Source: Patescibacteria group bacterium
Lineage (GTDB): Bacteria > Patescibacteriota > Patescibacteriia > Patescibacteriales > Patescibacteriaceae
Direction: 5' to 3'
DNA: 64,000 nt
Assembly (NCBI GenBank): GCA_030583705.1
Contig: CP129471.1
Coordinates: 610,506-674,505 of the forward strand
Positions within the stretch are counted from its first letter, which is position 1. Every line of letters begins with the position of its first letter. The notes under the pieces are model-generated. The model was not told where the DNA came from, made no database searches, and was given only the letters and a program-made list of their open reading frames with translations. The position numbers were made by a program, and so were the translations under genes. Of the stretch, positions 1 to 64,000 are shown piece after piece.

Positions 1-377
1 GACAAGTCATCAGATAGACTGAACAGTTCGGACCCTAAAATCATAGATCGGTCTCTCCACTCTCGGAGAAGATAATTAGCCCCAGGTTCCTCAAGCATGC
101 TTTCTTGAAACCCAGAAAAGAGAATTATATATAACCTGATATGAACCATGCTTACAAGTTATGGCACTCAATAAATCGGAGTGCGTTTCGCAAGCAGACA
201 AACCTTAAGTCTGTCTTTCGTTTTTAATTCCACCACCTTAGATGACGGCTAAAAACAAAAAGGTGATCAGATTAATTCCTCCGTAGCGCGTAAGTTTCTG
301 CGGCTAAGCACACCGAGATAATATGCCTTACCAATATCTTGATAAACAAATAGCACAAGTCGATGCCTACGGGACCC
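1..377 (-). ncRNA. ssrA: tmRNA (SsrA), 5' part, cut by window start
   Basis: Read on the minus strand, the RNA begins near 377 with GGGTCCCGTAGGCATCGAC, which matches the tmRNA acceptor strand and its conserved 'GGATTCGAC' box. About 40 nt later comes AAGGCATATTATCTCGG, the counterpart of the conserved GGTGCATGCCGAG segment. A short reading frame resembling a proteolysis tag follows at 304-272, then several paired segments that could be pseudoknots. Near the window edge CAGTCTATCTGATGACTTG resembles the AGACTGACTAAGCATGTA stretch close to the tmRNA 3' end, so the T arm and acceptor 3' strand should lie just outside. tmRNA rescues stalled ribosomes with SmpB. The identification rests on motif order, not on a covariance search. 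Confidence 0.75.
272..304 (-). other. Predicted tmRNA tag reading frame
   Basis: Inside the tmRNA a frame reads A-A-E-T-Y-A-L-R-R-N-stop (or starts one Ala later). The block E-T-Y-A-L is in the same place as E-N-Y-A-L in the Escherichia coli tag. The tag then ends R-R-N where most bacterial tags end A-A. The resume codon is probably GCC at 304 or GCA at 301; the sequence does not decide between them. The CGG-AGG-AAT codons also spell a Shine-Dalgarno-like GGAGGAA directly before the TAA. Confidence 0.5.
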
Positions 378-692
378 TGTGACGAATTAAACAATCACAA
401 AATCGTGGACCGATCTATTATTAAAATCTTTTTCTTTTTCTTTAAAGAGCTGCCTGAACTATAGCAAAATACAGCAATTAGTCAAGGGGTAATAAATATT
501 AAATGAAAGATTAATAAAGATTTAAAAGAACAAAAACAACAAAACTTAACTAATTTTTGGCTTGCTATTGAAAAAAAAGCTAATCACAGTAATAATACAA
601 GTAATATCTCTTTTGTTGTATTTTAACCTTTTATTAATCCTTTACTCTTTTATCCCCTATTCTTAGTATATTTCTTTAATCCATCTATCCTT
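378..692. other. Intergenic region between ssrA and dus
   Basis: An AT-rich spacer between two divergently transcribed genes. It holds the probable ssrA promoter at 458-485 on the minus strand. The rest, towards dus, has A- and T-runs but no open frame, no clear hairpin terminator and no convincing plus-strand sigma-70 promoter that I can point to. Confidence 0.6.
458..485 (-). promoter_or_regulatory. Probable ssrA promoter
   Basis: On the minus strand TTGACT (485-480) is followed after 16 nt by TATAGT (463-458). Transcription would start near 451, giving a leader of about 75 nt ahead of the mature 5' end at about 377, presumably removed by RNase P. Confidence 0.5.
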
Positions 693-1670
693 ATGTCTTT
701 ATCTTTCTGGCACAAACTGAAAAAACCTTTTTTTGTTCTAGCTCCTATGGCTAATGTTACTGATGCAGCCTTTAGGAAGATTATTGCCAAATACGGCAAG
801 CCTGATGTTTTTTATACTGAATTTGTTTCAGCTAACGGTTTGGCTTCAGCCGGCCGAGAAGCTCTAATGATAGATCTTAAATATGATCCAAGTGAGAACC
901 CGATTATAGCCCAGTTCTTTACAGATAACCCGGAGAATATGCATAAAGCCGCCCAACTTGCTTATGAGCTTGGTTTTGCCGGAATAGACATTAACATGGG
1001 TTGCCCGGATAAGAATGTTATGAAACAAGGAGCTGGTGCTTGTTTAATTAAAAAACCCCAATTAGCTCGTGAATTAATTAAAGCCGCTAAAGAAGGTGGA
1101 CAAGGCTTGCCGGTTTCTGTTAAAACCAGAATCGGTGATACTAAAAACGAACTTAAAACCTGGTTAAGCGAGCTCTTAACCGAAGAACCAGCCACTATTA
1201 TTATCCATTGTCGTACCAGAAAAGAAATGTCCAAAGTACCGGCTCGTTGGGAACACGTTAAAGAGGCGGTAGAAATAGCCAAGGGTTCAAATACTTTAAT
1301 TGTCGGTAACGGAGATGTTAATAATCTTAAAGAAGCCGAAAAAAAAGTAGCCCAAACCGGTTGCGACGGAGTTATGCTCGGGAGAGCAATTTTTGGTAAT
1401 CCCTGGCTTTTTAATAAAAAGATATTAATAGAAGATATACCTATTCCAAAAAGACTATCTGTTATGCTTGAGCACACCGAACTTTTTGAAAAACTCTTAG
1501 GACAACATAGGTCTTTTCATATTATGCGTAAACACTATAAAGCCTATGCCAATGGTTTTAAAGAAGCTAAAGAATTACGCATTGCCTTAATGTCCACCGA
1601 AAATGCCAAAGAAGTAAAAGAGGTGGTTAAAAAGTTTTTAAAAGACAAAGATTTAAAAGACTTAACTTAA
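693..1670 (+). CDS. dus: tRNA-dihydrouridine synthase
   Basis: A 325-residue FMN enzyme that reduces uridines in the tRNA D-loop with NADPH. Family marks are the N-terminal APMANVTDAAFR (17-28), the active-site segment GCPDKNVMKQGAGA with catalytic Cys104, KTRIG near 146-150, the CRTR motif near 174-177, and the FMN-phosphate segments GNGDV and DGVMLGRAIFGNPW in the C-terminal part of the TIM barrel. The length is normal for the DusB-type group. The ATG at 693 gives the standard start of the family, and no Shine-Dalgarno sequence precedes it. The gene stands alone upstream of a separately promoted HIT gene. The substrate position on tRNA cannot be told from the sequence. Confidence 0.93.
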   Translation: MSLSFWHKLKKPFFVLAPMANVTDAAFRKIIAKYGKPDVFYTEFVSANGLASAGREALMIDLKYDPSENPIIAQFFTDNPENMHKAAQLAYELGFAGIDINMGCPDKNVMKQGAGACLIKKPQLARELIKAAKEGGQGLPVSVKTRIGDTKNELKTWLSELLTEEPATIIIHCRTRKEMSKVPARWEHVKEAVEIAKGSNTLIVGNGDVNNLKEAEKKVAQTGCDGVMLGRAIFGNPWLFNKKILIEDIPIPKRLSVMLEHTELFEKLLGQHRSFHIMRKHYKAYANGFKEAKELRIALMSTENAKEVKEVVKKFLKDKDLKDLT

Positions 1671-1690
1671 ATTGACAATAATGGTATAAT
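1662..1690 (+). promoter_or_regulatory. Extended -10 promoter for the HIT gene
   Basis: TTAACT (1662-1667), a 17-nt spacer and TATAAT (1685-1690) preceded by TGG, giving a TGnTATAAT extended -10. It overlaps the end of dus and would start a transcript about 25 nt ahead of the HIT start codon. Confidence 0.55.
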
Positions 1691-1722
1691 AGAAAATAAC
1701 TCTCACTATTAAACTAACCTCT

Positions 1723-2130
1723 ATGCGTCCTTCACTTTTTGAAAAAATTATTGCCAGAGAAATCCCCGCTGAAATCGTTTATGAAGATGAAGTAGTTATC
1801 GCCTTCATGGATATTAAGCCTCTTCACCCAGGACATATTTTAGTAGTCCCTAAAGATTATGAAGATTATATCTTTGATTTAAGTGATGAGAAATACACCG
1901 AGCTTTTATTAAAAGCTAAGAAATTATCTGCTCCCCTAAAAAGAGCCTCAGGGGCCAAAAGAATTGGTATGGTAGTGGAAGGTTTTGGTGTTAATCATGT
2001 TCATGTTCATCTTATCCCGATTAATAATGTTAACGATCTTGATCCCAATTTGGCAAAATTAGCCGAAGCCGAAGAATTAAAAAATATGGCGCAAAAGATT
2101 AGGAATGAGATTATAAAATCAAATGTATGA
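1723..2130 (+). CDS. HIT (histidine triad) family hydrolase
   Basis: A 135-residue HIT-fold protein of the HinT/Hit branch, which typically hydrolyses nucleoside phosphoramidates or dinucleotides. The histidine-triad signature HVHVHLIP is at residues 92-99, and the N-terminal part carries the usual I-A-F-M-D-I-x-P-L-x-P-G-H segment (26-38) that binds the nucleotide. The stop overlaps the start of the pilin-like gene by four bases (ATGA at 2127-2130), so the two are translated from one message even though no functional link is obvious. The exact substrate is unknown. Confidence 0.88.
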   Translation: MRPSLFEKIIAREIPAEIVYEDEVVIAFMDIKPLHPGHILVVPKDYEDYIFDLSDEKYTELLLKAKKLSAPLKRASGAKRIGMVVEGFGVNHVHVHLIPINNVNDLDPNLAKLAEAEELKNMAQKIRNEIIKSNV

Positions 2131-3203
2131 ATATAAAGAGCCCAATAAAAAAAAGTAAAGTATACACAAAAGGATTCACTCTTATTGAGCTCTTGGTGGT
2201 TATTGCAGTTATTGGCATTCTTTCAACATTAGCTATTGTCGCTTTATCAAACAGTAGGGTTAAAGCTAGGGACTCAAAAAGAGTTTCTGATTTACGTTCA
2301 GTGGTTACTGCTTTGGAATTATACTATGCCAATAATAATGGATACCCATCATCTTTAACTCCTGGACAGCCGCTTTCAGATACCTCAGGCACTACCTATA
2401 TAACAAAGGTGCCACAAAACCCCGAACCCCGAACAGATGGTAACTGTCCTAACCAAGAATATAATTATACAAATTATGGCGGACACTATAGCCTAAAGGG
2501 TTGCCTTGGTACGGGCTTCGCAGAATTACCAGCAGGAGGATTTAAAATAAACACAGGCTCACCCCTTAAATCAACCGGACCAATTAACGGTTTAGTTGGT
2601 TGGTGGCTCTTTGAAGCTGGTTCAGGTACTACAGCATTGGATAGCTCAGGCAACAATAATCACGCCACTCTCTATGGAGATAATGTTTGGGTAAGTCAAG
2701 GTTGTCCCTCTGATTTTTGTCTCCATCTACCAACAACCAGTCAATATGCCTTAGTGCCAAACTCCTCTTCGATTAATGTTACCGGGCAAGCTATTTCTTT
2801 TGGCGGTTGGGTTAATTACACTGGTATGCCGGCTTCAACTATATTAATGGATAGGAATAATCATTATCGTATATGGGCTAAGTCAGCCAATAATATCTAC
2901 TGCTACCTTCATAATGGTTCTAGCTGGAGTCCAAACTTAATTTCAGCAGCTCCCTCTACTGGCTGGCATCACCTTATGTGTGTATATGACGGAATAAATT
3001 TTCGCTTATATGTAGATGGAGTTCAGACAGCTTCCATTTCATATAATCAAAATATGCCGAGCAACTCTAATAGTTTAACTATCGGCAGATCATCCGGAGG
3101 GGGTTCTGGTATAGGAACCTACTTAGATGATATAAGAGTATATAATAGAACTTTAAGTGCTGATGAAGTTTTAAGCCTTTATCAAGCAACTAGACCAAAC
3201 TAA
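2127..3203 (+). CDS. Type IV pilin-like protein with C-terminal LamG domain
   Basis: A 358-residue protein with a prepilin signal: basic leader, Gly16, then FTLIELLVVIAVIGIL with the conserved Glu five residues after the predicted cleavage site. The hydrophobic helix continues into R-D-S-K-R-x-S-D-L-R and an ELYY-type pilin fold with the cysteine-bearing stretch P-R-T-D-G-N-C-P-N-x-E-Y. From about residue 155 (L-V-G-W-W-L-F-E) to the end it is a concanavalin A-like LamG/laminin G_3 domain, often carbohydrate- or protein-binding. It should be exported by the type IV pilus machinery and presented at the surface. The N-terminal module is closely similar to those at 10916 and 18819, which carry other C-terminal partners. 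Confidence 0.85.
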   Translation: MNIKSPIKKSKVYTKGFTLIELLVVIAVIGILSTLAIVALSNSRVKARDSKRVSDLRSVVTALELYYANNNGYPSSLTPGQPLSDTSGTTYITKVPQNPEPRTDGNCPNQEYNYTNYGGHYSLKGCLGTGFAELPAGGFKINTGSPLKSTGPINGLVGWWLFEAGSGTTALDSSGNNNHATLYGDNVWVSQGCPSDFCLHLPTTSQYALVPNSSSINVTGQAISFGGWVNYTGMPASTILMDRNNHYRIWAKSANNIYCYLHNGSSWSPNLISAAPSTGWHHLMCVYDGINFRLYVDGVQTASISYNQNMPSNSNSLTIGRSSGGGSGIGTYLDDIRVYNRTLSADEVLSLYQATRPN

Positions 3204-3265
3204 ATTACCTCATCAGTCTCCTTATTTTTTATTAAGAGCTTAAGTTTACTTATATTATAATAACA

Positions 3266-4357
3266 TTATAACACTCTATCAATCACTCCCCCTCCTAAAA
3301 CTTCATCTTGGTCATAAAAGACAGCAGCTTGTCCTGGGGTAATAGCTCTTTGTGCTTCTTTAAAAGTTAACTTAATTGTTTTATTATCTATTCTTTTAAC
3401 CGTTGCTTCTTGGGCTGGATGACGATAGCGGATAACGGCGGTAATCTTTTTAGGTAATTCTCTTTCTTTAGTTAAAGAAAGATCTTTAACTATACACTCT
3501 CTACGCCAAAGTAAAGGGTCTTGAGGATTATCCGAGACTATTACCAAATTCTTTTTCATATCTTTAGCTACCACATAATAAGGTCCACCGCTAAGCTCAA
3601 GACCTCCTCTTTGCCCCAGGGTATAGAAAACCGCTCCCTCATGCTCGCCTAAAACCGAACCGTCTATGTAAACAATCTTACCTTTTTTTGGTTTAAGTCT
3701 TTGTTTTAATAATGCCCTTATATCCACTTCCCCAATAAAACAAATTCCTTGGGAATCTGGTTTGTTATACGTCGGTAAATTAAATTTTTTAGCTAATTTT
3801 CTAACACTGCTTTTTTGTAAATCACCTAAGGGAAAAATTGTTTTAGCCAACTGCTCTTGTTTAAGGGTATATAAAAAATATGTCTGATCCTTACTGTTAT
3901 CCCTACCTTTAAGTAGACTATAATCTTCATTCTTTTTAACCACCCTGGCATAGTGTCCCGTAGCTACATAATCTGCACCAAACTCTTTGGCTTTAGACAA
4001 AAAAACCTTAAACTTAATCTCTTGGTTACACATAATATCCGGGTTCGGTGTCCGCCCGGCTTTATATTCTCTAAAAAAATAATCTATAACCCCCTGCCTG
4101 TATTCTTCTTCAAAATTCCAAACATAAAAACGAAGGTCTAAAATTTGAGCCACTCGCCTGGCATCCGCTAAATCTTCAGACCAAGCGCAAACAAAATCAC
4201 CAACATCTTGGCTCCAATTTTTCATAAAGACGCCAATCACTTCATAACCTTGTTCAACAAGTAAAGCGGCCGTGACAGACGAATCCACCCCACCGGATAA
4301 ACCAACCACCACCCGAGGTTTTTTAGCTTTAATTGTTATTTTTTCTATTCTTTTCAT
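3266..4357 (-). CDS. mnmA: tRNA 2-thiouridylase MnmA
   Basis: A 363-residue ATP-dependent enzyme that puts sulfur on U34 of tRNA-Lys, -Glu and -Gln. It shows the PP-loop SGGVDSS (21-27), the V-F-M-K-N-W segment after it, the first catalytic cysteine in N-P-D-I-M-C-N (Cys110) and the second in S-Q-G-I-C-F-I-G (Cys206), followed by the C-terminal beta-barrel. Length is normal for MnmA. The start ATG at 4357 is slightly upstream of the V-V-V-G-L-S core; no alternative is better. The gene converges on the pilin-LamG gene; no sulfur-relay partner is seen in the window. Confidence 0.93.
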   Translation of the reverse strand: MKRIEKITIKAKKPRVVVGLSGGVDSSVTAALLVEQGYEVIGVFMKNWSQDVGDFVCAWSEDLADARRVAQILDLRFYVWNFEEEYRQGVIDYFFREYKAGRTPNPDIMCNQEIKFKVFLSKAKEFGADYVATGHYARVVKKNEDYSLLKGRDNSKDQTYFLYTLKQEQLAKTIFPLGDLQKSSVRKLAKKFNLPTYNKPDSQGICFIGEVDIRALLKQRLKPKKGKIVYIDGSVLGEHEGAVFYTLGQRGGLELSGGPYYVVAKDMKKNLVIVSDNPQDPLLWRRECIVKDLSLTKERELPKKITAVIRYRHPAQEATVKRIDNKTIKLTFKEAQRAITPGQAAVFYDQDEVLGGGVIDRVL

Positions 4358-4439
4358 ATATCCGCTAAATTACCATACTTTTTGTTTAATTTCAATTGTT
4401 TTAGATAAAAATTAAATAAGGTTAAATAAAAGACTTAAA

Positions 4440-4468
4440 TTGCCATAATAGTAAAAGCATGTTAAAAT
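4440..4468 (+). promoter_or_regulatory. Promoter of the superoxide dismutase gene
   Basis: TTGCCA (4440-4445), 17-nt spacer, TAAAAT (4463-4468), with TG placed for an extended -10 (TGTTAAAAT). The start site would lie about 43 nt before the ATG at 4518. Confidence 0.6.
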
Positions 4469-4517
4469 GGCAATATCTTTAAATTAGACAATCTCTTATT
4501 ACAATTAAACTAAATAT

Positions 4518-5132
4518 ATGTCACACACTCTTCCCTCTTTGCCTTATAGTTACGACGCCCTAGAACCCTATATTGACGCTCGTACCATGGAAATCCACCA
4601 TACTAAGCATCATCAAGCCTACGTAGATAAATTAAACGCTGCCTTAGCCTCTTATCCTGATCTCGCGGATGACCCAACAGAAAAACTAATTGCCGATCTT
4701 GAAGCTATCCCAGAAGATATTCGCCAAGCCGTGCGTAATCACGGCGGCGGACATGTTAATCATAGTTTTTTCTGGCAACTGTTAAAGAAAAACGAAAATG
4801 GAGAACCTCTGGAAAAACTAGGACAAGCTATTAATGAAACCTTTGGCTCTTTTGATAATTTTAAAAAAGAGTTTACCAATACCGCCCTCGCCTGTTTTGG
4901 TAGTGGTTGGGCTTGGCTTAGCCTGGATCAAGAGAATAAATTAATAATTCATTCAACCCCTAACCAAGACAGTCCTTTAATGATAAAGATGAAACCAATT
5001 ATCGGTCTTGATGTCTGGGAACACGCCTATTACCTTAACTACCAAAACAAGAGACCAGACTACATAGCCGCTTTTTGGAATATTATAAACTGGGAAAAAG
5101 CAGAAAGGAATTTTGAAGTCGCCAATAGCTAA
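4518..5132 (+). CDS. Superoxide dismutase (Fe/Mn family)
   Basis: A 204-residue cytoplasmic Fe/Mn superoxide dismutase converting superoxide to peroxide and oxygen. The four metal ligands can be placed: His27 in M-E-I-H-H-T-K-H-H, His82 in G-H-V-N-H-S-F-F-W, and Asp165/His169 in D-V-W-E-H-A-Y. The G-S-G-W-A-W-L segment near 128-134 is also conserved. Metal preference is not certain from these residues, so no sodA/sodB symbol is given. It is a one-gene unit with its own promoter and a clear terminator. Confidence 0.95.
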   Translation: MSHTLPSLPYSYDALEPYIDARTMEIHHTKHHQAYVDKLNAALASYPDLADDPTEKLIADLEAIPEDIRQAVRNHGGGHVNHSFFWQLLKKNENGEPLEKLGQAINETFGSFDNFKKEFTNTALACFGSGWAWLSLDQENKLIIHSTPNQDSPLMIKMKPIIGLDVWEHAYYLNYQNKRPDYIAAFWNIINWEKAERNFEVANS

Positions 5133-5160
5133 AAAAACCAAAATACCTTAAAAATAAGGA

Positions 5161-5187
5161 AAAAAGCAAGACCTCTTGCTTTTTTTA
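5161..5187 (+). terminator. Rho-independent terminator after superoxide dismutase
   Basis: AGCAAGA/TCTTGCT hairpin with a CC loop followed by a run of T. Its T-side overlaps the -35 element of the next promoter (5176-5181). Confidence 0.8.
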
Positions 5188-5204
5188 TTAAACTATGCTA
5201 TAAT
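5176..5204 (+). promoter_or_regulatory. Promoter of the zinc-ribbon gene pair
   Basis: TTGCTT (5176-5181), 17-nt spacer, TATAAT (5199-5204) with TGC before it (extended -10). The -35 element sits inside the 3' arm of the preceding terminator hairpin. Confidence 0.6.
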
Positions 5205-5253
5205 AATAGATTAACAATTTTATAATAAAAATAAAAAATAGGAGATATAAAAA

Positions 5254-5751
5254 TTGAGCACACAAATTAAAAAAGCTTTGATTAGAAAAAATCAAACTCA
5301 GACAGAAAAAGCAGAAAAATGCTACCTTATATACTTTCTGGATGAGGATGATAATGATTACAGATATTTCAAGGGTCAGGTTTGGGCATTAAATCCCCTT
5401 AAAGCTCTGTTAAAATATTTAGAGAATCAATACCTTTTGATTCATAGAAGTAACCTGGAATATGTCAGGGCTGAAACCAAGGACAAGAAAGTCTATCTTG
5501 CTCTAGAAAAAAAGGAGGACAAAAAGGGCAAGATAGAAAAAAAATCTACTACCCTTAAAAAGAAGGGTGGAGATAAATCTCCTATTTCCTCTATTTCTAT
5601 TGAAGAAGAAAAAAGAGAGATGTTAAAAATGGTAGGTACAGGGCTGGATATATGGCGCTGTTGCCCGCAGTGTGGATATAAAGACCCAGCGTATGGATCA
5701 GGAGTAAAATGTCCTAACTGTGATTATCAGGAGGGAAGAAACGATGACTAA
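5254..5751 (+). CDS. Unknown protein with C-terminal zinc ribbon
   Basis: A 165-residue protein that I do not recognise. Residues 20-75 look like a small alpha/beta fold (C-Y-L-I-Y-F-L-D... V-W-A-L-N-P-L-K-A-L), residues 82-122 are a lysine-rich, probably disordered linker, and the C-terminus is a treble-cysteine ribbon with C-P-Q-C (137-140) and C-P-N-C (153-156), a rubredoxin-like Zn site. The start codon is TTG at 5254; it is chosen because GGAG lies nine bases upstream at 5241-5244, one of the few Shine-Dalgarno sequences in the window. The stop overlaps the next gene, which carries a similar ribbon, so the two proteins probably work together. Confidence 0.7.
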   Translation: MSTQIKKALIRKNQTQTEKAEKCYLIYFLDEDDNDYRYFKGQVWALNPLKALLKYLENQYLLIHRSNLEYVRAETKDKKVYLALEKKEDKKGKIEKKSTTLKKKGGDKSPISSISIEEEKREMLKMVGTGLDIWRCCPQCGYKDPAYGSGVKCPNCDYQEGRNDD

Positions 5752-5959
5752 ACATAAAAGCTGGGGAAGGGTGCACAAAGTTGTGAAAAAACCACCCAAA
5801 AAAACGAAGATTGAAGATGACAGGATAAAAGATAGTATTGAATTCTCTTTATCCTGTCCTTCTTGCGGGTTTTTTGACCCCCAAGGAAGACCAACTTGTC
5901 CGAACTGTGGTGAAGAACCGGATGAAGTGGACATCTTCAAGAATCTCAGAAACCTTTAA
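5744..5959 (+). CDS. Small zinc-ribbon protein overlapping the preceding gene
   Basis: A 71-residue protein starting M-T-K-H-K-S-W-G-R. The ATG at 5744 is preferred over an in-frame GTG at 5720 because CAGGAGGG (5728-5735) gives a strong ribosome binding site and the resulting eight-base overlap with the upstream stop is typical of translational coupling. A basic first half is followed by C-P-S-C and C-P-N-C separated by about twelve residues, a Zn ribbon like that of its neighbour. It may bind nucleic acid, but nothing in the sequence proves this. Confidence 0.65.
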   Translation: MTKHKSWGRVHKVVKKPPKKTKIEDDRIKDSIEFSLSCPSCGFFDPQGRPTCPNCGEEPDEVDIFKNLRNL

Positions 5960-6047
5960 AGAAGTATGCATATTAATATCGCGTACTTCTTTTTCATTTT
6001 AGGCATCCAATACCAAAAACTCTTAAATTAAGCTGTTAATAACTCTC

Positions 6048-6076
6048 TTGCCACAAATTACCTTATGTGCTATGCT
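6048..6076 (+). promoter_or_regulatory. Strong promoter of the RRM protein gene
   Basis: TTGCCA (6048-6053), exactly 17 nt, TATGCT (6071-6076). The transcript should begin near 6083. Confidence 0.6.
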
Positions 6077-6082
6077 TTATTT

Positions 6083-6201
6083 GTTTGTAAGTGTTTTCAT
6101 CTTAGTTGGGTGGTTAAATTCCGCGGAGCCGTAAAGGGTCTGGGCAATTAAGTGCGAAAATAAGTCGACTTGCAATTTTATCATTCTAAGTCTAACCTTT
6201 T
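6083..6201 (+). promoter_or_regulatory. Long leader of the RRM gene
   Basis: About 119 nt of untranslated leader lie between the predicted start site and the ATG. The segment 6110-6175 is markedly more GC-rich than the surrounding spacers, with G-rich and C-rich patches and a palindrome AAGTCGACTT, so it may fold. No Shine-Dalgarno sequence precedes the ATG. I do not recognise a known riboswitch class. Autogenous control by the RRM protein, as is common for such genes, is an inference. Confidence 0.4.
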
Positions 6202-6495
6202 ATGGCAAAAAAGCTATATGTGGCCGGTATCTCTTACGATACTAATGATGACAGTCTGCGTAATCACTTTGCCCAAGCTGGCAGTGTGACTTCCGCTAAC
6301 GTCATTACCGATCGTATGACCGGTCGTTCTAGGGGGTTTGGTTTTGTGGAGATGTCTTCAGACGATGAAGCAACTAACGCTATTTCTATGCTTAACGGCA
6401 AAGAATTAGACGGACGTTCTTTGACTGTTTCTGAAGCTCGCCCAATGGCCGATCGTCCCGCTCGCCCCAGCAATGGTGGTGGAGGACGCTGGTAA
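6202..6495 (+). CDS. RRM-type RNA-binding protein
   Basis: A 97-residue single-RRM protein. RNP2 is K-L-Y-V-A-G-I near residues 4-10 and RNP1 is R-S-R-G-F-G-F-V near 43-50, both with the aromatic residues that stack on RNA bases. A short Gly-rich tail (G-G-G-G-R-W) ends the protein, as in cyanobacterial Rbp and plant GRP proteins. Such proteins often act in cold response or mRNA stability. It is a one-gene transcription unit with a strong promoter, a long leader and a terminator. Confidence 0.93.
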   Translation: MAKKLYVAGISYDTNDDSLRNHFAQAGSVTSANVITDRMTGRSRGFGFVEMSSDDEATNAISMLNGKELDGRSLTVSEARPMADRPARPSNGGGGRW

Positions 6496-6507
6496 TACCG
6501 GTGAACT

Positions 6508-6538
6508 AAAAAACACCCCGTAAAGGGGTGTTTTTTTA
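6508..6538 (+). terminator. Terminator after the RRM gene
   Basis: AACACCCC-gtaaa-GGGGTGTT stem flanked by A-run and T-run, so it can serve both the RRM gene and the converging PH-domain gene. Confidence 0.85.
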
Positions 6539-6584
6539 TTACCAATAACTTACACCTAAAAAATAATGGTTAATTCTCAGAAAA

Positions 6585-7154
6585 TTATAATCCTTGACTC
6601 TTGTTTTTCTTAGCTCGACGAATTAACTCATCACGAAGTTTCTCGGCATCCGCTTGAGATAAACCAGGTAACCTTCCCTCGGCAGTTCCTCCTGATAATA
6701 GGCTACGTCCACTTAAAGCACCAGCGCTCATTCCAGCTGTTTGAATATTTAAGTCAGATAATCCCAGAATACGCGCCAAAATTCCCCGATAGATATCAAC
6801 ATTCTGAATACGGTCATAAGGAATAGTCACATACTTTTTGTAAATGACACCAAGCTCCTTGCGAAAACCGTCATTAGTTAACTCATAACGATAGAAATTA
6901 TAGCTAAGTCTTGCCCACATAAAAGATATAACAAGAAGTATAAGAAATACTAAAATTGCTACCCATAAATAACTTAAAACAATGGGGTAAAAACTACCGC
7001 CATCATCAGTGGATTTAATAATTTCCGAATTTTCCGATAAGATAGCTCCAAAAACACCCAAGCCCATCCCTATAAATACAACCGGAATAAGTAATATCCC
7101 AGAAAGAGAATTAAAGAAAAATAACCAAACGGATTTTGGATCAAGTTGTTTCAT
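6585..7154 (-). CDS. Membrane protein with bacterial PH domain
   Basis: A 189-residue protein with two N-terminal membrane helices (about 13-35 and 55-82) followed by a bacterial PH domain of the YdbS/YdbT type: L-T-N-D-G-F-R-K-E-L-G-V, then Y-V-T-I-P-Y-D-R-I-Q-N-V-D and G-L-S-D-L-N-I-Q-T-A-G. The tail is basic and Gly/Ser-rich. Proteins of this family sit in the cytoplasmic membrane; their role is poorly defined. It is monocistronic and converges on the RRM gene. Confidence 0.8.
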   Translation of the reverse strand: MKQLDPKSVWLFFFNSLSGILLIPVVFIGMGLGVFGAILSENSEIIKSTDDGGSFYPIVLSYLWVAILVFLILLVISFMWARLSYNFYRYELTNDGFRKELGVIYKKYVTIPYDRIQNVDIYRGILARILGLSDLNIQTAGMSAGALSGRSLLSGGTAEGRLPGLSQADAEKLRDELIRRAKKNKSQGL

Positions 7155-7228
7155 ATACTATATATTAACGCACATAATTAAAGATACTTTAATTTTATCC
7201 CCTCTTCTACTAAAAAGTCAATAAAGCT

Positions 7229-10200
7229 CTACCTCACCGCCCCAGAATAAGCAATCGCTCGCAAGGTATCCCAGTAGGAGGCTCTGTCCGGGGTATTCTT
7301 AAAGATTGAACGATAAATGGAGAGAGCTGCTAATTCTGAGTTGGTGTTTCTCGGCACCGGACGCATACCATACGCCATGATGGTTACGGCGGCATTATCT
7401 TTAGGATTGTTCATATCCGGATTTCTTTTATATACTAGGTTAAAACCCGTAACCGCTCTTTGTTCAGCTACTAAGTTTCTGGTAGCGGGCCAACGACCAT
7501 TGGCTAATTTCATAATATCTTCCCAGTCACTAACCTTATCAGGCAATCTACCATGTGCCGCGAAGAAACTATTAACCACTCCCCCTCTTTCTCCGGCACC
7601 TAAGGCTTTAGTTGAACCCGTACCATAGGTAATAAACAACAAGATAGTTTCTCTTAATTCATTAGATGTTCCTTCTGGTACTACTTTATCTCTAATGGAA
7701 GCCATGCTTTGTTCCAACTCAAGCGAACGAGTCATACCAACTGCCGCCGCTATTTCCTCGGCCGACCGTCCAGTTATCCCAGCTTCACAAGAAAATTGTT
7801 CAAGGGTATTACCGGTACCGCAAGAATCTAACTGTGATTGCATGGGTTGCTCAGGTTCTTGTGGTTCTATCGTGCATGACTGGGTCATGGCAGCGGTCTG
7901 TGCATTAGTAAGGGTACAATTAGCTGGTAGTTGTGAAATCACTTGACGTGTCTGTGTACCAGTAGTACTACATGTCCCCCACGCACCGTATGATACTGAA
8001 GTGCAATTAGTAACTGTTGGAGGATTTTCTCCACCAGAAGGGGGTGGCGGTGGTGGGATATTAATCGTATAAGCAAAAGACGCAATAGCAGTAGCATTAT
8101 CCTGTGCATCACAAGCTATGGCCCTAATTGTTTGGCTTGAGCCTACGCTAATCGCGGAACTATAGGTAGAGCCGCTGTTAACACAAGCCGGATTACTGCC
8201 ATTGGTGGTGTAACGAATCTTAGGGGCTTGCGCAGAAGTTAGGGTAACAGATTGAGCACTGGTATAAGTACCTGCTACAGGCGAGGCTGTTGGTTGATTT
8301 AAGACAAACCAACTATGTTCAAGACCGTCATGCCAACCATCTCCATCTCTACTCATAACCCTAATAGAGTAATTATTACCGGCAGTGCCATTAAGAACAA
8401 TCGGCTCATTTAAGGCTGTTACTGAGCTTAACACTCCCAAAGGATTTAAATAAACATATTGAGTCCCCTCGTTGTCTTGTACTGTAAATGAAGTTTGGGT
8501 TAGAGCAGTAATAGCTGAAGCGTTTAAAAGGGTTGGGGCAGGCAGAGCCGGTTCGTTACCATCAGTGGTAATAGCGGGAACAACCACTGGATCACTTTGT
8601 CCACTAAAAGAATTTTCGGCAATTACCGATATGTTATTAACAGAATCTTCTTGTAGGGAAGTAATAATAAAGAAATCTGTTTCTTCACCACCCAAAAGAT
8701 GCCTACCAACCTCAGTTTCTCCGCGATAGGCTTTAACTAAAGAGCCAGCTGGTGCTGTCCCGATAATCGGGTAATAAGAGGCATTAACCGTTACCGGAGC
8801 AGCCGGTGAGGTTATTACTGGGTTATTAACTTCAAGCATGCCCAAAGAAGTAAAAGCATTAAGACGTTTGCCGGAAACCGTTTTCCCGGACAAAGCTGCC
8901 AGATCATCCCCGCCGTCCATTAATAATTCTTTAATAGAGTCAATGGAAGCTGTTGGAGCCTTAGCCCAAAGTAAAGCCGCTGCTCCAGCTACATGGGGTG
9001 CTGCCATGGAGGTGCCATTTAAAAAGCCATATGTTTCCCCAGCACCATCGGTAAATTTTTTAATAGAAAGATCATCAACTATACAACCTTCGTAATTATT
9101 ATCACTACCATCGGTCGTCCAACGAAAACGCAGAGTAAAGTTAGCGGTCAAATACTGCTCAGCTATCCCAATTTCCAACCAACGAATTGGCGAAGGTCCA
9201 GCCGGATTTTCATCATCATCTAAAGTATATTCATCCCATCTAGCAATTTCAGTAAAAGAACTACCGTTACTACTAAAATAAAGACTCATATAATCAAACC
9301 AATCTTCATCATCATATTGAGTATCGCATTGGGCTCTAAACTCCACTACCGCTCCCAAAATATCCGCACCAGATAAATCAATAACCGGCAAGGTTAAATT
9401 ATTACTAACATTACCAGTATAAGGATTACGGTTAATATCTCCGTACAAAGCCCTACCCCAAGACCCTCCAGGTTGTTGAGTACCCCAGGTTAAAGGATTG
9501 GTTTCGGCTACCCAGCCGGCCGGTAACGTCGGAACAGTAATACCCTCAAAGCTCTGATTCAAAATAACTGTCTCTCCCAAGGTACTATAAATATTTACTC
9601 CCGGAGCCCCAAGGTCAACACCAACGGATCCAAAGTCCGAAAAGGAGGCCAAAGCGTCATTTTGATCAGTGGCAGCCACACAAATAATATTATCCAAGTT
9701 ATAACTACAAGGATAAAGAGGAGAGCTATTATGATTAAGTCCCCTATTGCCGGCGGCCGCTACAAATAAACCGTCAAAAGACTCAATGGCGGCTCTTAAT
9801 GTAAGATCATTAGCTGTCCCTCCCCAGCTGGCATTAATAACCTGGGCACCATTATGTTCAGCAAAACTAATAGCTTTAACAATTTCACTTGTAAATAAAG
9901 CTGTTTTAAGAGCCATAATCTTAGCCTGCGGTGCCACTCCGACAATTCCGGTATTATTATTCTTCACCGCCGCAATCGTACCAGCAATATGGGTTCCATG
10001 GCTGGAAGAAGTTGGAGCCGGGTCTTTATCATTATCTTCAAAATCATAACCATGGATACAATCACCCAAAGCAGCGCCGGTATCACTTAAACAAGTCGTA
10101 CCATCCCACATGGAGCCGATAAGGTCAGGATGCTGATGGGCTACACCAGTATCAATAACAGCAACAATAATATCCTCACCACCAGATAATTCCCAAGCGT

Positions 10201-10792
10201 TAAGAATATCAATATCCGCACCAGCCGTACCAGTTATACCATTAACACTTTGTCCGATATTACGAAGTCCCCAGAGTCGGTTAAACTCAGTATCATTAGG
10301 TGGATCTTCGGCAAAAATATCGTAACGATAGTTGGGTTGAACATAATCAACAGCCGGATCGGCAGATAATTCACTAATTAAATCATTCAGGCTTTTATTA
10401 TCTTGGATTCGGTAAACGACAAAATTTCTCTCAGAATGACTATCTAAAAGAGTTAAAGAATTAGCAGAAGCAAAGCTCATGGCTTGCGAGTGAGCAAAGG
10501 GTTTTTTAAGATCAAGTTTAGCTGGCTTAAAAACCACAATTACTTCATCTAAAACAGCGGACTTGGAAGGAGATGGTAAAGAAGAGTTTGAAGAATAATG
10601 ATATTCTTTAGACTTAACAAGTTGCTTAGACAACCAAGAATTTTCTTCTTTATACTCAACTTTATTCTCAACCAACTTATCTATTAAAGAAGCTTTAAAA
10701 ACATTCCCATTAACCCCCTCGGCTGAACCAAAGAAGGCGGGTAATTGCAATAGGCCAAATAAGGCCAGCATAAAAAGATTTCTGTATAACAT
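7229..10792 (-). CDS. Secreted multidomain subtilisin-like protease
   Basis: A 1187-residue exported S8 protease. Signal peptide about 1-26; fervidolysin-like pro-region about 80-155; catalytic domain 165-615 with Asp214 (V-I-D-T-G), His265 (S-H-G-T-H), oxyanion Asn349 (A-A-G-N) and Ser595 (G-T-S-M-A-A-P-H). Between Asn349 and Ser595, at about 408-580, lies a MAM/jelly-roll-like insert (N-Q-S-F-E-G ... G-W-V-A-E) that most subtilases lack. Downstream are Ig-like segments, a CHB_HEX_C-type domain about 830-905, a TSP1-like Cys stretch (Y-G-A-W-G-T-C-S), and a C-terminal helical module with L-A-N-G-R-W-P of the kind seen on other candidate-phylum surface proteins. It probably processes surface or host proteins. 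Confidence 0.9.
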   Translation of the reverse strand: MLYRNLFMLALFGLLQLPAFFGSAEGVNGNVFKASLIDKLVENKVEYKEENSWLSKQLVKSKEYHYSSNSSLPSPSKSAVLDEVIVVFKPAKLDLKKPFAHSQAMSFASANSLTLLDSHSERNFVVYRIQDNKSLNDLISELSADPAVDYVQPNYRYDIFAEDPPNDTEFNRLWGLRNIGQSVNGITGTAGADIDILNAWELSGGEDIIVAVIDTGVAHQHPDLIGSMWDGTTCLSDTGAALGDCIHGYDFEDNDKDPAPTSSSHGTHIAGTIAAVKNNNTGIVGVAPQAKIMALKTALFTSEIVKAISFAEHNGAQVINASWGGTANDLTLRAAIESFDGLFVAAAGNRGLNHNSSPLYPCSYNLDNIICVAATDQNDALASFSDFGSVGVDLGAPGVNIYSTLGETVILNQSFEGITVPTLPAGWVAETNPLTWGTQQPGGSWGRALYGDINRNPYTGNVSNNLTLPVIDLSGADILGAVVEFRAQCDTQYDDEDWFDYMSLYFSSNGSSFTEIARWDEYTLDDDENPAGPSPIRWLEIGIAEQYLTANFTLRFRWTTDGSDNNYEGCIVDDLSIKKFTDGAGETYGFLNGTSMAAPHVAGAAALLWAKAPTASIDSIKELLMDGGDDLAALSGKTVSGKRLNAFTSLGMLEVNNPVITSPAAPVTVNASYYPIIGTAPAGSLVKAYRGETEVGRHLLGGEETDFFIITSLQEDSVNNISVIAENSFSGQSDPVVVPAITTDGNEPALPAPTLLNASAITALTQTSFTVQDNEGTQYVYLNPLGVLSSVTALNEPIVLNGTAGNNYSIRVMSRDGDGWHDGLEHSWFVLNQPTASPVAGTYTSAQSVTLTSAQAPKIRYTTNGSNPACVNSGSTYSSAISVGSSQTIRAIACDAQDNATAIASFAYTINIPPPPPPSGGENPPTVTNCTSVSYGAWGTCSTTGTQTRQVISQLPANCTLTNAQTAAMTQSCTIEPQEPEQPMQSQLDSCGTGNTLEQFSCEAGITGRSAEEIAAAVGMTRSLELEQSMASIRDKVVPEGTSNELRETILLFITYGTGSTKALGAGERGGVVNSFFAAHGRLPDKVSDWEDIMKLANGRWPATRNLVAEQRAVTGFNLVYKRNPDMNNPKDNAAVTIMAYGMRPVPRNTNSELAALSIYRSIFKNTPDRASYWDTLRAIAYSGAVR

Positions 10793-10823
10793 ACCTAAAT
10801 TAAAGTTATTTATTATGGTTATT

Positions 10824-10832
10824 ATTATAGCA
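10824..10832 (-). promoter_or_regulatory. Extended -10 element of the subtilase gene
   Basis: TGCTATAAT on the minus strand, about 32 nt ahead of the start codon at 10792. No good -35 hexamer is seen 17 nt further up, as expected for an extended -10 promoter. Confidence 0.5.
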
Positions 10833-10915
10833 TAATTAGCTCTTACTGGGCTAGAGATTAATAAACAAGCTAAAGTTATAGATAATATTATTTTGATTTA
10901 TAGTACAAAATTTAA

Positions 10916-12031
10916 TTAATATGAGTTATAAATTTGTAAAATTTCTTCAGAAGAAAGAGCTCTATTATAGATACGGGCATCATCAACCAAGCCATTTAAA
11001 AACCTAGTGGTTCCTCCAACCGCCGCCGAACTACTGGCAATAAACAAAGGGGCTGCAGAATAGAAAGGACTTAAACCAATAGTTGTTCTACTATTTCTTA
11101 AAATTCCATCAGAATAGAGCCTTAATCCATCCGATTTTTCTGATTCATAAACAAAAACCAAATGCGTCCATTCATTAAGAGTATTTTGAGCATTGTAATA
11201 AGATGCTTGATACTGTCCGTCTGAACCGTTTCTTATACCAGCTCTAAAATTTAAAGATGAAAAATCATAATCCAATCCATATTTATTGGGCTTAGCAAAT
11301 AGACCAATAACATTACCATCAGGAGGATTGGCTATTTTCTTAACCCAAATAGCCATGGTAAAATTACTGGTATTACTAAAATTAAACTGCTCTGTATTAC
11401 CAAGATTTAGGTGTTGATTAATCCCATTAAATTGTAAACAACTTCCCCTCTTACAATCTGAAGTTACCCAAAGAGGGTTATTAATTAAATTTGCATTATT
11501 TCCATTACCAGATAAATCATAAGAAACAGAACCAGCTCCCTCCTCAAATCTCCACCAACCTATTAAACCACTTAGAGTACCTATTGATCTAATAGGCCCG
11601 CCTGCTTCAACAATAATTCCTCCGGCCGGTAAATTTAAGGTATTTGAACCAAGACAAGAGATTAAACTGTAGTAATTTAAATTATTAGAAGTATATCTGT
11701 ATTCTTCATTCGGACAATTACCGTCTGTATGGGGAATAGGATTACTTGGCACTGAGCTCATATAAACTATGTCATTAGCTTCTATTGGCTCTCCGGGGGT
11801 TATAGATGAAGGATATGAATTATTATCAACATAATAAAACTCCAAGGCATTAGCTATTGATCTTAAATCATTTAGCCTTTTAGCGTCTCTGGCGATAGCT
11901 CTTGAGTTATTTAAAGAAACAACTGCCAAGGTAACCAAAATACCTATAATAGCTATAACCACTAGGAGCTCTATGAGGGTAAAGGCTTGAGAATTTCGCT
12001 TTAAAGTATTGTTTTTTAGTAATTTGTACAT
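10916..12031 (-). CDS. Type IV pilin-like protein with LamG domain (second copy)
   Basis: A 371-residue paralogue of the protein at 2127. The prepilin signal ends S-Q-A before F-T-L-I-E-L-L-V-V-I-A; the residue before the cleavage site is Ala rather than the usual Gly, which some prepilin peptidases accept. The pilin part repeats the R-D-A-K-R-L-N-D-L-R helix, Y-P-S-S-I-T-P-G-E-P and the cysteine stretch D-G-N-C-P-N-E-E-Y. From about residue 155 (L-I-G-W-W-R-F-E-E-G) it is a LamG/laminin G_3 domain ending in V-D-D-A-R-I-Y-N-R-A-L. Predicted surface adhesin or minor pilin. Confidence 0.85.
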   Translation of the reverse strand: MYKLLKNNTLKRNSQAFTLIELLVVIAIIGILVTLAVVSLNNSRAIARDAKRLNDLRSIANALEFYYVDNNSYPSSITPGEPIEANDIVYMSSVPSNPIPHTDGNCPNEEYRYTSNNLNYYSLISCLGSNTLNLPAGGIIVEAGGPIRSIGTLSGLIGWWRFEEGAGSVSYDLSGNGNNANLINNPLWVTSDCKRGSCLQFNGINQHLNLGNTEQFNFSNTSNFTMAIWVKKIANPPDGNVIGLFAKPNKYGLDYDFSSLNFRAGIRNGSDGQYQASYYNAQNTLNEWTHLVFVYESEKSDGLRLYSDGILRNSRTTIGLSPFYSAAPLFIASSSAAVGGTTRFLNGLVDDARIYNRALSSEEILQIYNSY

Positions 12032-12105
12032 ATACTAAACATAATAGCCTATCTTTAAACTTACTATTTTACTGTCCTTTTAATACTTTTATTATATCAT
12101 AAAAA

Positions 12106-12789
12106 CTACTCTTTGTTATAAAGCCGAGCTAAAACAATAGTTAGGGCTTGAGCAACGTTTAGAGATTCAAGTTCTTTTTCGTGTTTAATCATTAAAGAAG
12201 GCGCTTTGGTCTTAAGCTTTATCCCCTCGCCTTCGGAGCCGGCAATAAGCAAAGTTTCTTGGGAAAATTTTTTAAGTAAACGATCGTTAAAAAATTCAGC
12301 CTTTGGCTTGGCTTCCAATCTATACGTCAAACGATTTATTTTTTTAATTGTTTCTTCAGCCTCTTCTCTTTTAATCTCTAACCAAGGTACGGCAAAAAAA
12401 GCACCGGCCGATGAACGAATTACTTTAGGGGAAGAAGGATCGGCTGACTCTATTAAAACCAAAGCAGCCTTAAAGCCAAGACATAATCTTAAAATAGCTC
12501 CAACATTACCAGGATCCTGGACTCCATCCAAAAGGACAATAACTTTTCTTTTTAAAAGATCGCTTAAGTTGTTTTGTGGTATTTTAGCCACTCCAGCTAT
12601 TGGTTGCGGAGTTTGTACACTAAGTAGTTTTTTAAAATTTTTGGTGTCTTGTACTGTAAAAGAAAATTCTAGAAAATTCTTAGCTGCTTCAAGATTTTTC
12701 TTACCCTCCACTAAACAAAGACCTGTTGTCTGACGACCTTTTTTGGATAAAAGTTTTTTAATGATTTTTTCTTGTTTAAGAGTAATCAT
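12106..12789 (-). CDS. TrmH/SpoU-family RNA 2'-O-methyltransferase
   Basis: A 227-residue SPOUT methyltransferase using SAM to methylate ribose 2'-OH of tRNA or rRNA. It has an N-terminal substrate-binding part (Q-T-T-G-L-C-L-V-E-G), then the knot domain: motif 1 L-D-G-V-Q-D-P-G-N-V-G-A-I-L-R near 92-106, motif 2 I-A-G-S-E-G-E-G-I near 182-190 and motif 3 S-L-N-V-A-Q-A-L-T-I-V near 208-218, where the usual A-x-A reads A-Q-A-L. The RNA target is not determinable. It lies 13 bases downstream of ftsX on the same strand and may be read from the ftsEX message. Confidence 0.88.
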   Translation of the reverse strand: MITLKQEKIIKKLLSKKGRQTTGLCLVEGKKNLEAAKNFLEFSFTVQDTKNFKKLLSVQTPQPIAGVAKIPQNNLSDLLKRKVIVLLDGVQDPGNVGAILRLCLGFKAALVLIESADPSSPKVIRSSAGAFFAVPWLEIKREEAEETIKKINRLTYRLEAKPKAEFFNDRLLKKFSQETLLIAGSEGEGIKLKTKAPSLMIKHEKELESLNVAQALTIVLARLYNKE

Positions 12790-12802
12790 TATATAATGAT
12801 CA

Positions 12803-13714
12803 TTAAATATTAGAATATTTTCTCACAGCTACCAAGCTGGCCGCCATATTAACCAAAGCGGCAATAATAAACTGAACAGCAAAGAAGGTTGGGAAATTGG
12901 CAACAAAATAAGCGATGATGTTAAAGTCATATTCTAAAAAGAAAGTTTCTAAATAGGGTTGAAGAAGTGTTAGGAAGAAATAGAAAAGACCGGAAGCAAT
13001 GATCATACCCAAAAGAGTATAAAGAAGACCTGAGATAAGGAAAGGAGCGCGGATAAACCAAGCTGAGGCTCCAACTAAACGCATAACTCCTATTTCTTGG
13101 CGATGAGTATAAATTGCTACTCTAATAGTGTTATAAAGCACCAATAAAGTAATAGCGGCAAAGATTAAGCTAATTACCAACCCAGCCTCACTGATTCTGC
13201 CTGTGATGGAGTTAATCTTATCCAGCATTACCGTATGATTATCAAAATTACGACTCTCAATAACCGGACTGGATAGATTATTAAGTTCAGCAATCAATTC
13301 ATCATAACGATCTATGTCAAGGGGACGAATAGCTAAACTGGCAGACAAAGGATTATTACCTATCTCACGCAGAGCCTCAAGAATTTCTGGGCTATTATGG
13401 TAGCGTGCTTGAAAATCTTCCAAAGCTTGTTCTTTAGAAACATAAACCACCTCACGAACATTATCCAAAGAGTTAATTTGTCCTCGCAGGGCTAGAACCT
13501 CGCTTTCTGAGGCTTCCGGTTTCATATATAAACTAATATCTATCTTATCCCGTACGGTATCCACCGCGGCTTGTGAAATAACCTGTACCGCCAAAAGTAA
13601 ATTAACGGAAAAAAGAGCTAAAACCAAAATTATAACCGTTACCGCAGATAACCAAATATTACGGACAACATCCTGTAGACTGAATTTAACGGCTCGTAAA
13701 AAAGAAATAAACAT
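12803..13714 (-). CDS. ftsX: Cell-division protein FtsX
   Basis: A 303-residue membrane partner of FtsE. One N-terminal helix (about 20-45), an extracytoplasmic loop of roughly 120 residues with the V-V-Y-V-S-K-E-Q-A-L-E-D-F signature near 95-107, then three C-terminal helices typical of the MacB/FtsX fold. In other bacteria FtsEX activates peptidoglycan hydrolases through the extracytoplasmic loop. It starts four bases after the ftsE stop, so the two are co-translated. The next gene upstream is a D,D-carboxypeptidase, matching a wall-remodelling role. Confidence 0.93.
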   Translation of the reverse strand: MFISFLRAVKFSLQDVVRNIWLSAVTVIILVLALFSVNLLLAVQVISQAAVDTVRDKIDISLYMKPEASESEVLALRGQINSLDNVREVVYVSKEQALEDFQARYHNSPEILEALREIGNNPLSASLAIRPLDIDRYDELIAELNNLSSPVIESRNFDNHTVMLDKINSITGRISEAGLVISLIFAAITLLVLYNTIRVAIYTHRQEIGVMRLVGASAWFIRAPFLISGLLYTLLGMIIASGLFYFFLTLLQPYLETFFLEYDFNIIAYFVANFPTFFAVQFIIAALVNMAASLVAVRKYSNI

Positions 13715-13718
13715 ATTT

Positions 13719-14399
13719 TTAAATCATATAAGTTCCGACTTTTTTATCGGAAATAATCTTACCATCATGCAAAGTAACCACTCTGCGCTTTAAACGATTA
13801 ACGATTTCTTTATTGTGGGTTACTAAAATAATAGTGGTACCAAACTCGTTAATCTTTTGTAGTAAGTCTATAATCTCCTGGGCATTAATGGAATCTAAAT
13901 TACCAGTAGGTTCATCAGCTAAAAGAACTTTAGGTTGGTAAACTAAAGCTCGGGCAATGGCCGCTCTTTGTTGTTCGCCACCAGAGACTTGCCCAGGATA
14001 ACGATGCATCTTCCCAGCCAACCCAACAATCTTCATTACCTGTGGAACCACTGCCTTAATTTTTTTTTGCGGTTTACCAGCTACTTCAAGAGCAAAAGCT
14101 ACATTTTCCGCTAAAGTCTTTTTTGGTAAAAGTTTAAAGTCCTGGAAAATTACGGCTACCTGTCTTCTTAAATAAGGTACTTCACTTTGTCCAATTTTGG
14201 TGATGTCCCAATCGCCCACCATAATTCTGCCTTCTGAAATTTTTTCTTCACCAATTAAACAGCGCACTAAAGTCGTTTTTCCTGTACCAGATTGTCCAAC
14301 TAAAGAAATAAACTCTCCGGGCTTAATCTTTAAATTAACTCTATCTAGAGCCACTACGTTATGAGGATATTTTTTTGAAACGTTTTCCAGGGTGATCAT
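13719..14399 (-). CDS. ftsE: Cell-division ATPase FtsE
   Basis: A 226-residue ABC ATPase. Walker A G-Q-S-G-T-G-K-T-T (about 35-43), Q-loop Q-D-F-K-L-L-P near 90-96, signature V-S-G-G-E-Q-Q-R near 138-145, Walker B V-L-L-A-D-E-P-T-G-N-L-D and a switch histidine (V-T-H-N). The N-terminus L-E-N-V-S-K-K-Y-P-H is typical of FtsE. It is followed by ftsX and preceded, 17 bases away, by the RlpA/D,D-carboxypeptidase gene on the same strand. Confidence 0.95.
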   Translation of the reverse strand: MITLENVSKKYPHNVVALDRVNLKIKPGEFISLVGQSGTGKTTLVRCLIGEEKISEGRIMVGDWDITKIGQSEVPYLRRQVAVIFQDFKLLPKKTLAENVAFALEVAGKPQKKIKAVVPQVMKIVGLAGKMHRYPGQVSGGEQQRAAIARALVYQPKVLLADEPTGNLDSINAQEIIDLLQKINEFGTTIILVTHNKEIVNRLKRRVVTLHDGKIISDKKVGTYMI

Positions 14400-14416
14400 A
14401 AAATTATTTAATATGT

Positions 14417-16120
14417 CTATTGAATATGTTGTCGGGCAAAATTCGTTAAGGCCAAGGTGTCATCTAGACTAGCTTGTCTGGTCGGGGAACCCAATACTAC
14501 TACAATAACATTTTTATTTTTATCTGTCGACCACTTGGTGGCTAAACAGTGTCCCGAGGCGTTAATAAAGCCGGTCTTGGAACCAAGAATACTGCGATCT
14601 TGTCCATGAGCCAAACTGTTGGTGTTTTTAAAACTGTGAAATCTTTTAGTATTAAGGGTAGTTAAACCGTATGAAGGTAAAACACTAGCTGAAGCTATGA
14701 AAGGATCAAGCCAAACAAGACGAGCAATCATGGCATACTCTGAGGCAGTAGTAATATTGTCTTTAGATAGACCGGTTGGTTCAACAAAACGCGTTTGGCG
14801 AGCTCCCCATTCTCTAACCAAAGCGTTCATACGCATAATAAAAGCCTCACGTGTTAAACCGGAGACTCTTACCAATGATTCCACTGTGTTATTGGTTGAA
14901 CCAACCAAAGAAGAATTAACAAAATCGCGAATTGGTAATTGATCACCATCCTGTAATCTAAGCCTAGCGGACTGTCCGGCTGGTACATAGAGATGATTAA
15001 ACTCTTCATCCTTAACGGAATAGCTAACCACCCGGTTAAGATCAGGACGAGTGTCCATAAAAACCTTAAGGGCAATAAGTTTGGTTAAACTGGCCATTGG
15101 TAAAACCTGTTCAGCTCCTTTACTCCAAAGAATGGAATTGTCCGCACTGTTTAAAACCATAGCCGCCTTGGCTTTAACCGGTAAGCTTGAGGAAGAATTT
15201 TCTCCAGACAAAACAGAGGCCGCTACTACTGCTCCCCCGGGCGAACGAGAAGGTATATGATCGGGTAGTTTTTCCACTACCACGTTAACAACACCTTCGC
15301 CTAAACCAGCAATTACTCCAAAGGCGACTGCATCAAGATCTACTACACGATCCGGATGAACTCCTCTATTGGGACCATGATCATTAACCACTACATCCAC
15401 CGACTTCCAATTACCAGTATTAATAACTCTAAGTCTAGTACCTAAAGGAAAATCGGGAGAAGCGGCAAAAAGTCCGCCTCGGTGACGATACCAACTAGCT
15501 TTCCCTTTAACTAAAACCCCTGGACTTTCAAACATGGCAATTCTGGTAAAAGGAAAAGTAATATAACTACTCACTACTTTTTTGCCAAAGTTCTCATTAG
15601 AAGGCAAAGGTCGCCAACCACCCGGATGATTTTTATCGTAAAAATAAAGTTGTTTATAATTAGAAGATTCAGAACTTTTAATACTAACAAAGAATCTGCC
15701 AGCATTAAAAGACGCAGCCGGCATATCTATTTGGTACATCGGTCCAACAAGTGTTAAGCCGGTAGGTGGAGTAATACTTTCATTAAGTTCGGTTAGAACA
15801 ACAGATGAAGCGGTCTTAAGTTGTCCGGCTGGTAGACCCACCTCCAATGCTCCATCAAAAGCATTAAGAGCGCGGTTTAAGGAAAGCTCGGTTTCCCCAA
15901 CAACAACTTCATGAACACGATTAGGTAAAGGAGTTATCACAGTTCCCTCTTCGGCGATTAAAAGAGAAGGAGAAACTAAAATACCTAAAGATAATAAGGC
16001 AAACAATAATAAAGAAGAAGTTTTTTTAAAAAATCTTGGCTTTATAAATGACTTAAGATATTTTAAGGATAAAGATAATACAGATAAAGAAGGGTCAGAA
16101 TATATTATATTTAGAATCAT
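14417..16120 (-). CDS. RlpA-like domain fused to D,D-carboxypeptidase (S11)
   Basis: A 567-residue exported protein. After a membrane segment (about 36-56) and an uncharacterised beta-rich region comes an RlpA-like double-psi beta barrel (about 205-285; K-A-S-W-Y, then N-D-H-G-P and the V-D-L-D segment), known in other proteins for glycan-strand binding or lytic transglycosylase activity. Residues 315-567 are an S11 penicillin-binding domain with S344-x-x-K347, S408-T-N410 and K515-T-G517 all present. One polypeptide thus joins a glycan-directed and a peptide-directed module. The ORF start at 16120 may be too long; a later Met within the first 60 codons is not available, so the long N-terminus is kept. 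Probably co-transcribed with ftsEX. Confidence 0.88.
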   Translation of the reverse strand: MILNIIYSDPSLSVLSLSLKYLKSFIKPRFFKKTSSLLLFALLSLGILVSPSLLIAEEGTVITPLPNRVHEVVVGETELSLNRALNAFDGALEVGLPAGQLKTASSVVLTELNESITPPTGLTLVGPMYQIDMPAASFNAGRFFVSIKSSESSNYKQLYFYDKNHPGGWRPLPSNENFGKKVVSSYITFPFTRIAMFESPGVLVKGKASWYRHRGGLFAASPDFPLGTRLRVINTGNWKSVDVVVNDHGPNRGVHPDRVVDLDAVAFGVIAGLGEGVVNVVVEKLPDHIPSRSPGGAVVAASVLSGENSSSSLPVKAKAAMVLNSADNSILWSKGAEQVLPMASLTKLIALKVFMDTRPDLNRVVSYSVKDEEFNHLYVPAGQSARLRLQDGDQLPIRDFVNSSLVGSTNNTVESLVRVSGLTREAFIMRMNALVREWGARQTRFVEPTGLSKDNITTASEYAMIARLVWLDPFIASASVLPSYGLTTLNTKRFHSFKNTNSLAHGQDRSILGSKTGFINASGHCLATKWSTDKNKNVIVVVLGSPTRQASLDDTLALTNFARQHIQ

Positions 16121-16242
16121 AGATTTGTTATTTTTATTTATTTTAAAAATATTAAGAGTTTTAAATAGGTTAAAAGATTAAAAAATTTTAAATTAAAATA
16201 TTTTAAAAAGCCGCGTTGACGACAAAAATTGTTGAGAATATA

Positions 16243-16251
16243 ATTATAGCA
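16243..16251 (-). promoter_or_regulatory. Extended -10 element of the RlpA/DacA-ftsEX operon
   Basis: TGCTATAAT on the minus strand, about 120 nt ahead of the annotated start codon at 16120; identical to the element before the subtilase gene. Confidence 0.5.
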
Positions 16252-16444
16252 CAAATTAAGCAAGACAGACAAATAAAGGAATAGGGAGATAAATAACCTA
16301 GAAATAAGCTAAAAAAATCTTTAAATAGTTAAGATTAGTATAATAGCAATAAGTAGTCTTCCTAAAGCTGAAACGTGGGTTCTATTCCGGTGTTTTACTC
16401 ATCTTTAAATAAAAAAATCTAAATTAATCTATTGATAACTTAAC

Positions 16445-16472
16445 TTGACTATTCCTTGATTGTTGATATTAT
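16445..16472 (+). promoter_or_regulatory. Promoter of tRNA-Thr
   Basis: TTGACT (16445-16450), 16-nt spacer, TATTAT (16467-16472) with TGA in the extended -10 position. It would start transcription about 30 nt before the tRNA. Confidence 0.6.
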
Positions 16473-16508
16473 CAAAAAGAGATTAAAAAATTAAACCTTA
16501 ACTAAAAA

Positions 16509-16581
16509 GCCAAGGTAGCTCAGTTGGCAGAGCAGCGCACTCGTAACGCGCAGGCCAGGGGTTCGATCCCCCTCCTTGGCT
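16509..16581 (+). tRNA. tRNA-Thr(CGT)
   Basis: A 73-nt cloverleaf: acceptor GCCAAGG/CCTTGGC, D arm GCTC...GAGC, anticodon loop CTCGTAA with anticodon CGT (reads ACG, Thr), T arm AGGGG-TTCGATC-CCCCT, discriminator T. CCA is not encoded. The anticodon stem GCGCA/CGCGC has an A31-C39 mismatch next to the loop. Confidence 0.93.
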
Positions 16582-16582
16582 C

Positions 16583-16617
16583 AAATAAAAACAGGCTTGT
16601 CTTAAAGATAAGCCTGT
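16583..16617 (-). terminator. Terminator of the 129-residue ORF
   Basis: Long hairpin ACAGGCTT...AAGCCTGT with nested GTCTT/AAGAT pairs. On the minus strand the stem is followed by TTTTTAT, so it ends the leftward gene at 16638; it also lies just behind the rightward tRNA. Confidence 0.75.
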
Positions 16618-16637
16618 TGTCATTTAAAGCAATCGTT

Positions 16638-17027
16638 TTACTTTACACTAGCTTTTACAGCTACTAAATCCTTCCATTTACCGAGCTTCTTTTTCTTGGA
16701 AAAATCGTAATTGTCCTCTCGTGATAAAAGAAACAACTCAAGGGAGCGTATAAAGCCAGCTGAAGACTCTTTCATGTTCGGTCTTGGCACATTGTTTCTA
16801 GTAAAAACTATCATCTGTCCTTCCTTTATTTTGAAAGGTTTTTTTAATTTTACTACATGACCACTTTCCTCTCGATTTTTTAACCACTCTTTTGATAATT
16901 TCCGGCTATTACCTTGCATAAAATAACCGTTAGCTTCTTTTGCAATATAGAATATAAAATCGTACTGTCCGGGAATTAAATGTGGAAAAATAGGGGCCAT
17001 TAAATGTGTTACTGTTTGACTCTTCAT
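16638..17027 (-). CDS. Unknown basic protein
   Basis: A 129-residue protein that I cannot assign. It is rich in Lys, has no signal peptide or membrane helix, and reads as a mixed alpha/beta fold: Y-D-F-I-F-Y-I-A-K-E-A-N-G-Y-F in the first third, then G-H-V-V-K-L-K-K-P-F-K-I-K-E-G-Q-M-I-V-F, then a helical, strongly basic tail. It is flanked on both sides by hairpin terminators, so it is a single-gene unit. No function is proposed. Confidence 0.6.
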   Translation of the reverse strand: MKSQTVTHLMAPIFPHLIPGQYDFIFYIAKEANGYFMQGNSRKLSKEWLKNREESGHVVKLKKPFKIKEGQMIVFTRNNVPRPNMKESSAGFIRSLELFLLSREDNYDFSKKKKLGKWKDLVAVKASVK

Positions 17028-17061
17028 TTTATTTTTAATTTACTTATTTTATACACTATAA

Positions 17062-17090
17062 CAAAAAAAACCTTTTGGCAAGGTTTTTTA
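17062..17090 (-). terminator. Terminator after divIC
   Basis: AAAACCTT-ttggc-AAGGTTTT stem with A-run on one side and T-run on the other, so it can work in both directions; it lies about 40 nt after the stop of the DivIC-like gene. Confidence 0.7.
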
Positions 17091-17129
17091 TTAACTACTA
17101 AATTAAATAAAGAAAAATAATTACTTTTC

Positions 17130-17564
17130 TTATTTCTCTAATTTTTCTTCTTCAACACCGAAAAAATAATCACCCCATAGTTTAAAGCCTTGTACCAAGG
17201 CTGGCTCAGGGGTAGGTTCGGGAGCAGGAGGTAGATCAAAAAGACCGGTACCGATGGGGCGCTCTTGGCTTTGTCTTACTTCCACTACAGTTACCTCTTC
17301 CCCTGGTTTTTGATAATTAAGTTTAGTACGAGCTTCTTCTTCCGCAAAACGATCTGTTTGCATGTATTCAATAGTCTGTTTAAGTGTCTCGTTTTTACCT
17401 TCGGTTTCTTCAACCATTTGCCTTAATTCGGCAATATCTTGGTCCACCGAAGATTTTTGTTGCCAAACACGAATAAACTGCTTAACCGTAAAGACCAAAG
17501 CAGCGATTAAACAAATAGTAAAGAGGAATTGTTTGGAGAAAATGGCGCGAAAAAAAGCCTTCAT
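17130..17564 (-). CDS. DivIC/FtsB-like septum formation initiator
   Basis: A 144-residue bitopic membrane protein: short basic N-terminus, one membrane helix (about 11-30), then a coiled coil (about 35-72, D-Q-D-I-A-E-L-R-Q-M-V-E-E-T-E-G-K-N-E-T-L) and the family end motif A-R-T-K-L-N-Y-Q-K-P-G-E-E-V near 79-92. DivIC/FtsB proteins join FtsL and FtsQ/DivIB in the divisome. A Pro-rich tail (P-P-A-P-E-P-T-P-E-P) follows. Orthology to DivIC versus FtsB cannot be settled here. Confidence 0.85.
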   Translation of the reverse strand: MKAFFRAIFSKQFLFTICLIAALVFTVKQFIRVWQQKSSVDQDIAELRQMVEETEGKNETLKQTIEYMQTDRFAEEEARTKLNYQKPGEEVTVVEVRQSQERPIGTGLFDLPPAPEPTPEPALVQGFKLWGDYFFGVEEEKLEK

Positions 17565-17659
17565 AAAGAATAATATAATAAACTATTTTTATTATATATA
17601 ACTATATCACAAAAAAAGCCAATAAGCTAACATCGATTTATAAATACTAAAAAGGTTAT

Positions 17660-17697
17660 AAAAAAAGACATGGTTTTTAATAAGACCATGTCTTTTA
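17660..17697 (-). terminator. Terminator after the secreted Fib_succ protein
   Basis: AAAGACATGGT...ACCATGTCTTT hairpin; on the minus strand it is followed by a T-run. It lies directly downstream of the gene at 17730. Confidence 0.8.
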
Positions 17698-17729
17698 AGT
17701 TGTTATTAATAGCTCCCGAATTAAAAGAT

Positions 17730-18641
17730 TTAATAATCTTGTAAACAACGTACTGAGTTGGCATAATGCCTTTGATCAGTACCGCTATGGATAGTGGTAG
17801 CGGAAACCATGAAAAGTCTACGTAAAGCGTGGTGTGTTCCATCCTGATCAGCTAGCCATAGTCTGGTTTGGCTAATTGGGTAATAATACCAACCATTATG
17901 GTAGCCCGCCATAATTAAAGAAAAACCCATTAAGTCTTCTCCATTACCCTGTCCGACTTTTCTAAGAGAACGACTGGCTCCAAATTCTCCACCAGTATTA
18001 CCGGCTGGATTACCGTTAGGATAAACACTGTCCGCACAACGACGCCAGGTTGGAGCAAATCCAATAGTAGAACATTCATATTGAGGGTAAACACTACCAA
18101 TCTTTTCCACGGTATATTGTTCCAATACGGCAAATTCCTGATCATTTGGGATATGCCAACCAAGTGGACAAATACCTTGATGTTGTTCACGAATAGACTC
18201 AGAGCAATCTCCTTGTAAACAGTCCTCATAAGAAAGTAGCATGGCTTGCGGCCACTGATAAAGACCTCCATAAAGAGAACAATTACTTTCATTGTCATCA
18301 AGACAGTATTTTTGAATTACTGAATCATCGCTTTGGTGGGTAGTGGCGTCAATCCTAACACCAACTCGCAAGTTTTCTTGCATCCAACATTGTTCACCTA
18401 TGTGTACGGTTTTATATTGATTACCCTCAGAGTCATAAACAAAGGGTTCGCAAAAAACTGGAGATGACTGAATCTTAGCTCCATTGTATTTAAAAATTTC
18501 CGGTAAACTTAACTTAAAAGAAGAAATTTTTGATCTAACAGAATTTTCAAACGAAACTTGTCTTGAAACATCGGATGAGGCGGAAACACCAAAACCGAAC
18601 ATAAAACAAGCCAGGGTAATAAAAATAATTTTCTTAGTCAT
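17730..18641 (-). CDS. Secreted Fibrobacter-major-paralogous-domain protein
   Basis: A 303-residue exported protein with signal peptide M-T-K-K-I-I-F-I-T-L-A-C-F-M-F-G-F-G-V-S-A. From about residue 65 to the end it is a Fib_succ_major domain: D-S-E-G-N-Q-Y-K-T-V-x-I-G-x-Q-C-W-M-x-E-N-L, Y-G-G-L-Y-Q-W, I-C-P-x-G-W-H-I-P-x-D-x-E-F and the final S-V-R-C-L-Q-D. It holds at least eight cysteines that could form disulfides. The domain has a C-type-lectin-like fold in related proteins; its ligand is unknown. The next gene upstream carries a close copy of the same domain on a pilin stem, so this is a local duplication in which one copy lost or never had the pilin part. Confidence 0.8.
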   Translation of the reverse strand: MTKKIIFITLACFMFGFGVSASSDVSRQVSFENSVRSKISSFKLSLPEIFKYNGAKIQSSPVFCEPFVYDSEGNQYKTVHIGEQCWMQENLRVGVRIDATTHQSDDSVIQKYCLDDNESNCSLYGGLYQWPQAMLLSYEDCLQGDCSESIREQHQGICPLGWHIPNDQEFAVLEQYTVEKIGSVYPQYECSTIGFAPTWRRCADSVYPNGNPAGNTGGEFGASRSLRKVGQGNGEDLMGFSLIMAGYHNGWYYYPISQTRLWLADQDGTHHALRRLFMVSATTIHSGTDQRHYANSVRCLQDY

Positions 18642-18684
18642 ATTATATAAATAATAAATAAAAGTATTTAACCTATATACTTAT

Positions 18685-18713
18685 ATAATATCATAATTAA
18701 TTAAAAAAGTCAA
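18685..18713 (-). promoter_or_regulatory. Promoter of the secreted Fib_succ gene
   Basis: On the minus strand TTGACT (18713-18708), 17 nt, TATTAT (18690-18685) with TGA before it (extended -10); about 40 nt ahead of the start codon. Confidence 0.6.
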
Positions 18714-18818
18714 TGGTAGTTTTGCACAATAACTAAAAACCGCAATAATTAAGAGAAAAACTCCATATTACCGCTCTTATTGGCTTATAATTATAGAATA
18801 ACCAAGGGAATACTTTTT

Positions 18819-19994
18819 CTAAGAATCTTTAACACAACGGACTGAAAAGCCAAAGTTTTTCTGAGCGGTATTAGTTGTTATTGTAGAACGATTAGGAACA
18901 AAATACCTTGTATTACCCCAAATAACAGATGCTTGATTGGCAAGCCACATTCTACTAGTGTTGGAATACGAAGATCCGTTATAGCTTCCTCCTAGCAAAA
19001 GAGAAAATCCGCCAAGATCATCACCCGCTCCATTGCCACTTCCCTGGCCCACCGCTTTAATTGACTTACCGGCTCCCTTGGCTCCGCCCGTGGCGCCGGC
19101 TGGAGAGTTGTCTGGGTTAACGCTATCTGCACAACGATGAGTTTGACCTATTTCATCATCAAAATCAAAAACATTACAAGCATATTGAGGTTTGTCGCTG
19201 TTGGCTAATTGAACCAAACTTCGTTCTAAAGTAACAAATTCTTGGTCGGTTGGTATGTGCCAACCTGAAGGACAAATACCTTGATGTTGTTCCTCAATTT
19301 GTCCGGAACAATCTGAAACAACACAAGCGGAGTAAGAAAGATTCATAGCCTCAGTCCATTGGTAAAGACCGCCATACACATCACAGTTAGCTGGGTTGTT
19401 GTCATAACAAAACTTCTCAGTTACTGAATCATTACTCTGGTTAGAAGAAGAGTTAATGGTTGTTCCAACTTTAAGATTTTCTTTCATCCAACACTGTGGA
19501 CCTATTTGCACAGTGTTATATAAATTACCGTCTTCGTCCCCTACTTGTGATCCACAATTAAACATACCCGCTGAAGTGTAATAACCAACAGGACCAGGAG
19601 TAAAAGAACCCCCACTAGAACCCATACAGACTGAAACAATGTATTGACCGTTGCCTAAGGCAGTATAGCTGTATTCTTGCCCAGGACAATTACCGTCTGT
19701 TCTTGGTTGTGGATTTGAAGGTACTGCCGACATATATATTGTACCGTCCGGACCAGTCAAGGGTTGTCCGGGAGTTATTGTTGAAGGATAGTTGCCGTGG
19801 TTAGCATAATGAAGCTCAAGGGCGGAGCCTATACTTCTTATATCAGAAAGTCTTTTAGAGTCCCTGGCCGACGCTCTGGAGCCACCAAGAGCTACAATGG
19901 CAAAGGTGGAAAGAACTCCGATAATAGCTATAACCACCAAGAGCTCTATGAGAGTAAAACCTTGTCCTTTCTTAAAACTAATTATGTTTTTCAT
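18819..19994 (-). CDS. Type IV pilin-like protein with Fib_succ domain
   Basis: A 391-residue protein with the prepilin signal Q-G, then F-T-L-I-E-L-L-V-V-I-A-I-I-G (cleavage after Gly12). The pilin segment up to about 145 (R-D-S-K-R-L-S-D-I-R, Y-P-S-T-I-T-P-G-Q-P, D-G-N-C-P-G-Q-E-Y) matches those at 2127 and 10916. From about 165 it is a Fib_succ_major domain (T-V-Q-I-G-P-Q-C-W-M-K-E-N-L ... S-V-R-C-V-K-D), nearly the same as in the gene at 17730. This shows that one pilin stem is combined with different display domains in this genome. Confidence 0.85.
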   Translation of the reverse strand: MKNIISFKKGQGFTLIELLVVIAIIGVLSTFAIVALGGSRASARDSKRLSDIRSIGSALELHYANHGNYPSTITPGQPLTGPDGTIYMSAVPSNPQPRTDGNCPGQEYSYTALGNGQYIVSVCMGSSGGSFTPGPVGYYTSAGMFNCGSQVGDEDGNLYNTVQIGPQCWMKENLKVGTTINSSSNQSNDSVTEKFCYDNNPANCDVYGGLYQWTEAMNLSYSACVVSDCSGQIEEQHQGICPSGWHIPTDQEFVTLERSLVQLANSDKPQYACNVFDFDDEIGQTHRCADSVNPDNSPAGATGGAKGAGKSIKAVGQGSGNGAGDDLGGFSLLLGGSYNGSSYSNTSRMWLANQASVIWGNTRYFVPNRSTITTNTAQKNFGFSVRCVKDS

Positions 19995-20012
19995 ATTATT
20001 TATATAAAGGGC

Positions 20013-20046
20013 GTTAAGGCGCGCCTTATAATACTTTATTATATCA
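20013..20046 (-). promoter_or_regulatory. Extended -10 promoter and leader palindrome of the pilin-Fib_succ gene
   Basis: TGATATAAT on the minus strand at 20046-20038, followed in the short leader by a perfect 14-bp palindrome TAAGGCGCGCCTTA at 20015-20028, about 20 nt before the start codon. It could be a regulator site or a small hairpin near the ribosome site. Confidence 0.45.
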
Positions 20047-20064
20047 CAAAGTATTTAAAGAAAA

Positions 20065-22452
20065 CTATCTCCAAGAAGTGTCTTGAAGCGATTTACCTAT
20101 CATATCTACGACTGTCTTATGTGAAGATTTAAAATTGTGATTAAGGAAATAGGCATAATCTTCGCCTAGTCTACTAAAATTTTCTCCCACACTATAACCC
20201 CCTGAACCCTCAAAAGGAGCCTGCGGGTTCATATTACGAAAAACTGCAAAATGTACATTGTCATCAAAATGTTGCACGCCGGTTATTAAATAAAAGGTTT
20301 GTGGATCCATAAATATCGGGTAATTATCCTGTAAGGCATCATTTAAATATTCTTCTTTTTCCCCTTCTTCATACTCTTCTTCATAAACACTCTGTATTAA
20401 TCTCCAAAACTTAGGGTAAAGGAACTCATGACCAGAAGAGGCTATGGTATAACGAGAGATAAAGGGACTTTCGTGTAAACGACCGGGTCCAAGAGGGTTA
20501 TAAAGAGCACGAACTTCATCTCCATCCAAGAAACCATCACCGTCCGTGTCCGGGTTATTTGGATCAGTGCCCATAAGTAATTCCTCAAGATTGGTTAAAC
20601 CATCGTTATCCGAATCTTGGGACCAGTAATTGTCAGCAGATGAAGGATTAGAAGAATTCCTATTAAATAATCCTAACCCAAGATACTTTAAGTCATCATC
20701 ATCGTTATTATCAAAATCATCAAAATTTTCCGGCCACTGATTATCAACAGACGGGAAATTTGAAGAAACATTATTTAACAATCCCTCGCTAATCGCTAAA
20801 GCCCGATAATACTCATAAGCCGATTGAGCTAAAGGATCAACTGTAGGTTCTTCAATTATTACCTCTTCTCTAGCAATACTTATTTCTAAGTTAAAATTAT
20901 TATTCTGTTGCTCATTATTATTGGGATCGCTGGAAGACCACTCTATCTTTTCAAGTTGGAGATTTTCATTGACAACAAAAGATATGTCTATCTTGGCCAT
21001 ATACAAAAATGAAGGAAAAACTTCATCAAGTAGTTTGCTGACACTATCCATTTTCCGAAATATCTCTATAAGTCTAAGTCTTTGTTCCTCTGTACCAAGC
21101 CAGATGAAGGCAGACTCACCGGGTACATAATTAGTTAAATCTTCAATTATGTTAAAATCAAAAAATACCCATATATCAACGCCTTCGTTAAGAACTAAAA
21201 GTCCATTAAAAAAGCCTTGATTAACAGCCCCTGACTCCGGATAGGCCTGAGAAAATCCAAATTCATCATAATGACTTTCATTTTCTGTCTGATCCAATAT
21301 TTCTGTCTCCTCGGGCATCAACTCAATAGGTTCATTTTCCATTTGTCCGAAAATATCGGAGTTCTTATTATAAAAATAATCTTCCCAATATTCTCTCAAA
21401 GTATTGCCATCCAGCTGATAAGATAAACGATATTGATTCTGATCCTTTTCTAAAGACATGGGTTGAGTCTGGTCTATGTTGTCCAAAACAGATTCCGCAA
21501 AAAACAAAGAGCCCTCGGGTGAATTAATGCGTTGTACTGAGTTATCAAATGAAACAATACCACCAGAATCAATTAATAACTCATGAGATGTCAAAAGGTA
21601 TCTAATATAATTAACAGCTGACATATACTCATTTAATTGTTGATTATATTCTTCCCCTCTTTCAAGATGAAGCCACTTATCCAATAAAAATGAAGCTTCT
21701 TGAGCAATGGGTCCAGGAATTCCTGGATTTAAATACTCAAAAGAATCACCAATAGTAGGATCATTAGCCAAGCGGTTTATTTTAAAATAATCTTTTCCGT
21801 CATATGACCTACTTGTTGCTTCAATTAAAGATTTGAGCAAGAGATGTCCTTCATCCTCCGTTATTTCATTTTCATAGTTTCCCTGATAAAAAATTTCAAA
21901 ATCATTTTCAAGGCCGTTTTTAGGTTCAGCTATTCTGATTTTGTAAGAATCAATAATCTCTTCTCTCTCGGTTGATCCATATTGAGACCAGCTAGATACT
22001 TTGCTTTCAATAGACAAAACAACGTTACCGTTTTTTAGACTTTGAAGATCAGCTAAGGCTGCTTGCATAATCTCTTCGGCTGGAAGATCTTTAAGTTCTT
22101 TATTGCCCAAAGAAATTTTAGAGAAAAGATTAGGAAAAAAACGAGCTGAAGCTACACCGCCTAAGATTAAGACTAAAATAACCGCTCCAATAATAACAGG
22201 GCGGCGGAATCTGACAAAAAAAGAATCTTTGGGATAAGAAGCTTGTTGTTTAACAGGCTCCATAACGGACTCGGTTGTTTTGGCAACTACTGGTTCAGCT
22301 TGTGCTTGGGGTAAAGACAAAGCTTCAGCAATAACCTCATCAGACCAGCCTTGTTCTTTTAAAGCCGGAGCTATATCTTCGTTACCAAAACCTCTGTCTT
22401 TTTGTCTTTTAATATAATCTTCCAAAGCTGGGTTAATCATATGATTGGGCAA
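20065..22452 (-). CDS. Membrane-anchored protein with UBA-like N-terminus and TSP3 repeats
   Basis: A 795-residue protein. The N-terminus (about 10-45: Y-I-K-R-Q-x-D-R-G-F, D-I-A-P-A-L-K-E-Q-G-W, V-I-A-E-A-L) resembles the short helical S-H-O-C-T/UBA-like motif often found on candidate-phylum membrane proteins. A Pro/Val-rich linker and one membrane helix (about 84-106) follow. The large extracytoplasmic part is mostly acidic; near 615-655 it has calcium-binding thrombospondin type 3 repeats (D-S-D-N-D-G-L, then D-T-D-G-D-G-F). No enzyme motif was seen. Function unknown; probably a surface or secretion-associated protein. The start may also be Met5. Confidence 0.7.
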   Translation of the reverse strand: MPNHMINPALEDYIKRQKDRGFGNEDIAPALKEQGWSDEVIAEALSLPQAQAEPVVAKTTESVMEPVKQQASYPKDSFFVRFRRPVIIGAVILVLILGGVASARFFPNLFSKISLGNKELKDLPAEEIMQAALADLQSLKNGNVVLSIESKVSSWSQYGSTEREEIIDSYKIRIAEPKNGLENDFEIFYQGNYENEITEDEGHLLLKSLIEATSRSYDGKDYFKINRLANDPTIGDSFEYLNPGIPGPIAQEASFLLDKWLHLERGEEYNQQLNEYMSAVNYIRYLLTSHELLIDSGGIVSFDNSVQRINSPEGSLFFAESVLDNIDQTQPMSLEKDQNQYRLSYQLDGNTLREYWEDYFYNKNSDIFGQMENEPIELMPEETEILDQTENESHYDEFGFSQAYPESGAVNQGFFNGLLVLNEGVDIWVFFDFNIIEDLTNYVPGESAFIWLGTEEQRLRLIEIFRKMDSVSKLLDEVFPSFLYMAKIDISFVVNENLQLEKIEWSSSDPNNNEQQNNNFNLEISIAREEVIIEEPTVDPLAQSAYEYYRALAISEGLLNNVSSNFPSVDNQWPENFDDFDNNDDDDLKYLGLGLFNRNSSNPSSADNYWSQDSDNDGLTNLEELLMGTDPNNPDTDGDGFLDGDEVRALYNPLGPGRLHESPFISRYTIASSGHEFLYPKFWRLIQSVYEEEYEEGEKEEYLNDALQDNYPIFMDPQTFYLITGVQHFDDNVHFAVFRNMNPQAPFEGSGGYSVGENFSRLGEDYAYFLNHNFKSSHKTVVDMIGKSLQDTSWR

Positions 22453-22554
22453 TCTTATTGATTCATTTAATAGATCAAATAAAAAGATTGATGAGTTAAT
22501 AATTAATACTTATATTTTACCATAAATTAGGAGAAGATGGCAAAGGTGGATAGG

Positions 22555-23103
22555 TTATTTATAAAATAGTTCCTGATTTCTAAGCTCATTTTTAATATCT
22601 CGGTAATCCGGAAAAACTTTTTCCACCAGTGCCCAAAACCTTTTGGAATGATTAAATTCTTTTAGATGACACAGTTCATGAACGATAATATAATCACGAT
22701 GCTTAGGGGGCAAAAAAATAATCTTATAATTAAAATTTAGATTTTTCTTATTTGAACAACTACCCCAGCGAGTTTTTTGATTCTTGATAAAAACCTTGTT
22801 AAAAGAAAAACCATATAGGGCATTATACCATTCTATACGCTCTTTTACTAAAATTAAGGCCTTCTCTTTATTTTCTAGATAATCCTTACGTGAAAAAGAA
22901 CGAATTGATCTTGAATCAATATTTTTAAAAAATTGTAATTTATTTTGTATCCATCTTTTCTTATCCAAAAAGAATTTCTCAACTATAGATTGATCTACTC
23001 CAAAGGGAGTAGTAATAACTACCGTACCATCACAGTAGACCGCCAAACGTAAACGTTTAGCCCGCCAACTTCTTTTTAGCTTATAAGAAACGTTTACATC
23101 CAT
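22555..23103 (-). CDS. YgjP/SprT-like metallopeptidase (DUF45)
   Basis: A 182-residue protein with the DUF45 signature T-R-W-G-S-C-S (111-117) and the zinc site H142-E-L-C-H146 followed by the third ligand in F-N-H-S-K-R-F-W (about His152). The family (YgjP, WLM-related) includes metal-dependent hydrolases, and genes of this type very often accompany type I restriction loci. Here it is the last gene on the minus strand of the restriction locus, 186 bases beyond the NERD gene. Activity on a defined substrate is not established for most members. Confidence 0.88.
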   Translation of the reverse strand: MDVNVSYKLKRSWRAKRLRLAVYCDGTVVITTPFGVDQSIVEKFFLDKKRWIQNKLQFFKNIDSRSIRSFSRKDYLENKEKALILVKERIEWYNALYGFSFNKVFIKNQKTRWGSCSNKKNLNFNYKIIFLPPKHRDYIIVHELCHLKEFNHSKRFWALVEKVFPDYRDIKNELRNQELFYK

Positions 23104-23289
23104 AGGTGTTTGGTTATAGTTTTTTGGTTAGATTTAAATGGAGCATAGACTCCATAGATACATTATAATGATTTATAAACTAACATTAATATTATTTGCC
23201 TTACTTGGCAACACTATTTAAAAAGGATTTAACATATATACCGATCGTTTTGCCGGCGTTGGGAAAACGATCTGTTTATACAAAAATAT

Positions 23290-24039
23290 TTAATTCTTAT
23301 AATTGGTTAACAACAAGAGATTACTTTCAATTATCTCCGGAGATACAGGCCAGGATGCGACGACCGGACTTATTTCCAAAGCGTTAACCAACCACTCTTT
23401 ACCATAAACGCGACATCCACCCACTTCATTGTGTCCAAAAGGAATTTTTAAATAAGTGCCGGTAAAAACTATAATGGGTTTTACCCAGATATCGGCTCCG
23501 GTCTTTTCAAGTAGATAATCATGTAAGCCCAAAGCTTGCCTTCTAGCCTGCTTTAAAAAATCTTTCTCCAAAACCCGACCGTTTCTAAGTAAGCTTGATC
23601 CGTCAAAGCTGATTCTACCTTTATGGCTTTTTACTTCAATCGTAAACACACCGCCAGGACCCAGGACAATAAAATCAATATTGTCACGGCGACCTGGTAG
23701 CTTAGCATCTTGAAAGACTAAAAAGCGGTCATCGAGGCGAGTTAATTGTTTTAAGATTTTTTCCTCACCTATGAGACCTGAGAAGTAGAAGAAACCTTTT
23801 TGATCAAGGTTTTTGTGTAATATATATAGCAACCAAATAGTGGATAAAAAAGGGATAAAGAAAAGCGCTATGCTTATTAATCCAGTAAACGTACCAATTA
23901 AAGCAAGATTTTCAAAGATAACAGAAATTATAATATAACCTAATATGACTCCCGTCAAAACTGCTGTCACAGAAAGAAGGAGGTATGCAACAGTCCTAAT
24001 AAGTAGATAATCACGTTGAGTGCCGTAGAGGTGAGGCAT
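23290..24039 (-). CDS. Membrane protein with NERD (nuclease-related) domain
   Basis: A 249-residue protein with two N-terminal membrane helices (about 14-38 and 45-72) and a cytoplasmic NERD domain from about 88: G-E-E-K-I-L-K-Q-L-T-R-L, the core D-F-I-V-L-G-P-G-G-V-F-T-I-E-V-K-S-H-K-G with the acidic and E-x-K residues of restriction-endonuclease-like nucleases. It sits 15 bases downstream of the HARE-HTH gene and continues the restriction operon. NERD proteins are suspected DNA-processing enzymes; membrane anchoring suggests action on incoming DNA, an inference. Confidence 0.82.
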   Translation of the reverse strand: MPHLYGTQRDYLLIRTVAYLLLSVTAVLTGVILGYIIISVIFENLALIGTFTGLISIALFFIPFLSTIWLLYILHKNLDQKGFFYFSGLIGEEKILKQLTRLDDRFLVFQDAKLPGRRDNIDFIVLGPGGVFTIEVKSHKGRISFDGSSLLRNGRVLEKDFLKQARRQALGLHDYLLEKTGADIWVKPIIVFTGTYLKIPFGHNEVGGCRVYGKEWLVNALEISPVVASWPVSPEIIESNLLLLTNYKN

Positions 24040-24054
24040 ATTTTGAAATGAGGT

Positions 24055-24750
24055 TTACTTTTTCAAGTTTTGAGATTTCTTTAAATCCTGCCAGGAATAC
24101 TGAGACACATTGCCTTTAACATCAACAGAAAATACATACAATAATAATTTTTTGGCGACTTGCCAAGGTAAGCGTCGTAAGGCAATTTTTGCACTGGTAT
24201 CCGGCAAGCCAAGTCCGTAATAATATCTTGTGGTTTTACTTGTCTTCATTCTAGTAATAATCTGCCCTAAGGAATAGACAAAGGCTACCTCATCTACTTG
24301 GCTAATTTTCCCTTGTCCCTTAGCTTCAACAAAAAAATATCTTGAATACCGATGATGTTTGGCTTTAACATCCACACCTTTTTCATGTAGACCTCCAAAT
24401 TGAAAATGCCCCCAACCGTTAGCTGATAACCATTTGATAATTGAATTCTTCACAAAGTCTTCACTCATTACCTTGTCTTTGTTGGCGGATATAAGACCAG
24501 CTTTTATGACCTTCTTTGGCTCTTTGAATTTTTTATTTAACGCAAATGTGGAGGGACCAACTTTAATAAAGCGGGATTTATCTCTATGAGTCTTGATGTC
24601 AACAAGTAAGATAGCGTTTAAAGTGGAAGCAGGAGTTTTACCAGTAGTAATAAAACCACGCGCCAAGGCCTGGCGAGCTATTTCCCGACTATGGAGCGGG
24701 ATACCAGTTTCTTTTAAGATTTGATAGGCTAATGATTTAAGGGAGGGCAT
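24055..24750 (-). CDS. HARE-HTH domain protein with nuclease-like C-terminus
   Basis: A 231-residue protein if read from ATG at 24750; an in-frame GTG exists at 24765, one base after the hsdR stop. The first 75 residues fit the HARE-HTH fold (S-L-A-Y-Q-I-L-K-E-T-G-x-P-L-H-S-R-E-I-A ... F-I-K-V-G-P-S-T-F-A-L), a winged helix found on restriction and chromatin proteins and thought to read modified DNA. The C-terminal part has G-V-D-V-K-A-K and F-F-V-E-A-K-G-Q-G-K, the D...E-x-K pattern of PD-(D/E)XK nucleases. It follows hsdR directly, so it may be an extra restriction or sensing component. Confidence 0.75.
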   Translation of the reverse strand: MPSLKSLAYQILKETGIPLHSREIARQALARGFITTGKTPASTLNAILLVDIKTHRDKSRFIKVGPSTFALNKKFKEPKKVIKAGLISANKDKVMSEDFVKNSIIKWLSANGWGHFQFGGLHEKGVDVKAKHHRYSRYFFVEAKGQGKISQVDEVAFVYSLGQIITRMKTSKTTRYYYGLGLPDTSAKIALRRLPWQVAKKLLLYVFSVDVKGNVSQYSWQDLKKSQNLKK

Positions 24751-24765
24751 AGATTCTGAATACAC

Positions 24766-27057
24766 TTATTTACTATATAAAAGTTTTTGGAATCCAAAGA
24801 AAACTGAACGAATATTATCAACATTTCCCAAAGATTGCTCAGCATTCGCAATCGCATGATATTTTAAATTTAATAAAACCGGTAATTTTTCTTCATCAAG
24901 TTCCTCAACGCCTTTCTCTTGATACTTCAATAAAATAAAAATCAAAAACTCTTTTTGTTTTTCATTTAAACCTTTAAGAATTCTATCTCGTGATTGTTTA
25001 ACCCTTTCAGCTCTTGAAATAGGTTTAATGAAAAATGAAATGTACATCAAAACATCAAATAAATCACTTTGTTCCGCATCAATCATTTTTTGCAAGGTTT
25101 CCAATTCATCTTTACCAAAACCTCTTTCTGCGATTTCTTCCAAAAATACCTTACGGGTTGTCGGATCTGACCAAATTTTTCTAAGCTCCTCTTCGCTTTT
25201 GAAAAAATCCGGCATAGTACCAAACATAGTATCTATAAATTCTTGAATTGAAACGGGCCTGCCTTCCGCACTCCAAAATGACGTTGAAACCATATGCTGA
25301 ATCTCAAGTTCTTTTCCATCACGAAGCTTAATTTTTAGTTTTCGCCTTGGCTCTTCGGGAGGCTCCAGTGGAACCGGAGCAACATCTATCTTCGGTTTCT
25401 TAGGAGATCCTGATTTTATATCTATTACTTCATCTATCGGATCACCATCCCACTCCGGATCAGAGAAATGTTTATAAGCATCCACAAAATCATAAACCGT
25501 AAAATATTCTTTACCATCAAAAAGCCTGGTTCCTCGACCAATAATCTGCTTAAACTCAATCATAGAGCTAACCGGTCTCATTAAAACAATGTTACGGATA
25601 TTTCGCGCGTCCACGCCGGTAGATAGTTTTTGCGAAGTGGTCAAAATTGTGGGTATCATTTTTTCATTATCCTGAAATTCTCGTAAAAATTGTTCACCGC
25701 GAGCACCGTCGTTGGCCGTTACTCTTACGCAATAATTTGGATCATTGCTTTTTTTCATTTGATTTACCAAGTCACGAACAGCCAAAGCATGATCTTGCGT
25801 GGCACAAAAGATAATTGTTTTCTCATTTTGATTTATTTCATCCAAGATAACCCGCACTCTCTTAGCTTCACGTTCTTTGATAATAATAACCTTATTAAAA
25901 TCCGACTCTTCATAAATTTTACCTTCCTCCACTTCACCCTCAATAATCTGGTCATCCGAAGTGTACACATAATCGTCCAAAGTAGTCTTAATTCGCTTAA
26001 CTTTAAAAGGTGTTAAAAATCCATCATTCACACCTTCTTTGAGTGAATAAGTATAAACCGGCTCACCGAAATATCGGTAAGTGTCCACATTATCTCGTCT
26101 TTTTGGTGTGGCGGTAAGCCCCAATTGAACAGCTGGAGAAAAATAATCCAAAATACCTCGCCAGTTGCTTTCATCGTTGGCACCACCCCGATGACACTCG
26201 TCAATAATAATAAAATCAAAAAAGTCCGCCGGGTAATCACCAAAATAAGGTGTTCCGTCCGGACCACTCATAAAAGTCTGAAAGATTGTAAAATAAATAC
26301 TCCCGCTCATTGGCACTCCACCACGCCTTCGAATATCCAAAGGATTGATTCTTACCAGCGCATCTTCTGAAAAAGCAGAAAAAGCATTAAACGCCTGATC
26401 GGCTAGGATATTTCTATCAGCTAAAAATAAAATTCTTGGACGACGTAAGCCATCTCGTTTTAAATTCCAGCGAGTTTCAAAAAGTTTCCAAGCGACTTGA
26501 AAGGCCACAGCCGTTTTACCCGTTCCGGTGGCCATCGTCAAGAGTATCCTTTCTTTTTCTTCAGCTACTGCCTTTAAAACATTATTGATGGCGATTTCTT
26601 GATAATACCGCTTACCATATTCACCTTCGTTCGGCACACTGGAAAATTTACTTTTCCATTCGTTCCAATCCGCAAAAGTTTTATTCCAGAGTTCATCAGG
26701 GGTTGGAAAGCTGGTAATCTCCCCTTCTTCGCCCGTTTTCATGGATATGGCGTAAATCTCTTTGCCATTAGTGGCGTAAGTATAGTCAATCTGAAGCTTC
26801 TCGGCATAAGCCTTGGCTTGTGCCACACCTTCAGCGGCGGCCAAAGTCTCGGCTTTGGCTTCTATTACACCAATCTTTTGATTTTTATATACCAAAATAT
26901 AATCAGCAATCTCCGGTTTACTTCTTATTCCGCCTATTTGAATTTTGCCGTCAGTAATGCGAAATTCACGCAAGACCTTTGACCCATCCACTTCGCCCCA
27001 ACCACTTGCCTTTAACTTTGGATCAATATATTCAGCTCTTGTTTCTGCTTCGTTCAT
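24766..27057 (-). CDS. hsdR: Type I restriction enzyme R subunit
   Basis: A 763-residue HsdR of the EcoEI-like, shorter type. N-terminal PD-(D/E)XK nuclease with I-A-D-Y-I-L and G-V-I-E-A-K (about 50-68); SF2 helicase with Walker A M-A-T-G-T-G-K-T (about 175-182), I-I-I-D-E-C-H-R-G, G-L-T-A-T-P-K-R, the motif V S-T-G-V-D-A-R and motif VI Q-I-I-G-R-G-T-R-L-F; then the HsdR C-terminal helical part. It translocates DNA and cleaves unmodified molecules together with HsdM and HsdS. It begins 10 bases after the fic stop. All key motifs are intact, so the enzyme is probably active. Confidence 0.93.
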   Translation of the reverse strand: MNEAETRAEYIDPKLKASGWGEVDGSKVLREFRITDGKIQIGGIRSKPEIADYILVYKNQKIGVIEAKAETLAAAEGVAQAKAYAEKLQIDYTYATNGKEIYAISMKTGEEGEITSFPTPDELWNKTFADWNEWKSKFSSVPNEGEYGKRYYQEIAINNVLKAVAEEKERILLTMATGTGKTAVAFQVAWKLFETRWNLKRDGLRRPRILFLADRNILADQAFNAFSAFSEDALVRINPLDIRRRGGVPMSGSIYFTIFQTFMSGPDGTPYFGDYPADFFDFIIIDECHRGGANDESNWRGILDYFSPAVQLGLTATPKRRDNVDTYRYFGEPVYTYSLKEGVNDGFLTPFKVKRIKTTLDDYVYTSDDQIIEGEVEEGKIYEESDFNKVIIIKEREAKRVRVILDEINQNEKTIIFCATQDHALAVRDLVNQMKKSNDPNYCVRVTANDGARGEQFLREFQDNEKMIPTILTTSQKLSTGVDARNIRNIVLMRPVSSMIEFKQIIGRGTRLFDGKEYFTVYDFVDAYKHFSDPEWDGDPIDEVIDIKSGSPKKPKIDVAPVPLEPPEEPRRKLKIKLRDGKELEIQHMVSTSFWSAEGRPVSIQEFIDTMFGTMPDFFKSEEELRKIWSDPTTRKVFLEEIAERGFGKDELETLQKMIDAEQSDLFDVLMYISFFIKPISRAERVKQSRDRILKGLNEKQKEFLIFILLKYQEKGVEELDEEKLPVLLNLKYHAIANAEQSLGNVDNIRSVFFGFQKLLYSK

Positions 27058-27067
27058 AAATTTAATT

Positions 27068-28216
27068 CTAGTCTATGAAAATATCTATGTATTTCTTATA
27101 AACATAAGATTGGCCATATTTTTTATCTTTGTCTTTGGGAATAAGAATTCCCTTGTTTATAAACCGATCAATAACGGTTTGCGCTCCCGCCCGGGTAAAG
27201 CCAGTCCATTTTTGAATAATAACATTATTTATGATTGGTTGACCATATAACTTAGGCAGAACAGCCATCGCACTCTCCGAAGCTCTTTTGCCCAAAGTTT
27301 GGATTTTTCGCATATCTTCTTCACGCAAGGTTGTTATCTTACCTACAATATCAATAGCTTCATTGGCTATTTCAATTACACCATCCAAGAAAAACTCCAC
27401 CCAGTCTGAAACCTCTGCTTCCTCACTTTGGTAAGAGGATAATTTTTCATAGTAAATCTTTTGATGCCTTTTAAAATAAGAGGATAAAAATAAAACCGGT
27501 TTTTCCAAAAATCCTTCTTTCCATAAATAGAAAGTGATCAACATTCTTCCTGTTCTTCCATTACCATCCAAAAATGGGTGGATAGTTTCAAATTGCGCAT
27601 GAATAATACCCGCTTTTATTACAGTCGGGGTTGAATCTTCTTTATTAAAAAATAATTCAAGATCATTTAAGGCTCTCTGCATTTCGTTCACGGGTGGGGG
27701 AACAAAACGAGCGTTATCCGGCCTTGTGCCACCTATCCAATTTTGACTTTTCCGAAATTCTCCAGGATCAGAGAAATGAGTGGCCCGCGCTTTTTGCATT
27801 AACTTTCCATGAAGCTCTCGAACAAATCTTAAAGCCATTGGAAAATTATCCGTGGTAATTCTTTTTATTCCGTAGTTCAGAGCTTTTATGTAATGCAAAA
27901 TATCATCAACATCTTCGGGTATATTTTCATTAACTTTTACTTCCGCTTCTATCGCATCAATCATCGTCGCTCCGGTTCCTTCAATTTGGCTGGAAGAAGT
28001 GGCGTCTTTTTTTAAATACATGAGCAGAAAAAAATCAGCATCAGGCAGGAGTTTTGTAATGCCGTCTAATTTACCCAAGAGACGCGTAGCTTCATTATTC
28101 TTTTTAAGAATTTTCGGATTAAAATCATAACCGTTCTTTGGCGGAAAGGGATTGGGAATAAAGGCCTTAAAACCTTCTTTTTGTTGGATATTTCTGCCTA
28201 TTTCTACTTTTGGCAT
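27068..28216 (-). CDS. Fic-domain protein with winged-helix C-terminus (in the R-M locus)
   Basis: A 382-residue Fic enzyme, predicted to transfer AMP to a protein target. Active motif H213-P-F-L-D-G-N-G-R-T-G-R; inhibitory helix of class II Fic proteins in S75-S-Q-I-E79-G80, matching (S/T)xxxE(G/N). The C-terminal 80 residues (T-G-F-T-R-A-G-A-Q-T-V-I-D-R-F-I-N-K-G-I-L) form a winged helix. It lies between hsdS and hsdR with its own promoter and repeated half-sites, so it is probably self-regulated. Fic genes are frequent passengers in type I restriction loci; whether it controls the system is not known. Confidence 0.9.
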   Translation of the reverse strand: MPKVEIGRNIQQKEGFKAFIPNPFPPKNGYDFNPKILKKNNEATRLLGKLDGITKLLPDADFFLLMYLKKDATSSSQIEGTGATMIDAIEAEVKVNENIPEDVDDILHYIKALNYGIKRITTDNFPMALRFVRELHGKLMQKARATHFSDPGEFRKSQNWIGGTRPDNARFVPPPVNEMQRALNDLELFFNKEDSTPTVIKAGIIHAQFETIHPFLDGNGRTGRMLITFYLWKEGFLEKPVLFLSSYFKRHQKIYYEKLSSYQSEEAEVSDWVEFFLDGVIEIANEAIDIVGKITTLREEDMRKIQTLGKRASESAMAVLPKLYGQPIINNVIIQKWTGFTRAGAQTVIDRFINKGILIPKDKDKKYGQSYVYKKYIDIFID

Positions 28217-28219
28217 AAC

Positions 28220-28293
28220 TTGTATCTATCTTATTTAGAATGTATACAAAGTATAGCAGTTTGTATCTTTTGAGTCAAGTAATATATACAAAA
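28220..28293 (-). promoter_or_regulatory. fic promoter with four operator-like half-sites
   Basis: On the minus strand TTGACT (28278-28273), exactly 17 nt, TATACT (28255-28250). Four TTGTAT(C/A)-type elements or their complements lie at 28220-28226, 28241-28250, 28261-28267 and 28285-28293, spaced about two helical turns: above the -35, between -35 and -10, just after the -10, and next to the start codon. Confidence 0.6.
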
Positions 28294-29406
28294 CTATAAT
28301 TCCCCTTTAAAAGCTTTCTTTAAAACCGACTTTTTCAATTCTTCAAGATCAGCTAGTTTCTGCTTATAAATCTCTTCCAGTTTCTTGGTTTCAGCAGAAA
28401 GTGCGTCAAATTTGGCGACGATTGATTTTTGTTGGGGAAGAGGTGGAATAAAAAAAATAAGATTTTCAATATCATTTTTATTAATAGACGAAAATACGGC
28501 ACCAGTATTTCCTAAAATTTCTTTTTCTTTTGAGAGAATAGCATAAAAAATAAAATCCTTATCAACATTTTTCCTCGGTCTTATTATAGCTAAACCGCGT
28601 CCAATACAAATCTTTTGCGTAGCAAAGTTTATTGGGCCAACTGGTGCTCTAACTGACATTAAAATATCGTTTTTTAACGCTTCCTTTGTAGTTTTTGTTG
28701 TCCAAGTTGTTGGCTCCCCAATATATTTCTCTTTAAATTCTTTTTTTCCTTGATAGAAAGGAAGACCCTTCCCTAATTTGTTATAAAATCTTCCTTCTGG
28801 CGATTGTCCTGCTATGACCTCGCAAACATCACCCAATAATCCTTCCCTCCAATCTTTTCTTGGATTTACAAAAACACTTTGTAGATACGATTCAAAAAAC
28901 TCTTTAGCATTTTGTAGATTTTTTTCCGCATTTTCTTTCGCCTTTGCTACATCCACAAAAATCTCATCCAAAATTTTAACAATGCGGTGTTGTTCGGGGA
29001 GGGGTGGGAGCGGGATTTGGATATTTCTAAGATTTGCTTGATTTAACTTCGGGACAGTAAGTCCTGTCGTATGTTTTGTTAAATCGGTCAAATAAAAATA
29101 AAAAATAATCCAATTATCTAAAATAATATTTCTATGCGGTCGTATAACGTGCGCGTGATTATTGACCCAATATTTTCCATCTGCAATAAACGCCGTACGT
29201 TCTCCTGATTCCCATTTTGCTCCATCTTCTCCAATTAAAACTAACTTTTCATCAAAAATATAATCTCCGACATAATCTAAAATACCAGTAGCTCCATAAT
29301 ACGGATATTCACCAGTCGCGCGGTTTCTCTTTGTGATTGGCTTTCGTTTATTATCTAAAATATCACAAACCTCGCCGAGTTTTTTTATTTGCCAGCTAGC
29401 TTTCAT
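28294..29406 (-). CDS. hsdS: Type I restriction enzyme specificity subunit
   Basis: A 370-residue HsdS with two target-recognition domains separated and followed by the conserved helical spacers: P-L-P-P-L-P-E-Q-H-R-I-V-K-I-L-D-E-I-F near 145-165 and P-P-L-P-Q-Q-K-S-I-V-A-K-F-D-A-L near 315-330. The ATG at 29406 gives M-K-A-S-W-Q-I-K-K-L-G-E-V, the usual family start; a Met eight codons upstream is less likely. The start codon overlaps the stop of the preceding ORF, and the first 30 bases are repeated at the starts of the two preceding ORFs. Confidence 0.92.
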   Translation of the reverse strand: MKASWQIKKLGEVCDILDNKRKPITKRNRATGEYPYYGATGILDYVGDYIFDEKLVLIGEDGAKWESGERTAFIADGKYWVNNHAHVIRPHRNIILDNWIIFYFYLTDLTKHTTGLTVPKLNQANLRNIQIPLPPLPEQHRIVKILDEIFVDVAKAKENAEKNLQNAKEFFESYLQSVFVNPRKDWREGLLGDVCEVIAGQSPEGRFYNKLGKGLPFYQGKKEFKEKYIGEPTTWTTKTTKEALKNDILMSVRAPVGPINFATQKICIGRGLAIIRPRKNVDKDFIFYAILSKEKEILGNTGAVFSSINKNDIENLIFFIPPLPQQKSIVAKFDALSAETKKLEEIYKQKLADLEELKKSVLKKAFKGEL

Positions 29407-29941
29407 ATTTCTCTCTTCTTGTTTCTCCATTAATTAGCTGCCTATCCCACTCAAGTATTTCACTTCCGTTTTCTTTTCTATACAATGATAAATTATACAC
29501 TTCTGATATTTCAAGATAGGGATTATGTCCAACGATTACATATTGTGGATATTTTTTCCATTTATCTCTCAATTTTTGTGCTTCTATGCTTTCTAGCCCC
29601 TGCTGATCTATAACACTTCCTAATTTTCTATACAAATCAGATTGAAAATGCGTCAATAACGGAACTGATCCTCCAAACAACTCTCCTTCTCTTTTTCTTT
29701 CTAAATTATAATGGGAAAGAAATATTTTTTCAGAAAATGAGCACACTTCCATTTTATAAATATTTTTTGCTATTTCTATGATATCCTTAAATTTTTTCCT
29801 TACGCTTATCACATCTATAACCCTTCTCTTAATTCCCAATCTCTTTAATTGTTCGTCCTCATCTTCCGCATGGAATCCCCACTGTACCAACCACGCTACA
29901 CTCATTTCTTCTAGTTTTTTTGTTTGGCAGTTAGCTTTCAT
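29396..29941 (-). CDS. Unknown protein starting with an HsdS-like peptide
   Basis: A 181-residue protein from ATG at 29941, which overlaps the stop of the peptidase gene as ATGA. Its first ten residues M-K-A-N-C-Q-T-K-K-L copy the HsdS start, then it diverges into a sequence I do not recognise: soluble, no membrane helix, charged helical middle (K-K-F-K-D-I-I-E-I-A-K-N-I-Y), and Y-V-I-V-G-H-N-P-Y-L-E near 135-145. It ends ...R-E-K-Y-E-S where the last codons are the start repeat of hsdS read in another frame. Probably a cargo gene inserted in front of hsdS. Confidence 0.6.
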   Translation of the reverse strand: MKANCQTKKLEEMSVAWLVQWGFHAEDEDEQLKRLGIKRRVIDVISVRKKFKDIIEIAKNIYKMEVCSFSEKIFLSHYNLERKREGELFGGSVPLLTHFQSDLYRKLGSVIDQQGLESIEAQKLRDKWKKYPQYVIVGHNPYLEISEVYNLSLYRKENGSEILEWDRQLINGETRREKYES

Positions 29942-30516
29942 AACTTTTTTATAATAACAAAAACACCGCCCGTAACGTTTTGTCCAGTTGGTTGCCAAAA
30001 ATCAACAAACTTATCTAGACTCCATTTTTGATATTGTCCACCTAATTCCTTATGCGGATCATGAACATAAATTATCTTATTCTTTTTATCAACACCCACC
30101 ACTAATCTAAAATGCCCTAGATCCTTATGCTCTTCATTTTTTGTAAACTGCTGACAAACGATGATAGGAATCTTTGATTTTTTAGTTAAAAATTGTAATA
30201 AATTAAAGCATTCATCAGGATTATTGTAATCTACCTTATTCCAAAAAGATAAAAATCCCCTCCTTAAAGAATCGGCAACTAATGCATCAGTTGTAATCCT
30301 AAAATTTCCAGTGCCATGGGGTTCTAATTGTTTGTATTTTTTATAAATTTCTTCTTGAGAAACATCATTCAATCCATAATATTTATAAACCATCTCTAAA
30401 ACAGCAGCTCCGCAAGCATTTTCATTTATTTGATAAATAAAGGGTACTTTTAAATTTCGATTTTTAAATCGATCAAAAATATCACCAAGTTTTTTTGTTT
30501 GCCAATTAGCTTTCAT
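29938..30516 (-). CDS. C39-like papain-fold cysteine peptidase
   Basis: A 192-residue cytoplasmic protein without signal peptide. After an HsdS-like start (M-K-A-N-W-Q-T-K-K-L-G-D-I-F-D) comes a C39 peptidase-like domain: Q29-I-N-E-N-A-C35-G-A-A with oxyanion Gln and nucleophile Cys, then G-H135-F-R-L-V-V-G-V-D and V-H-D153-P, the His and Asp of the triad. Standard C39 domains sit on bacteriocin exporters; this one is free-standing and inside a restriction operon, so it could be a protease effector or a regulator that cleaves a neighbour. It overlaps the HEPN-like gene by 11 bases and the next ORF by four. Confidence 0.78.
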   Translation of the reverse strand: MKANWQTKKLGDIFDRFKNRNLKVPFIYQINENACGAAVLEMVYKYYGLNDVSQEEIYKKYKQLEPHGTGNFRITTDALVADSLRRGFLSFWNKVDYNNPDECFNLLQFLTKKSKIPIIVCQQFTKNEEHKDLGHFRLVVGVDKKNKIIYVHDPHKELGGQYQKWSLDKFVDFWQPTGQNVTGGVFVIIKKL

Positions 30517-30940
30517 AATTTATAATTTGATCTTCAAATATTTTAATCAACTTTAAAATTTCGTTTGCAGAAATTGCCGAATCTCCATATTGAAAAGACA
30601 CATCACATTTATCATCTTGTTTTTTCAAAATATTATCTTCGTATTTCCAATTCCCTTGAAAGTTTCTGCCAAAATCAATAATAATATTACCATTATCAAT
30701 TTCGCGATTTAAATATGGGTGCGCCCCAGCATCACGTAATTTTTTAATCACAGAATCATCAATAGATTGTGAGTTAAGAACATGATCTAAATGCCTTAAT
30801 CGGATCATTAATTCTATAAATACTGACTGAATAAACGGATTATTCCCGCCATCAAATAAAACCCCCGTGTCGTACAATTCACGACATCTTCTAAGGTTTA
30901 GCTTTATAATAATTTTATCTTTTTTTAAATCCATATTCAT
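30506..30940 (-). CDS. Candidate HEPN-like small protein
   Basis: A 144-residue protein with no clear homologue known to me. Helical first half (P-F-I-Q-S-V-F-I-E-L-M-I-R-L-R-H-L) leads into K-K-L-R69-D-A-G-A-H74-P, which fits the R-(N/D/H)-x3-H motif of HEPN ribonucleases; a beta-hairpin-like middle and a C-terminal helix follow. HEPN proteins are common toxins or RNA cleavers in defence loci. The ATG at 30940 is followed two codons on by a second Met. The last codons (Y-E-S-stop) lie inside the start repeat of the peptidase gene. Confidence 0.55.
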   Translation of the reverse strand: MNMDLKKDKIIIKLNLRRCRELYDTGVLFDGGNNPFIQSVFIELMIRLRHLDHVLNSQSIDDSVIKKLRDAGAHPYLNREIDNGNIIIDFGRNFQGNWKYEDNILKKQDDKCDVSFQYGDSAISANEILKLIKIFEDQIINYES

Positions 30941-30990
30941 TTTTTATTTATCAGTTAGTTTTTGTGCTATCTTTAATCATAACTCGATCA

Positions 30991-32727
30991 TTATGAGGCA
31001 ATGACACTTTTTACAAAATCAACTATTTTCTTATAGCCATCATTTTCTGTACACTTATTATTGTTTTCTTCCAAACTTACATAAAACTCAACATCGGCAC
31101 ATTCTCCTTTGATCAAGCCAATACTATTTTCAAGATCTGGATCAATTCTCAAACAATCCATGATTAGTCCGTCGGTTTTTAATTTTTCAATATTTTCGTT
31201 AAGAATTTTATGCGAAATCTTATGCGGATTTTTCCCCTTACACTCATCATTGTCGCCGTCATACATACACCAAACCTTAATGCCAAATTTATGGAGTAGA
31301 TTTGCAAACTTATAAAAATGATATTTACCAACAGTATCTATAATGGTTATTTTTGCAGTTCCACTTTCATCATAAAATGCACCTTTGGGGTTATTGAAAA
31401 GAAATGAAAACATGGCTTTTTCCGTTGAGCCTTCAACTAAAATAACTTTTTGCGATAAAAAAGCATTTGCTCTTGTTGGATTAATCCATAGTAAATATCT
31501 AAGATGATCGGATTTTGCAATTTTCTCAGCTTCTTCTGCGACTTCCTGTTCTGTTAGTTTTGGATTTTTACACTCGTTTTTTGCCAAAGCCATTAAATTG
31601 CCATTGCTCGTACAAATATTGTCAATCTCTTGATCTGTTACTTGTGATATTTTTGAAATAATACCATCCATGTATACTCTTTTAATTTGGGAGTATTTTT
31701 CAACATGATTTAGGAAGTATGGGGAATGCGAAGTCAAAATGACTTGCGCGTCAGATGAATTAGCTATCTCTTCAAGTTTATTGCGAAAATATGTTTGATG
31801 ATTTGGGTGTAAGAATAGTTCTGGCTCTTCAATTATATAGAAAGTGCAATCATTTTTTGCCGGCTTCTTCCCAGTTTTTGGCTCCTCCTTATTCAATTCA
31901 GCTAAATTCGCAATAAGGGAAAACATCATTGAGCGCTGGAATCCATCACCCTGCGAACCCAATGGCAATTTATCACTAATTCCCGCCACGCTTGTATGTG
32001 GCCTAAAACATGATTTTATAAGATCTTCGGCATCGGGCGGCACCAAATCAAAACCAATTTGTACATTGCCATAATCAAGCATTTTCTTTGAAATGTCTTC
32101 CTTTAGTTTTTGAATTGCACTATCTTCACCCTCACTAATAAAATTTGATAATGCGCTAATAGATTCTACAACTCGACCATAATGCTGATTTTTTTCGTCC
32201 TCCGCTTTTATTCGTGCGATGATATTTTTTGTTACTAATTGGTTCAATGACGAGTTTGCTGTAAATTTCAATTCTTCACTTAGCGGTCTGACCGATGGCA
32301 TATAAATCACATCGCCGAAACTAGGTTTAGCCACTGTCTTCCAGCCAAGTAATTTTGTATCTTTTATGTCTTCATCTGCATTGCCGGTATAACCATAATA
32401 CTCACACGCCAATGCTTTATCGCTAATTTTACTTCGCGATAAGACGGCGCGGACTTTAAATTTTCCCTCAACCAAATACTCGTCCGGATGAGTAAACTCT
32501 TCGTCTTTTTGTAATTCAAATTCAACCTCAATGTATGGATCATCGCTTATACTATTATTTACATCTTTAAGAGCAAGTTTTTCCTTGCCAAAAAACCAAA
32601 GTAAGGCAAATAAAACATTGCTTTTACCAGAGTTATTCTCACCAACAAAAACTGTATAATTTGCCATATCAATATAACTGTCGGTGTATGACTTTATGCC
32701 ATGAATTTTTATCTGTGAAATCTTCAT
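30991..32727 (-). CDS. OLD-family ATPase with TOPRIM nuclease domain
   Basis: A 578-residue protein with an SMC/RecF-like ATPase half: Walker A F-V-G-E-N-N-S-G-K-S-N (27-37), an ABC-signature-like L-G-S-Q-G-D-G-F-Q-R near 255, Walker B F-Y-I-I-E-E-P-E-L-F-L-H-P near 296-308 and a switch T-S-H-S-P-Y. The second half is a TOPRIM domain with V-I-L-V-E-G-S-T-E-K near 428-437 and Y-D-G-D-N-D-E near 493-499. OLD proteins cut DNA and act in phage defence, alone or with partners such as GajB. Here it begins three bases after hsdM and precedes the cargo ORFs. Confidence 0.9.
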   Translation of the reverse strand: MKISQIKIHGIKSYTDSYIDMANYTVFVGENNSGKSNVLFALLWFFGKEKLALKDVNNSISDDPYIEVEFELQKDEEFTHPDEYLVEGKFKVRAVLSRSKISDKALACEYYGYTGNADEDIKDTKLLGWKTVAKPSFGDVIYMPSVRPLSEELKFTANSSLNQLVTKNIIARIKAEDEKNQHYGRVVESISALSNFISEGEDSAIQKLKEDISKKMLDYGNVQIGFDLVPPDAEDLIKSCFRPHTSVAGISDKLPLGSQGDGFQRSMMFSLIANLAELNKEEPKTGKKPAKNDCTFYIIEEPELFLHPNHQTYFRNKLEEIANSSDAQVILTSHSPYFLNHVEKYSQIKRVYMDGIISKISQVTDQEIDNICTSNGNLMALAKNECKNPKLTEQEVAEEAEKIAKSDHLRYLLWINPTRANAFLSQKVILVEGSTEKAMFSFLFNNPKGAFYDESGTAKITIIDTVGKYHFYKFANLLHKFGIKVWCMYDGDNDECKGKNPHKISHKILNENIEKLKTDGLIMDCLRIDPDLENSIGLIKGECADVEFYVSLEENNNKCTENDGYKKIVDFVKSVIAS

Positions 32728-32729
32728 AA

Positions 32730-34205
32730 TTACAAAAACTTCTTGATACTATCCAAAGTATTATTACCCTCCTCATCCAATCTCTTCATCTCCTCCAAAA
32801 TCTCCTTCGGTTCTCTTAAAATTACCTCATCGTTTTTATTCGGATTCTTAACAGACAAATCAAAAGTATTTTGATCAATATCCTTTACGTCTATTGACCA
32901 TGAATTTGCACTGTCTGCCTTGGTCCCTCCGGTTCCGCTCAAGGCTATTTTTTGTAATTTAACAAATTCCGCCAAGTCAGATTCATTTAACGGATTACCT
33001 TTGCCAAGATTACGATTTAGGTTAAGCTGATAAAACCAAACCTTTTTTGTTGGCGCTCCTTTTTCAAAAAATAAAACAACGGTTTTTACTCCTGCGCCTT
33101 GAAAAGCTCCTCCGGGCAGATCTAAAACCGTGTGCAGATTACAGTTTTCTAATAAAAGCTTACGAAGCGACACGCTGGCGTTGTCGGTGTTGGAAAGAAA
33201 GGTATTTTTAATAACAATACCGGCTTTTCCACCTGCTTTAAGAATTTTTATAAAATGCTGAAGAAACAGATTGTCAGATGAACTAGACTTGATTGGAAAA
33301 TTCTGTTGAAGCTCTGTTCCTATTTTTGCCCCAAAAGGCGGATTGGCCAAAATAACATCATAACGATCTTTTTCCTGAATATCATTGATGTTTTCCGCTA
33401 ATGTATTTGTGTGTTTAATGTTCGGTGCTTCAATGCCATGCAAAATCATATTCATGATACCGATGATATAAGCCAGGGATTTAATTTCTTTACCGTAAAA
33501 AGTTTTATTTTGTAAAATTGCCATCTGAGCGGAAGAGAGCTTGGATTGATTGGCGGTAAGGTATTTATAAGCTTCCACCAAAAATCCGGCACTTCCGCAA
33601 GCGCCGTCATAAATAGTATCACCGATTTTCGGATTCACAACTTTAACAATGGTTTCAATCAAGGGACGTGGTGTGTAATATTCTCCGCCATTTCGTCCGG
33701 CATTGCCCATGTTCTTGATCTTGGCTTCATAAAGATGAGAAAGCTCATGCTTTTCTTCATAAAGCCGAAAATGCATGTCATCCACCACATTCAAAATTTC
33801 CCGCAGTTTATAGCCACTGGAAATCTTATTTTTAAGTTCAGAAAAAATTTCACCGATCTTATATTCAATCGTATTCGGATCTTCTGCTCTAAATTTCTTA
33901 AGATAGGGAAAAAGCTTGTTATTTACAAAATCCTTTAGATCATCGCCATCCAACGCTTTACCATGATCCAATTTACCATCTCCATTTTTAGGACAAGCCC
34001 AAGTATTCCAGCGATATTCCGGGGATAAAATATATTCATAACTTTTACCGGATAAGCTAGCTGATGTTTTCTTATCTTCTTCCAGATCATCAAGATACTT
34101 CAAGAATAAAATCCACGAGGTCTGCTCCACATAATCTAATTCAGTTCCACAACCGGAATCCGTGTGCAGAATATTATCAATGTTTTTAAATGATTGTTCA
34201 AACAT
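32730..34205 (-). CDS. hsdM: Type I DNA methyltransferase M subunit
   Basis: A 491-residue N6-adenine methyltransferase. Helical HsdM_N domain (about 5-165; L-D-Y-V-E-Q-T-S-W-I-L-F-L-K-Y-L-D-D), G-E-Y-Y-T-P-R (174-180), SAM motif I Y-D-G-A-C-G-S-A-G-F-L (199-209) and catalytic motif IV N-P-P-F (288-291). It methylates the host target set by HsdS and protects it from HsdR. It is the first gene of the locus and begins 29 bases after the 3' end of tRNA-Pro on the same strand; no separate promoter is seen between them, so tRNA and hsdM may share a transcript. Confidence 0.94.
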   Translation of the reverse strand: MFEQSFKNIDNILHTDSGCGTELDYVEQTSWILFLKYLDDLEEDKKTSASLSGKSYEYILSPEYRWNTWACPKNGDGKLDHGKALDGDDLKDFVNNKLFPYLKKFRAEDPNTIEYKIGEIFSELKNKISSGYKLREILNVVDDMHFRLYEEKHELSHLYEAKIKNMGNAGRNGGEYYTPRPLIETIVKVVNPKIGDTIYDGACGSAGFLVEAYKYLTANQSKLSSAQMAILQNKTFYGKEIKSLAYIIGIMNMILHGIEAPNIKHTNTLAENINDIQEKDRYDVILANPPFGAKIGTELQQNFPIKSSSSDNLFLQHFIKILKAGGKAGIVIKNTFLSNTDNASVSLRKLLLENCNLHTVLDLPGGAFQGAGVKTVVLFFEKGAPTKKVWFYQLNLNRNLGKGNPLNESDLAEFVKLQKIALSGTGGTKADSANSWSIDVKDIDQNTFDLSVKNPNKNDEVILREPKEILEEMKRLDEEGNNTLDSIKKFL

Positions 34206-34234
34206 AATATTTCTATAATAAGGTATCTATCCTG

Positions 34235-34305
34235 TCGGGCTGCCCGGAATCGAACCGAGGCTACATGCACCCCATGCACGCGTACTACCACTATACTACA
34301 GCCCG
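34235..34305 (-). tRNA. tRNA-Pro(GGG)
   Basis: A 71-nt cloverleaf on the minus strand: acceptor CGGGCTG/CAGCCCG, D arm GTAT...GTAC, anticodon stem CGTGC/GCATG with loop ATGGGGT (anticodon GGG, reads CCC), T arm CTCGG-TTCGATT-CCGGG, discriminator A. CCA is not encoded. Its 3' end faces the restriction locus. Confidence 0.93.
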
Positions 34306-34334
34306 TGGTAAAAGCAAATATTTCTCTTTCTTTT

Positions 34335-34590
34335 GTTCTTTTCCCACCCGGCACCACCAGAGCCCGAACTAAGCATTGGCGTTGTTCCAGTGGGGTTTTT
34401 AAACCGTTAAAACGATTAAAAGAATCTCCTATTCTTAAAACCAGACGTATCCGGTTTTAACTGTAATAAAAAATCCATTTACCCCCTAGCCTTCTCCGGA
34501 TAACACCACGGTGTAATCCTTTAGAAGATGCCAATGTAAGAAAGTACCAAAACTTAGTGCGGGAATAATGAAGCCGGGTGGGAAAAGAAC
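34335..34590 (-). ncRNA. Unidentified structured RNA ahead of tRNA-Pro
   Basis: Both ends form a perfect 18-bp stem: GCCGGGTGGGAAAAGAAC at 34573-34590 is the reverse complement of 34335-34352. Further pairs are nested inside: CCCG-x-ACTAAG with CTTAG-T-x-CGGG, CATTGGC with GCCAATG, a GGAT-ACACC/GGTGT-ATCC hairpin, and GTTAAAAC with GTTTTAAC. This ordered nesting gives a long rod with one large bulge and a side hairpin. There is no open frame. An extended -10 (34600-34608) places the start site about three bases before the stem, and the tRNA begins 29 nt after its end. The overall shape recalls 6S RNA, but no conserved 6S, RNase P or SRP motif was found. Confidence 0.6.
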
Positions 34591-34599
34591 TGCCGCTTA

Positions 34600-34608
34600 A
34601 TTGTATCA
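34600..34608 (-). promoter_or_regulatory. Extended -10 promoter of the structured RNA
   Basis: TGATACAAT on the minus strand. Counting seven bases from the -10 puts the start at about 34593, almost exactly where the closing stem of the RNA begins. Confidence 0.5.
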
Positions 34609-34661
34609 CAAAAAAAGACTTTTTAAAAGAGTGAAAAAACTTAATTTATTACCTATTTTTC

Positions 34662-34690
34662 AAAAAATCACCCCCTAGCAAGGGGGTGAT
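34662..34690 (-). terminator. Terminator after ndk
   Basis: ATCACCCCCT-AGCA-AGGGGGTGAT stem; on the minus strand a T-run follows. Confidence 0.85.
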
Positions 34691-34716
34691 CTAAGTATTT
34701 TAACTATCTCTTTCCC

Positions 34717-35328
34717 CTATTCCTTTATCCCATCCAAGTTAACATCATAAAGGATCTCATCAGAGATAAGGCGATAGGAAAGAATCTCTTCTGGTTTAAA
34801 CCACATAACCATTTCCTTTTCCGCTTCTTCGCTATTACCGGAAGCATGTAAAAGGTTTCTAATACTTCGGCTATCTGTATCGGCAGCCGCAAAAGAGTCT
34901 AAACTATAATCTCCACGAATAGTTCCGGGAGGAGCGGTTAGAGGCTCAGTAAAACCAGCCATCTTGCGAACCACTTCAATAGCATGCGAACCCTGCCAAA
35001 TCATAGCCACTACTGGTCCCGCAGATAAATACTTGGCATTAGCCTTTAGAACTGCCATCCCGTTTTCTCGGTTAGTTTCATAAGGAGACTGTAAGCCCTT
35101 TTTCTCATAAGCAGCTCTAGCCTTAGCCCCAACGGCTTCCAACCACTCTTCTCCCCCGATATTGTAATAATGATCTTCAGCTTGCTGTTCAGTAGGAACA
35201 ACCATCTTAAGTCCAATTAACTTAAGCCCAACTTTCTCAAAACGACCGACAATCTCGGCGATTAAAGACCTCTGCACTCCGTCCGGCTTAATAATCACCA
35301 GGGTGCGTTCTTCTTTTAAGTGTTTCAT
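34717..35328 (-). CDS. ndk: Nucleoside-diphosphate kinase, enlarged form
   Basis: A 203-residue enzyme that transfers phosphate from NTP to NDP through a phosphohistidine. N-terminus T-L-V-I-I-K-P-D-G-V-Q-R (9-20), the G-P-V-V-A-M-I-W-Q-G segment near 104-113, P-G-T-I-R-G-D-Y near 134-141 and the active site N-L-L-H161-A-S. Most bacterial Ndk proteins have about 140 residues. The extra length is mainly one insert around residues 57-92 (G-G-E-E-W-L-E-A-V-G-A-K-A-R-A-A-Y-E-K-K-G), a few residues before the active site and a C-terminal tail. All catalytic parts are kept. It has its own promoter with an operator-like palindrome. Confidence 0.93.
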   Translation of the reverse strand: MKHLKEERTLVIIKPDGVQRSLIAEIVGRFEKVGLKLIGLKMVVPTEQQAEDHYYNIGGEEWLEAVGAKARAAYEKKGLQSPYETNRENGMAVLKANAKYLSAGPVVAMIWQGSHAIEVVRKMAGFTEPLTAPPGTIRGDYSLDSFAAADTDSRSIRNLLHASGNSEEAEKEMVMWFKPEEILSYRLISDEILYDVNLDGIKE

Positions 35329-35364
35329 ACAATAATTATTCTTAAATAATTTAATAAAGATATG

Positions 35365-35395
35365 CCCAGTATAGCATACTGGGTAAATTATTCAA
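35365..35395 (-). promoter_or_regulatory. ndk promoter with operator-like inverted repeat
   Basis: On the minus strand TTGAAT (35395-35390), 16 nt, TATACT (35373-35368) with TGC before it. The -10 is embedded in a perfect inverted repeat CCCAGTAT-AGC-ATACTGGG (35365-35383), so a dimeric repressor could block RNA polymerase here. Confidence 0.55.
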
Positions 35396-35431
35396 GGTAC
35401 CATGATAACTTCCTATAAAGGAAGTAAAAAC

Positions 35432-36280
35432 TCACTCATAAATCAAAAAACCATCCGTCTTAAGTCTAATCGTGCCCAATTCATCCGTACGGCGATATGG
35501 GATGTTCATTCTTTCTAACCTACTAATCGTTAACGGAGATGGATGACCGTATGAGTTACCCATGCCCGAACTAATTAAAACCAAAGAAGGGTTAACCGCT
35601 GCGATAAAATCCTTACCTGAACTGGTGGCAGAACCATGGTGTCCGGCTTTTAAGATATCTGCTTTTAAATTACTCTTAGCCCCTAAAAGCTCTTGTTCAG
35701 CTTCATGTTCAGCATCACCGGTTAAAAGTAAACTTATCTCCTTGTAAACGGCTTTAGCTACTATGGAGCTGTTGTTAAGGTTAGAAATTCTTTCTCCCCA
35801 AAAACTTTCCAAAGGAAAAAGAAATTCTAAACTAAGATCTCCTATTTCTATAATCTCCGGACCCTCAAGGATTCTGGTTTGAATAGAGCGCTTAAGTAGT
35901 TCATTTAAAAAATGCGTATAAGTAGCCGAAGAATATTCCACCCCCGTCATTATTACTGCCCCAACCCTGTATCTTCTAATTACCTCATTAAGACCGGCTA
36001 AGTGATCTTCGTGTGGATGGGTTAAAATAATTAGATCTATTTGCCTTTCCCAAAAAGGCAACTCCTCACCCAATCTTCTAATTACGCTTTTACCCGCTCC
36101 ACCGTCTATTAAAATATTTTGCCCACTAGGAGCTTCAAGTAATATGGCATCCCCTTGCCCAACATCCAGTATACTAATCTCCAACCAAGACTCTGGAGTT
36201 TGCTTATACCAAATTAAAAAAAAGACGACCGCTAAAGCGGCCGTCCCTAAAGATAAAGACAGTCCCCTCCTAATTATCAT
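35432..36280 (-). CDS. ComEC-type metallo-beta-lactamase-fold protein
   Basis: A 282-residue protein with one N-terminal membrane helix (about 7-25) and a metallo-beta-lactamase fold of the DNA-internalisation type: L-D-V-G-Q-G-D-A-I-L-L (38-48), D-G-G-A-G, zinc motif H88-P-H90-E-D92-H93, L-L-T-G-D and G-H-H-G-S near the end. In ComEC this fold is the C-terminal domain, thought to degrade the non-transported strand. Here it is a separate gene, while the channel part lies about 13 kb away at 49621. Confidence 0.87.
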   Translation of the reverse strand: MIIRRGLSLSLGTAALAVVFFLIWYKQTPESWLEISILDVGQGDAILLEAPSGQNILIDGGAGKSVIRRLGEELPFWERQIDLIILTHPHEDHLAGLNEVIRRYRVGAVIMTGVEYSSATYTHFLNELLKRSIQTRILEGPEIIEIGDLSLEFLFPLESFWGERISNLNNSSIVAKAVYKEISLLLTGDAEHEAEQELLGAKSNLKADILKAGHHGSATSSGKDFIAAVNPSLVLISSGMGNSYGHPSPLTISRLERMNIPYRRTDELGTIRLKTDGFLIYE

Positions 36281-36338
36281 AAATTTATTTTAAGGATAAA
36301 GGAGGGAAGAACGAAGAACAAAAAGAAAAAGAAGAACT

Positions 36339-36662
36339 TTAAGAGACCTTAGCCAAAGCTTCGGTTAAAATTTCTTTGGACTGTACCCCGGTAAAGCGCT
36401 CTGCTGGCTCTCCATTACGGAAAATAATTAAAGTCGGAATACTCATAACCCCGTATTCTTGGGCAATCTGCATAGCTTGTTCAGTGTCTAGTTTACCAAT
36501 CACAGCCTTTTCCTCAAGCTCTTCAGATAACTCGTCTATAATCGGGGCTTGCATTTGGCAAGGACCGCACCAACTGGCGTAAAAATCCACCAAAACAGGT
36601 TTTGTTTTGGAAGCTTCAATAACTTCATTATTAAAACCTTCTTGCGTAAAAACTTTGCTCAT
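36339..36662 (-). CDS. Thioredoxin
   Basis: A 107-residue cytoplasmic dithiol carrier with the active site W31-C-G-P-C35, the cis-Pro segment G-V-M-S-I-P-T-L near 70-77 and the typical D26-equivalent in V-D-F-Y-A-S. Full length. It lies between the metallo-beta-lactamase-fold gene and uvrC, all on the minus strand with short gaps. Confidence 0.95.
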   Translation of the reverse strand: MSKVFTQEGFNNEVIEASKTKPVLVDFYASWCGPCQMQAPIIDELSEELEEKAVIGKLDTEQAMQIAQEYGVMSIPTLIIFRNGEPAERFTGVQSKEILTEALAKVS

Positions 36663-36707
36663 ATATTTAAAATTAAGATTTAACGGTCATTTAAAGATAG
36701 CATATTA

Positions 36708-38021
36708 TTACTTACCTGACAAGAAGCTTTTACTCCTTATCCGCCGATGATAACCAATGGCAAATCGGTGGGCTTCATCTCGTACCCGCTTAATTAGATG
36801 TAAGGCTGGCGAAGCTAAGGATAGTTCTAAAGGCTTACTTTGTCCCGGAAAATAAAGCTTATCCCGAGCTCCAGCACTTCGCAAACCTTCTCCCTTAACA
36901 ATCCCGATTATCGGGATATTAAGCTTATGTTTTTTAAAAACCTTAAAAACCACATTAACCTGAGCCTTGCCACCATCTACTACTAATAAGTCCGGCAAAG
37001 GCCAATCGTGCTTAAGTCTTCTTTCTAGTATCTCACGGATCATCATAACATCCCCCTTGGCTCTGTCTTGGGAACTTAAGTTGTTTTTACTCTCACCCTC
37101 TTTATTAACATTCTCTTTAATCTTAAACTTACGATATTGTCCACTGTCCGCTTCCCCGTCCCGAAAAACTACCATGGAACCAACAGCTTCTCTTCCGAAA
37201 ATATTAGAAATATCATAGCCTTCAATTCGATCAGGTACTGTGGGCAAGTTAAGAATCTTAGCCAATTCAACCGTGTCATTGGCGTATTTCTCCGCCAAAC
37301 TTAAAACCTTAGTATGCTCAAGTACTTTTTCCATCTGGGATAAAAGATATTCCAAACGAGCAACTCCTTCTTCGTCTTGTTTTTTCTTTTTTTCTTTAAG
37401 TTCTTTTTGCCATTGTCTAACGACCTTGCCTTTATGACCTTCAAAAAACAGCATAAGGGGCTTAATAACCATGTTAAGATATTCTTGGCGACTAACCTTA
37501 CCGACGCAAGGTCCTAGACAACGACTTATCTGGTAATAGAAGCAAGGTTTTTTCTGTAATCTCTTAGCCGAACAATATGGCCAGATCTTACGAAGAGCTT
37601 TAAGAGTTTCCTTAACCGCCCGGGAACTAACAAAAGGTCCGTAATAGATACCGGTTTGCCCAACGGTTCTAGTTAAAAAAACACCGGGGATTTCGTCTTC
37701 TAAAGATACATGAACATAATAAAAACGTTTATCGTCTCGCAAGTCTATGTTATAAAAAGGTTGGTGTTTTTTGATCAAATTAGCCTCTAAAAGCAAAGCT
37801 TCAATCTCACTCTCCGTTTCGGTCCATTCCACCCGACTGATTTCTTGTACCATCCTTTGTTTAGCCGGAGTATGGGCATTACCCTTTTGCCAGTATGAAA
37901 AAACCCGGCTACGCAAGTTAACCGCCTTCCCGATATAGATAATCTTGCCAGAAGAATTATAAAAACGATAGCAACCAGCAATAATGGGCAAATTAAGTTT
38001 TTTAACTTCAGCAAGGTTCAT
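36708..38021 (-). CDS. uvrC: UvrC excinuclease lacking the C-terminal HhH region
   Basis: A 437-residue UvrC. N-terminal GIY-YIG nuclease (G-C-Y-R-F-Y-N ... I-Y-I-G-K-A, 16-35), the Cys cluster C-L-G-P-C-V-G near 168-174, a helical UvrB-binding stretch near 205-245, and the RNase H-like second nuclease with Y-D-I-S-N-I, L-V-V-D-G-G-K-A-Q and R-D-E-A-H-R-F-A. The chain ends at R-S-K-S-F-L-S-G-K, where typical UvrC of about 600 residues would go on with the helix-hairpin-helix DNA-binding region. Both nuclease sites are intact. It makes the 3' and 5' cuts in nucleotide excision repair. Confidence 0.9.
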   Translation of the reverse strand: MNLAEVKKLNLPIIAGCYRFYNSSGKIIYIGKAVNLRSRVFSYWQKGNAHTPAKQRMVQEISRVEWTETESEIEALLLEANLIKKHQPFYNIDLRDDKRFYYVHVSLEDEIPGVFLTRTVGQTGIYYGPFVSSRAVKETLKALRKIWPYCSAKRLQKKPCFYYQISRCLGPCVGKVSRQEYLNMVIKPLMLFFEGHKGKVVRQWQKELKEKKKKQDEEGVARLEYLLSQMEKVLEHTKVLSLAEKYANDTVELAKILNLPTVPDRIEGYDISNIFGREAVGSMVVFRDGEADSGQYRKFKIKENVNKEGESKNNLSSQDRAKGDVMMIREILERRLKHDWPLPDLLVVDGGKAQVNVVFKVFKKHKLNIPIIGIVKGEGLRSAGARDKLYFPGQSKPLELSLASPALHLIKRVRDEAHRFAIGYHRRIRSKSFLSGK

Positions 38022-38106
38022 GGAGGGTAAATAATTTAAAAAATATCTAAAATTAACAAAATATCTTACTTATATATCATAACACAAGAAAAAAAAGAAG
38101 GATATG

Positions 38107-38133
38107 AAAAAGCCGACACTGTTGGTCGGCTTT
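38107..38133 (-). terminator. Terminator of the 163-residue ORF
   Basis: AAAGCCGAC-actgttg-GTCGGCTTT hairpin; on the minus strand it is followed by T5. Confidence 0.8.
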
Positions 38134-38151
38134 GAAAACGCAATAAGAACT

Positions 38152-38643
38152 TTACCTATAAAGATTGTGATCAATGATATCGGAGAGGTTAGGCCTTACA
38201 GGATAGTTTCTTCTCCTTGTATCTTTATCCTCTTTCTCTTTATAAAGCTTATTATTCTCAAGAAGAGAATAAAGCTCCATAAGAATTTCAGCAAATCCGC
38301 CTTTAATTTCTTTTTGCTTGAGAATTTTTTTTCCATGATCTAGTGTTGCAGTGCCATCTTTAAGGAAATCAACAAGGACAACATATTTATCAAATCCCTT
38401 GTCGCCAATATTATCTTCGCCCTTCTTCGAGAAGTCCAAAGATCCGCACTCGATAGAGTCCTCAGAGCCTTCATAATCATTACAACATTTAACGCCTAGC
38501 TCTTTTAAGAACTTTGTTACTTCTTTCTGAGCTTCTGACATTTTCTTTTCATCTTTCAATTTAGAAAAGATCAGATATTGAAAGATAGCATTACCTATGT
38601 ACCTAATTATGTCATAGGTATTTTTTGTTTCTTTAGTTTTCAT
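38152..38643 (-). CDS. Unknown soluble protein
   Basis: A 163-residue, highly charged protein of unknown function. It reads as mainly helical (T-Y-D-I-I-R-Y-I-G-N-A-I-F-Q-Y-L; E-V-T-K-F-L-K-E-L-G-V), has an adjacent pair of cysteines C-C near 53-54 and a third at about 66, and an acidic/basic tail with D-T-R-R-R-N-Y. No signal peptide. It has a strong terminator but no Shine-Dalgarno sequence. It lies with two other small unknown genes in a low-density region. Confidence 0.55.
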   Translation of the reverse strand: MKTKETKNTYDIIRYIGNAIFQYLIFSKLKDEKKMSEAQKEVTKFLKELGVKCCNDYEGSEDSIECGSLDFSKKGEDNIGDKGFDKYVVLVDFLKDGTATLDHGKKILKQKEIKGGFAEILMELYSLLENNKLYKEKEDKDTRRRNYPVRPNLSDIIDHNLYR

Positions 38644-38673
38644 CTTTAATTTTTAATGTTTTTTAAGAAAATT

Positions 38674-38790
38674 TTAAAAAATTATTAGACTAATAAACTT
38701 ATCAACAAACCCTAAGATTTCATCCGATGAGCCGTAGTGCCCAAAATATTCAAGAGTCTGAACTGCCGTAAAGACACCACCACGAGCCAT
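38674..38790 (-). CDS. Possible small protein, 38 residues
   Basis: A short frame beginning M-A-R-G-G-V-F-T-A-V-Q-T-L-E-Y and ending ...K-F-I-S-L-I-I-F, seven bases after the stop of the 106-residue gene. It could be a true small gene coupled to its neighbour or the remnant of a longer one. There is no ribosome binding site to decide. Confidence 0.35.
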   Translation of the reverse strand: MARGGVFTAVQTLEYFGHYGSSDEILGFVDKFISLIIF

Positions 38791-38797
38791 AGCAAGA

Positions 38798-39118
38798 CTA
38801 GTTGAGGAAAGGATCCTGTTGTTTAAAAATCATCTCTGCTAGCCCATTCTTTCGGATAACAATGAAAATATCCACTCCCTCTGAACTATTTGGATCTTTT
38901 TCTTGTTTAAGGGAAAAATACCCTCCCAGCAAAACATCATTATCATTATCATCAAAAAAATGAAAAAATGAAATTTTCTGAGCATACTCAATAATCAACT
39001 CATTTAAACCCTTAGCTCTCGTAGGGTCTATGTCTTTATCTAGGTAATAGGCTTTAACAAAATGCCTAATTTCCACTAAAGCTTCTTTAGCTTTTTTAAA
39101 GTCCTCTAAAGTTTGCAT
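38798..39118 (-). CDS. Unknown small protein
   Basis: A 106-residue soluble protein, not recognised. First half helical (L-E-D-F-K-K-A-K-E-A-L-V-E-I-R-H-F-V-K-A-Y), then an acidic loop D-D-N-D-N-D and a strand-rich end V-D-I-F-I-V-I-R-K-N-G-L-A-E-M-I-F. It looks like a small alpha+beta domain. The neighbours do not suggest a role. Confidence 0.5.
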   Translation of the reverse strand: MQTLEDFKKAKEALVEIRHFVKAYYLDKDIDPTRAKGLNELIIEYAQKISFFHFFDDNDNDVLLGGYFSLKQEKDPNSSEGVDIFIVIRKNGLAEMIFKQQDPFLN

Positions 39119-39333
39119 TAAAAAATTCCTTATTTTATTTTTTGAAATTACCTAATCTCTAACATATAATATTAGAAAAGTCAAGGGTAAAAAAGTTGAC
39201 TTCAAGAAAATACCCCTATAACAAGCAATAAATCATATATCTTGTTATTTATAGGTTAGTCTTGCCTAAAAAAGCATAATAAATTAAACTGTAAGGTATG
39301 AAACCAAGATTATCCAAACTTTGTTTTACTCCC

Positions 39334-39372
39334 ATGGCCTTCTTTAGACAGGTGGGCTTATGGCGGGGTTAA
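39334..39372 (+). CDS. Leader peptide of the PheRS attenuator
   Basis: Twelve codons, M-A-F-F-R-Q-V-G-L-W-R-G-stop, with two consecutive Phe codons (TTC TTT, 39340-39345) just before the regulatory hairpins and the gene for phenylalanyl-tRNA synthetase. This is the same arrangement as pheM upstream of pheST in Escherichia coli, though the peptide itself is different. There is no Shine-Dalgarno sequence, as for most genes here. Confidence 0.65.
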   Translation: MAFFRQVGLWRG

Positions 39373-39414
39373 CTTCTAACTCCGACACTAAGCCCCTTGT
39401 GGGGCTTATTTTTT
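39354..39414 (+). promoter_or_regulatory. Transcription attenuator of the PheRS gene
   Basis: Terminator: TAAGCCCC-TTGT-GGGGCTTA (39389-39408) followed by T6. Antiterminator: GGGCTTA at 39354-39360, inside the leader codons, can pair with the same TAAGCCC (39389-39395) and encloses a further hairpin CGGGGTTA-acttc-TAACTCCG (39364-39384, one G-U). GGGCTTA thus occurs twice, the mark of mutually exclusive structures. A ribosome stalled on the first Phe codon would leave 39354 onward free and allow read-through; one that reaches the stop codon at 39370 covers this segment and lets the terminator form. Confidence 0.75.
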
Positions 39415-39454
39415 AAGTCTTAATACTATTAATTACCATAATAATTTAACCTTT

Positions 39455-40630
39455 ATGAACTTATACGACGCACCTCACCTAAAGAGGAACTATTACAAAA
39501 CCGACATGAGCGAACAAGAACGTCTCTTGGCTGAATTGGAACAAAAAACCGATCTAGACAGCGAACGACTAAAACGCTATATCGCCATACCTGATTTAAG
39601 TAAAAAAGAAGACAGTCCGGTAAAGATTATTACCGAAAGAGTTATTAATCTGCCAACCCTTAAGAATCTGGACATCATTGAAACCCCGGAAGTAATTACT
39701 CCTGAACTAGTCTTTGATCTTTTTAACTTCCCGAAAGACCACCCAGCTCGCAGTGCCAGCGATACCTACTTTTTAGACGAAAACCATGTCTTAAGATCGC
39801 ATACCAGCTTAATGTGGAAATATTATTTTGATATCCCGGAAATCCCCAAGAAATTAGAAGAATTTGGTTCAGTTGGTGTTTTAAGCTACGGTAAATGCTA
39901 CCGTAGAGATGAGATAGACTGGCAGCACTACAATATCCTTCACCAAATAGACGGTTTCTTTGTGGTTAAGAAAGAAATTAAAACTTTAGAACAAGCCGAT
40001 CTTGAAGCTATCTTATTAGAAGTTGCCCGCTCTTTATATGGACAAGATGTAGTCTATAATTTCCTGGTGGATCATTTCCCTTATACCGACCCGAGCCTAG
40101 AAATGAATATCCAACTTAATGGCCAATGGGTGGAAATTTTAGGGGCCGGTATCGCTCATCCTAACGTAGTACGTAATTTAGGTCTTGACCCTGAAGTATA
40201 TAATGCCTGGGCTTTTGGTTTTGGTTCGGATAGACTCGCGATGATTAAACTACAACTACCAGATATTCGGCTACTTTACTCTACCGACGAAAGAATAACC
40301 AAGCAACTTAAAGACCTAGATACTGTCTTTACACCGGTTAGTAAATATCCGCCGGTTATTAGGGACATTTCTTTTATAGTAGATAAATCTTTTGACTTAA
40401 ACATTTATTACGAGCTAGTACGAGAAATCGCCGGTTCGGAATTTGTCGAAGAAGTAAAGCTTTTAGATACCTACGAAAACGAAGAAAAGTTCGGAGCAGA
40501 TAAAACCAGCTATACTTTCCGTATTATGTACCGCCACCTGGATCGTACTCTAACCAACGAAGAAGTAGATACTAAGCATAAGAAACTAGAAGAAATTACC
40601 ATTGAACGCTTTGGAGCTGAGGTAAGATAA
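39455..40630 (+). CDS. Single-chain phenylalanyl-tRNA synthetase (mitochondrial type)
   Basis: A 391-residue class II synthetase. Residues about 70-290 are the PheS catalytic core: P-E-V-I-T-P-E-L-V-F-D-L-F-N-F-P-x-D-H-P-A-R, L-R-S-H-T-S (113-118), motif 2 Y-G-K-C-Y-R-R-D ... H-Q-I-D-G-F-F-V and motif 3 A-F-G-F-G-S-D-R-L-A-M. From about 296 (S-K-Y-P-P-V-I-R-D-I-S-F-I-V) to the end it is an FDX-ACB anticodon-binding domain, which in ordinary bacteria closes the PheT chain. No pheT follows; the next gene is on the other strand. This layout is that of monomeric mitochondrial PheRS. It lacks the long N-terminal coiled coil of bacterial PheS. Confidence 0.9.
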   Translation: MNLYDAPHLKRNYYKTDMSEQERLLAELEQKTDLDSERLKRYIAIPDLSKKEDSPVKIITERVINLPTLKNLDIIETPEVITPELVFDLFNFPKDHPARSASDTYFLDENHVLRSHTSLMWKYYFDIPEIPKKLEEFGSVGVLSYGKCYRRDEIDWQHYNILHQIDGFFVVKKEIKTLEQADLEAILLEVARSLYGQDVVYNFLVDHFPYTDPSLEMNIQLNGQWVEILGAGIAHPNVVRNLGLDPEVYNAWAFGFGSDRLAMIKLQLPDIRLLYSTDERITKQLKDLDTVFTPVSKYPPVIRDISFIVDKSFDLNIYYELVREIAGSEFVEEVKLLDTYENEEKFGADKTSYTFRIMYRHLDRTLTNEEVDTKHKKLEEITIERFGAEVR

Positions 40631-40666
40631 TATTCAACGATAGATTTAATAAAAAGCCTCTTATAC

Positions 40667-40698
40667 CTTAAATGCGCCACCCGGGTGGCGCATTTAAG
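40667..40698. terminator. Perfect 32-bp palindrome between convergent genes
   Basis: CTTAAATGCGCCACCC directly followed by its reverse complement, with no loop bases. It sits between the ends of the PheRS and fic genes and could stop transcription in both directions, although its T-tracts are short. Confidence 0.6.
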
Positions 40699-40727
40699 CT
40701 TAGTAAAAATAAAACCCAAAAACGTAG

Positions 40728-41780
40728 TTATAGTTTTTTGTAACGCACCGCTCTACCAAGACCAAGTCGTTCAATCTTCTTATAAGATAATAATTTAGTA
40801 AGTGCTTGATTAACTGTTGGACGAGCCACCTTGGTTTTTTGACTAATCTCTTGAGGTGTCGCTTCAGAGACAGCTTGCAGATATTGCCAAACAGAGAGCT
40901 GTTTAGGTGATAATAGTTTTTCAATATCCTGCTTATTAAGCACATCAATTGCCATCATTGACTGCTTAAGTAAAACTGTCAAGAAAAATTCCAACCATGG
41001 CGTGATATTTTCATTTTTAGTGTTAATGGTTTTTTGGCTTTGTCGCAGGGCCAAATAATAAGCGTCCTTATTATCTTCAATGATTTTTTCATGCGAAACA
41101 TAGGGCATGTAAACATAACCCTCTTTTAACAAAAAGAAGTTAGTTAAAATCCTAGCTAATCGGCCATTACCGTCTTGAAAGGGATGGATGTTCAAGAACT
41201 CCACCAAAAAATTTCCTACTACTAAAAGATGATTATATTTTCTTATCCTTAATTGTCGCTCGGTCCATTCAATCAATTCTCCCATTTCTTTCGCTGTTAA
41301 ATAGGGCGGGGTGGTTTTAAAGATAGTCCCCAAGATATTACCCTGACCATCTACCGCCTCAACTCTATTTTCATTTGTCTTATAATCACCCCTGTGCCAA
41401 CGATCTTTTTCTGAAAATAACAAAAGCTCTTTATGTAAATGCTTAATGGTACTCTCGCTAAATCTTATTGAAGGCCAATTTTCAAATAATTTGGTCAACA
41501 ATTCATAATAACCTCTCACCTCCTGTTTATCTCGAGCAGTGAATTTTTGCATAGCTAAACCACGGATAAACTTCTCAACATCCTCATCGGAAAGTTGAGA
41601 ACCTTCTATTCGAGTAGAAGCTCCGGTAGAGGTGACCAAAACTGAACGCTTTAGTCGTCCCAAAAGCTGAGCGCTTAATGACACCCCTGAAGTCCATTGC
41701 CCCCTTAAAGCTTCAATTTGGCCGACTTTCTCCCAAATACTCTCTGGCAGAGATCTTAGTCTTTTATCAAAATTTCTCAT
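40728..41780 (-). CDS. Fic-domain protein with winged-helix C-terminus (second copy)
   Basis: A 350-residue Fic enzyme when read from ATG at 41780; an upstream extension exists but would run through the operator-like repeat. Active motif I-H199-P-F-Q-D-G-N-G-R-L-A-R; inhibitory helix S55-T-R-I-E59-G60. The C-terminus (S-P-K-Q-L-S-V-W-Q-Y-L-Q-A-V-S-E-A-T-P-Q-E-I-S-Q-K-T-K-V-A-R-P-T-V) is a winged helix-turn-helix. Architecture is the same as that of the fic gene in the restriction locus, but this one stands alone. It may bind its own operator. Protein AMPylation is the expected activity. Confidence 0.9.
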   Translation of the reverse strand: MRNFDKRLRSLPESIWEKVGQIEALRGQWTSGVSLSAQLLGRLKRSVLVTSTGASTRIEGSQLSDEDVEKFIRGLAMQKFTARDKQEVRGYYELLTKLFENWPSIRFSESTIKHLHKELLLFSEKDRWHRGDYKTNENRVEAVDGQGNILGTIFKTTPPYLTAKEMGELIEWTERQLRIRKYNHLLVVGNFLVEFLNIHPFQDGNGRLARILTNFFLLKEGYVYMPYVSHEKIIEDNKDAYYLALRQSQKTINTKNENITPWLEFFLTVLLKQSMMAIDVLNKQDIEKLLSPKQLSVWQYLQAVSEATPQEISQKTKVARPTVNQALTKLLSYKKIERLGLGRAVRYKKL

Positions 41781-41782
41781 AT

Positions 41783-41816
41783 TATAATCTAATATAGTAA
41801 CATATATTAGATTATA
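41783..41816 (-). promoter_or_regulatory. Operator-like inverted repeat at the fic start
   Basis: A perfect 14-bp inverted repeat, TATAATCTAATATA and its complement, with a 6-bp spacer, ending three bases before the fic ATG. Its arms contain TATAAT-like hexamers, so it likely overlaps the promoter. The winged helix of Fic is the obvious candidate ligand. Confidence 0.6.
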
Positions 41817-41895
41817 TAAGATTATGGAAAAAGTCAAGTAAGCCGATTACTCACCCCTTATTTATAACAATTCCTAAAACAATTTATCTAAAACT

Positions 41896-43611
41896 CTACA
41901 TCTCCTCCACTGTCTCAATGCCCAAAAGATCTAAGCCTTTTTGTATTACTAAGGCAATGGTTTTAGCTAGGGCTAGTCTAGCTACTATGGCTTCTTCGGA
42001 AACTTCATCATCATTAAGAATGGACACCGCGTGATAATAATCGTTAAAAAGTTGGGCTGTTTCATATAAATACTTAGCTATTTCCGAGGGCTCATAACGT
42101 TCCCCGGCTCTTTTAACTATTTCAGGATAAATAGCGGCTGCCAACATTAAAGACTTTTCTTTATCTTTAGTTAAAGACTCATAATCTGGCTTAAGGTCTT
42201 TTTTAAGTATAGTTTCTCCTTTTCGCCAAAGACTATTTATTCTAGCACAAGTATACTGCAAATAAGCGGCGGTAAAGCCATCAAAACGAAGAGACTTAGC
42301 AAGATCAAAAGTAATACCCTTTTCTCCCCCGACTTTAAGCATCTCAAACTTAAGAGCTCCGAAAACCAAAACACGCACCACTTCGTTTACTTTCTCTTCA
42401 CTCCACTCTGGATGACGTTTACTTGTTTCTTTTTTAGCTTCCTCTGTTAAAAGTTTTTTTAAGTCTTCATAAGCGATAATATTACCGGAACGAGATGACA
42501 TCATACCAGAAGGAAGTTTAACAAAATCATAGGGCAGATGTTTTAGTTCGGCTTTTAAACCATAAAGTTCAAGCACCTTAAAGAGCTGGAAAAAATACTG
42601 ACTTTGTCTTATATCCACTATCCACAAAGAAGTATCCAGCTTATGCTTTTTAACTTTATGAATAGTTAAAGCTAAATCGGCTACCGGATAAAGCGCCGTA
42701 CCATCCGACCGAAGCACTACCAAAACCCCTAATTTATAATCTTCAAGATCAGCAATTACCGCTCCCTGGCTTTTCTTTAATATTCCCTTGGTAAGCATTT
42801 CATCAACCAACTTAAACCCTTCTTGAACAAAATCACTTTCATAAAAGTTATCGGAAAAATCCAATTTAAAATCCTTAACCACCTCCTGCCATTGTTCCAA
42901 GCTCCATTGTCTAGTGGTTTGCCAAAGTTCATAAATCTCACCTTCTCGGCTTTCCAAAGACTTCATGACCTCTCCAACTTCTTGCTTATTTTTTTCCTTA
43001 TCTCCTTCATCCATCGCCTTAACCGAAGCGGCATATAACTGTCCCAAAAACTCTCCTTTATGTCCATCTGGTACACTTGGTTTAGTTTTAAGATAATACC
43101 ACAGGGTCTTAGCCACATGGATACCGAAATCGTTAATATACATAACTGGTAAAGAAACAAAACCATTAGCCTTAAGTAAACGATTAACCGCATCACCATA
43201 AGCGATATTCCTAATATGCCCGATATGAATCTCTTTATGGGTATTACCGTTAGCGTATTCTTGCATAACTCTTTGGTTATTACCCCAAGTTTGTTGCCCA
43301 TAGCTCTCATACTTCTCTGTAATCTCTTTAATAACCTCGACGTTAAAATCGGGAGTTAAAATTAAATTAAGATAAGGCCCAGCCGCAGAAACTGACTCAA
43401 CTTTTTTATGAGAAAAATCTTTAGCTAAAACATTAGCTAAAGCGGCTGGCGAAGTTTTTGCTTCTTTAGCCGCCTTAAAACAAGGCAAGCAAAGATCTCC
43501 CATGTTTTTATCCGGAGGTTGAATAAAATCATCGAAGCTAATAACTGCTTCTCCAATAAGCTTATTACAGACTTCTGCTAATTCTTTTTTTAGACTTTCA
43601 AGATAATACAC
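41896..43611 (-). CDS. argS: Arginyl-tRNA synthetase
   Basis: A 571-residue class I synthetase charging tRNA-Arg. N-terminal Arg_tRNA_synt_N domain (about 1-85), H-I-G-H near 132-135 in Y-A-N-G-N-T-H-K-E-I-H-I-G-H-I-R-N, the KMSKS region replaced by M-M-S-S-R-S-G-N as in many ArgRS, and a C-terminal DALR anticodon-binding helical domain (about 455-571; Y-L-Q-Y-T-C-A-R-I near its start). Full length. It lies 76 bases after tyrS on the same strand. Confidence 0.95.
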   Translation of the reverse strand: MYYLESLKKELAEVCNKLIGEAVISFDDFIQPPDKNMGDLCLPCFKAAKEAKTSPAALANVLAKDFSHKKVESVSAAGPYLNLILTPDFNVEVIKEITEKYESYGQQTWGNNQRVMQEYANGNTHKEIHIGHIRNIAYGDAVNRLLKANGFVSLPVMYINDFGIHVAKTLWYYLKTKPSVPDGHKGEFLGQLYAASVKAMDEGDKEKNKQEVGEVMKSLESREGEIYELWQTTRQWSLEQWQEVVKDFKLDFSDNFYESDFVQEGFKLVDEMLTKGILKKSQGAVIADLEDYKLGVLVVLRSDGTALYPVADLALTIHKVKKHKLDTSLWIVDIRQSQYFFQLFKVLELYGLKAELKHLPYDFVKLPSGMMSSRSGNIIAYEDLKKLLTEEAKKETSKRHPEWSEEKVNEVVRVLVFGALKFEMLKVGGEKGITFDLAKSLRFDGFTAAYLQYTCARINSLWRKGETILKKDLKPDYESLTKDKEKSLMLAAAIYPEIVKRAGERYEPSEIAKYLYETAQLFNDYYHAVSILNDDEVSEEAIVARLALAKTIALVIQKGLDLLGIETVEEM

Positions 43612-43686
43612 AAAATTTTATATAATTATTATAAAGATAAGAAAAAACACTAAGACATCAAGACTTAAAATTTTTAATAAATTAAC

Positions 43687-44883
43687 TTAAGCCTTTAAAA
43701 GACGGCGAAACTCTCTTTTGCCTTTTTGCAGAACAACCGGTAATTTTGGACAAAAATCACCATCGCTAACGCTTTGGCCATCCAATTTAACTCCGCCCTG
43801 CTCCAAAAGACGACGAGCTTCGCCTTTAGAAGAAGCTAATTTAGTCTCCAAAAGCATCTCTAAAAGATTACCTGATTTTACCTTTATTTCTTCCATTTCT
43901 TCTGGTATTTCCTTATTTTGGACGGTTTTAACAAAATATTGTTCCGCTGCCTCAGCTCGTTTTTTGCCATAATAAATCTCTGTTATTTCACGAGCCAGTT
44001 TCATCTTAAAATCGCGAGGGTTAAGACCGGTGGTTTTAAGGCGTTTTTGTATTTCTTTAACTTCTTCCCAGGGAAGTTTAGTACAAAGCTCAAAAGCCGA
44101 AGAAATAATATTATCCGGCCAAGACATAACTTGCCCATACATATTTTCCGGTGTTTCATTAAGATTAACAATATTACCCTCACTCTTGCCCATCTTCTTT
44201 CCTTCAGCATCGGTTAAAAGTTTATTCGCGATAACTATCTTCTCTTTACCTAATGAGGCTTTAAGAAAGTCTCTACCCATTAACATATTAAAGGTTTGAT
44301 CATTACCACCAACCTCACCATCCACCCCAAGGGCTACGCTATCATAACCCTGGATTAGGGGGTAGAGAAACTCATGAAGATAAATCGGTTTTTCTTCTTT
44401 AAGTCTGGCTTGAAACATATCTCGGACAATCATCTGTTGTACGGTAGCACCAGCCGCCAAACGCATAAATTCTTCTAAAGACATTTTGTCATACCACTGA
44501 CTGTTATAAACCAGACGAGCAGCGTTGGAGCCACTAAAAGACAACCAGGCCGAAGCTTGTTTTTTCCAAAGCTTAGCATTAGCTTTAACAATCTCTCTGT
44601 CCAGTTGCTTACGAACCGACTTCTTATCCGTTGGGTCACCGATCATACCGGTAAAATCGCCTACCAAGAAAATTATTTTATGACCCAATCTTTGTAGCTG
44701 TGCTAATTTAGCTAACTGGATAGCATTACCGATATGCAAAGACGGAGCGCTTGGGTCAAAACCAGCGTAAAAAGTCAGCTGCTTATCCGAAGATAAGATT
44801 TTAAGCAAAAAATCTTTATCCGGGTAAATTTTTTCCACGCCTCTTTCAAGCACTTCGGCGATTAAATTTTGATCAGGCTTCAT
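43687..44883 (-). CDS. tyrS: Tyrosyl-tRNA synthetase
   Basis: A 398-residue class I synthetase, the TyrRS-Z-like bacterial form. P-S-L-H-I-G-N-A near 48-55 is the HIGH motif and K-M-G-K-S-E-G-N near 231-238 the KMSKS motif; A-G-F-D-P-S marks the ATP site. The C-terminal S4 domain (A-S-S-K-G-E-A-R-R-L-L-E-Q-G-G-V-K-L) binds tRNA. Full length. It is first in a tyrS-argS unit with a purine-rich leader. Confidence 0.95.
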   Translation of the reverse strand: MKPDQNLIAEVLERGVEKIYPDKDFLLKILSSDKQLTFYAGFDPSAPSLHIGNAIQLAKLAQLQRLGHKIIFLVGDFTGMIGDPTDKKSVRKQLDREIVKANAKLWKKQASAWLSFSGSNAARLVYNSQWYDKMSLEEFMRLAAGATVQQMIVRDMFQARLKEEKPIYLHEFLYPLIQGYDSVALGVDGEVGGNDQTFNMLMGRDFLKASLGKEKIVIANKLLTDAEGKKMGKSEGNIVNLNETPENMYGQVMSWPDNIISSAFELCTKLPWEEVKEIQKRLKTTGLNPRDFKMKLAREITEIYYGKKRAEAAEQYFVKTVQNKEIPEEMEEIKVKSGNLLEMLLETKLASSKGEARRLLEQGGVKLDGQSVSDGDFCPKLPVVLQKGKREFRRLLKA

Positions 44884-44887
44884 AAAT

Positions 44888-44965
44888 TATTATTTATCTT
44901 CTTAATTCTTATTAATTCTTAAATTCTTCTTAATCCTCTTTTTAATTCTCCTTAATTCTCATCTA
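44888..44965 (-). repeat. Tandem AGAATTAA-like repeats in the tyrS leader
   Basis: Reading the minus strand, AGAATTAA or close variants recur about every 9-18 nt (AGAATTAAGG, AGAATTAAAA, GGATTAAGA, AGAATTTAAG, AGAATTAAT, AGAATTAAG) up to the tyrS start. The first repeat also opens a six-codon frame M-R-I-K-E-N-stop (44962-44942) behind AAGGAG. Its meaning is unclear. Confidence 0.45.
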
Positions 44966-44982
44966 TACTCCTTATTTTTTAC

Positions 44983-45012
44983 TATATATTCCTTGCTCTT
45001 CTTTTTAGTCAA
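44983..45012 (-). promoter_or_regulatory. Probable tyrS promoter
   Basis: On the minus strand TTGACT (45012-45007), 18 nt, TATATA (44988-44983). It gives a leader of about 95 nt. Confidence 0.45.
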
Positions 45013-45222
45013 TTAAAAAGCTTAAATTATCTTAAAAACTGCATCTAACTTGGCTTTTTTAATCTCTAGTATTAAGGATTTTTGTCAAGAGAGGGACAAA
45101 GAGCCTTGTTTAACTATCTTCTTCATTATAACGAAGAAAAAACAAAAAGTCCATGGCTCTTACCCAGCGCCTTGCTGTGTATAAGTTGATTTTTTTTCTA
45201 AGTTAAGCGCTATTTTGGCTGC

Positions 45223-45280
45223 TTGTCTTGATACACTATATATAGTATACTGAGTAATGCTATAGCACAACATATAGTTT
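45223..45280 (+). promoter_or_regulatory. nrdAB promoter with tandem NrdR-like boxes
   Basis: TTGTCT (45223-45228), exactly 17 nt, TATACT (45246-45251). Box 1 ACACTATATATAGTAT (45233-45248) fits the NrdR consensus closely and covers the spacer and -10. Box 2 GCACAACATATAGTTT (45265-45280) is weaker. Their cores are 32 bp apart, the three-turn spacing usual for NrdR pairs. NrdR represses ribonucleotide reductase genes in response to ATP/dATP; its own gene is not in the window. Confidence 0.7.
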
Positions 45281-45293
45281 ATTAATTAATACC

Positions 45294-47849
45294 ATGCTTA
45301 TGAATATCTCTACCACCAAACGCGATGGCAGCCGTGAGCCGTTTAACGCGGACCAGATCAATCGTTCAATCGCTCGCGCCTGCCATGGCCTTGAAGACCA
45401 GGTGTCTATGGTGACTCAAATCGCCACTGAGACCCATCTAACTCTTTATGACGGCATTACTACCGACGAACTGGATGAAGCTACCATTAATGCCACCCTG
45501 CAAAACGTCAAAGAAGATCCCGCCTATGATATTGTAGCTAAGCGTCTTTTACTTAAAACCGTTTATCGTCGTCTTTTTGGTGATTATGATAAAGAAGATG
45601 AAAATGCTGTTTTAAGTCTTCATAAGCAAAAATTTGCCGAACATATTAAACAAGGTGTAGAAAATGGCCTCTTGGATAAAAGAATGGCTGAGCTTTTTGA
45701 TCTTAAAACTCTAGCTGAGTCTTTGGATACTAGTCGTGATGAATTATTTACCTTTGCTGGTCTTTCTGGCCTTCTAAACCGTTACGCTATTAGAGACAAA
45801 CAACAAAAACCAGTGGAAACTCCCCAATACTTCTTTATGAGAGTAGCAATGGGTCTTGCTTATAACGAAAAGAACCCAACCGAATGGGCAATTAAATTCT
45901 ATAACAAGATGTCTAACTTGGAGTACGTGGCCGGTGGTTCAACCAATATCGGTTCAGGAACTTCTCGTCCGGCTTTGTCTAATTGTTTTCTTTTGGAAAT
46001 CCAAGATGACATTGATCATATCTCTAAATCAGTAGCCGACATTATGAAGATCTCCAAAGCTACTGGTGGTGTCGGAGCTTCTATTACTAAACTTAGAGCC
46101 AGTGGCTCTCCCCTGTCTTCCAATAATACCGCTTCTAGCGGGCCAACTCCTTTTGCTAAAATTATTGATACCGCCATTAGAGCTATCCAAAGAGGAGGTA
46201 AGAAAAAAGGTGCCCTGGCTTTTTATATGGAAAATTGGCACGTGGATTTCCCGGACTTCTTAATGTGGAAACATAACGCCGGTGACGATTATCTACGTAT
46301 GCGCACCGCCAACACTGCGGTTTTCTTGAGCGATGAATTTATGCGCCGAGTAGAAACAGATGATCTTTGGTATATGTTTGATCCCAAAGAAACTCCGGAT
46401 CTAAACGAATTATATGGACAAGCCTTTAGCGAGCGCTATAGTCATTATATTGAACAAGCTGAAGCTGGTAATTTACGAATCTTTAAGAAAGTACCGGCCC
46501 AGGAACAATATCGCCAAATTTTGGTTCTCTTACAAACCACTTCTCACCCCTGGTTAACCTGGAAAGACCCAATGAATCTTAGAGCTCTTAACAATAATAC
46601 CGGCACCATCCACATGTCTAACCTTTGTACGGAAATTTGTTTGCCCCAGGATAGAGATAATATTGCGGTTTGTAATCTAGCCTCCCTTAACCTCTCCGCC
46701 CATATTAGACGTAAGGAAGTTAATTGGAAGAAATTGGAAGAATCCGTAAGGTTAGCTGTTAGACAATTAGATAACCTAATTGACATTAACGAACTACCTT
46801 TACCTGAAGCCATTAAGTCCGACAAAGAGAATCGTGCTATCGGACTAGGTGTTATGGGTTTTGCTGATACAGTGGAAAAAATGGGTTGGAGTTATGACTC
46901 ACCCATGACTTATGATTTTGCCGACAAAATTTTTGAATTTATCAGCTACATGGCAATTGATGAAAGCGCTAATTTAGCCCAAGAACGCGGCTCTTACACT
47001 CACTTTGCCGGCTCGGGTTGGTCTAAGGGTATGGTACCTTTTGATACTCTTGAGATTTTAGAAAAAGACAGAGGCATAACTCTGGATATTCCCAAAGAGA
47101 GCTTAAATAAGGACCTGGACTGGGATATTTTAAGAGCTAAGGTTAAAAAAGGTATCCGTAACGCCACCTTAATGGCCGTAGCACCTAATGCCAATATCGG
47201 TCTTTTAGCCGGCACCACTCCCGGTATTGATCCCCGCTTTGCCCAAATTTTTTCTCGTAATAAAATCTCTGGTAAATATCTAGACATTAATACTAACCTG
47301 GTTGATGACCTTAAAAAGCTGGGAATTTGGGAACAAGTTAGAGAAGAAATTATTGAACTACAAGGTGATATCTCTGACATAGAACTTATCCCTGACGTTA
47401 TTAAGGATATTTATAAGACCTCTTTTACTACCTCGCCCTATGCCTTTATGGAAGTAGCAGCCCGAGCCCAAAAATGGGTTGATCAGGCATTATCTCGTAA
47501 TATGTATCTAGAAACCAGAGATATTAATGAAACCATGAATATTTACATGGCCGGTTGGAGAAAAGGTGTTAAAACCACTTATTACCTTCATATGAAGCCT
47601 CGCCATAGTGCAGAACAATCTACAATTAAAGTTAACAAGGGTCATAAATTAGGCAAAAAAGGCTTTGGTAACCTTAATCTTTCAGCCTCCGCTCAAGTGG
47701 CTCCCTTTGCCGCTAATGTCGGACAAAGCGAAGTTGTTGTTAACGAAACTGTTAAAGTAACGGTAGCTAGATCAACTGAAGTCGTAGAAGAAGTTAAAGC
47801 CTGCCCAATTGATCCCCAAGAGCGCTTACAATGCGACAGTTGCCAATAA
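45294..47849 (+). CDS. nrdA: Ribonucleoside-diphosphate reductase alpha chain (class I)
   Basis: An 851-residue catalytic subunit that reduces ribonucleotides with electrons from NrdB. N-terminal ATP-cone (K-R-D-G-S-R-E-P-F-N onward, about 8-100) for allosteric control, then the ten-stranded barrel with S-N-C-F-L-L near 228-233, N-x-C-T-E-I-C-L near 444-451, C-N-L-A-S-L-N-L, and the radical-transfer Tyr pair in T-T-Y-Y-L-H. It ends with C-D-S-C, the mobile cysteine pair that is recharged by thioredoxin or glutaredoxin. Either ATG at 45294 or 45300 could start the protein. It forms an operon with nrdB, 58 bases downstream. Confidence 0.95.
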   Translation: MLMNISTTKRDGSREPFNADQINRSIARACHGLEDQVSMVTQIATETHLTLYDGITTDELDEATINATLQNVKEDPAYDIVAKRLLLKTVYRRLFGDYDKEDENAVLSLHKQKFAEHIKQGVENGLLDKRMAELFDLKTLAESLDTSRDELFTFAGLSGLLNRYAIRDKQQKPVETPQYFFMRVAMGLAYNEKNPTEWAIKFYNKMSNLEYVAGGSTNIGSGTSRPALSNCFLLEIQDDIDHISKSVADIMKISKATGGVGASITKLRASGSPLSSNNTASSGPTPFAKIIDTAIRAIQRGGKKKGALAFYMENWHVDFPDFLMWKHNAGDDYLRMRTANTAVFLSDEFMRRVETDDLWYMFDPKETPDLNELYGQAFSERYSHYIEQAEAGNLRIFKKVPAQEQYRQILVLLQTTSHPWLTWKDPMNLRALNNNTGTIHMSNLCTEICLPQDRDNIAVCNLASLNLSAHIRRKEVNWKKLEESVRLAVRQLDNLIDINELPLPEAIKSDKENRAIGLGVMGFADTVEKMGWSYDSPMTYDFADKIFEFISYMAIDESANLAQERGSYTHFAGSGWSKGMVPFDTLEILEKDRGITLDIPKESLNKDLDWDILRAKVKKGIRNATLMAVAPNANIGLLAGTTPGIDPRFAQIFSRNKISGKYLDINTNLVDDLKKLGIWEQVREEIIELQGDISDIELIPDVIKDIYKTSFTTSPYAFMEVAARAQKWVDQALSRNMYLETRDINETMNIYMAGWRKGVKTTYYLHMKPRHSAEQSTIKVNKGHKLGKKGFGNLNLSASAQVAPFAANVGQSEVVVNETVKVTVARSTEVVEEVKACPIDPQERLQCDSCQ

Positions 47850-47907
47850 GTAAAATGAGTTATTAAGCATTAGCTTATCTTAAATTTAATAATTATTAAT
47901 TATCTTT

Positions 47908-48906
47908 ATGTTACTTGGAAAACCATCCCCCGAAGATTATAATCTTCACCCCAGTCAATACCCTTGGGCTCGCGAACTCTATGAACAGGCTATTGCCAAT
48001 ACCTGGTATCCGCATGAAATAGCTCTTAAAGAAGATTTAGACGACTGGGCAAAAATGACCGAAGACGAGCGCCATGCCGTTAAATTCATTATGGCCTTCT
48101 TTAACCCGGCCGAATTAATCGTTAACCGTGTCCTAGCTTTAGGCGTCTACCCTTATATTAAAGCCCCCGAATGCCACCTTTATTTAGCTAAACAGATGTG
48201 GGAAGAAGCTAATCATTGTGTGGCTTTTGAATACGTCTTGGAAACCTTTCCTTTTGACAGAGAAAAGATTTATAACGTCCATATAGATACTCCGTCAATG
48301 TTTGCCAAAGAGTCTTTTGTTACCAAATACATGAAGCGCATGACGGAAACCAGTTATGATGTAGAGACAGTGGAAGGTAAAAAGGAGTTTATTAAAAACT
48401 TAGTAGCCACCAATATCGTCATGGAGGGTATCTGGTTCTACAGTGGCTTTATGGTCATGCTATCTTTTAGACAAAGAAACCAACTACGTAATTTTGGCTC
48501 CATGATTAACTGGGTGTTGCGAGATGAATCACTACACCTTAAATTCGGTATTAATTTGGTCTTAAATATTTTAGAAGAAAATGAAGATCTTTTAACCGAA
48601 GAATTTGCTAATGAGATAAGAAATATTGTCATAGAAGGTGTGGATCTTGAAACCGCCTATAATAAAGATCTCTTCCCGAGAGGTATCCTAGGACTTAACG
48701 CGGATTATGTTAACCAATACGTTCAATACGTAGCAGACAGAAGACTGGAAGAACTTGGTCTACCTAAGCACTATAATGTCTCTAATCCGGCTAAATGGAT
48801 GACTACCGCCACTGACGTCTTTGAACTAGTTAACTTCTTTGAACAACAAAATACCAGCTATGAGGTAAATGCCAGAGCGGATGGCCTAGATAAACCAAAA
48901 ACCTAA
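47908..48906 (+). CDS. nrdB: Ribonucleotide reductase beta chain, class Ic-like
   Basis: A 332-residue R2 subunit with a dimetal site. Ligands line up by spacing with known R2 proteins: Glu69, Glu100, His103, Glu173, Glu207 and His210. Two features differ from class Ia. The first ligand, Asp84 in Escherichia coli, is Glu69 here, and the radical Tyr122 position, four residues after the first His, is Phe107. The same pair of changes marks the class Ic R2 of Chlamydia trachomatis, which uses a Mn(IV)/Fe(III) cofactor instead of a tyrosyl radical. The C-terminal tail that docks to NrdA is present but lacks a clear Tyr close to the end. Confidence 0.92.
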   Translation: MLLGKPSPEDYNLHPSQYPWARELYEQAIANTWYPHEIALKEDLDDWAKMTEDERHAVKFIMAFFNPAELIVNRVLALGVYPYIKAPECHLYLAKQMWEEANHCVAFEYVLETFPFDREKIYNVHIDTPSMFAKESFVTKYMKRMTETSYDVETVEGKKEFIKNLVATNIVMEGIWFYSGFMVMLSFRQRNQLRNFGSMINWVLRDESLHLKFGINLVLNILEENEDLLTEEFANEIRNIVIEGVDLETAYNKDLFPRGILGLNADYVNQYVQYVADRRLEELGLPKHYNVSNPAKWMTTATDVFELVNFFEQQNTSYEVNARADGLDKPKT

Positions 48907-48933
48907 GGATTAAAAACTAGCTACTTAAATAAC

Positions 48934-48962
48934 AAAAAACCCTCCACGTGGAAGGGTTTTTT
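48934..48962. terminator. Terminator between nrdB and the H1-like gene
   Basis: AAAAACCCT-CCACGTGG-AAGGGTTTTTT hairpin with one bulged A and A/T tails on both sides, suited to both converging genes. Confidence 0.85.
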
Positions 48963-48978
48963 GATTCCAAATTAAAAA

Positions 48979-49179
48979 CTACTTGCGTCTTTTTTTAGCG
49001 GCAGTTTTTTTCTTGGCGGCCGGCTTGCGCTTGGCAACCTTCTTGGCAGCTTTTCTAACAACCTTTTTAGCGGCTGGCTTACGCTTAGCAGCTTTTCTAA
49101 CAACCTTTTTAGCGGCCTTCTTTTTGGCAGCTGGTCTTCTTACTGCTTTTTTAGCAGTGGACTTTTTCTTAGTTGGCAT
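48979..49179 (-). CDS. Histone H1-like Lys/Ala-rich DNA-binding protein
   Basis: A 66-residue protein made almost only of Lys, Ala, Arg, Val and Pro in repeats such as K-R-K-P-A-A-K-K and K-V-V-R-K-A-A-K, like the C-terminal tail of histone H1 and bacterial Hc1-type proteins. It should bind and compact DNA without sequence preference. The ATG at 49179 is chosen because a perfect AAGGAGGTGA lies seven bases before it (49184-49193); the frame could start ten codons earlier but without such a site. It is a monocistronic gene with one of the strongest expression signals in the window. Confidence 0.88.
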   Translation of the reverse strand: MPTKKKSTAKKAVRRPAAKKKAAKKVVRKAAKRKPAAKKVVRKAAKKVAKRKPAAKKKTAAKKRRK

Positions 49180-49620
49180 AGTTTCACCTCCTTTCTTAGA
49201 AATGATCACGCAAGTAACCTTGCACTGATTTCATTTGCTAATTTAATTATATCACAAAAATGACAAGTCAACAATAAAATTGGCTGATAATAAAATAAAA
49301 GGCAAAGAAAATGTTTTGAAACTTTTATTTAAAAATATTAAAAGAATATTATTAATAAACAAGAAACATAAAAAAAGGAAAACAATATTTTTTTCTCTAA
49401 AAAAATAACTACCCTATTTTTTATTTAATATTAGCTAAAAATAGCTAAAATATTTTATTATTAAAAGGATTATCTAAACAAAAAAACTATCTTATTTTTA
49501 TTCTAAAGAAAAATATTGGGAGAAAATTAATATCCTAAGTATATTTACCCGCTAAAATAAAAAGTTAAGAAAAGAGTAAAAGTTAAAAAGTAAAAAGTTA
49601 TCAACAGCCTTGAGCGTAAA
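49180..49620. other. Very AT-rich stretch upstream of the H1-like gene
   Basis: Contains the H1-like promoter at 49246-49274 and then about 340 bp composed almost entirely of A and T, with several A- and T-tracts but no open frame or hairpin of note. The tracts are not evenly phased by eye. Confidence 0.5.
49246..49274 (-). promoter_or_regulatory. Promoter of the H1-like gene
   Basis: On the minus strand TTGTTG (49274-49269), exactly 17 nt, TATAAT (49251-49246) with TGA before it (extended -10). Confidence 0.6.
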
Positions 49621-51051
49621 TTATTTTGAAAAGATAAACCAGTCTGACTTAGATAAAACATCAGCTACTAATAAGACATACCTAGCTACAAGCCAAACAA
49701 AAGCAAAAATAATCTCCCCCAAAAAAGGCATAAACCTTATTAGTACTAAGGCGACTATGGTAGAAATCATTAAAAGAGGTACTACTGGCACAACCAATAA
49801 ATTACTAATCGGAGCTATTAAAGAAACAGCTCCGAAATTATATAAAGAAATTGGTGCGGTAGAGAGCTGCGCCGCTAAGGTTAAAGACAACATCTTAATA
49901 AAATAAAAAAAACGTCCTGAAGATAAATATAATAAGAAACTTTCCAATTTTGGTCGTAAAATAACTATACCCAAAACAGCGGAAAAAGACAGCTGCCAGC
50001 CAATATCATCTCGCAATAATAAAGGATTAAAGACTAAAGTCAGAGCAGCCGCTATGGTTATTAGGCGCAATGACTTAATTTGCCGACCACCGGACATAGC
50101 AAATAAAAGTAAGGCACCGCCCAGACCTGCCCTTAAGGCCGAGGCTGGCACCCCAACCATTAAAACATAAACAACCAAGAAAATAATACTTAAAAAGGCT
50201 GCCGTATTTCTTGATAAACCAAAGGCTAAAAGTAAAAACAAACAAAAAGCAGATAAAAGACCAACATGAAAACCCGAAACTGCCACAATATGACTTAAGC
50301 CGGCACGGCGAAAATTTTCTTTAAGATCCTCTTCCATGGGATAACTTGCGCCAAATAATAAAGGCAAAACCAAAGAAGCTTCAGGTAAAGGTACTTGTCT
50401 TTCTACTAAAGAAAAAGAGTTCTCTTTAAGCGTAAAGATCTTATTGAGTAAAAAATTACCATTATCTGAGGATAAAAAAGTAATAGACGGCCTAAAACAA
50501 ACGTTGTAAATACCTTGTTTTTTAAGATAACGATCGTAATTATTTTCACTAAAAGGTGCTTGTAGCTCACAAATAACAGATAAACTATCTCCATATCGGT
50601 AGATAGGGTAAGCTGGAGTAGTTAATAAAACTTTTCCGATAAAAACCAAGTCTTGCTCATCCATATAAGCCTTAACCGTTAGCCTTTGGCCATTAAGTCT
50701 TTGTTCAACTTTAATAACCAAGGCGTAAAAAGCCATTGTTTGTCCATTAAAGTGGCTAAGGTGATGAACCGGTGGAGGAGAGTTTCTTTCTTGGTAAAAC
50801 CAAGCGCCCAAAGAAAATCCTAATAAAACTAATAAAACCATAATTAACAAAGGTGGAGCTTTAAAAGAATAAAAAATGAACAAAATTACTAAAAAAATAG
50901 CGGTAAAAATAAAGGCTAAGAAAGAAAAAAATAAGGTAATAAAAGAAAAACAAGCTATGCCAATAATAAAGCCGATAGCCAATAATAAAAGAGCTCTACC
51001 TTTCTTTATTGGAGTAAAAAAGGCTCTTGTCTGAGCTTTTAGATAATACAT
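49621..51051 (-). CDS. ComEC/Rec2 channel protein without nuclease-like domain
   Basis: A 476-residue polytopic membrane protein for DNA uptake. It opens with three membrane helices and the OB-like DUF4131 region (about 75-190; F-Y-A-L-V-I-K-V-E-Q-R, V-I-C-E-L-Q-A-P), followed by the Competence domain with its many helices and A-G-L-S-H-I-V-A-V-S-G-F-H-V-G near 250-264, G-V-P-A-S-A-L-R-A near 302-310. Full ComEC proteins go on with a metallo-beta-lactamase-fold domain; here the chain ends after the membrane part and that domain is encoded separately at 35432. Confidence 0.88.
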   Translation of the reverse strand: MYYLKAQTRAFFTPIKKGRALLLLAIGFIIGIACFSFITLFFSFLAFIFTAIFLVILFIFYSFKAPPLLIMVLLVLLGFSLGAWFYQERNSPPPVHHLSHFNGQTMAFYALVIKVEQRLNGQRLTVKAYMDEQDLVFIGKVLLTTPAYPIYRYGDSLSVICELQAPFSENNYDRYLKKQGIYNVCFRPSITFLSSDNGNFLLNKIFTLKENSFSLVERQVPLPEASLVLPLLFGASYPMEEDLKENFRRAGLSHIVAVSGFHVGLLSAFCLFLLLAFGLSRNTAAFLSIIFLVVYVLMVGVPASALRAGLGGALLLFAMSGGRQIKSLRLITIAAALTLVFNPLLLRDDIGWQLSFSAVLGIVILRPKLESFLLYLSSGRFFYFIKMLSLTLAAQLSTAPISLYNFGAVSLIAPISNLLVVPVVPLLMISTIVALVLIRFMPFLGEIIFAFVWLVARYVLLVADVLSKSDWFIFSK

Positions 51052-51156
51052 GGTTTTATAAAATAATAAATAAAAAACAGTAGATAAAAAGAATAAGCCA
51101 AAGTAAAATTATTAAATAAAAATAATGAGTAATAATAAATAAATAATTTTAAAATA

Positions 51157-51197
51157 AAAAACACCCCCTAGACCCAAGATAAGAGGGTGAGAGGGTG
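51157..51197 (-). terminator. Terminator after prfB
   Basis: An imperfect hairpin, CACCC(C)CT...GAGGGTG with inner ACCC/GGGT pairs; on the minus strand the stem is followed by T6. Confidence 0.65.
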
Positions 51198-51222
51198 CTT
51201 AAATTTTAATTAAACTAAAAAA

Positions 51223-52335
51223 TTAATTTTCAGCTTTTTTATGTCTAATATAAGCTTCAATAAAGCCTTCTAATTGTCCATCTAAAACCGCTTGAACATC
51301 GCTTGTTTCATAACCCGTGCGATGATCCTTAACTAATTGGTACGGTTGTAGAACATATGATCTTATCTGTTTACCCCAGGCAGCTTGTATATTGCCACCC
51401 TTTAAGGAAGCTGTTTCGTCCGCTCTTTTGTCACTTTGTAAGCGATGCAGTTTAGCCTTAAGAATTTTCATAGCCAACTCCCTGTTTTGGTGTTGTGATC
51501 TTTCGCTTTGGGCTGCCACTGTCAAGCCGTTTGGTAAATAAGTCAAACGTACCGCGCTAGATGTCTTATTAACACTCTGTCCTCCAGGGCCAGAAGATCT
51601 AAAGAAATCAACTTTAAGATCTTCGCTTTTTATGTCCAATGGTTCGTCATCCGGTAAATCAGGTAAAACCTCCACTAAGGCAAAAGAGGTGTGGCGCATA
51701 CCTTCACCATCAAAAGGAGAAATACGTACCAAACGATGCACACCGGCTTCGCCTTTAAGGTAGCCATAAGCATAAAGTCCACTTACTTTAAAAGTAACGC
51801 TCTTTAAACCAGCTTCATTACCAAGTTGTCTGTCTGCTTCTTCAAGTAACCAATCGTGTTTTTCACAAAAACGAAAAAACATTCTTTCAAGTATAGCTGT
51901 CCAATCTTGAGCATCTACCCCGCCGGTACCGGCATGAATTGAAATAATGGCGTGGCCGGCGTCATAACGCCCAGCAAATAAAACAAAAAATTCAAGATCA
52001 TTGAATTTTTTTAAAAGATCTTCATACTGTTTATGTAAATCATCACTTAAGGACTGACTTTTATTATTTGTTTGTTCTAAATTAGCCATCGCCGTTAACT
52101 CTTCCAATTGTCTCACTTCTTGTTGAAGATCATTCCACTTTTTTACTTCTTTTTCAAGTTCTTCCGCTTCACGGCTAACCGACACGGCCTTGGCTTGATC
52201 TTGCCAAAAATCAGGCGCACCACTTAGAACACGGAGCTCTCGCGCCTTAGCTTCTTTTCTGTCTATGGCCAAAAGCTTCTTAGTAGCAATAATTTTTTCT
52301 CTTAACTCTTCCAAATTATTAAGTAAATGTTCCAT
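51223..52335 (-). CDS. prfB: Peptide chain release factor 2
   Basis: A 370-residue RF2 that ends translation at UAA and UGA. S-P-F tripeptide at 206-208 (stop-codon reading, RF2 type) and G-G-Q at 251-253 (peptidyl-tRNA hydrolysis). A single uninterrupted frame encodes it, so the programmed +1 frameshift used by many prfB genes is absent. Together with ordinary TGA stops in the window, it shows that UGA is a stop codon here, unlike in Gracilibacteria and SR1. It follows htrA by two bases and is co-transcribed. Confidence 0.95.
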   Translation of the reverse strand: MEHLLNNLEELREKIIATKKLLAIDRKEAKARELRVLSGAPDFWQDQAKAVSVSREAEELEKEVKKWNDLQQEVRQLEELTAMANLEQTNNKSQSLSDDLHKQYEDLLKKFNDLEFFVLFAGRYDAGHAIISIHAGTGGVDAQDWTAILERMFFRFCEKHDWLLEEADRQLGNEAGLKSVTFKVSGLYAYGYLKGEAGVHRLVRISPFDGEGMRHTSFALVEVLPDLPDDEPLDIKSEDLKVDFFRSSGPGGQSVNKTSSAVRLTYLPNGLTVAAQSERSQHQNRELAMKILKAKLHRLQSDKRADETASLKGGNIQAAWGKQIRSYVLQPYQLVKDHRTGYETSDVQAVLDGQLEGFIEAYIRHKKAEN

Positions 52336-52336
52336 G

Positions 52337-53587
52337 TTACTGAGGCATCTCTTCCAAGGTAACCGTTAAATTAATAAGTCGTCCATCTCTTTCAATAGAC
52401 ATTTCCATCTTATCCCCCGGCTTAAAACGCCCGATTCTTTCGGCTAAAGGTTTTTCTTCAGACAATTCTTCATCATTAATGGAAATAATAATATCCCCAG
52501 CCTTTAAACCAGCTTTGGCAGCTGGCGAATCTGGTAAAACAGCTAACTCTCTTTCATTATTACCCCCAATAATTAAAGCGCCTGAGGTTCTTTCAATCCC
52601 CTGCATTTCTGCTAAAGCTTCATTAAGCATAGCGTAGCGAACCCCCAACCAAGGACGAATAATTCTACCATCAGTCTTAACACTTTCAATCGCTGTTTTA
52701 ACTTGGTTAATGGGGATAGCAAAACCTATATTTTGTGCACCTTGGGCCACCGCTACGTTAATACCGATCACTAAGCCACTGGCGTTAAGTAAGGGTCCAC
52801 CGGAATTACCGGGATTAATTGAAGCATCTGTTTGTATTAACCCGGAAAGACGTTCGCTTATATAACCTTTCCCCAGGGCGTTAATTGATCTCGCTAAACC
52901 GGAAATTACACCAGTGGAAACAGTGTTACGAAACTCTCCCAAGGCATTACCAATGGCAATCACTGTTTGCCCAACCTTTAATTCATCACTGTCTCCTAAA
53001 ATTAAATGAGAAAAATCTTGACCCTCAACTTTTAAAACCGCCATATCATTAAAAGGGTCTCGGGCTAGGACTTGAGCCGGTAATCTTTCGCCGCTATTTA
53101 AAAGAACCGTATAATCCGCTGATTCATCATCAACAACGTGTCTGTTAGTAACGATCATACCGTCTGAGGAAACCAAGAAACCAGTACCTCCCCCAATCTC
53201 TCTTCTTTGTGTTTCGGGCTCATCTTGAGCTTGCTCATCAAAAAAACGTCCAAAAAGATCAGGACCTAAAAAGGAACGTAGATCATCTGGTATCATAGGC
53301 AAAGAACCACGGACTGGCAAATCTTTAGTTACAATAATACTTACTACAGCCGGTGAGGCTTGTTCAACTACCTCAACAATAGAAGATTCATTCTGATTAT
53401 CATATAAACGTTGCTCAATCACTGTGGGTTCAGAAGTTTTTAGGGCTCTTTCTAATTTGTCCAAGAAAGGACGACTACGAGAAATTGACTCAGCTGCTAA
53501 AAAACCAGCTAAACCGCCAATTACCGCACTAACGACTATTGAAGCAACCAGGATCATGAAATAATATTTTTTGGTATTGTTATCCAT
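52337..53587 (-). CDS. HtrA/Deg-type serine protease with PDZ domain
   Basis: A 416-residue membrane-anchored protease. One N-terminal helix (about 9-33), an acidic linker, a trypsin-like domain with His150 (T-N-R-H-V-V), Asp181 (F-N-D-M-A-V-L) and Ser261 (P-G-N-S-G-G-P), and one C-terminal PDZ domain (about 310-410; D-S-P-A-A-K-A-G-L-K-A-G-D-I-I). The loop 90-130 is longer than in DegS. It handles misfolded envelope proteins. It lies directly before prfB. Confidence 0.93.
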   Translation of the reverse strand: MDNNTKKYYFMILVASIVVSAVIGGLAGFLAAESISRSRPFLDKLERALKTSEPTVIEQRLYDNQNESSIVEVVEQASPAVVSIIVTKDLPVRGSLPMIPDDLRSFLGPDLFGRFFDEQAQDEPETQRREIGGGTGFLVSSDGMIVTNRHVVDDESADYTVLLNSGERLPAQVLARDPFNDMAVLKVEGQDFSHLILGDSDELKVGQTVIAIGNALGEFRNTVSTGVISGLARSINALGKGYISERLSGLIQTDASINPGNSGGPLLNASGLVIGINVAVAQGAQNIGFAIPINQVKTAIESVKTDGRIIRPWLGVRYAMLNEALAEMQGIERTSGALIIGGNNERELAVLPDSPAAKAGLKAGDIIISINDEELSEEKPLAERIGRFKPGDKMEMSIERDGRLINLTVTLEEMPQ

Positions 53588-53652
53588 ATGAAATTAAAAA
53601 ATTAAAAAACAAAAAATAATAAAAATAGTTGCCTAAATGCTAAATAATCTCT

Positions 53653-54660
53653 TTAATAAAGACCTTTTTTCTTAAGATAGAAACAAAGATCGGCTAAACG
53701 ATTACTATAACCCCATTCGTTATCATACCAAGAAATAACTTTTAAAAGATTATCTCCCACTACAGCGGTTAAAGATAGGTCAACCACCGCACTTTCCGGT
53801 CGTCCGACAATATCTTGAGAAACAATCGGTTCATTGGTAACAGCTACTAAACCACGATAACGAGCTTGTTTTGCAGCTTGTCGTAAAATCTTATTAACTT
53901 GTTCAACCGTAACTTTCTTTTTCGTAACATAAACAACATCACATAAAGAACCAACCGGAGTAGGTACCCGCACAGCTAAACCATCAAAACGACCAACTAA
54001 AGAAGGAATGGTTTTAGTAACAGCTTTAGCTGCACCAGTGGAAGTCGGGATTATACTTAAAGCAGCCGCCCTGGCTCGTCGTAAGTCCTTATGGGGTCCG
54101 TCTACCAGGTTCTGATCAGCAGTATATGAATGAATAGTGGTCATAATAGCCTTCTCTAAACCAAAAGCTTGTCTTAAAATGTCGGTTACAGGACTTAAAC
54201 AATTGGTGGTACAAGAAGCCATAGAAATAACTTTGTCATTTTTTTTAATCTTATCTTCATTAACACCTAAAACATAGGTCTTAATGGAATCGTCTTTACC
54301 TGGTGCAGAAATTATTACTTTCTTAGCTCCAGCTTTAATATGAAGTTCAGCTTGCGCTCTTTCGGTAAAACGCCCAGTTGATTCAATTACCGCATCAACC
54401 TTCATTTTCCCCCAAGGCAAAACTGATGGATCTTTTTCAGCTAAGACCGGATAGGTCTTTCCATTAATTACCAAACCACCGGTAGTGGACTTAACCGTCC
54501 CCGCATAAGTCCCATAACAACTATCATAGGAAAAAAGGTGGGCTAAAGTTTTGGTGTCGGTTAGGTCGTTGATGGCCACCACCTTAACACCAGGTTTATT
54601 TAACAAAGCTTTAAAAACCGCTCGGCCGATACGGCCAAAACCATTAATGGCAATATTCAT
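53653..54660 (-). CDS. gap: Glyceraldehyde-3-phosphate dehydrogenase
   Basis: A 335-residue glycolytic enzyme: NAD-binding I-N-G-F-G-R-I-G-R (5-13), catalytic Cys150 in S-C-T-T-N-C, His in H-S-Y-T-A-D-Q, and the C-terminal W-Y-D-N-E-W-G-Y-S. Full length. Asp32 following V-V-A-I-N points to NAD rather than NADP. Single gene between htrA and the kinase-like gene. Confidence 0.96.
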   Translation of the reverse strand: MNIAINGFGRIGRAVFKALLNKPGVKVVAINDLTDTKTLAHLFSYDSCYGTYAGTVKSTTGGLVINGKTYPVLAEKDPSVLPWGKMKVDAVIESTGRFTERAQAELHIKAGAKKVIISAPGKDDSIKTYVLGVNEDKIKKNDKVISMASCTTNCLSPVTDILRQAFGLEKAIMTTIHSYTADQNLVDGPHKDLRRARAAALSIIPTSTGAAKAVTKTIPSLVGRFDGLAVRVPTPVGSLCDVVYVTKKKVTVEQVNKILRQAAKQARYRGLVAVTNEPIVSQDIVGRPESAVVDLSLTAVVGDNLLKVISWYDNEWGYSNRLADLCFYLKKKGLY

Positions 54661-54825
54661 ATATATAACTTAAAAAAATAAAGTAAAAGAACCCAAGGTT
54701 CAAGATTATTACATTATAGCATAAAAAACAGAGTGTTCAAAATCTTAAGGTTTTCAAAGATAATTAAAACTCAAAAAACACAACAAATAATAAAGGTCTT
54801 AAATTTTGTTCCCATTTTGTATATT

Positions 54826-55386
54826 TTAATTATCCCTATTTTCCATCTCTTGCACTACCCTCTCCTTAACCGATCTAAAAGCTTCCTCTTTGTCTAAGAT
54901 GCCTGTATCCAACACCCAATCATAGTTGGATAAATCATTAACCTCTATATTAAAATACTTCTTGTAACGCAAATCATCACTAGCTATACGACGTTTCAAT
55001 GCCTTAATAACATCTTCTATGTTTTTAAAAGGAGCGGCTTCATTGCGATTCTTAACATCATTAAAAATTCTTTCAGCACCTATTGACATATCAGTAAACA
55101 AATATATTTTAAAAGAATGGGGAATAAAATACCAAGAAGTTCTACCGGTAATGATAAAATTATCTTCTTTGGTGCCCAGATCTTTTTGATAATTATCCAC
55201 CTCTAAATCGGTGCTTGGATCACTCTCGCCCAGAGTGTTATATTCTTCAAGTGTCATACCCCGTTCACCAGCTAATCGCCTTCTAAGCATACCTATGTCA
55301 TAATAGGGCCAGCCAAGCTCCTTAGCCAATCTTTCGGCTATACCTGACTTACCAGAACCTGGTGAACCACTAAAAGAAACTATCAT
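54826..55386 (-). CDS. Cytidylate-kinase-like P-loop kinase
   Basis: A 186-residue P-loop NMP-kinase-fold protein. Walker A G-S-P-G-S-G-K-S-G (7-15), then Y-Y-D-I-G-M-L-R-R-R as in archaeal-type cytidylate kinases, I-I-T-G-R-T-S-W-Y, and a lid region R-N-E-A-A-P-F... R-R-I-A-S-D-D-L-R-Y-K-K-Y-F. The D-Y-D-I-G pattern fits AAA_33/Cmk2 proteins. The substrate could be CMP or another nucleotide, so no symbol is given. Confidence 0.75.
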   Translation of the reverse strand: MIVSFSGSPGSGKSGIAERLAKELGWPYYDIGMLRRRLAGERGMTLEEYNTLGESDPSTDLEVDNYQKDLGTKEDNFIITGRTSWYFIPHSFKIYLFTDMSIGAERIFNDVKNRNEAAPFKNIEDVIKALKRRIASDDLRYKKYFNIEVNDLSNYDWVLDTGILDKEEAFRSVKERVVQEMENRDN

Positions 55387-55446
55387 AAGTAAATTTAAAA
55401 GTTAAGATTAAAGTTAAAGCTAAAAACAATCATAAACACTATTATC

Positions 55447-56463
55447 TTACTTTATAATCTTTAAAAATTCTGTCAACTCATTAGGAAGCTCAATGGAAAA
55501 CTCAACCTTCTTACCGGCTAAATCTTCAAAAGAAAGCTTGGTAGCTACTAAAAATATTCTCTTAAGTCCGAATTTAAGATTCATCTTCTTATGCTTAACT
55601 TGTCCATAAATATTATCCCCGACTATCGGATGAGTATAAGCGGATAAATGAACCCTTATCTGATGAGTCCTGCCGGTAGCAATTGTAACTTCAAGTAAAG
55701 CGTAATTATAAAACTTCTTAATAACCTTAACTTTGGTGGTCGCCGTCCTTCCCGTTTGACTTAAAGGCTTAGCAGCCATTTTAGAGCCGTCTGATGATCT
55801 TTCAATTAAAAAGTTAACCTCAAACTCATCCGGTAAAGCCGCATCATAAACCAACGCCTGATAAATCTTCTTAACTTGTCTCTTCTTAAACTGCTCTTTA
55901 AGGTGATTGAAAAAATTATTATTTAAAGCAACCACTAAAAGACCTGAAGCGTCTTTATCTACTCGGTGAACTATCCCTGGTCTGTTTAAATCTTCCCCAA
56001 CCGAAGAAACTTGCGGATATTTTTTTAAAAGCCAAGTAGTTAAAGAAGGAGCGGCAGAGCTTGGTGCCGGATGAGTTAAAAGACCAGCCGGCTTATTAAC
56101 CACTAAATAATCTTTGGTCTTGGCGATAATTTCAATGTTAAAATCTTCAATTTCTTGTTCTCTTTTCTTTTCTTCCTCATCTTTTTCCTTCTTGCTTTTT
56201 TTACCTTTTTTACCCTTAATAGCAGTTAAATCGCTTAGAATATTCTTTCTAACAATCTCTAACCTATCTCCCTCTCTTAAAAGAGCATGGGGCTTAGCGT
56301 TTTGCTCATTTAACAAAACTGCTTTTTCAAGTACCAGTTGCCTGGCTAAAGATCTGGCAATAGTTAACTTATCTGCTAACCATTTATCCAAACGTTGTCC
56401 CCACCAATTTTCTTCTGGTAAGTAAATATTTTGGTCTGCCTTTTTTTTAATTTCTTTCTTCAT
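55447..56463 (-). CDS. RluD-type pseudouridine synthase
   Basis: A 338-residue RNA pseudouridine synthase: S4 domain (about 23-75; R-L-D-K-W-L-A-D), catalytic domain from about 110 with H166-R-V-D169-K-D-A-S-G-L-L, where Asp169 is the catalytic residue, and G-R-T-H-Q-I-R-V-H near 257-265. Between S4 and catalytic domains lies a Lys/Glu-only insert (about 82-105), probably a flexible linker. Target is likely 23S rRNA; which position is not certain. Confidence 0.9.
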   Translation of the reverse strand: MKKEIKKKADQNIYLPEENWWGQRLDKWLADKLTIARSLARQLVLEKAVLLNEQNAKPHALLREGDRLEIVRKNILSDLTAIKGKKGKKSKKEKDEEEKKREQEIEDFNIEIIAKTKDYLVVNKPAGLLTHPAPSSAAPSLTTWLLKKYPQVSSVGEDLNRPGIVHRVDKDASGLLVVALNNNFFNHLKEQFKKRQVKKIYQALVYDAALPDEFEVNFLIERSSDGSKMAAKPLSQTGRTATTKVKVIKKFYNYALLEVTIATGRTHQIRVHLSAYTHPIVGDNIYGQVKHKKMNLKFGLKRIFLVATKLSFEDLAGKKVEFSIELPNELTEFLKIIK

Positions 56464-56473
56464 AGTTTTAAAA

Positions 56474-57511
56474 TTAATCGTTCGTTATAATTTCATAAAA
56501 TCTTTGGGCTAAATTTTCTTCAGTTAAAGAAGCTACTCGCAGGCTGGCTTGTTTGGCTAAATCTTTTAGCAACTCTTCGTTTTGTTGAAGTTTAACAATA
56601 GCGTTAGCTACTGTTTCATTATCAAAAGAATCAATAAGTAAACCAGCTTCCCGCCCGATAATCTCATCAAGACCAAGATTTTTAGTAGCTATTACCGGCA
56701 GGGAATAAGACATGGCGGATAAAACATCGCTTAATTCATCAAGATTAAGTTCCCTTTGCGGAACCAAATAAAGATCCAAACTTTCAAACCAAGTTTGGGT
56801 TCGCCTATCTTCGCCAGTTAACCAAACATGCCCCTCTAAACCAAGTTTTCTCACCAACCATTGTACTTGTTTATGAGCCTCTCCTTCGCCAATAATCACC
56901 AACTCAACAATCGGACAAATAGAGACAGCAACCCCAATAGCTGAAATAAGTCGCTCATATTCTTCGGCTTTGGCTTGTTTTAAAACAGAACCAACTACAA
57001 AACGCCTTCTTTGCGGCTTAGCTAATTGACGATAAAGCCCTTCCTGATAAACCTCAGCTGGACGATGGGCTAAGGGTAACACAATCTTTTTACCTAAGTA
57101 AAGACCCTCGTCTACGGCCTTACCCCAAGACAAGACCAAAGCCAAACGAGAAAGTGGTTTTAACAAAAAACCCAAACTTCTTCTTTTGCTTGTTTCTTCA
57201 GTTTTTGGTGCCACTAACCAGATAACACGACAACCGCTTAAACGAGCCGGTAAGGTAATAATTAGCTTATCCACTAACCCACCGCAAACTATTGTTCTAA
57301 CTCCCCTAATCCATCTTTTAAAAAGTAAGACAGGCCAAAATAACACAACCCAAAAAGGCCATAATAATAAAGCAGACCAAAGAGAGTTAAACAAAAAAGA
57401 AGAACCAACTTTAATTAAAAGACCTCTTTCTTTTAAAGATCTTAAAAGATCTTTAAAAAGAGTTAAAGAAGCGAGTGAGCCGGGATAAATAATTGTTTTC
57501 TTAAAAGACAT
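56474..57511 (-). CDS. Glycosyltransferase, GT-B fold (GT4 type)
   Basis: A 345-residue enzyme from ATG at 57511; the frame runs on to a TTG at 57571, which is less likely. An N-terminal hydrophobic stretch (W-S-A-L-L-L-W-P-F-W-V-V-L-F-W-P-V-L) suggests membrane attachment. The C-terminal half has the GT4 donor-binding pattern: V-V-G-S-V-L-K, V-I-I-G-E-G-E, G-H-V-W-L-T-G-E, and the E-x7-E-like P-Q-R-E-L-N-L-D-E-L-S-D-V. It lies between the flippase and pseudouridine synthase genes; with the flippase it probably takes part in surface glycan assembly. Confidence 0.8.
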   Translation of the reverse strand: MSFKKTIIYPGSLASLTLFKDLLRSLKERGLLIKVGSSFLFNSLWSALLLWPFWVVLFWPVLLFKRWIRGVRTIVCGGLVDKLIITLPARLSGCRVIWLVAPKTEETSKRRSLGFLLKPLSRLALVLSWGKAVDEGLYLGKKIVLPLAHRPAEVYQEGLYRQLAKPQRRRFVVGSVLKQAKAEEYERLISAIGVAVSICPIVELVIIGEGEAHKQVQWLVRKLGLEGHVWLTGEDRRTQTWFESLDLYLVPQRELNLDELSDVLSAMSYSLPVIATKNLGLDEIIGREAGLLIDSFDNETVANAIVKLQQNEELLKDLAKQASLRVASLTEENLAQRFYEIITND

Positions 57512-57574
57512 ATTAATTATATATTTTATATATTTTTTTAACTTAATTTCCGATTTTAAAGATTTAATCAAAGA

Positions 57575-59014
57575 CTAAGGAGAAAATCTTTTGGTAAAAA
57601 AGTTAAGATCCTTAAACTTAAAACCACCAAGCCGATAAAGCAGTAAAAGATAAACAACCGCTCCGGAAAATATCGACAAAACCAAACTAAGAATAACGTT
57701 CTCTATTTGAGGTAAAATAATTATAAATAAACCCATAGCCAAAGAAGCTAAAAGAGCTTTAGCAAAGATTTTTCCATTAGGCTTAATATCTCCATAACGA
57801 CGAATTAAGCGCCAAGCCAAAATAAGGATAATAACTTCACTCAATAAGGTAATCCAAGCAGCAGCTGTGTAAGAATAAGTTGGAATAAGGAGTAGATAAA
57901 GAGCTAGGGCAACAAAAGCCGTTAAGGCATAGGCTGGGATCATTGACTTTTGTCGATCAAAACTAATCATAGTATAACTAAACAGTGCACTAAAGAAAAC
58001 TGCACCAGCCGCCGGCATTAAAACTTTTAAAATTGGTCCGGCAGCCACAAATTCATCTCCCGCCAAAAGCATCATAATCGGTCCAGCTAAAACAATACCT
58101 CCCACCACCATAGGTAGGGCAATAATTGCCGAAGCGTCAAAAGTTTTTTGCCAACCCCTTATGTAAGCCTGTTTATCCCCCGAAGCCCAACGAGCAGTTA
58201 AGATCGGCAAAACAGTCCCACCTAAAATAAAAGGTACTGTCACTAAAACATCAATCACCCGGTAAGCCGCACCATAAAGACCGACTTCATCTGGAGAACG
58301 AAACAAAGATAAAAGTAAAGTATCGGCTCGTAGGTAAATAAGATTAAGAGTAATGGTAATAATTAGAGGCCAAGATCTTTTAACAATATCTAACCAAATT
58401 TCTTTGTCATAGCGCCATTTAATTGAAGTATAAGAACGAGCAAAAAAATAATGAAAGATAAAAGAAAAAATGTTAGCCGCCGCCATGGCCCAAAGTACAC
58501 CACTTAAACCCCAATCAAGATAGATAGCGCCGGCCGTAAAAGCTAAAAGAAGTAAACGACTACCAGTTTCCGCATAAGCGATACGATCAGTTTTTAAATC
58601 TCTTTGAAAAAGACTAACAAAGGGTTGGCAAAGTAATATAAAGAAAAAGGCTACTCCGGCAATTAAGACTCCCTCTTTAACAGCCTGATCATAAGGAAAA
58701 AACCAAACCAAAAGAGGTGCCAAACCAAGACAAACAGCCGCCGTAACTATCCTAAAAGTAAAAAGATTGCCCAAGAGCTTACTTCGGTCGGCACCCGGCT
58801 TGCTAATCATTTGCGAAGTCACCATAGTTAAGCCAAAGTCAGCCAAAATTGAAAAGAAGGTAACAAAAGTCAGGGCAGTGATAAATTGCCCAAAACCATA
58901 GCTACCAAGATATCTGGTTACCAAAGCAACAGCGGCCAAGGCCAACAAAGTGCTTAAAATCTTGCCAATAACCTGGATGGCGGTATTGGAAGCGACGCGA
59001 GCAGATAATTCCAT
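57575..59014 (-). CDS. Polysaccharide flippase (Wzx/MATE superfamily)
   Basis: A 479-residue integral membrane protein with about 12-14 helices and the polysaccharide-synthase start L-S-A-R-V-A-S-N-T-A-I-Q-V-I-G-K, then T-R-Y-L-G-S-Y-G-F-G-Q-F. The end carries the YR-type basic cytoplasmic tail. Such proteins flip lipid-linked oligosaccharides to the outer face. It is followed by a glycosyltransferase gene on the same strand. Confidence 0.88.
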   Translation of the reverse strand: MELSARVASNTAIQVIGKILSTLLALAAVALVTRYLGSYGFGQFITALTFVTFFSILADFGLTMVTSQMISKPGADRSKLLGNLFTFRIVTAAVCLGLAPLLVWFFPYDQAVKEGVLIAGVAFFFILLCQPFVSLFQRDLKTDRIAYAETGSRLLLLAFTAGAIYLDWGLSGVLWAMAAANIFSFIFHYFFARSYTSIKWRYDKEIWLDIVKRSWPLIITITLNLIYLRADTLLLSLFRSPDEVGLYGAAYRVIDVLVTVPFILGGTVLPILTARWASGDKQAYIRGWQKTFDASAIIALPMVVGGIVLAGPIMMLLAGDEFVAAGPILKVLMPAAGAVFFSALFSYTMISFDRQKSMIPAYALTAFVALALYLLLIPTYSYTAAAWITLLSEVIILILAWRLIRRYGDIKPNGKIFAKALLASLAMGLFIIILPQIENVILSLVLSIFSGAVVYLLLLYRLGGFKFKDLNFFTKRFSP

Positions 59015-59108
59015 AAGATAGACTTTTTAGCCTGAGTTTAGTATACTGAATATATTACCATACTGCTTAGATAAAGTAAAAAAGCAGTATAATCATTATA
59101 ATAAACAT

Positions 59109-59507
59109 ATGTTAAATAAAATTATCTTTTCAGTGCTTGCTTTAATAATCGTTTTTAGCTTAAGCGCAATCTCAGTAGAAGCCCAAGGCGGCTTGCTTGA
59201 TACAGTTGAAAGGGGAGGCTTAAGCGAAGTCGGACAATACGGCTATGAACAAACCGGGCCACCCACCAAAGGCTTAATGGAAATCGTCGCCGGACTTATT
59301 CGTATCTTTTTGGGCTTTTTAGGTATAATCTTTTTTATTCTCTTTGTCTGGGCCGGTTTTCAGTATATGACAGCAGCCGGCAACGAAGAAAAAATCAAAG
59401 ATGCCAACGCTCGCATGCGCAACGCTATTATCGGCTTAGTTATTATTCTGTCTTCTTTTGCCATAGTAACTTTTGTAATAAGATCTTTGGCAAAAGCTTC
59501 AACTTAA
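59109..59507 (+). CDS. VirB2/TrbC-like small membrane pilin
   Basis: A 132-residue protein: signal peptide (about 1-25, ending V-E-A-Q), then two membrane helices (about 62-85 and 105-128) separated by G-F-Q-Y-M-T-A-A-G-N-E-E-K-I-K-D-A-N-A-R. This two-helix plan with a short polar turn is that of VirB2/TrbC pilins of type IV secretion systems; close relatives are frequent in candidate phyla. No other secretion genes lie next to it in the window. Confidence 0.7.
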   Translation: MLNKIIFSVLALIIVFSLSAISVEAQGGLLDTVERGGLSEVGQYGYEQTGPPTKGLMEIVAGLIRIFLGFLGIIFFILFVWAGFQYMTAAGNEEKIKDANARMRNAIIGLVIILSSFAIVTFVIRSLAKAST

Positions 59508-59528
59508 ATCGAAAATGATTTTCAAGAT

Positions 59529-60542
59529 ATGATAAAACCATCTTCCTTCGCCCGTGTTATTAGATACATTATTATCATCTTAGTCTGTTTTTCCTGGCTC
59601 TTTTTCCTAATGAGTTGGGGGCCGACTTATGAAAAAGATGAAATGGAATACGGAGTAACGTATTCAGCTAAACACAGCCGTAGCCTAGGTCTAGATTGGC
59701 AAGAAACCTACTTAGCTATTTTAGACGACTTGGGAGTTAAAAAAATGCGCTTACCGGTTTATTGGGACATAGTTCAACCAGAACCCGATCTTTTTGATTG
59801 GACGGAATTAGATTGGCTGATTGAGGAAGCAGAAAAAAGACAAGTTGAACTTATCTTAACTGTTGGACAAAGAGTTCCCCGTTGGCCGGAATGTCATCAA
59901 CCGGGATGGTCAGAAGAATTATCCACCGAAGAAAGACAAGAAGCTCTTTTAGAATATATTGGAGCTACGGTTACTCGCTATAAACAAAGAACCTCTGTTG
60001 CTTATTGGCAAGTGGAAAATGAACCGTTTTTAAAATACTTCGGCGAATGTCCGCCTCTTGACCCAACCTTCTTAGATAAAGAAATAGCTTTTGTAAAATC
60101 TCTGGACACTAGACCAATTATTGTTACCGACTCAGGCGAACTTTCGCTTTGGTTTCAAGCCGCCAAAAGAGCGGATATTTTCGGTAGTACTCTTTACCTT
60201 ACCACCTACTCAAGCGTTCTGGATCGTGCTATTCGTTACCCTATAGGACCGGTCTTCTTTAAAATAAAAAAGAATCTAGCTAACTTAATAGCTCATCCGC
60301 AAGACTGGATAATTATTGAACTACAGGGAGAGCCCTGGGGTAAAATCGCCTATCAAGAAATGACCCCCGAAGAAAGAGCCTATAGTATGAGTCCTGAGAA
60401 ATTTGATGAAATAAACCACTTTATCAGCAAAACCGGTTTTCGTATTTTCTATTGGTGGGGTGTAGAATACTGGTACTGGGAAAAAGTTACTAACGATAAT
60501 CCTATCTTTTGGGATAAAGCCAAAGCTCTATTTAAGTCTTAA
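59529..60542 (+). CDS. Membrane-anchored glycoside hydrolase-like protein
   Basis: A 337-residue protein with one N-terminal anchor helix (about 10-30) and an extracytoplasmic TIM-barrel domain of the GH5/GH42 (clan A) kind. W-Q-V-E-N-E165-P-F carries the acid/base Glu at the end of strand 4, and I-I-E-L-Q-G-E-P-W near 259-267 may hold the nucleophile. P-V-Y-W-D-I-V-Q-P-E-P-D near 76-87 is typical of the family. Substrate not known. Its neighbours are a small pilin and a ROK sugar kinase, hinting at glycan use. Confidence 0.78.
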   Translation: MIKPSSFARVIRYIIIILVCFSWLFFLMSWGPTYEKDEMEYGVTYSAKHSRSLGLDWQETYLAILDDLGVKKMRLPVYWDIVQPEPDLFDWTELDWLIEEAEKRQVELILTVGQRVPRWPECHQPGWSEELSTEERQEALLEYIGATVTRYKQRTSVAYWQVENEPFLKYFGECPPLDPTFLDKEIAFVKSLDTRPIIVTDSGELSLWFQAAKRADIFGSTLYLTTYSSVLDRAIRYPIGPVFFKIKKNLANLIAHPQDWIIIELQGEPWGKIAYQEMTPEERAYSMSPEKFDEINHFISKTGFRIFYWWGVEYWYWEKVTNDNPIFWDKAKALFKS

Positions 60543-60556
60543 ATAAAACATTATAT

Positions 60557-61438
60557 ATGACTCGCGCTAAACGCTATCGTTTGGGATTAGACATTGGCGG
60601 CACTAAAATAGCCGGTGTGCTTTTACTTAATAATAAAGTAGTGGAAAATTCTGTTTTAGCCACCCCCAAAGACACGCTGGATCACTTCCTTATCATGAGC
60701 CAAGCGGTTTTGGAGCCCTTGCTTCATAAAGTTGAAAAAAACAAAGGAGAAATTATTGGATTAGGAATAGGGATACCGGGTGTTATAGACATACCTAAAC
60801 AAAAAATAATCAATGTACCCAATGTACCAATCTTAAACAAACAGAAGCTAGGAGAACTGTTAAAAGAAAGATTAAACATGCCAAATCTGAATTGTCTAAT
60901 GGATAATGATGTTAATTGTTTTATAAGAGCCGAAGCGGTTTTAGGTGCCGGCAGAAAATCAAATAACGTCTACGGTCTGACCATCGGTACAGGTATTGGT
61001 GGTGGTTGGTGGTATAACGGTGATGTCTATTACGGTGCCTATAACGCGGCTGGCGAACCAGGTCATATGGTGATTGATGCAGATAATGGCCTCACTCTCC
61101 AACAAGCTTATAATAAACTTACCCAAAACAACGCCGCTACTCTAGCCCAAGAAGCTTATCGCGGAGATCGTCTGGCAGAAAAAAGTTTTGAAGAATTCGG
61201 TAAATATCTTGGCACAGCCTTAAGTACGATTGTTAATATTATAGACCCGGAAATTATAATTATGGGCGGAGGAGTTATGTCCTCGGGTGATTTATTTCTA
61301 ACAAGCGCCAAGGAAAGCTTGGCTAAATATACTTTTACCCCGCAAGCCAGAACAACCAAATTAGTTAAAGGTAAACTAGGCCCAATGGCCGGAGCTATTG
61401 GAGCAGCCCTTTTGCCTAAAGAAAAGTCTAAAGAGTAG
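60557..61438 (+). CDS. ROK-family sugar kinase
   Basis: A 293-residue kinase of the ROK family: D-I-G-G-T-K-I-A-G-V (12-21, phosphate 1), G-L-G-I-G-I-P-G-V near 70-78, D-N-D-V-N near 115-119 with catalytic Asp, and G-T-G-I-G-G-G near 144-150. The usual C-x-C-G-x2-G-C zinc site is not present; after A-G-E-P-G-H-M the sequence goes straight on to V-I-D-A-D-N-G. The likely substrate is glucose or an N-acetyl sugar. It follows the glycosidase by 14 bases. Confidence 0.88.
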   Translation: MTRAKRYRLGLDIGGTKIAGVLLLNNKVVENSVLATPKDTLDHFLIMSQAVLEPLLHKVEKNKGEIIGLGIGIPGVIDIPKQKIINVPNVPILNKQKLGELLKERLNMPNLNCLMDNDVNCFIRAEAVLGAGRKSNNVYGLTIGTGIGGGWWYNGDVYYGAYNAAGEPGHMVIDADNGLTLQQAYNKLTQNNAATLAQEAYRGDRLAEKSFEEFGKYLGTALSTIVNIIDPEIIIMGGGVMSSGDLFLTSAKESLAKYTFTPQARTTKLVKGKLGPMAGAIGAALLPKEKSKE

Positions 61439-61467
61439 CTAAATAATACTCAATAAAATCAATAGCA

Positions 61468-61495
61468 TAAACCCGCCAGGCGCCTGGCGGGTTTA
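61468..61495. terminator. Perfect 28-bp palindrome between convergent genes
   Basis: TAAACCCGCCAGGC and its reverse complement without a loop, between the ROK kinase and a glycosyltransferase gene. The A/T ends suit termination in both directions. Confidence 0.7.
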
Positions 61496-61529
61496 TTGAA
61501 AAAGAAAATTAAAAAGGCTACAAAAAAAT

Positions 61530-62339
61530 TTAAACCCTATTGGCTGGATTTTTTAATCCCCACTTTTTAAGATATTTTAACCAAGAAAGAATATGTTGCC
61601 TACCAGCCGAGTTAAAAGGAGAGGTATACCAAGGCTTGGCCGCACTTTGACGGTTATGATTATGGATAACTTTAGCTTGGGGACAATATACCACTTTCCA
61701 ACCCTTTACCCAAAAACGTCGCGCAAGATCAGTATCCTCAAAATATAGAAAAAATCTTTCATCAAAACCGCCCACCTCTTCCCAGGCCTTGCGTCTTAAA
61801 CAAAGACATGAACCTAATAACCAATCTACCTCCGTTACCGAATCTTTTTTAAAGTCACGAGTTAAAAAATTATCCAAAGCCTTTTTTCCAAAAGGTAATT
61901 TACCCAAAAAAGTCCGACGATAAAAAGGGGTTAAAAGATTATGCCAACGATAAGCAGAATCTTGCACACTCTGATCCGGATTGAATTGTTTAGGTCCAGC
62001 TAAACCTATTTCTTTGTCTTCTTCCATTAAACAATAAAGTTCGGTAAACATATCGGGAAAAGCCATGGTATCCGGATTCATGATAAAAAGATAATCCCCC
62101 GAAGCTCTCCTTAAACCAAGATTATTACCACCACCCATACCCAAGTTTTTTTCACTTTGGATAAAGATTGTTTTGGGATATTGCCAGGCGATAATTTCCC
62201 CTATGGTCTCGTCTGAATTGTTATCCACCACAATTACCTCTTTATGTAAATCGCCAAAATCAGCCTCTTCTATAGATTTAAGACAGTTAAGTGTTAATCC
62301 CTTACTCTTATAGTTAACAATAATAATTGATATATCCAT
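61530..62339 (-). CDS. Family 2 glycosyltransferase (rhamnosyltransferase-like)
   Basis: A 269-residue GT-A enzyme: S-I-I-I-V-N-Y-K-S (4-12), V-V-D-N-N-S-D near 37-43, N-L-G-M-G-G-G-N-N near 65-73, D-x-D motif M-N-P-D-T near 91-95 and E-D-T-D-L-A-R-R near 206-213. WbbL-like rhamnosyl- or galactosyltransferases look like this. It lies nine bases downstream of a second GT2 gene. Confidence 0.88.
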   Translation of the reverse strand: MDISIIIVNYKSKGLTLNCLKSIEEADFGDLHKEVIVVDNNSDETIGEIIAWQYPKTIFIQSEKNLGMGGGNNLGLRRASGDYLFIMNPDTMAFPDMFTELYCLMEEDKEIGLAGPKQFNPDQSVQDSAYRWHNLLTPFYRRTFLGKLPFGKKALDNFLTRDFKKDSVTEVDWLLGSCLCLRRKAWEEVGGFDERFFLYFEDTDLARRFWVKGWKVVYCPQAKVIHNHNRQSAAKPWYTSPFNSAGRQHILSWLKYLKKWGLKNPANRV

Positions 62340-62348
62340 AAAGCTAAA

Positions 62349-63398
62349 TTACCACCTGATTAAAAATTTTACAAGTCGCCAATAAAGGGCAAAAAAAGGA
62401 TTAATCATTCTCAGCTTCCAATCATCAATTTCTTGGTACCAAATATGTCCGCTGATCATTTTTATAATTTCTCTGTCTTTAACTAAGCGAGTTTTCTGTA
62501 TGGCTCGTCTCGCTTTAATTAAATACCGCCAAGTTTTAGGGGAAAGAAAATAAGCCCAAACCCTTAATTTTTCTCTCCACCAGCCACTCTTAAGAGCAAA
62601 AAGACCTAATCCAAATTCCATTAAAACCAGGGCTGGTATAATTAAAACAATGGTTAGACAATGATAATTTTTAAAAATTGTAATTAAGCGATTGCGATCC
62701 ATCCAATAATATTTTTTAACCGAACGAGCAAACTCATAATTATGAAAAACCAAGGCCCTAGGTTCAAGTCGGCAAGTCCAGCCTCTAAGCCATAAACGCC
62801 AACCCAAATCTTCGTCTTCATTATACATCCACATTTCTTCATCAAAAAGACCGACTTCTTTTAAAGCCTTGACCCTTAAAATAACCGCTGCCCCAGAAGG
62901 GTAAAAGATATCGCACACATCTTTAGGCAAGGTAGATAAAGGCTCTCTGTAACCTAGACAATAACCAAAACCAAGGAAATGGGATATGTTGCCAACACTG
63001 TTAAGAAGATGTCTATCCGGGTGAAGTAATAAGGCTGCCTGTATAGCACCAGCCTTAATATCAGAGTCCATAGCTTTAACCAAAGACTCCAAAGCCTTTG
63101 GTTCGATCTCGGTGTCCATATTAAAAAGTACGGCGTATTCATAATTTTTTTCAATTATTTCATGCAAGGCCGCATTATTACCACCGGCAAAACCGGCGTT
63201 ATCATTAAGTCTTTTAATAATCGCCTCAGGTGCCTCTTGGCGCAAAAAAGCAAAACTTTCTTCACTTGTTTCGTTGTCTATTAGATAAAGATCAAAGTCA
63301 ATAAAAGTCTGCGATCTTAAAGACGACAAACAAGCAGCCAAGTATTTTTTGGCATAATCTTTATAATTGGGACTAATAACTACCGCGACTTTTTTCAT
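62349..63398 (-). CDS. Family 2 glycosyltransferase with membrane tail
   Basis: A 349-residue GT2 enzyme: V-V-I-S-P-N-Y-K, L-I-D-N-E-T-S, N-A-G-F-A-G-G-N-N-A near 66-75, F-N-M-D-T-E near 91-96 and N-E-D-E-D-L-G-W-R near 192-200. After the catalytic domain, a hydrophobic stretch (T-I-V-L-I-I-P-A-L-V-L-M-E-F-G-L-G-L-F) anchors it to the membrane. Second of three successive GT2 genes. Confidence 0.88.
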   Translation of the reverse strand: MKKVAVVISPNYKDYAKKYLAACLSSLRSQTFIDFDLYLIDNETSEESFAFLRQEAPEAIIKRLNDNAGFAGGNNAALHEIIEKNYEYAVLFNMDTEIEPKALESLVKAMDSDIKAGAIQAALLLHPDRHLLNSVGNISHFLGFGYCLGYREPLSTLPKDVCDIFYPSGAAVILRVKALKEVGLFDEEMWMYNEDEDLGWRLWLRGWTCRLEPRALVFHNYEFARSVKKYYWMDRNRLITIFKNYHCLTIVLIIPALVLMEFGLGLFALKSGWWREKLRVWAYFLSPKTWRYLIKARRAIQKTRLVKDREIIKMISGHIWYQEIDDWKLRMINPFFALYWRLVKFLIRW

Positions 63399-63469
63399 AT
63401 AATATAATATCCTTTAAAATTATACCTTAAACTTATACAGTAAAGTCTTAATAACAAAATATAAATTAA

Positions 63470-64000
63470 TTAAGCCTCTTTTTCTTCTTTACTCTCCCCA
63501 CTCTTTAAAATTCTGGTTAACAATAGTCCGAAGAACCAAGCAAGCTTAAGTAACCAAACCCTCCAACCAGGCTGCCATTTTTTAAAATAAGTCAGCTGGC
63601 TATCTTTAAAATATTTCTGCGCCTTTAAACGTGGTAAACGGTTAAAACTTTGCCCGACATAATCAATGGCTTTAACGGATGAAGTATACCAAACTTGTCC
63701 GCCTCCCTCCTTAACTGTCCGACAGTAATCCACTTCCTCAAACCAAAGAAAATATCTTTCATCCAAAAGACCATACTTTTCCAAAGTTCTTTTAGGTAGT
63801 ACAAAAAACGAACCGCGCAGAGAATCAACAACCCTGTCTTGATTATAATCAAAGCCAGCGCAAAGATAACGGTTAAGAACAGAGGGTACAAGATGCGGAA
63901 TCTTTAAAATAATCATTAGTTGATCAAAAAAGGTCGGGAACCGTCTAACTTGTGATACAAGTTTATCCTCTTCATTAAGTAGTTTAACTCCAACCACGTC
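63470..64000 (-). CDS. Family 2 glycosyltransferase, 5' end outside the window
   Basis: At least 175 residues of the C-terminal half of a GT2 enzyme. V-G-V-K-L-L-N-E-E-D and S-L-R-G-S-F-F-V-L-P-K-R are followed by the F-x-E-E-V-D-Y-C motif and a membrane-active tail, all as in its two neighbours. The frame is open up to the window edge and lacks the nucleotide-binding start, so the true start lies beyond 64000. Confidence 0.8.
   Translation of the reverse strand, partial: DVVGVKLLNEEDKLVSQVRRFPTFFDQLMIILKIPHLVPSVLNRYLCAGFDYNQDRVVDSLRGSFFVLPKRTLEKYGLLDERYFLWFEEVDYCRTVKEGGGQVWYTSSVKAIDYVGQSFNRLPRLKAQKYFKDSQLTYFKKWQPGWRVWLLKLAWFFGLLLTRILKSGESKEEKEA

What the first reader, a model, noticed from the sequence alone, without database searches (positions are those of the whole stretch)
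39290..40630. Leader-peptide attenuator controlling phenylalanyl-tRNA synthetase in a candidate-phylum bacterium
Seen: a 12-codon frame with adjacent Phe codons (39334-39372), a terminator with T6 (39389-39414), and a second GGGCTTA inside the leader that can pair with the 5' arm of the terminator and encloses its own 8-bp hairpin. The distances fit a stalled ribosome: with the first Phe codon in the A site the antiterminator stays free; at the stop codon it is covered. Known: pheST of Escherichia coli is controlled this way. Ribosome-mediated attenuation has been described mostly in proteobacteria and actinobacteria; finding it here would widen the mechanism to reduced genomes.
Basis: partly seen in the sequence, partly recalled or inferred. 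Interest (0 to 1): 0.8.

Follow-up and report, generated by a model that had tools for sequence, protein, structure and literature searches.

The report
Phenylalanine attenuator on single-chain PheRS gene
In a tiny-genome candidate-phylum bacterium, a short phenylalanine-sensing leader peptide and a switchable RNA terminator appear to turn on the gene for its only phenylalanyl-tRNA synthetase (a one-chain, mitochondria-like version) when charged phenylalanine runs short, which extends a classic control mechanism to a group where I found no report of it.

Summary
The finding holds, with one correction. The terminator (39389-39414), the duplicated GGGCTTA (39354-39360) and the internal 8-bp hairpin are all present. 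The leader peptide is 24 codons (39298-39372, MKPRLSKLCFTPMAFFRQVGLWRG), not 12, with Phe at codons 10, 15 and 16. A -35/-10 pair with a 17-nt spacer ends 7 nt before that ATG, so the leader mRNA is probably leaderless. Six other genomes carry the same anatomy in front of the same gene, with 4-8 Phe codons. Where the window's segment differs (GGGCTTA against GGGTCTA), all three RNA segments change together. In 0.76 Mb of loci (both strands) the signature occurs seven times, each before this gene, plus two background hits; none of about 28 trpS and 28 leuS loci has it. Ribosome-masked folding gives the terminator with a ribosome at the stop codon and the antiterminator with one stalled at a Phe codon, in 7/7. 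The regulated gene is not pheS: it encodes a single-chain, mitochondrial-type PheRS and is the genome's only PheRS; no PheT was found. All evidence is computational. I found no earlier report of ribosome-mediated attenuation in Patescibacteria in the open-access library searched. Verdict: real, a new variant of a known kind.

The parts
39262..39267 (+). -35 hexamer TTGCCT
   Evidence: TTGNNN-N17-TANNNT found 6-9 nt before the leader ATG in 7 of 7 loci, about 1% in shuffles
39285..39290 (+). -10 hexamer TAAACT; predicted transcription start at or just before the A of the leader ATG (leaderless mRNA)
   Evidence: 17-nt spacer, 7 nt before ATG; same in relatives
39298..39372 (+). Leader peptide ORF, 24 codons MKPRLSKLCFTPMAFFRQVGLWRG, stop TAA at 39370-39372
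   Evidence: start aligned with G003/L043
39325..39327 (+). Phe codon 10 (TTT), position shared with G003
39340..39345 (+). Phe codons 15 and 16 (TTC TTT); position 16 shared with G003
39354..39360 (+). Segment 1 GGGCTTA: antiterminator 5' arm, inside the leader ORF and covered by a ribosome at the stop codon
39364..39384 (+). 8-bp hairpin enclosed by the antiterminator, compatible with both states
39389..39396 (+). Segment 2 TAAGCCCC: pairs with segment 1 (antiterminator) or segment 3 (terminator)
39389..39414 (+). Intrinsic terminator: stem 39389-39408, T6 39409-39414
39455..40630 (+). Single-chain phenylalanyl-tRNA synthetase (tRNA-synt_2d + FDX-ACB, 391 aa), the only PheRS found in the genome

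Best explanation
It is a ribosome-mediated transcription attenuator that senses charged tRNA-Phe and controls the bacterium's only phenylalanyl-tRNA synthetase. Transcription starts at or next to the AUG of a 24-codon leader ORF with three Phe codons (leaderless initiation). When Phe-tRNA is plentiful, the ribosome reaches the stop codon and covers segment 1; segments 2 and 3 then form the terminator and transcription stops before the gene. When Phe-tRNA is scarce, the ribosome stalls at a Phe codon and leaves segment 1 free; segment 1 pairs with segment 2, the terminator cannot form, and the synthetase gene is transcribed. Shown by sequence and computation: the elements, their conservation and co-variation, and the competition between folds. 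Inferred: translation of the leader, stalling, termination in the cell, and the Phe response.
For: Phe-rich leaders before the orthologous gene: G002 MINHSFTLNFFSFPFRQRGLW, G003 MKSQNFGFKFSFTFPFTQKGLW, L044 MTIQTLRFRFFFIFFFHS, L045 MIILKVRQFGFFFSFFFPSKVGLF, L063 MLANAIKNFTNFFFSPVV, L087 MNYSLLAKGFFFAFTFPTEGCL. Phe is 38/142 residues in frame against 15 and 16 in the other frames, with a 4.6% background. Promoter with exact 17-nt spacer 6-9 nt before the leader ATG in 7/7. Segments 1, 2 and 3 vary together, with three changed-on-both-sides pairs in each helix and none in slid controls. Ribosome-masked folds switch as predicted in 7/7. Six of 50 single-chain loci detected against 0 of 56 canonical pheS loci, with 0.13% and 0.65% in shuffles. 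Unbiased scan of 195 loci: 7 PheRS leaders plus 2 background hits. The upstream gene is divergent in 4 loci, so the terminator serves no other gene.
Against: No experimental data. The window's copy has only 3 Phe codons, fewer than its relatives, and with a ribosome at Phe15/16 the equilibrium fold prefers the terminator. The covariation rests on few sequences: four distinct rows, with one pair unpaired in two rows of the terminator. Most single-chain PheRS loci (43 of 50) lack the element. The window region scores only 16.6 bits against Rfam Phe_leader, below its cut-off of 55.
Confidence: 0.88

Rival explanations
1. A T-box or other aptamer senses tRNA-Phe or phenylalanine directly, without translation, and the short ORF is incidental.
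For: Terminator/antiterminator competition before an aminoacyl-tRNA synthetase gene is also the layout of T-boxes.
Against: No T-box or riboswitch family among Rfam matches, even at relaxed threshold. The conserved part is the ORF and its promoter; the region between the segments is not conserved in sequence. Segment 1 lies in or directly after the ORF in all loci, and Phe is enriched only in frame.
Confidence: 0.04
2. The leader peptide acts as an arrest peptide that senses something other than Phe-tRNA, or stalling is general, and the Phe residues matter as nascent chain.
For: Leader ends in the genus share ...GLW; some attenuators elsewhere respond to drugs or nascent chains.
Against: GLW is encoded by the same bases as segment 1, so RNA pairing explains it. 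Leaders from other clades share only Phe richness. The regulated gene charges tRNA-Phe.
Confidence: 0.04
3. A plain partial terminator, or chance sequence in A+T-rich DNA; expression is not regulated.
For: The window copy alone has only 3 Phe codons (P = 0.09).
Against: 6 of 40,000 shuffles, the only hit in the window, seven orthologous loci with matched changes, and upstream genes that are divergent.
Confidence: 0.03

Closest known systems
Escherichia coli pheM-pheST attenuator (Rfam RF01859 Phe_leader)
   Same: Phe-codon leader, terminator, alternative pairing, control of a PheRS gene (own knowledge; PMC1262725 cites gamma-proteobacterial pheST as a classical attenuator).
   Different: No significant match to the Rfam model (16.6 bits against 55); gene is single-chain PheRS rather than pheST; leaderless leader; three segments instead of the four-segment trp-like layout (own knowledge).
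Sinorhizobium meliloti trpLE(G) attenuator
   Same: Two mutually exclusive structures, and an attenuated transcript whose 5' end is the ATG of the leader ORF (PMC7298713).
   Different: Trp instead of Phe, biosynthesis gene instead of a synthetase, alphaproteobacterium.
Mycobacterium tuberculosis ilvB1 attenuator and mycobacterial cysteine-rich uORFs
   Same: In ilvB1 a ribosome at the uORF stop masks the antiterminator (PMC13236596); the polycysteine ORFs are leaderless (title of Canestrari 2020, cited there).
   Different: Other amino acids and genes; the cysteine case is described there as translational; unrelated sequences.
Histidine leader peptides of hisS/hisZ in bacilli
   Same: Leader-peptide control of an aminoacyl-tRNA synthetase outside Proteobacteria and Actinobacteria (PMC2965389).
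   Different: His instead of Phe; Firmicutes; different sequence.
Human mitochondrial PheRS (FARS2, PDB 3cmq)
   Same: Same two-domain single chain; best structural match of the predicted model (E = 6.5e-32, TM 0.76 over 390 columns) and best sequence match in the PDB.
   Different: Bacterial gene, about 32% identical; scores below the TIGR00469 pheS_mito cut-off (221 against 258).

Membership tests
Ribosome-mediated transcription attenuator (leader peptide type) | Short ORF enriched in codons of the amino acid linked to the regulated gene | tested here: met
   38 of 142 residues are Phe across 7 leaders, against 4.6% background and 15-16 in other frames
Ribosome-mediated transcription attenuator (leader peptide type) | Intrinsic terminator between leader ORF and gene | tested here: met
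Ribosome-mediated transcription attenuator (leader peptide type) | Mutually exclusive antiterminator whose arm is covered by a ribosome at the stop codon but not at a stall codon | tested here: met
   in the window by equilibrium folding only for Phe10
Ribosome-mediated transcription attenuator (leader peptide type) | Response of read-through to charged tRNA | not testable with these tools
   needs transcripts or reporters
Rfam RF01859 Phe_leader (enterobacterial) | Covariance-model score at or above the gathering score | tested here: not met
   16.6 bits against 55
T-box riboswitch | Match to an Rfam T-box model | tested here: not met
Mitochondrial-type monomeric PheRS | tRNA-synt_2d catalytic domain fused to FDX-ACB in one chain | tested here: met
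   structure match
Mitochondrial-type monomeric PheRS | TIGR00469 pheS_mito curated cut-off | tested here: not met
   221.3 against 258.35 bits
PheS-related mystery ligase SrmL (NF051887) | NCBIfam curated cut-off | tested here: not met
   225 against 300 bits
Bacterial heterotetrameric PheRS (pheS/pheT) | A PheT beta subunit in the genome | tested here: not met
   Only a stand-alone tRNA-binding domain and the FDX-ACB of this gene match TIGR00472 in G000; single tRNA-synt_2d gene

The most novel reading that the evidence does not exclude
A single-chain, mitochondrial-type PheRS that carries its own leaderless Phe attenuator spread between Patescibacteria as a self-regulated unit: beside the normal PheST in some genomes (G613, G795), and as its complete replacement in others (this genus, G794). 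That would be a bacterial PheRS outside the heterotetramer rule, and ribosome-mediated attenuation in the candidate phyla radiation.
Probability: 0.5. Interest if true: 0.75.

Novelty: new variant of a known kind. Interest (0 to 1): 0.62.

Why it matters
It would extend leader-peptide attenuation to Patescibacteria, where genomes are very small and little gene regulation is known. It shows the mechanism in a compact form: leaderless start, 24 codons, three RNA segments. It also sits on a gene that contradicts a review statement that prokaryotic PheRS is heterotetrameric in all known species (PMC3275996): here a one-chain enzyme seems to do the whole job. Because element and gene are short and self-contained, they can be tested in Escherichia coli without culturing the organism.

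Tried and rejected
T-box or riboswitch: no Rfam support. Canonical pheS loci as further members: none of 56 carries the element. trpS and leuS loci of relatives, looking for sister attenuators: none with the signature. Other single-chain clades in the Moranbacteria family (L197-L203): no leader; several of them sit behind a tRNA-binding-domain gene. MAFFT alignment of whole leaders misplaced the segments of L044 and L045, so pairs were counted on the cut-out segments. Two background hits of the signature (L038, L077) are not upstream of PheRS and not Phe-rich.

Full report
Observation. The terminator is TAAGCCCC-TTGT-GGGGCTTA (39389-39408) plus T6. GGGCTTA recurs at 39354-39360, and an 8-bp hairpin lies between. 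The region folds better than shuffles (z = -2.74). The leader, however, starts at 39298, not 39334. Between -35 TTGCCT (39262-39267) and -10 TAAACT (39285-39290) there are 17 nt, and the ATG follows 7 nt later. The peptide is MKPRLSKLCFTPMAFFRQVGLWRG.

The gene. 39455-40630 encodes a 391-aa protein with a PheRS catalytic domain and an FDX-ACB domain in one chain, the layout of mitochondrial PheRS. The best PDB relatives by sequence and by predicted structure are human mitochondrial PheRS (model pLDDT 87.7). The genome (869,590 bases, one contig) has no other tRNA-synt_2d gene and no PheT; the only PheT-like pieces are this gene's FDX-ACB and a distant stand-alone tRNA-binding domain. A 2010 review states that heterotetramers are conserved in all known prokaryotes (PMC3275996). 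Single-chain genes occur in roughly 33 of 380 phylum-sampled and 11 of 381 class-sampled Patescibacteria (my count), usually as the only PheS-like gene. Named records for the close relatives are Candidatus Falkowbacteria, Moranbacteria and Jorgensenbacteria.

Relatives. Upstream of orthologues in G002, G003 (= L043), L044 and L045 lies the same anatomy: a Phe-rich leader, then GGGTCT(A/T), then AGACCC..GGGTCT and a T-run. L087 (different overlap: CCCCACGGAAGG against CCTTCCGTGGGG) and L063 (GACGG..CCGTC..GACGG) follow the same logic with other sequences. In the protein tree the window, G002, G003, L044, L045 and L087 form one clade (100/94); L063 lies elsewhere, next to a locus without the element. 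That suggests a second origin, or loss in its neighbours.

Statistics. A detector (terminator + complementary upstream segment + ORF with at least 3 Phe ending there) finds 6 of 50 single-chain loci and 0 of 56 canonical pheS loci, against 0.13% and 0.65% of shuffles. The promoter spacing is 17 nt in 7/7 leaders, 6-9 nt before the ATG, against about 1% by chance for each. A scan that ignores amino-acid content (promoter + short ORF at its start + terminator) gives one hit in the whole window, this one. In 195 loci it gives seven PheRS leaders and two background hits. The window region alone reaches the signature in 6 of 40,000 shuffles. One caution on method: the promoter pattern was noticed in these leaders before it was counted, so the 7/7 is descriptive, although the scans on other sequence were not tuned further.

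Covariation. Between the window and its relatives, segment 1 changes from GGGTCTA to GGGCTTA, segment 2 from TAGACCC to TAAGCCC, and segment 3 from GGGTCTT to GGGCTTA. Pair counts: antiterminator 100% paired with three pairs changed on both sides, terminator 92.9% with three; slid controls have none. The sample is small (four distinct rows), so this is support and not proof.

Mechanism. Folding with the ribosome footprint masked (A site + 12 nt downstream) gives the terminator when the ribosome is at the stop codon in 7/7, and the antiterminator for at least one Phe codon in 7/7. In the window that codon is Phe10. Because segment 2 is made before segment 3, co-transcriptional folding should favour the antiterminator; this was not modelled. 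Without translation the three-segment layout predicts read-through, unlike the E. coli trp type (own knowledge). Upstream genes are divergent in the window, G002, G003 and L044, so the terminator cannot belong to another gene.

Comparison. Works like: Sinorhizobium trpLE(G), whose attenuated RNA starts at the leader ATG (PMC7298713), and M. tuberculosis ilvB1, where a ribosome at the stop codon masks the antiterminator (PMC13236596). Member of: the broad class of ribosome-mediated attenuators by every sequence criterion tested. Not a member of Rfam Phe_leader by score. A 2010 study knew leader-peptide systems in Proteobacteria and Actinobacteria and added bacilli (PMC2965389). My searches of the open-access library found no report for Patescibacteria; subscription papers are not covered.

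Limits. Everything is computational. G613 and G795 carry both enzyme types; contamination of these metagenome bins is not excluded. The window's reduced Phe content may mean weaker control than in its relatives.

Noticed in passing
L051-L055, L059, L062, L064, L066-L068, L070, L071, L073, L074, L078, L082, L084, L197, L199, L200, L202: About 20 single-chain PheRS genes without attenuator lie just behind a same-strand gene for a tRNA-binding domain protein (two checked: PF01588; others by similar sequence), as if the PheT B2 domain survived as a separate partner. In the window's genome this gene is far away (G000:C1:747377-747706).
   Followed up: partly
G613 (L087, L118) and G795 (L045): Both genomes hold the attenuated single-chain PheRS and also a full canonical PheT: second enzyme, recent transfer, or bin contamination.
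   Followed up: partly
family f1 genomes G001, G004-G007, G010, G012: PheT in this family matches only about positions 155-766 of the model and its N-terminal tRNA-binding domain is often encoded elsewhere, so PheRS architecture is unusually fluid here.
   Followed up: no
window 40668-40699: Long palindrome around CCACCCGGGTGG between the PheRS gene and the convergent Fic-domain gene (40728-41837, minus strand); probably a two-way terminator.
   Followed up: no
L077, minus strand from 2718 (reverse-complement coordinate): Promoter + short Thr-rich ORF (MSVTHGTRAQIAFAAITLTEGACVTR) + terminator, one of two background hits of the signature scan; could be chance or a Thr leader.
   Followed up: no
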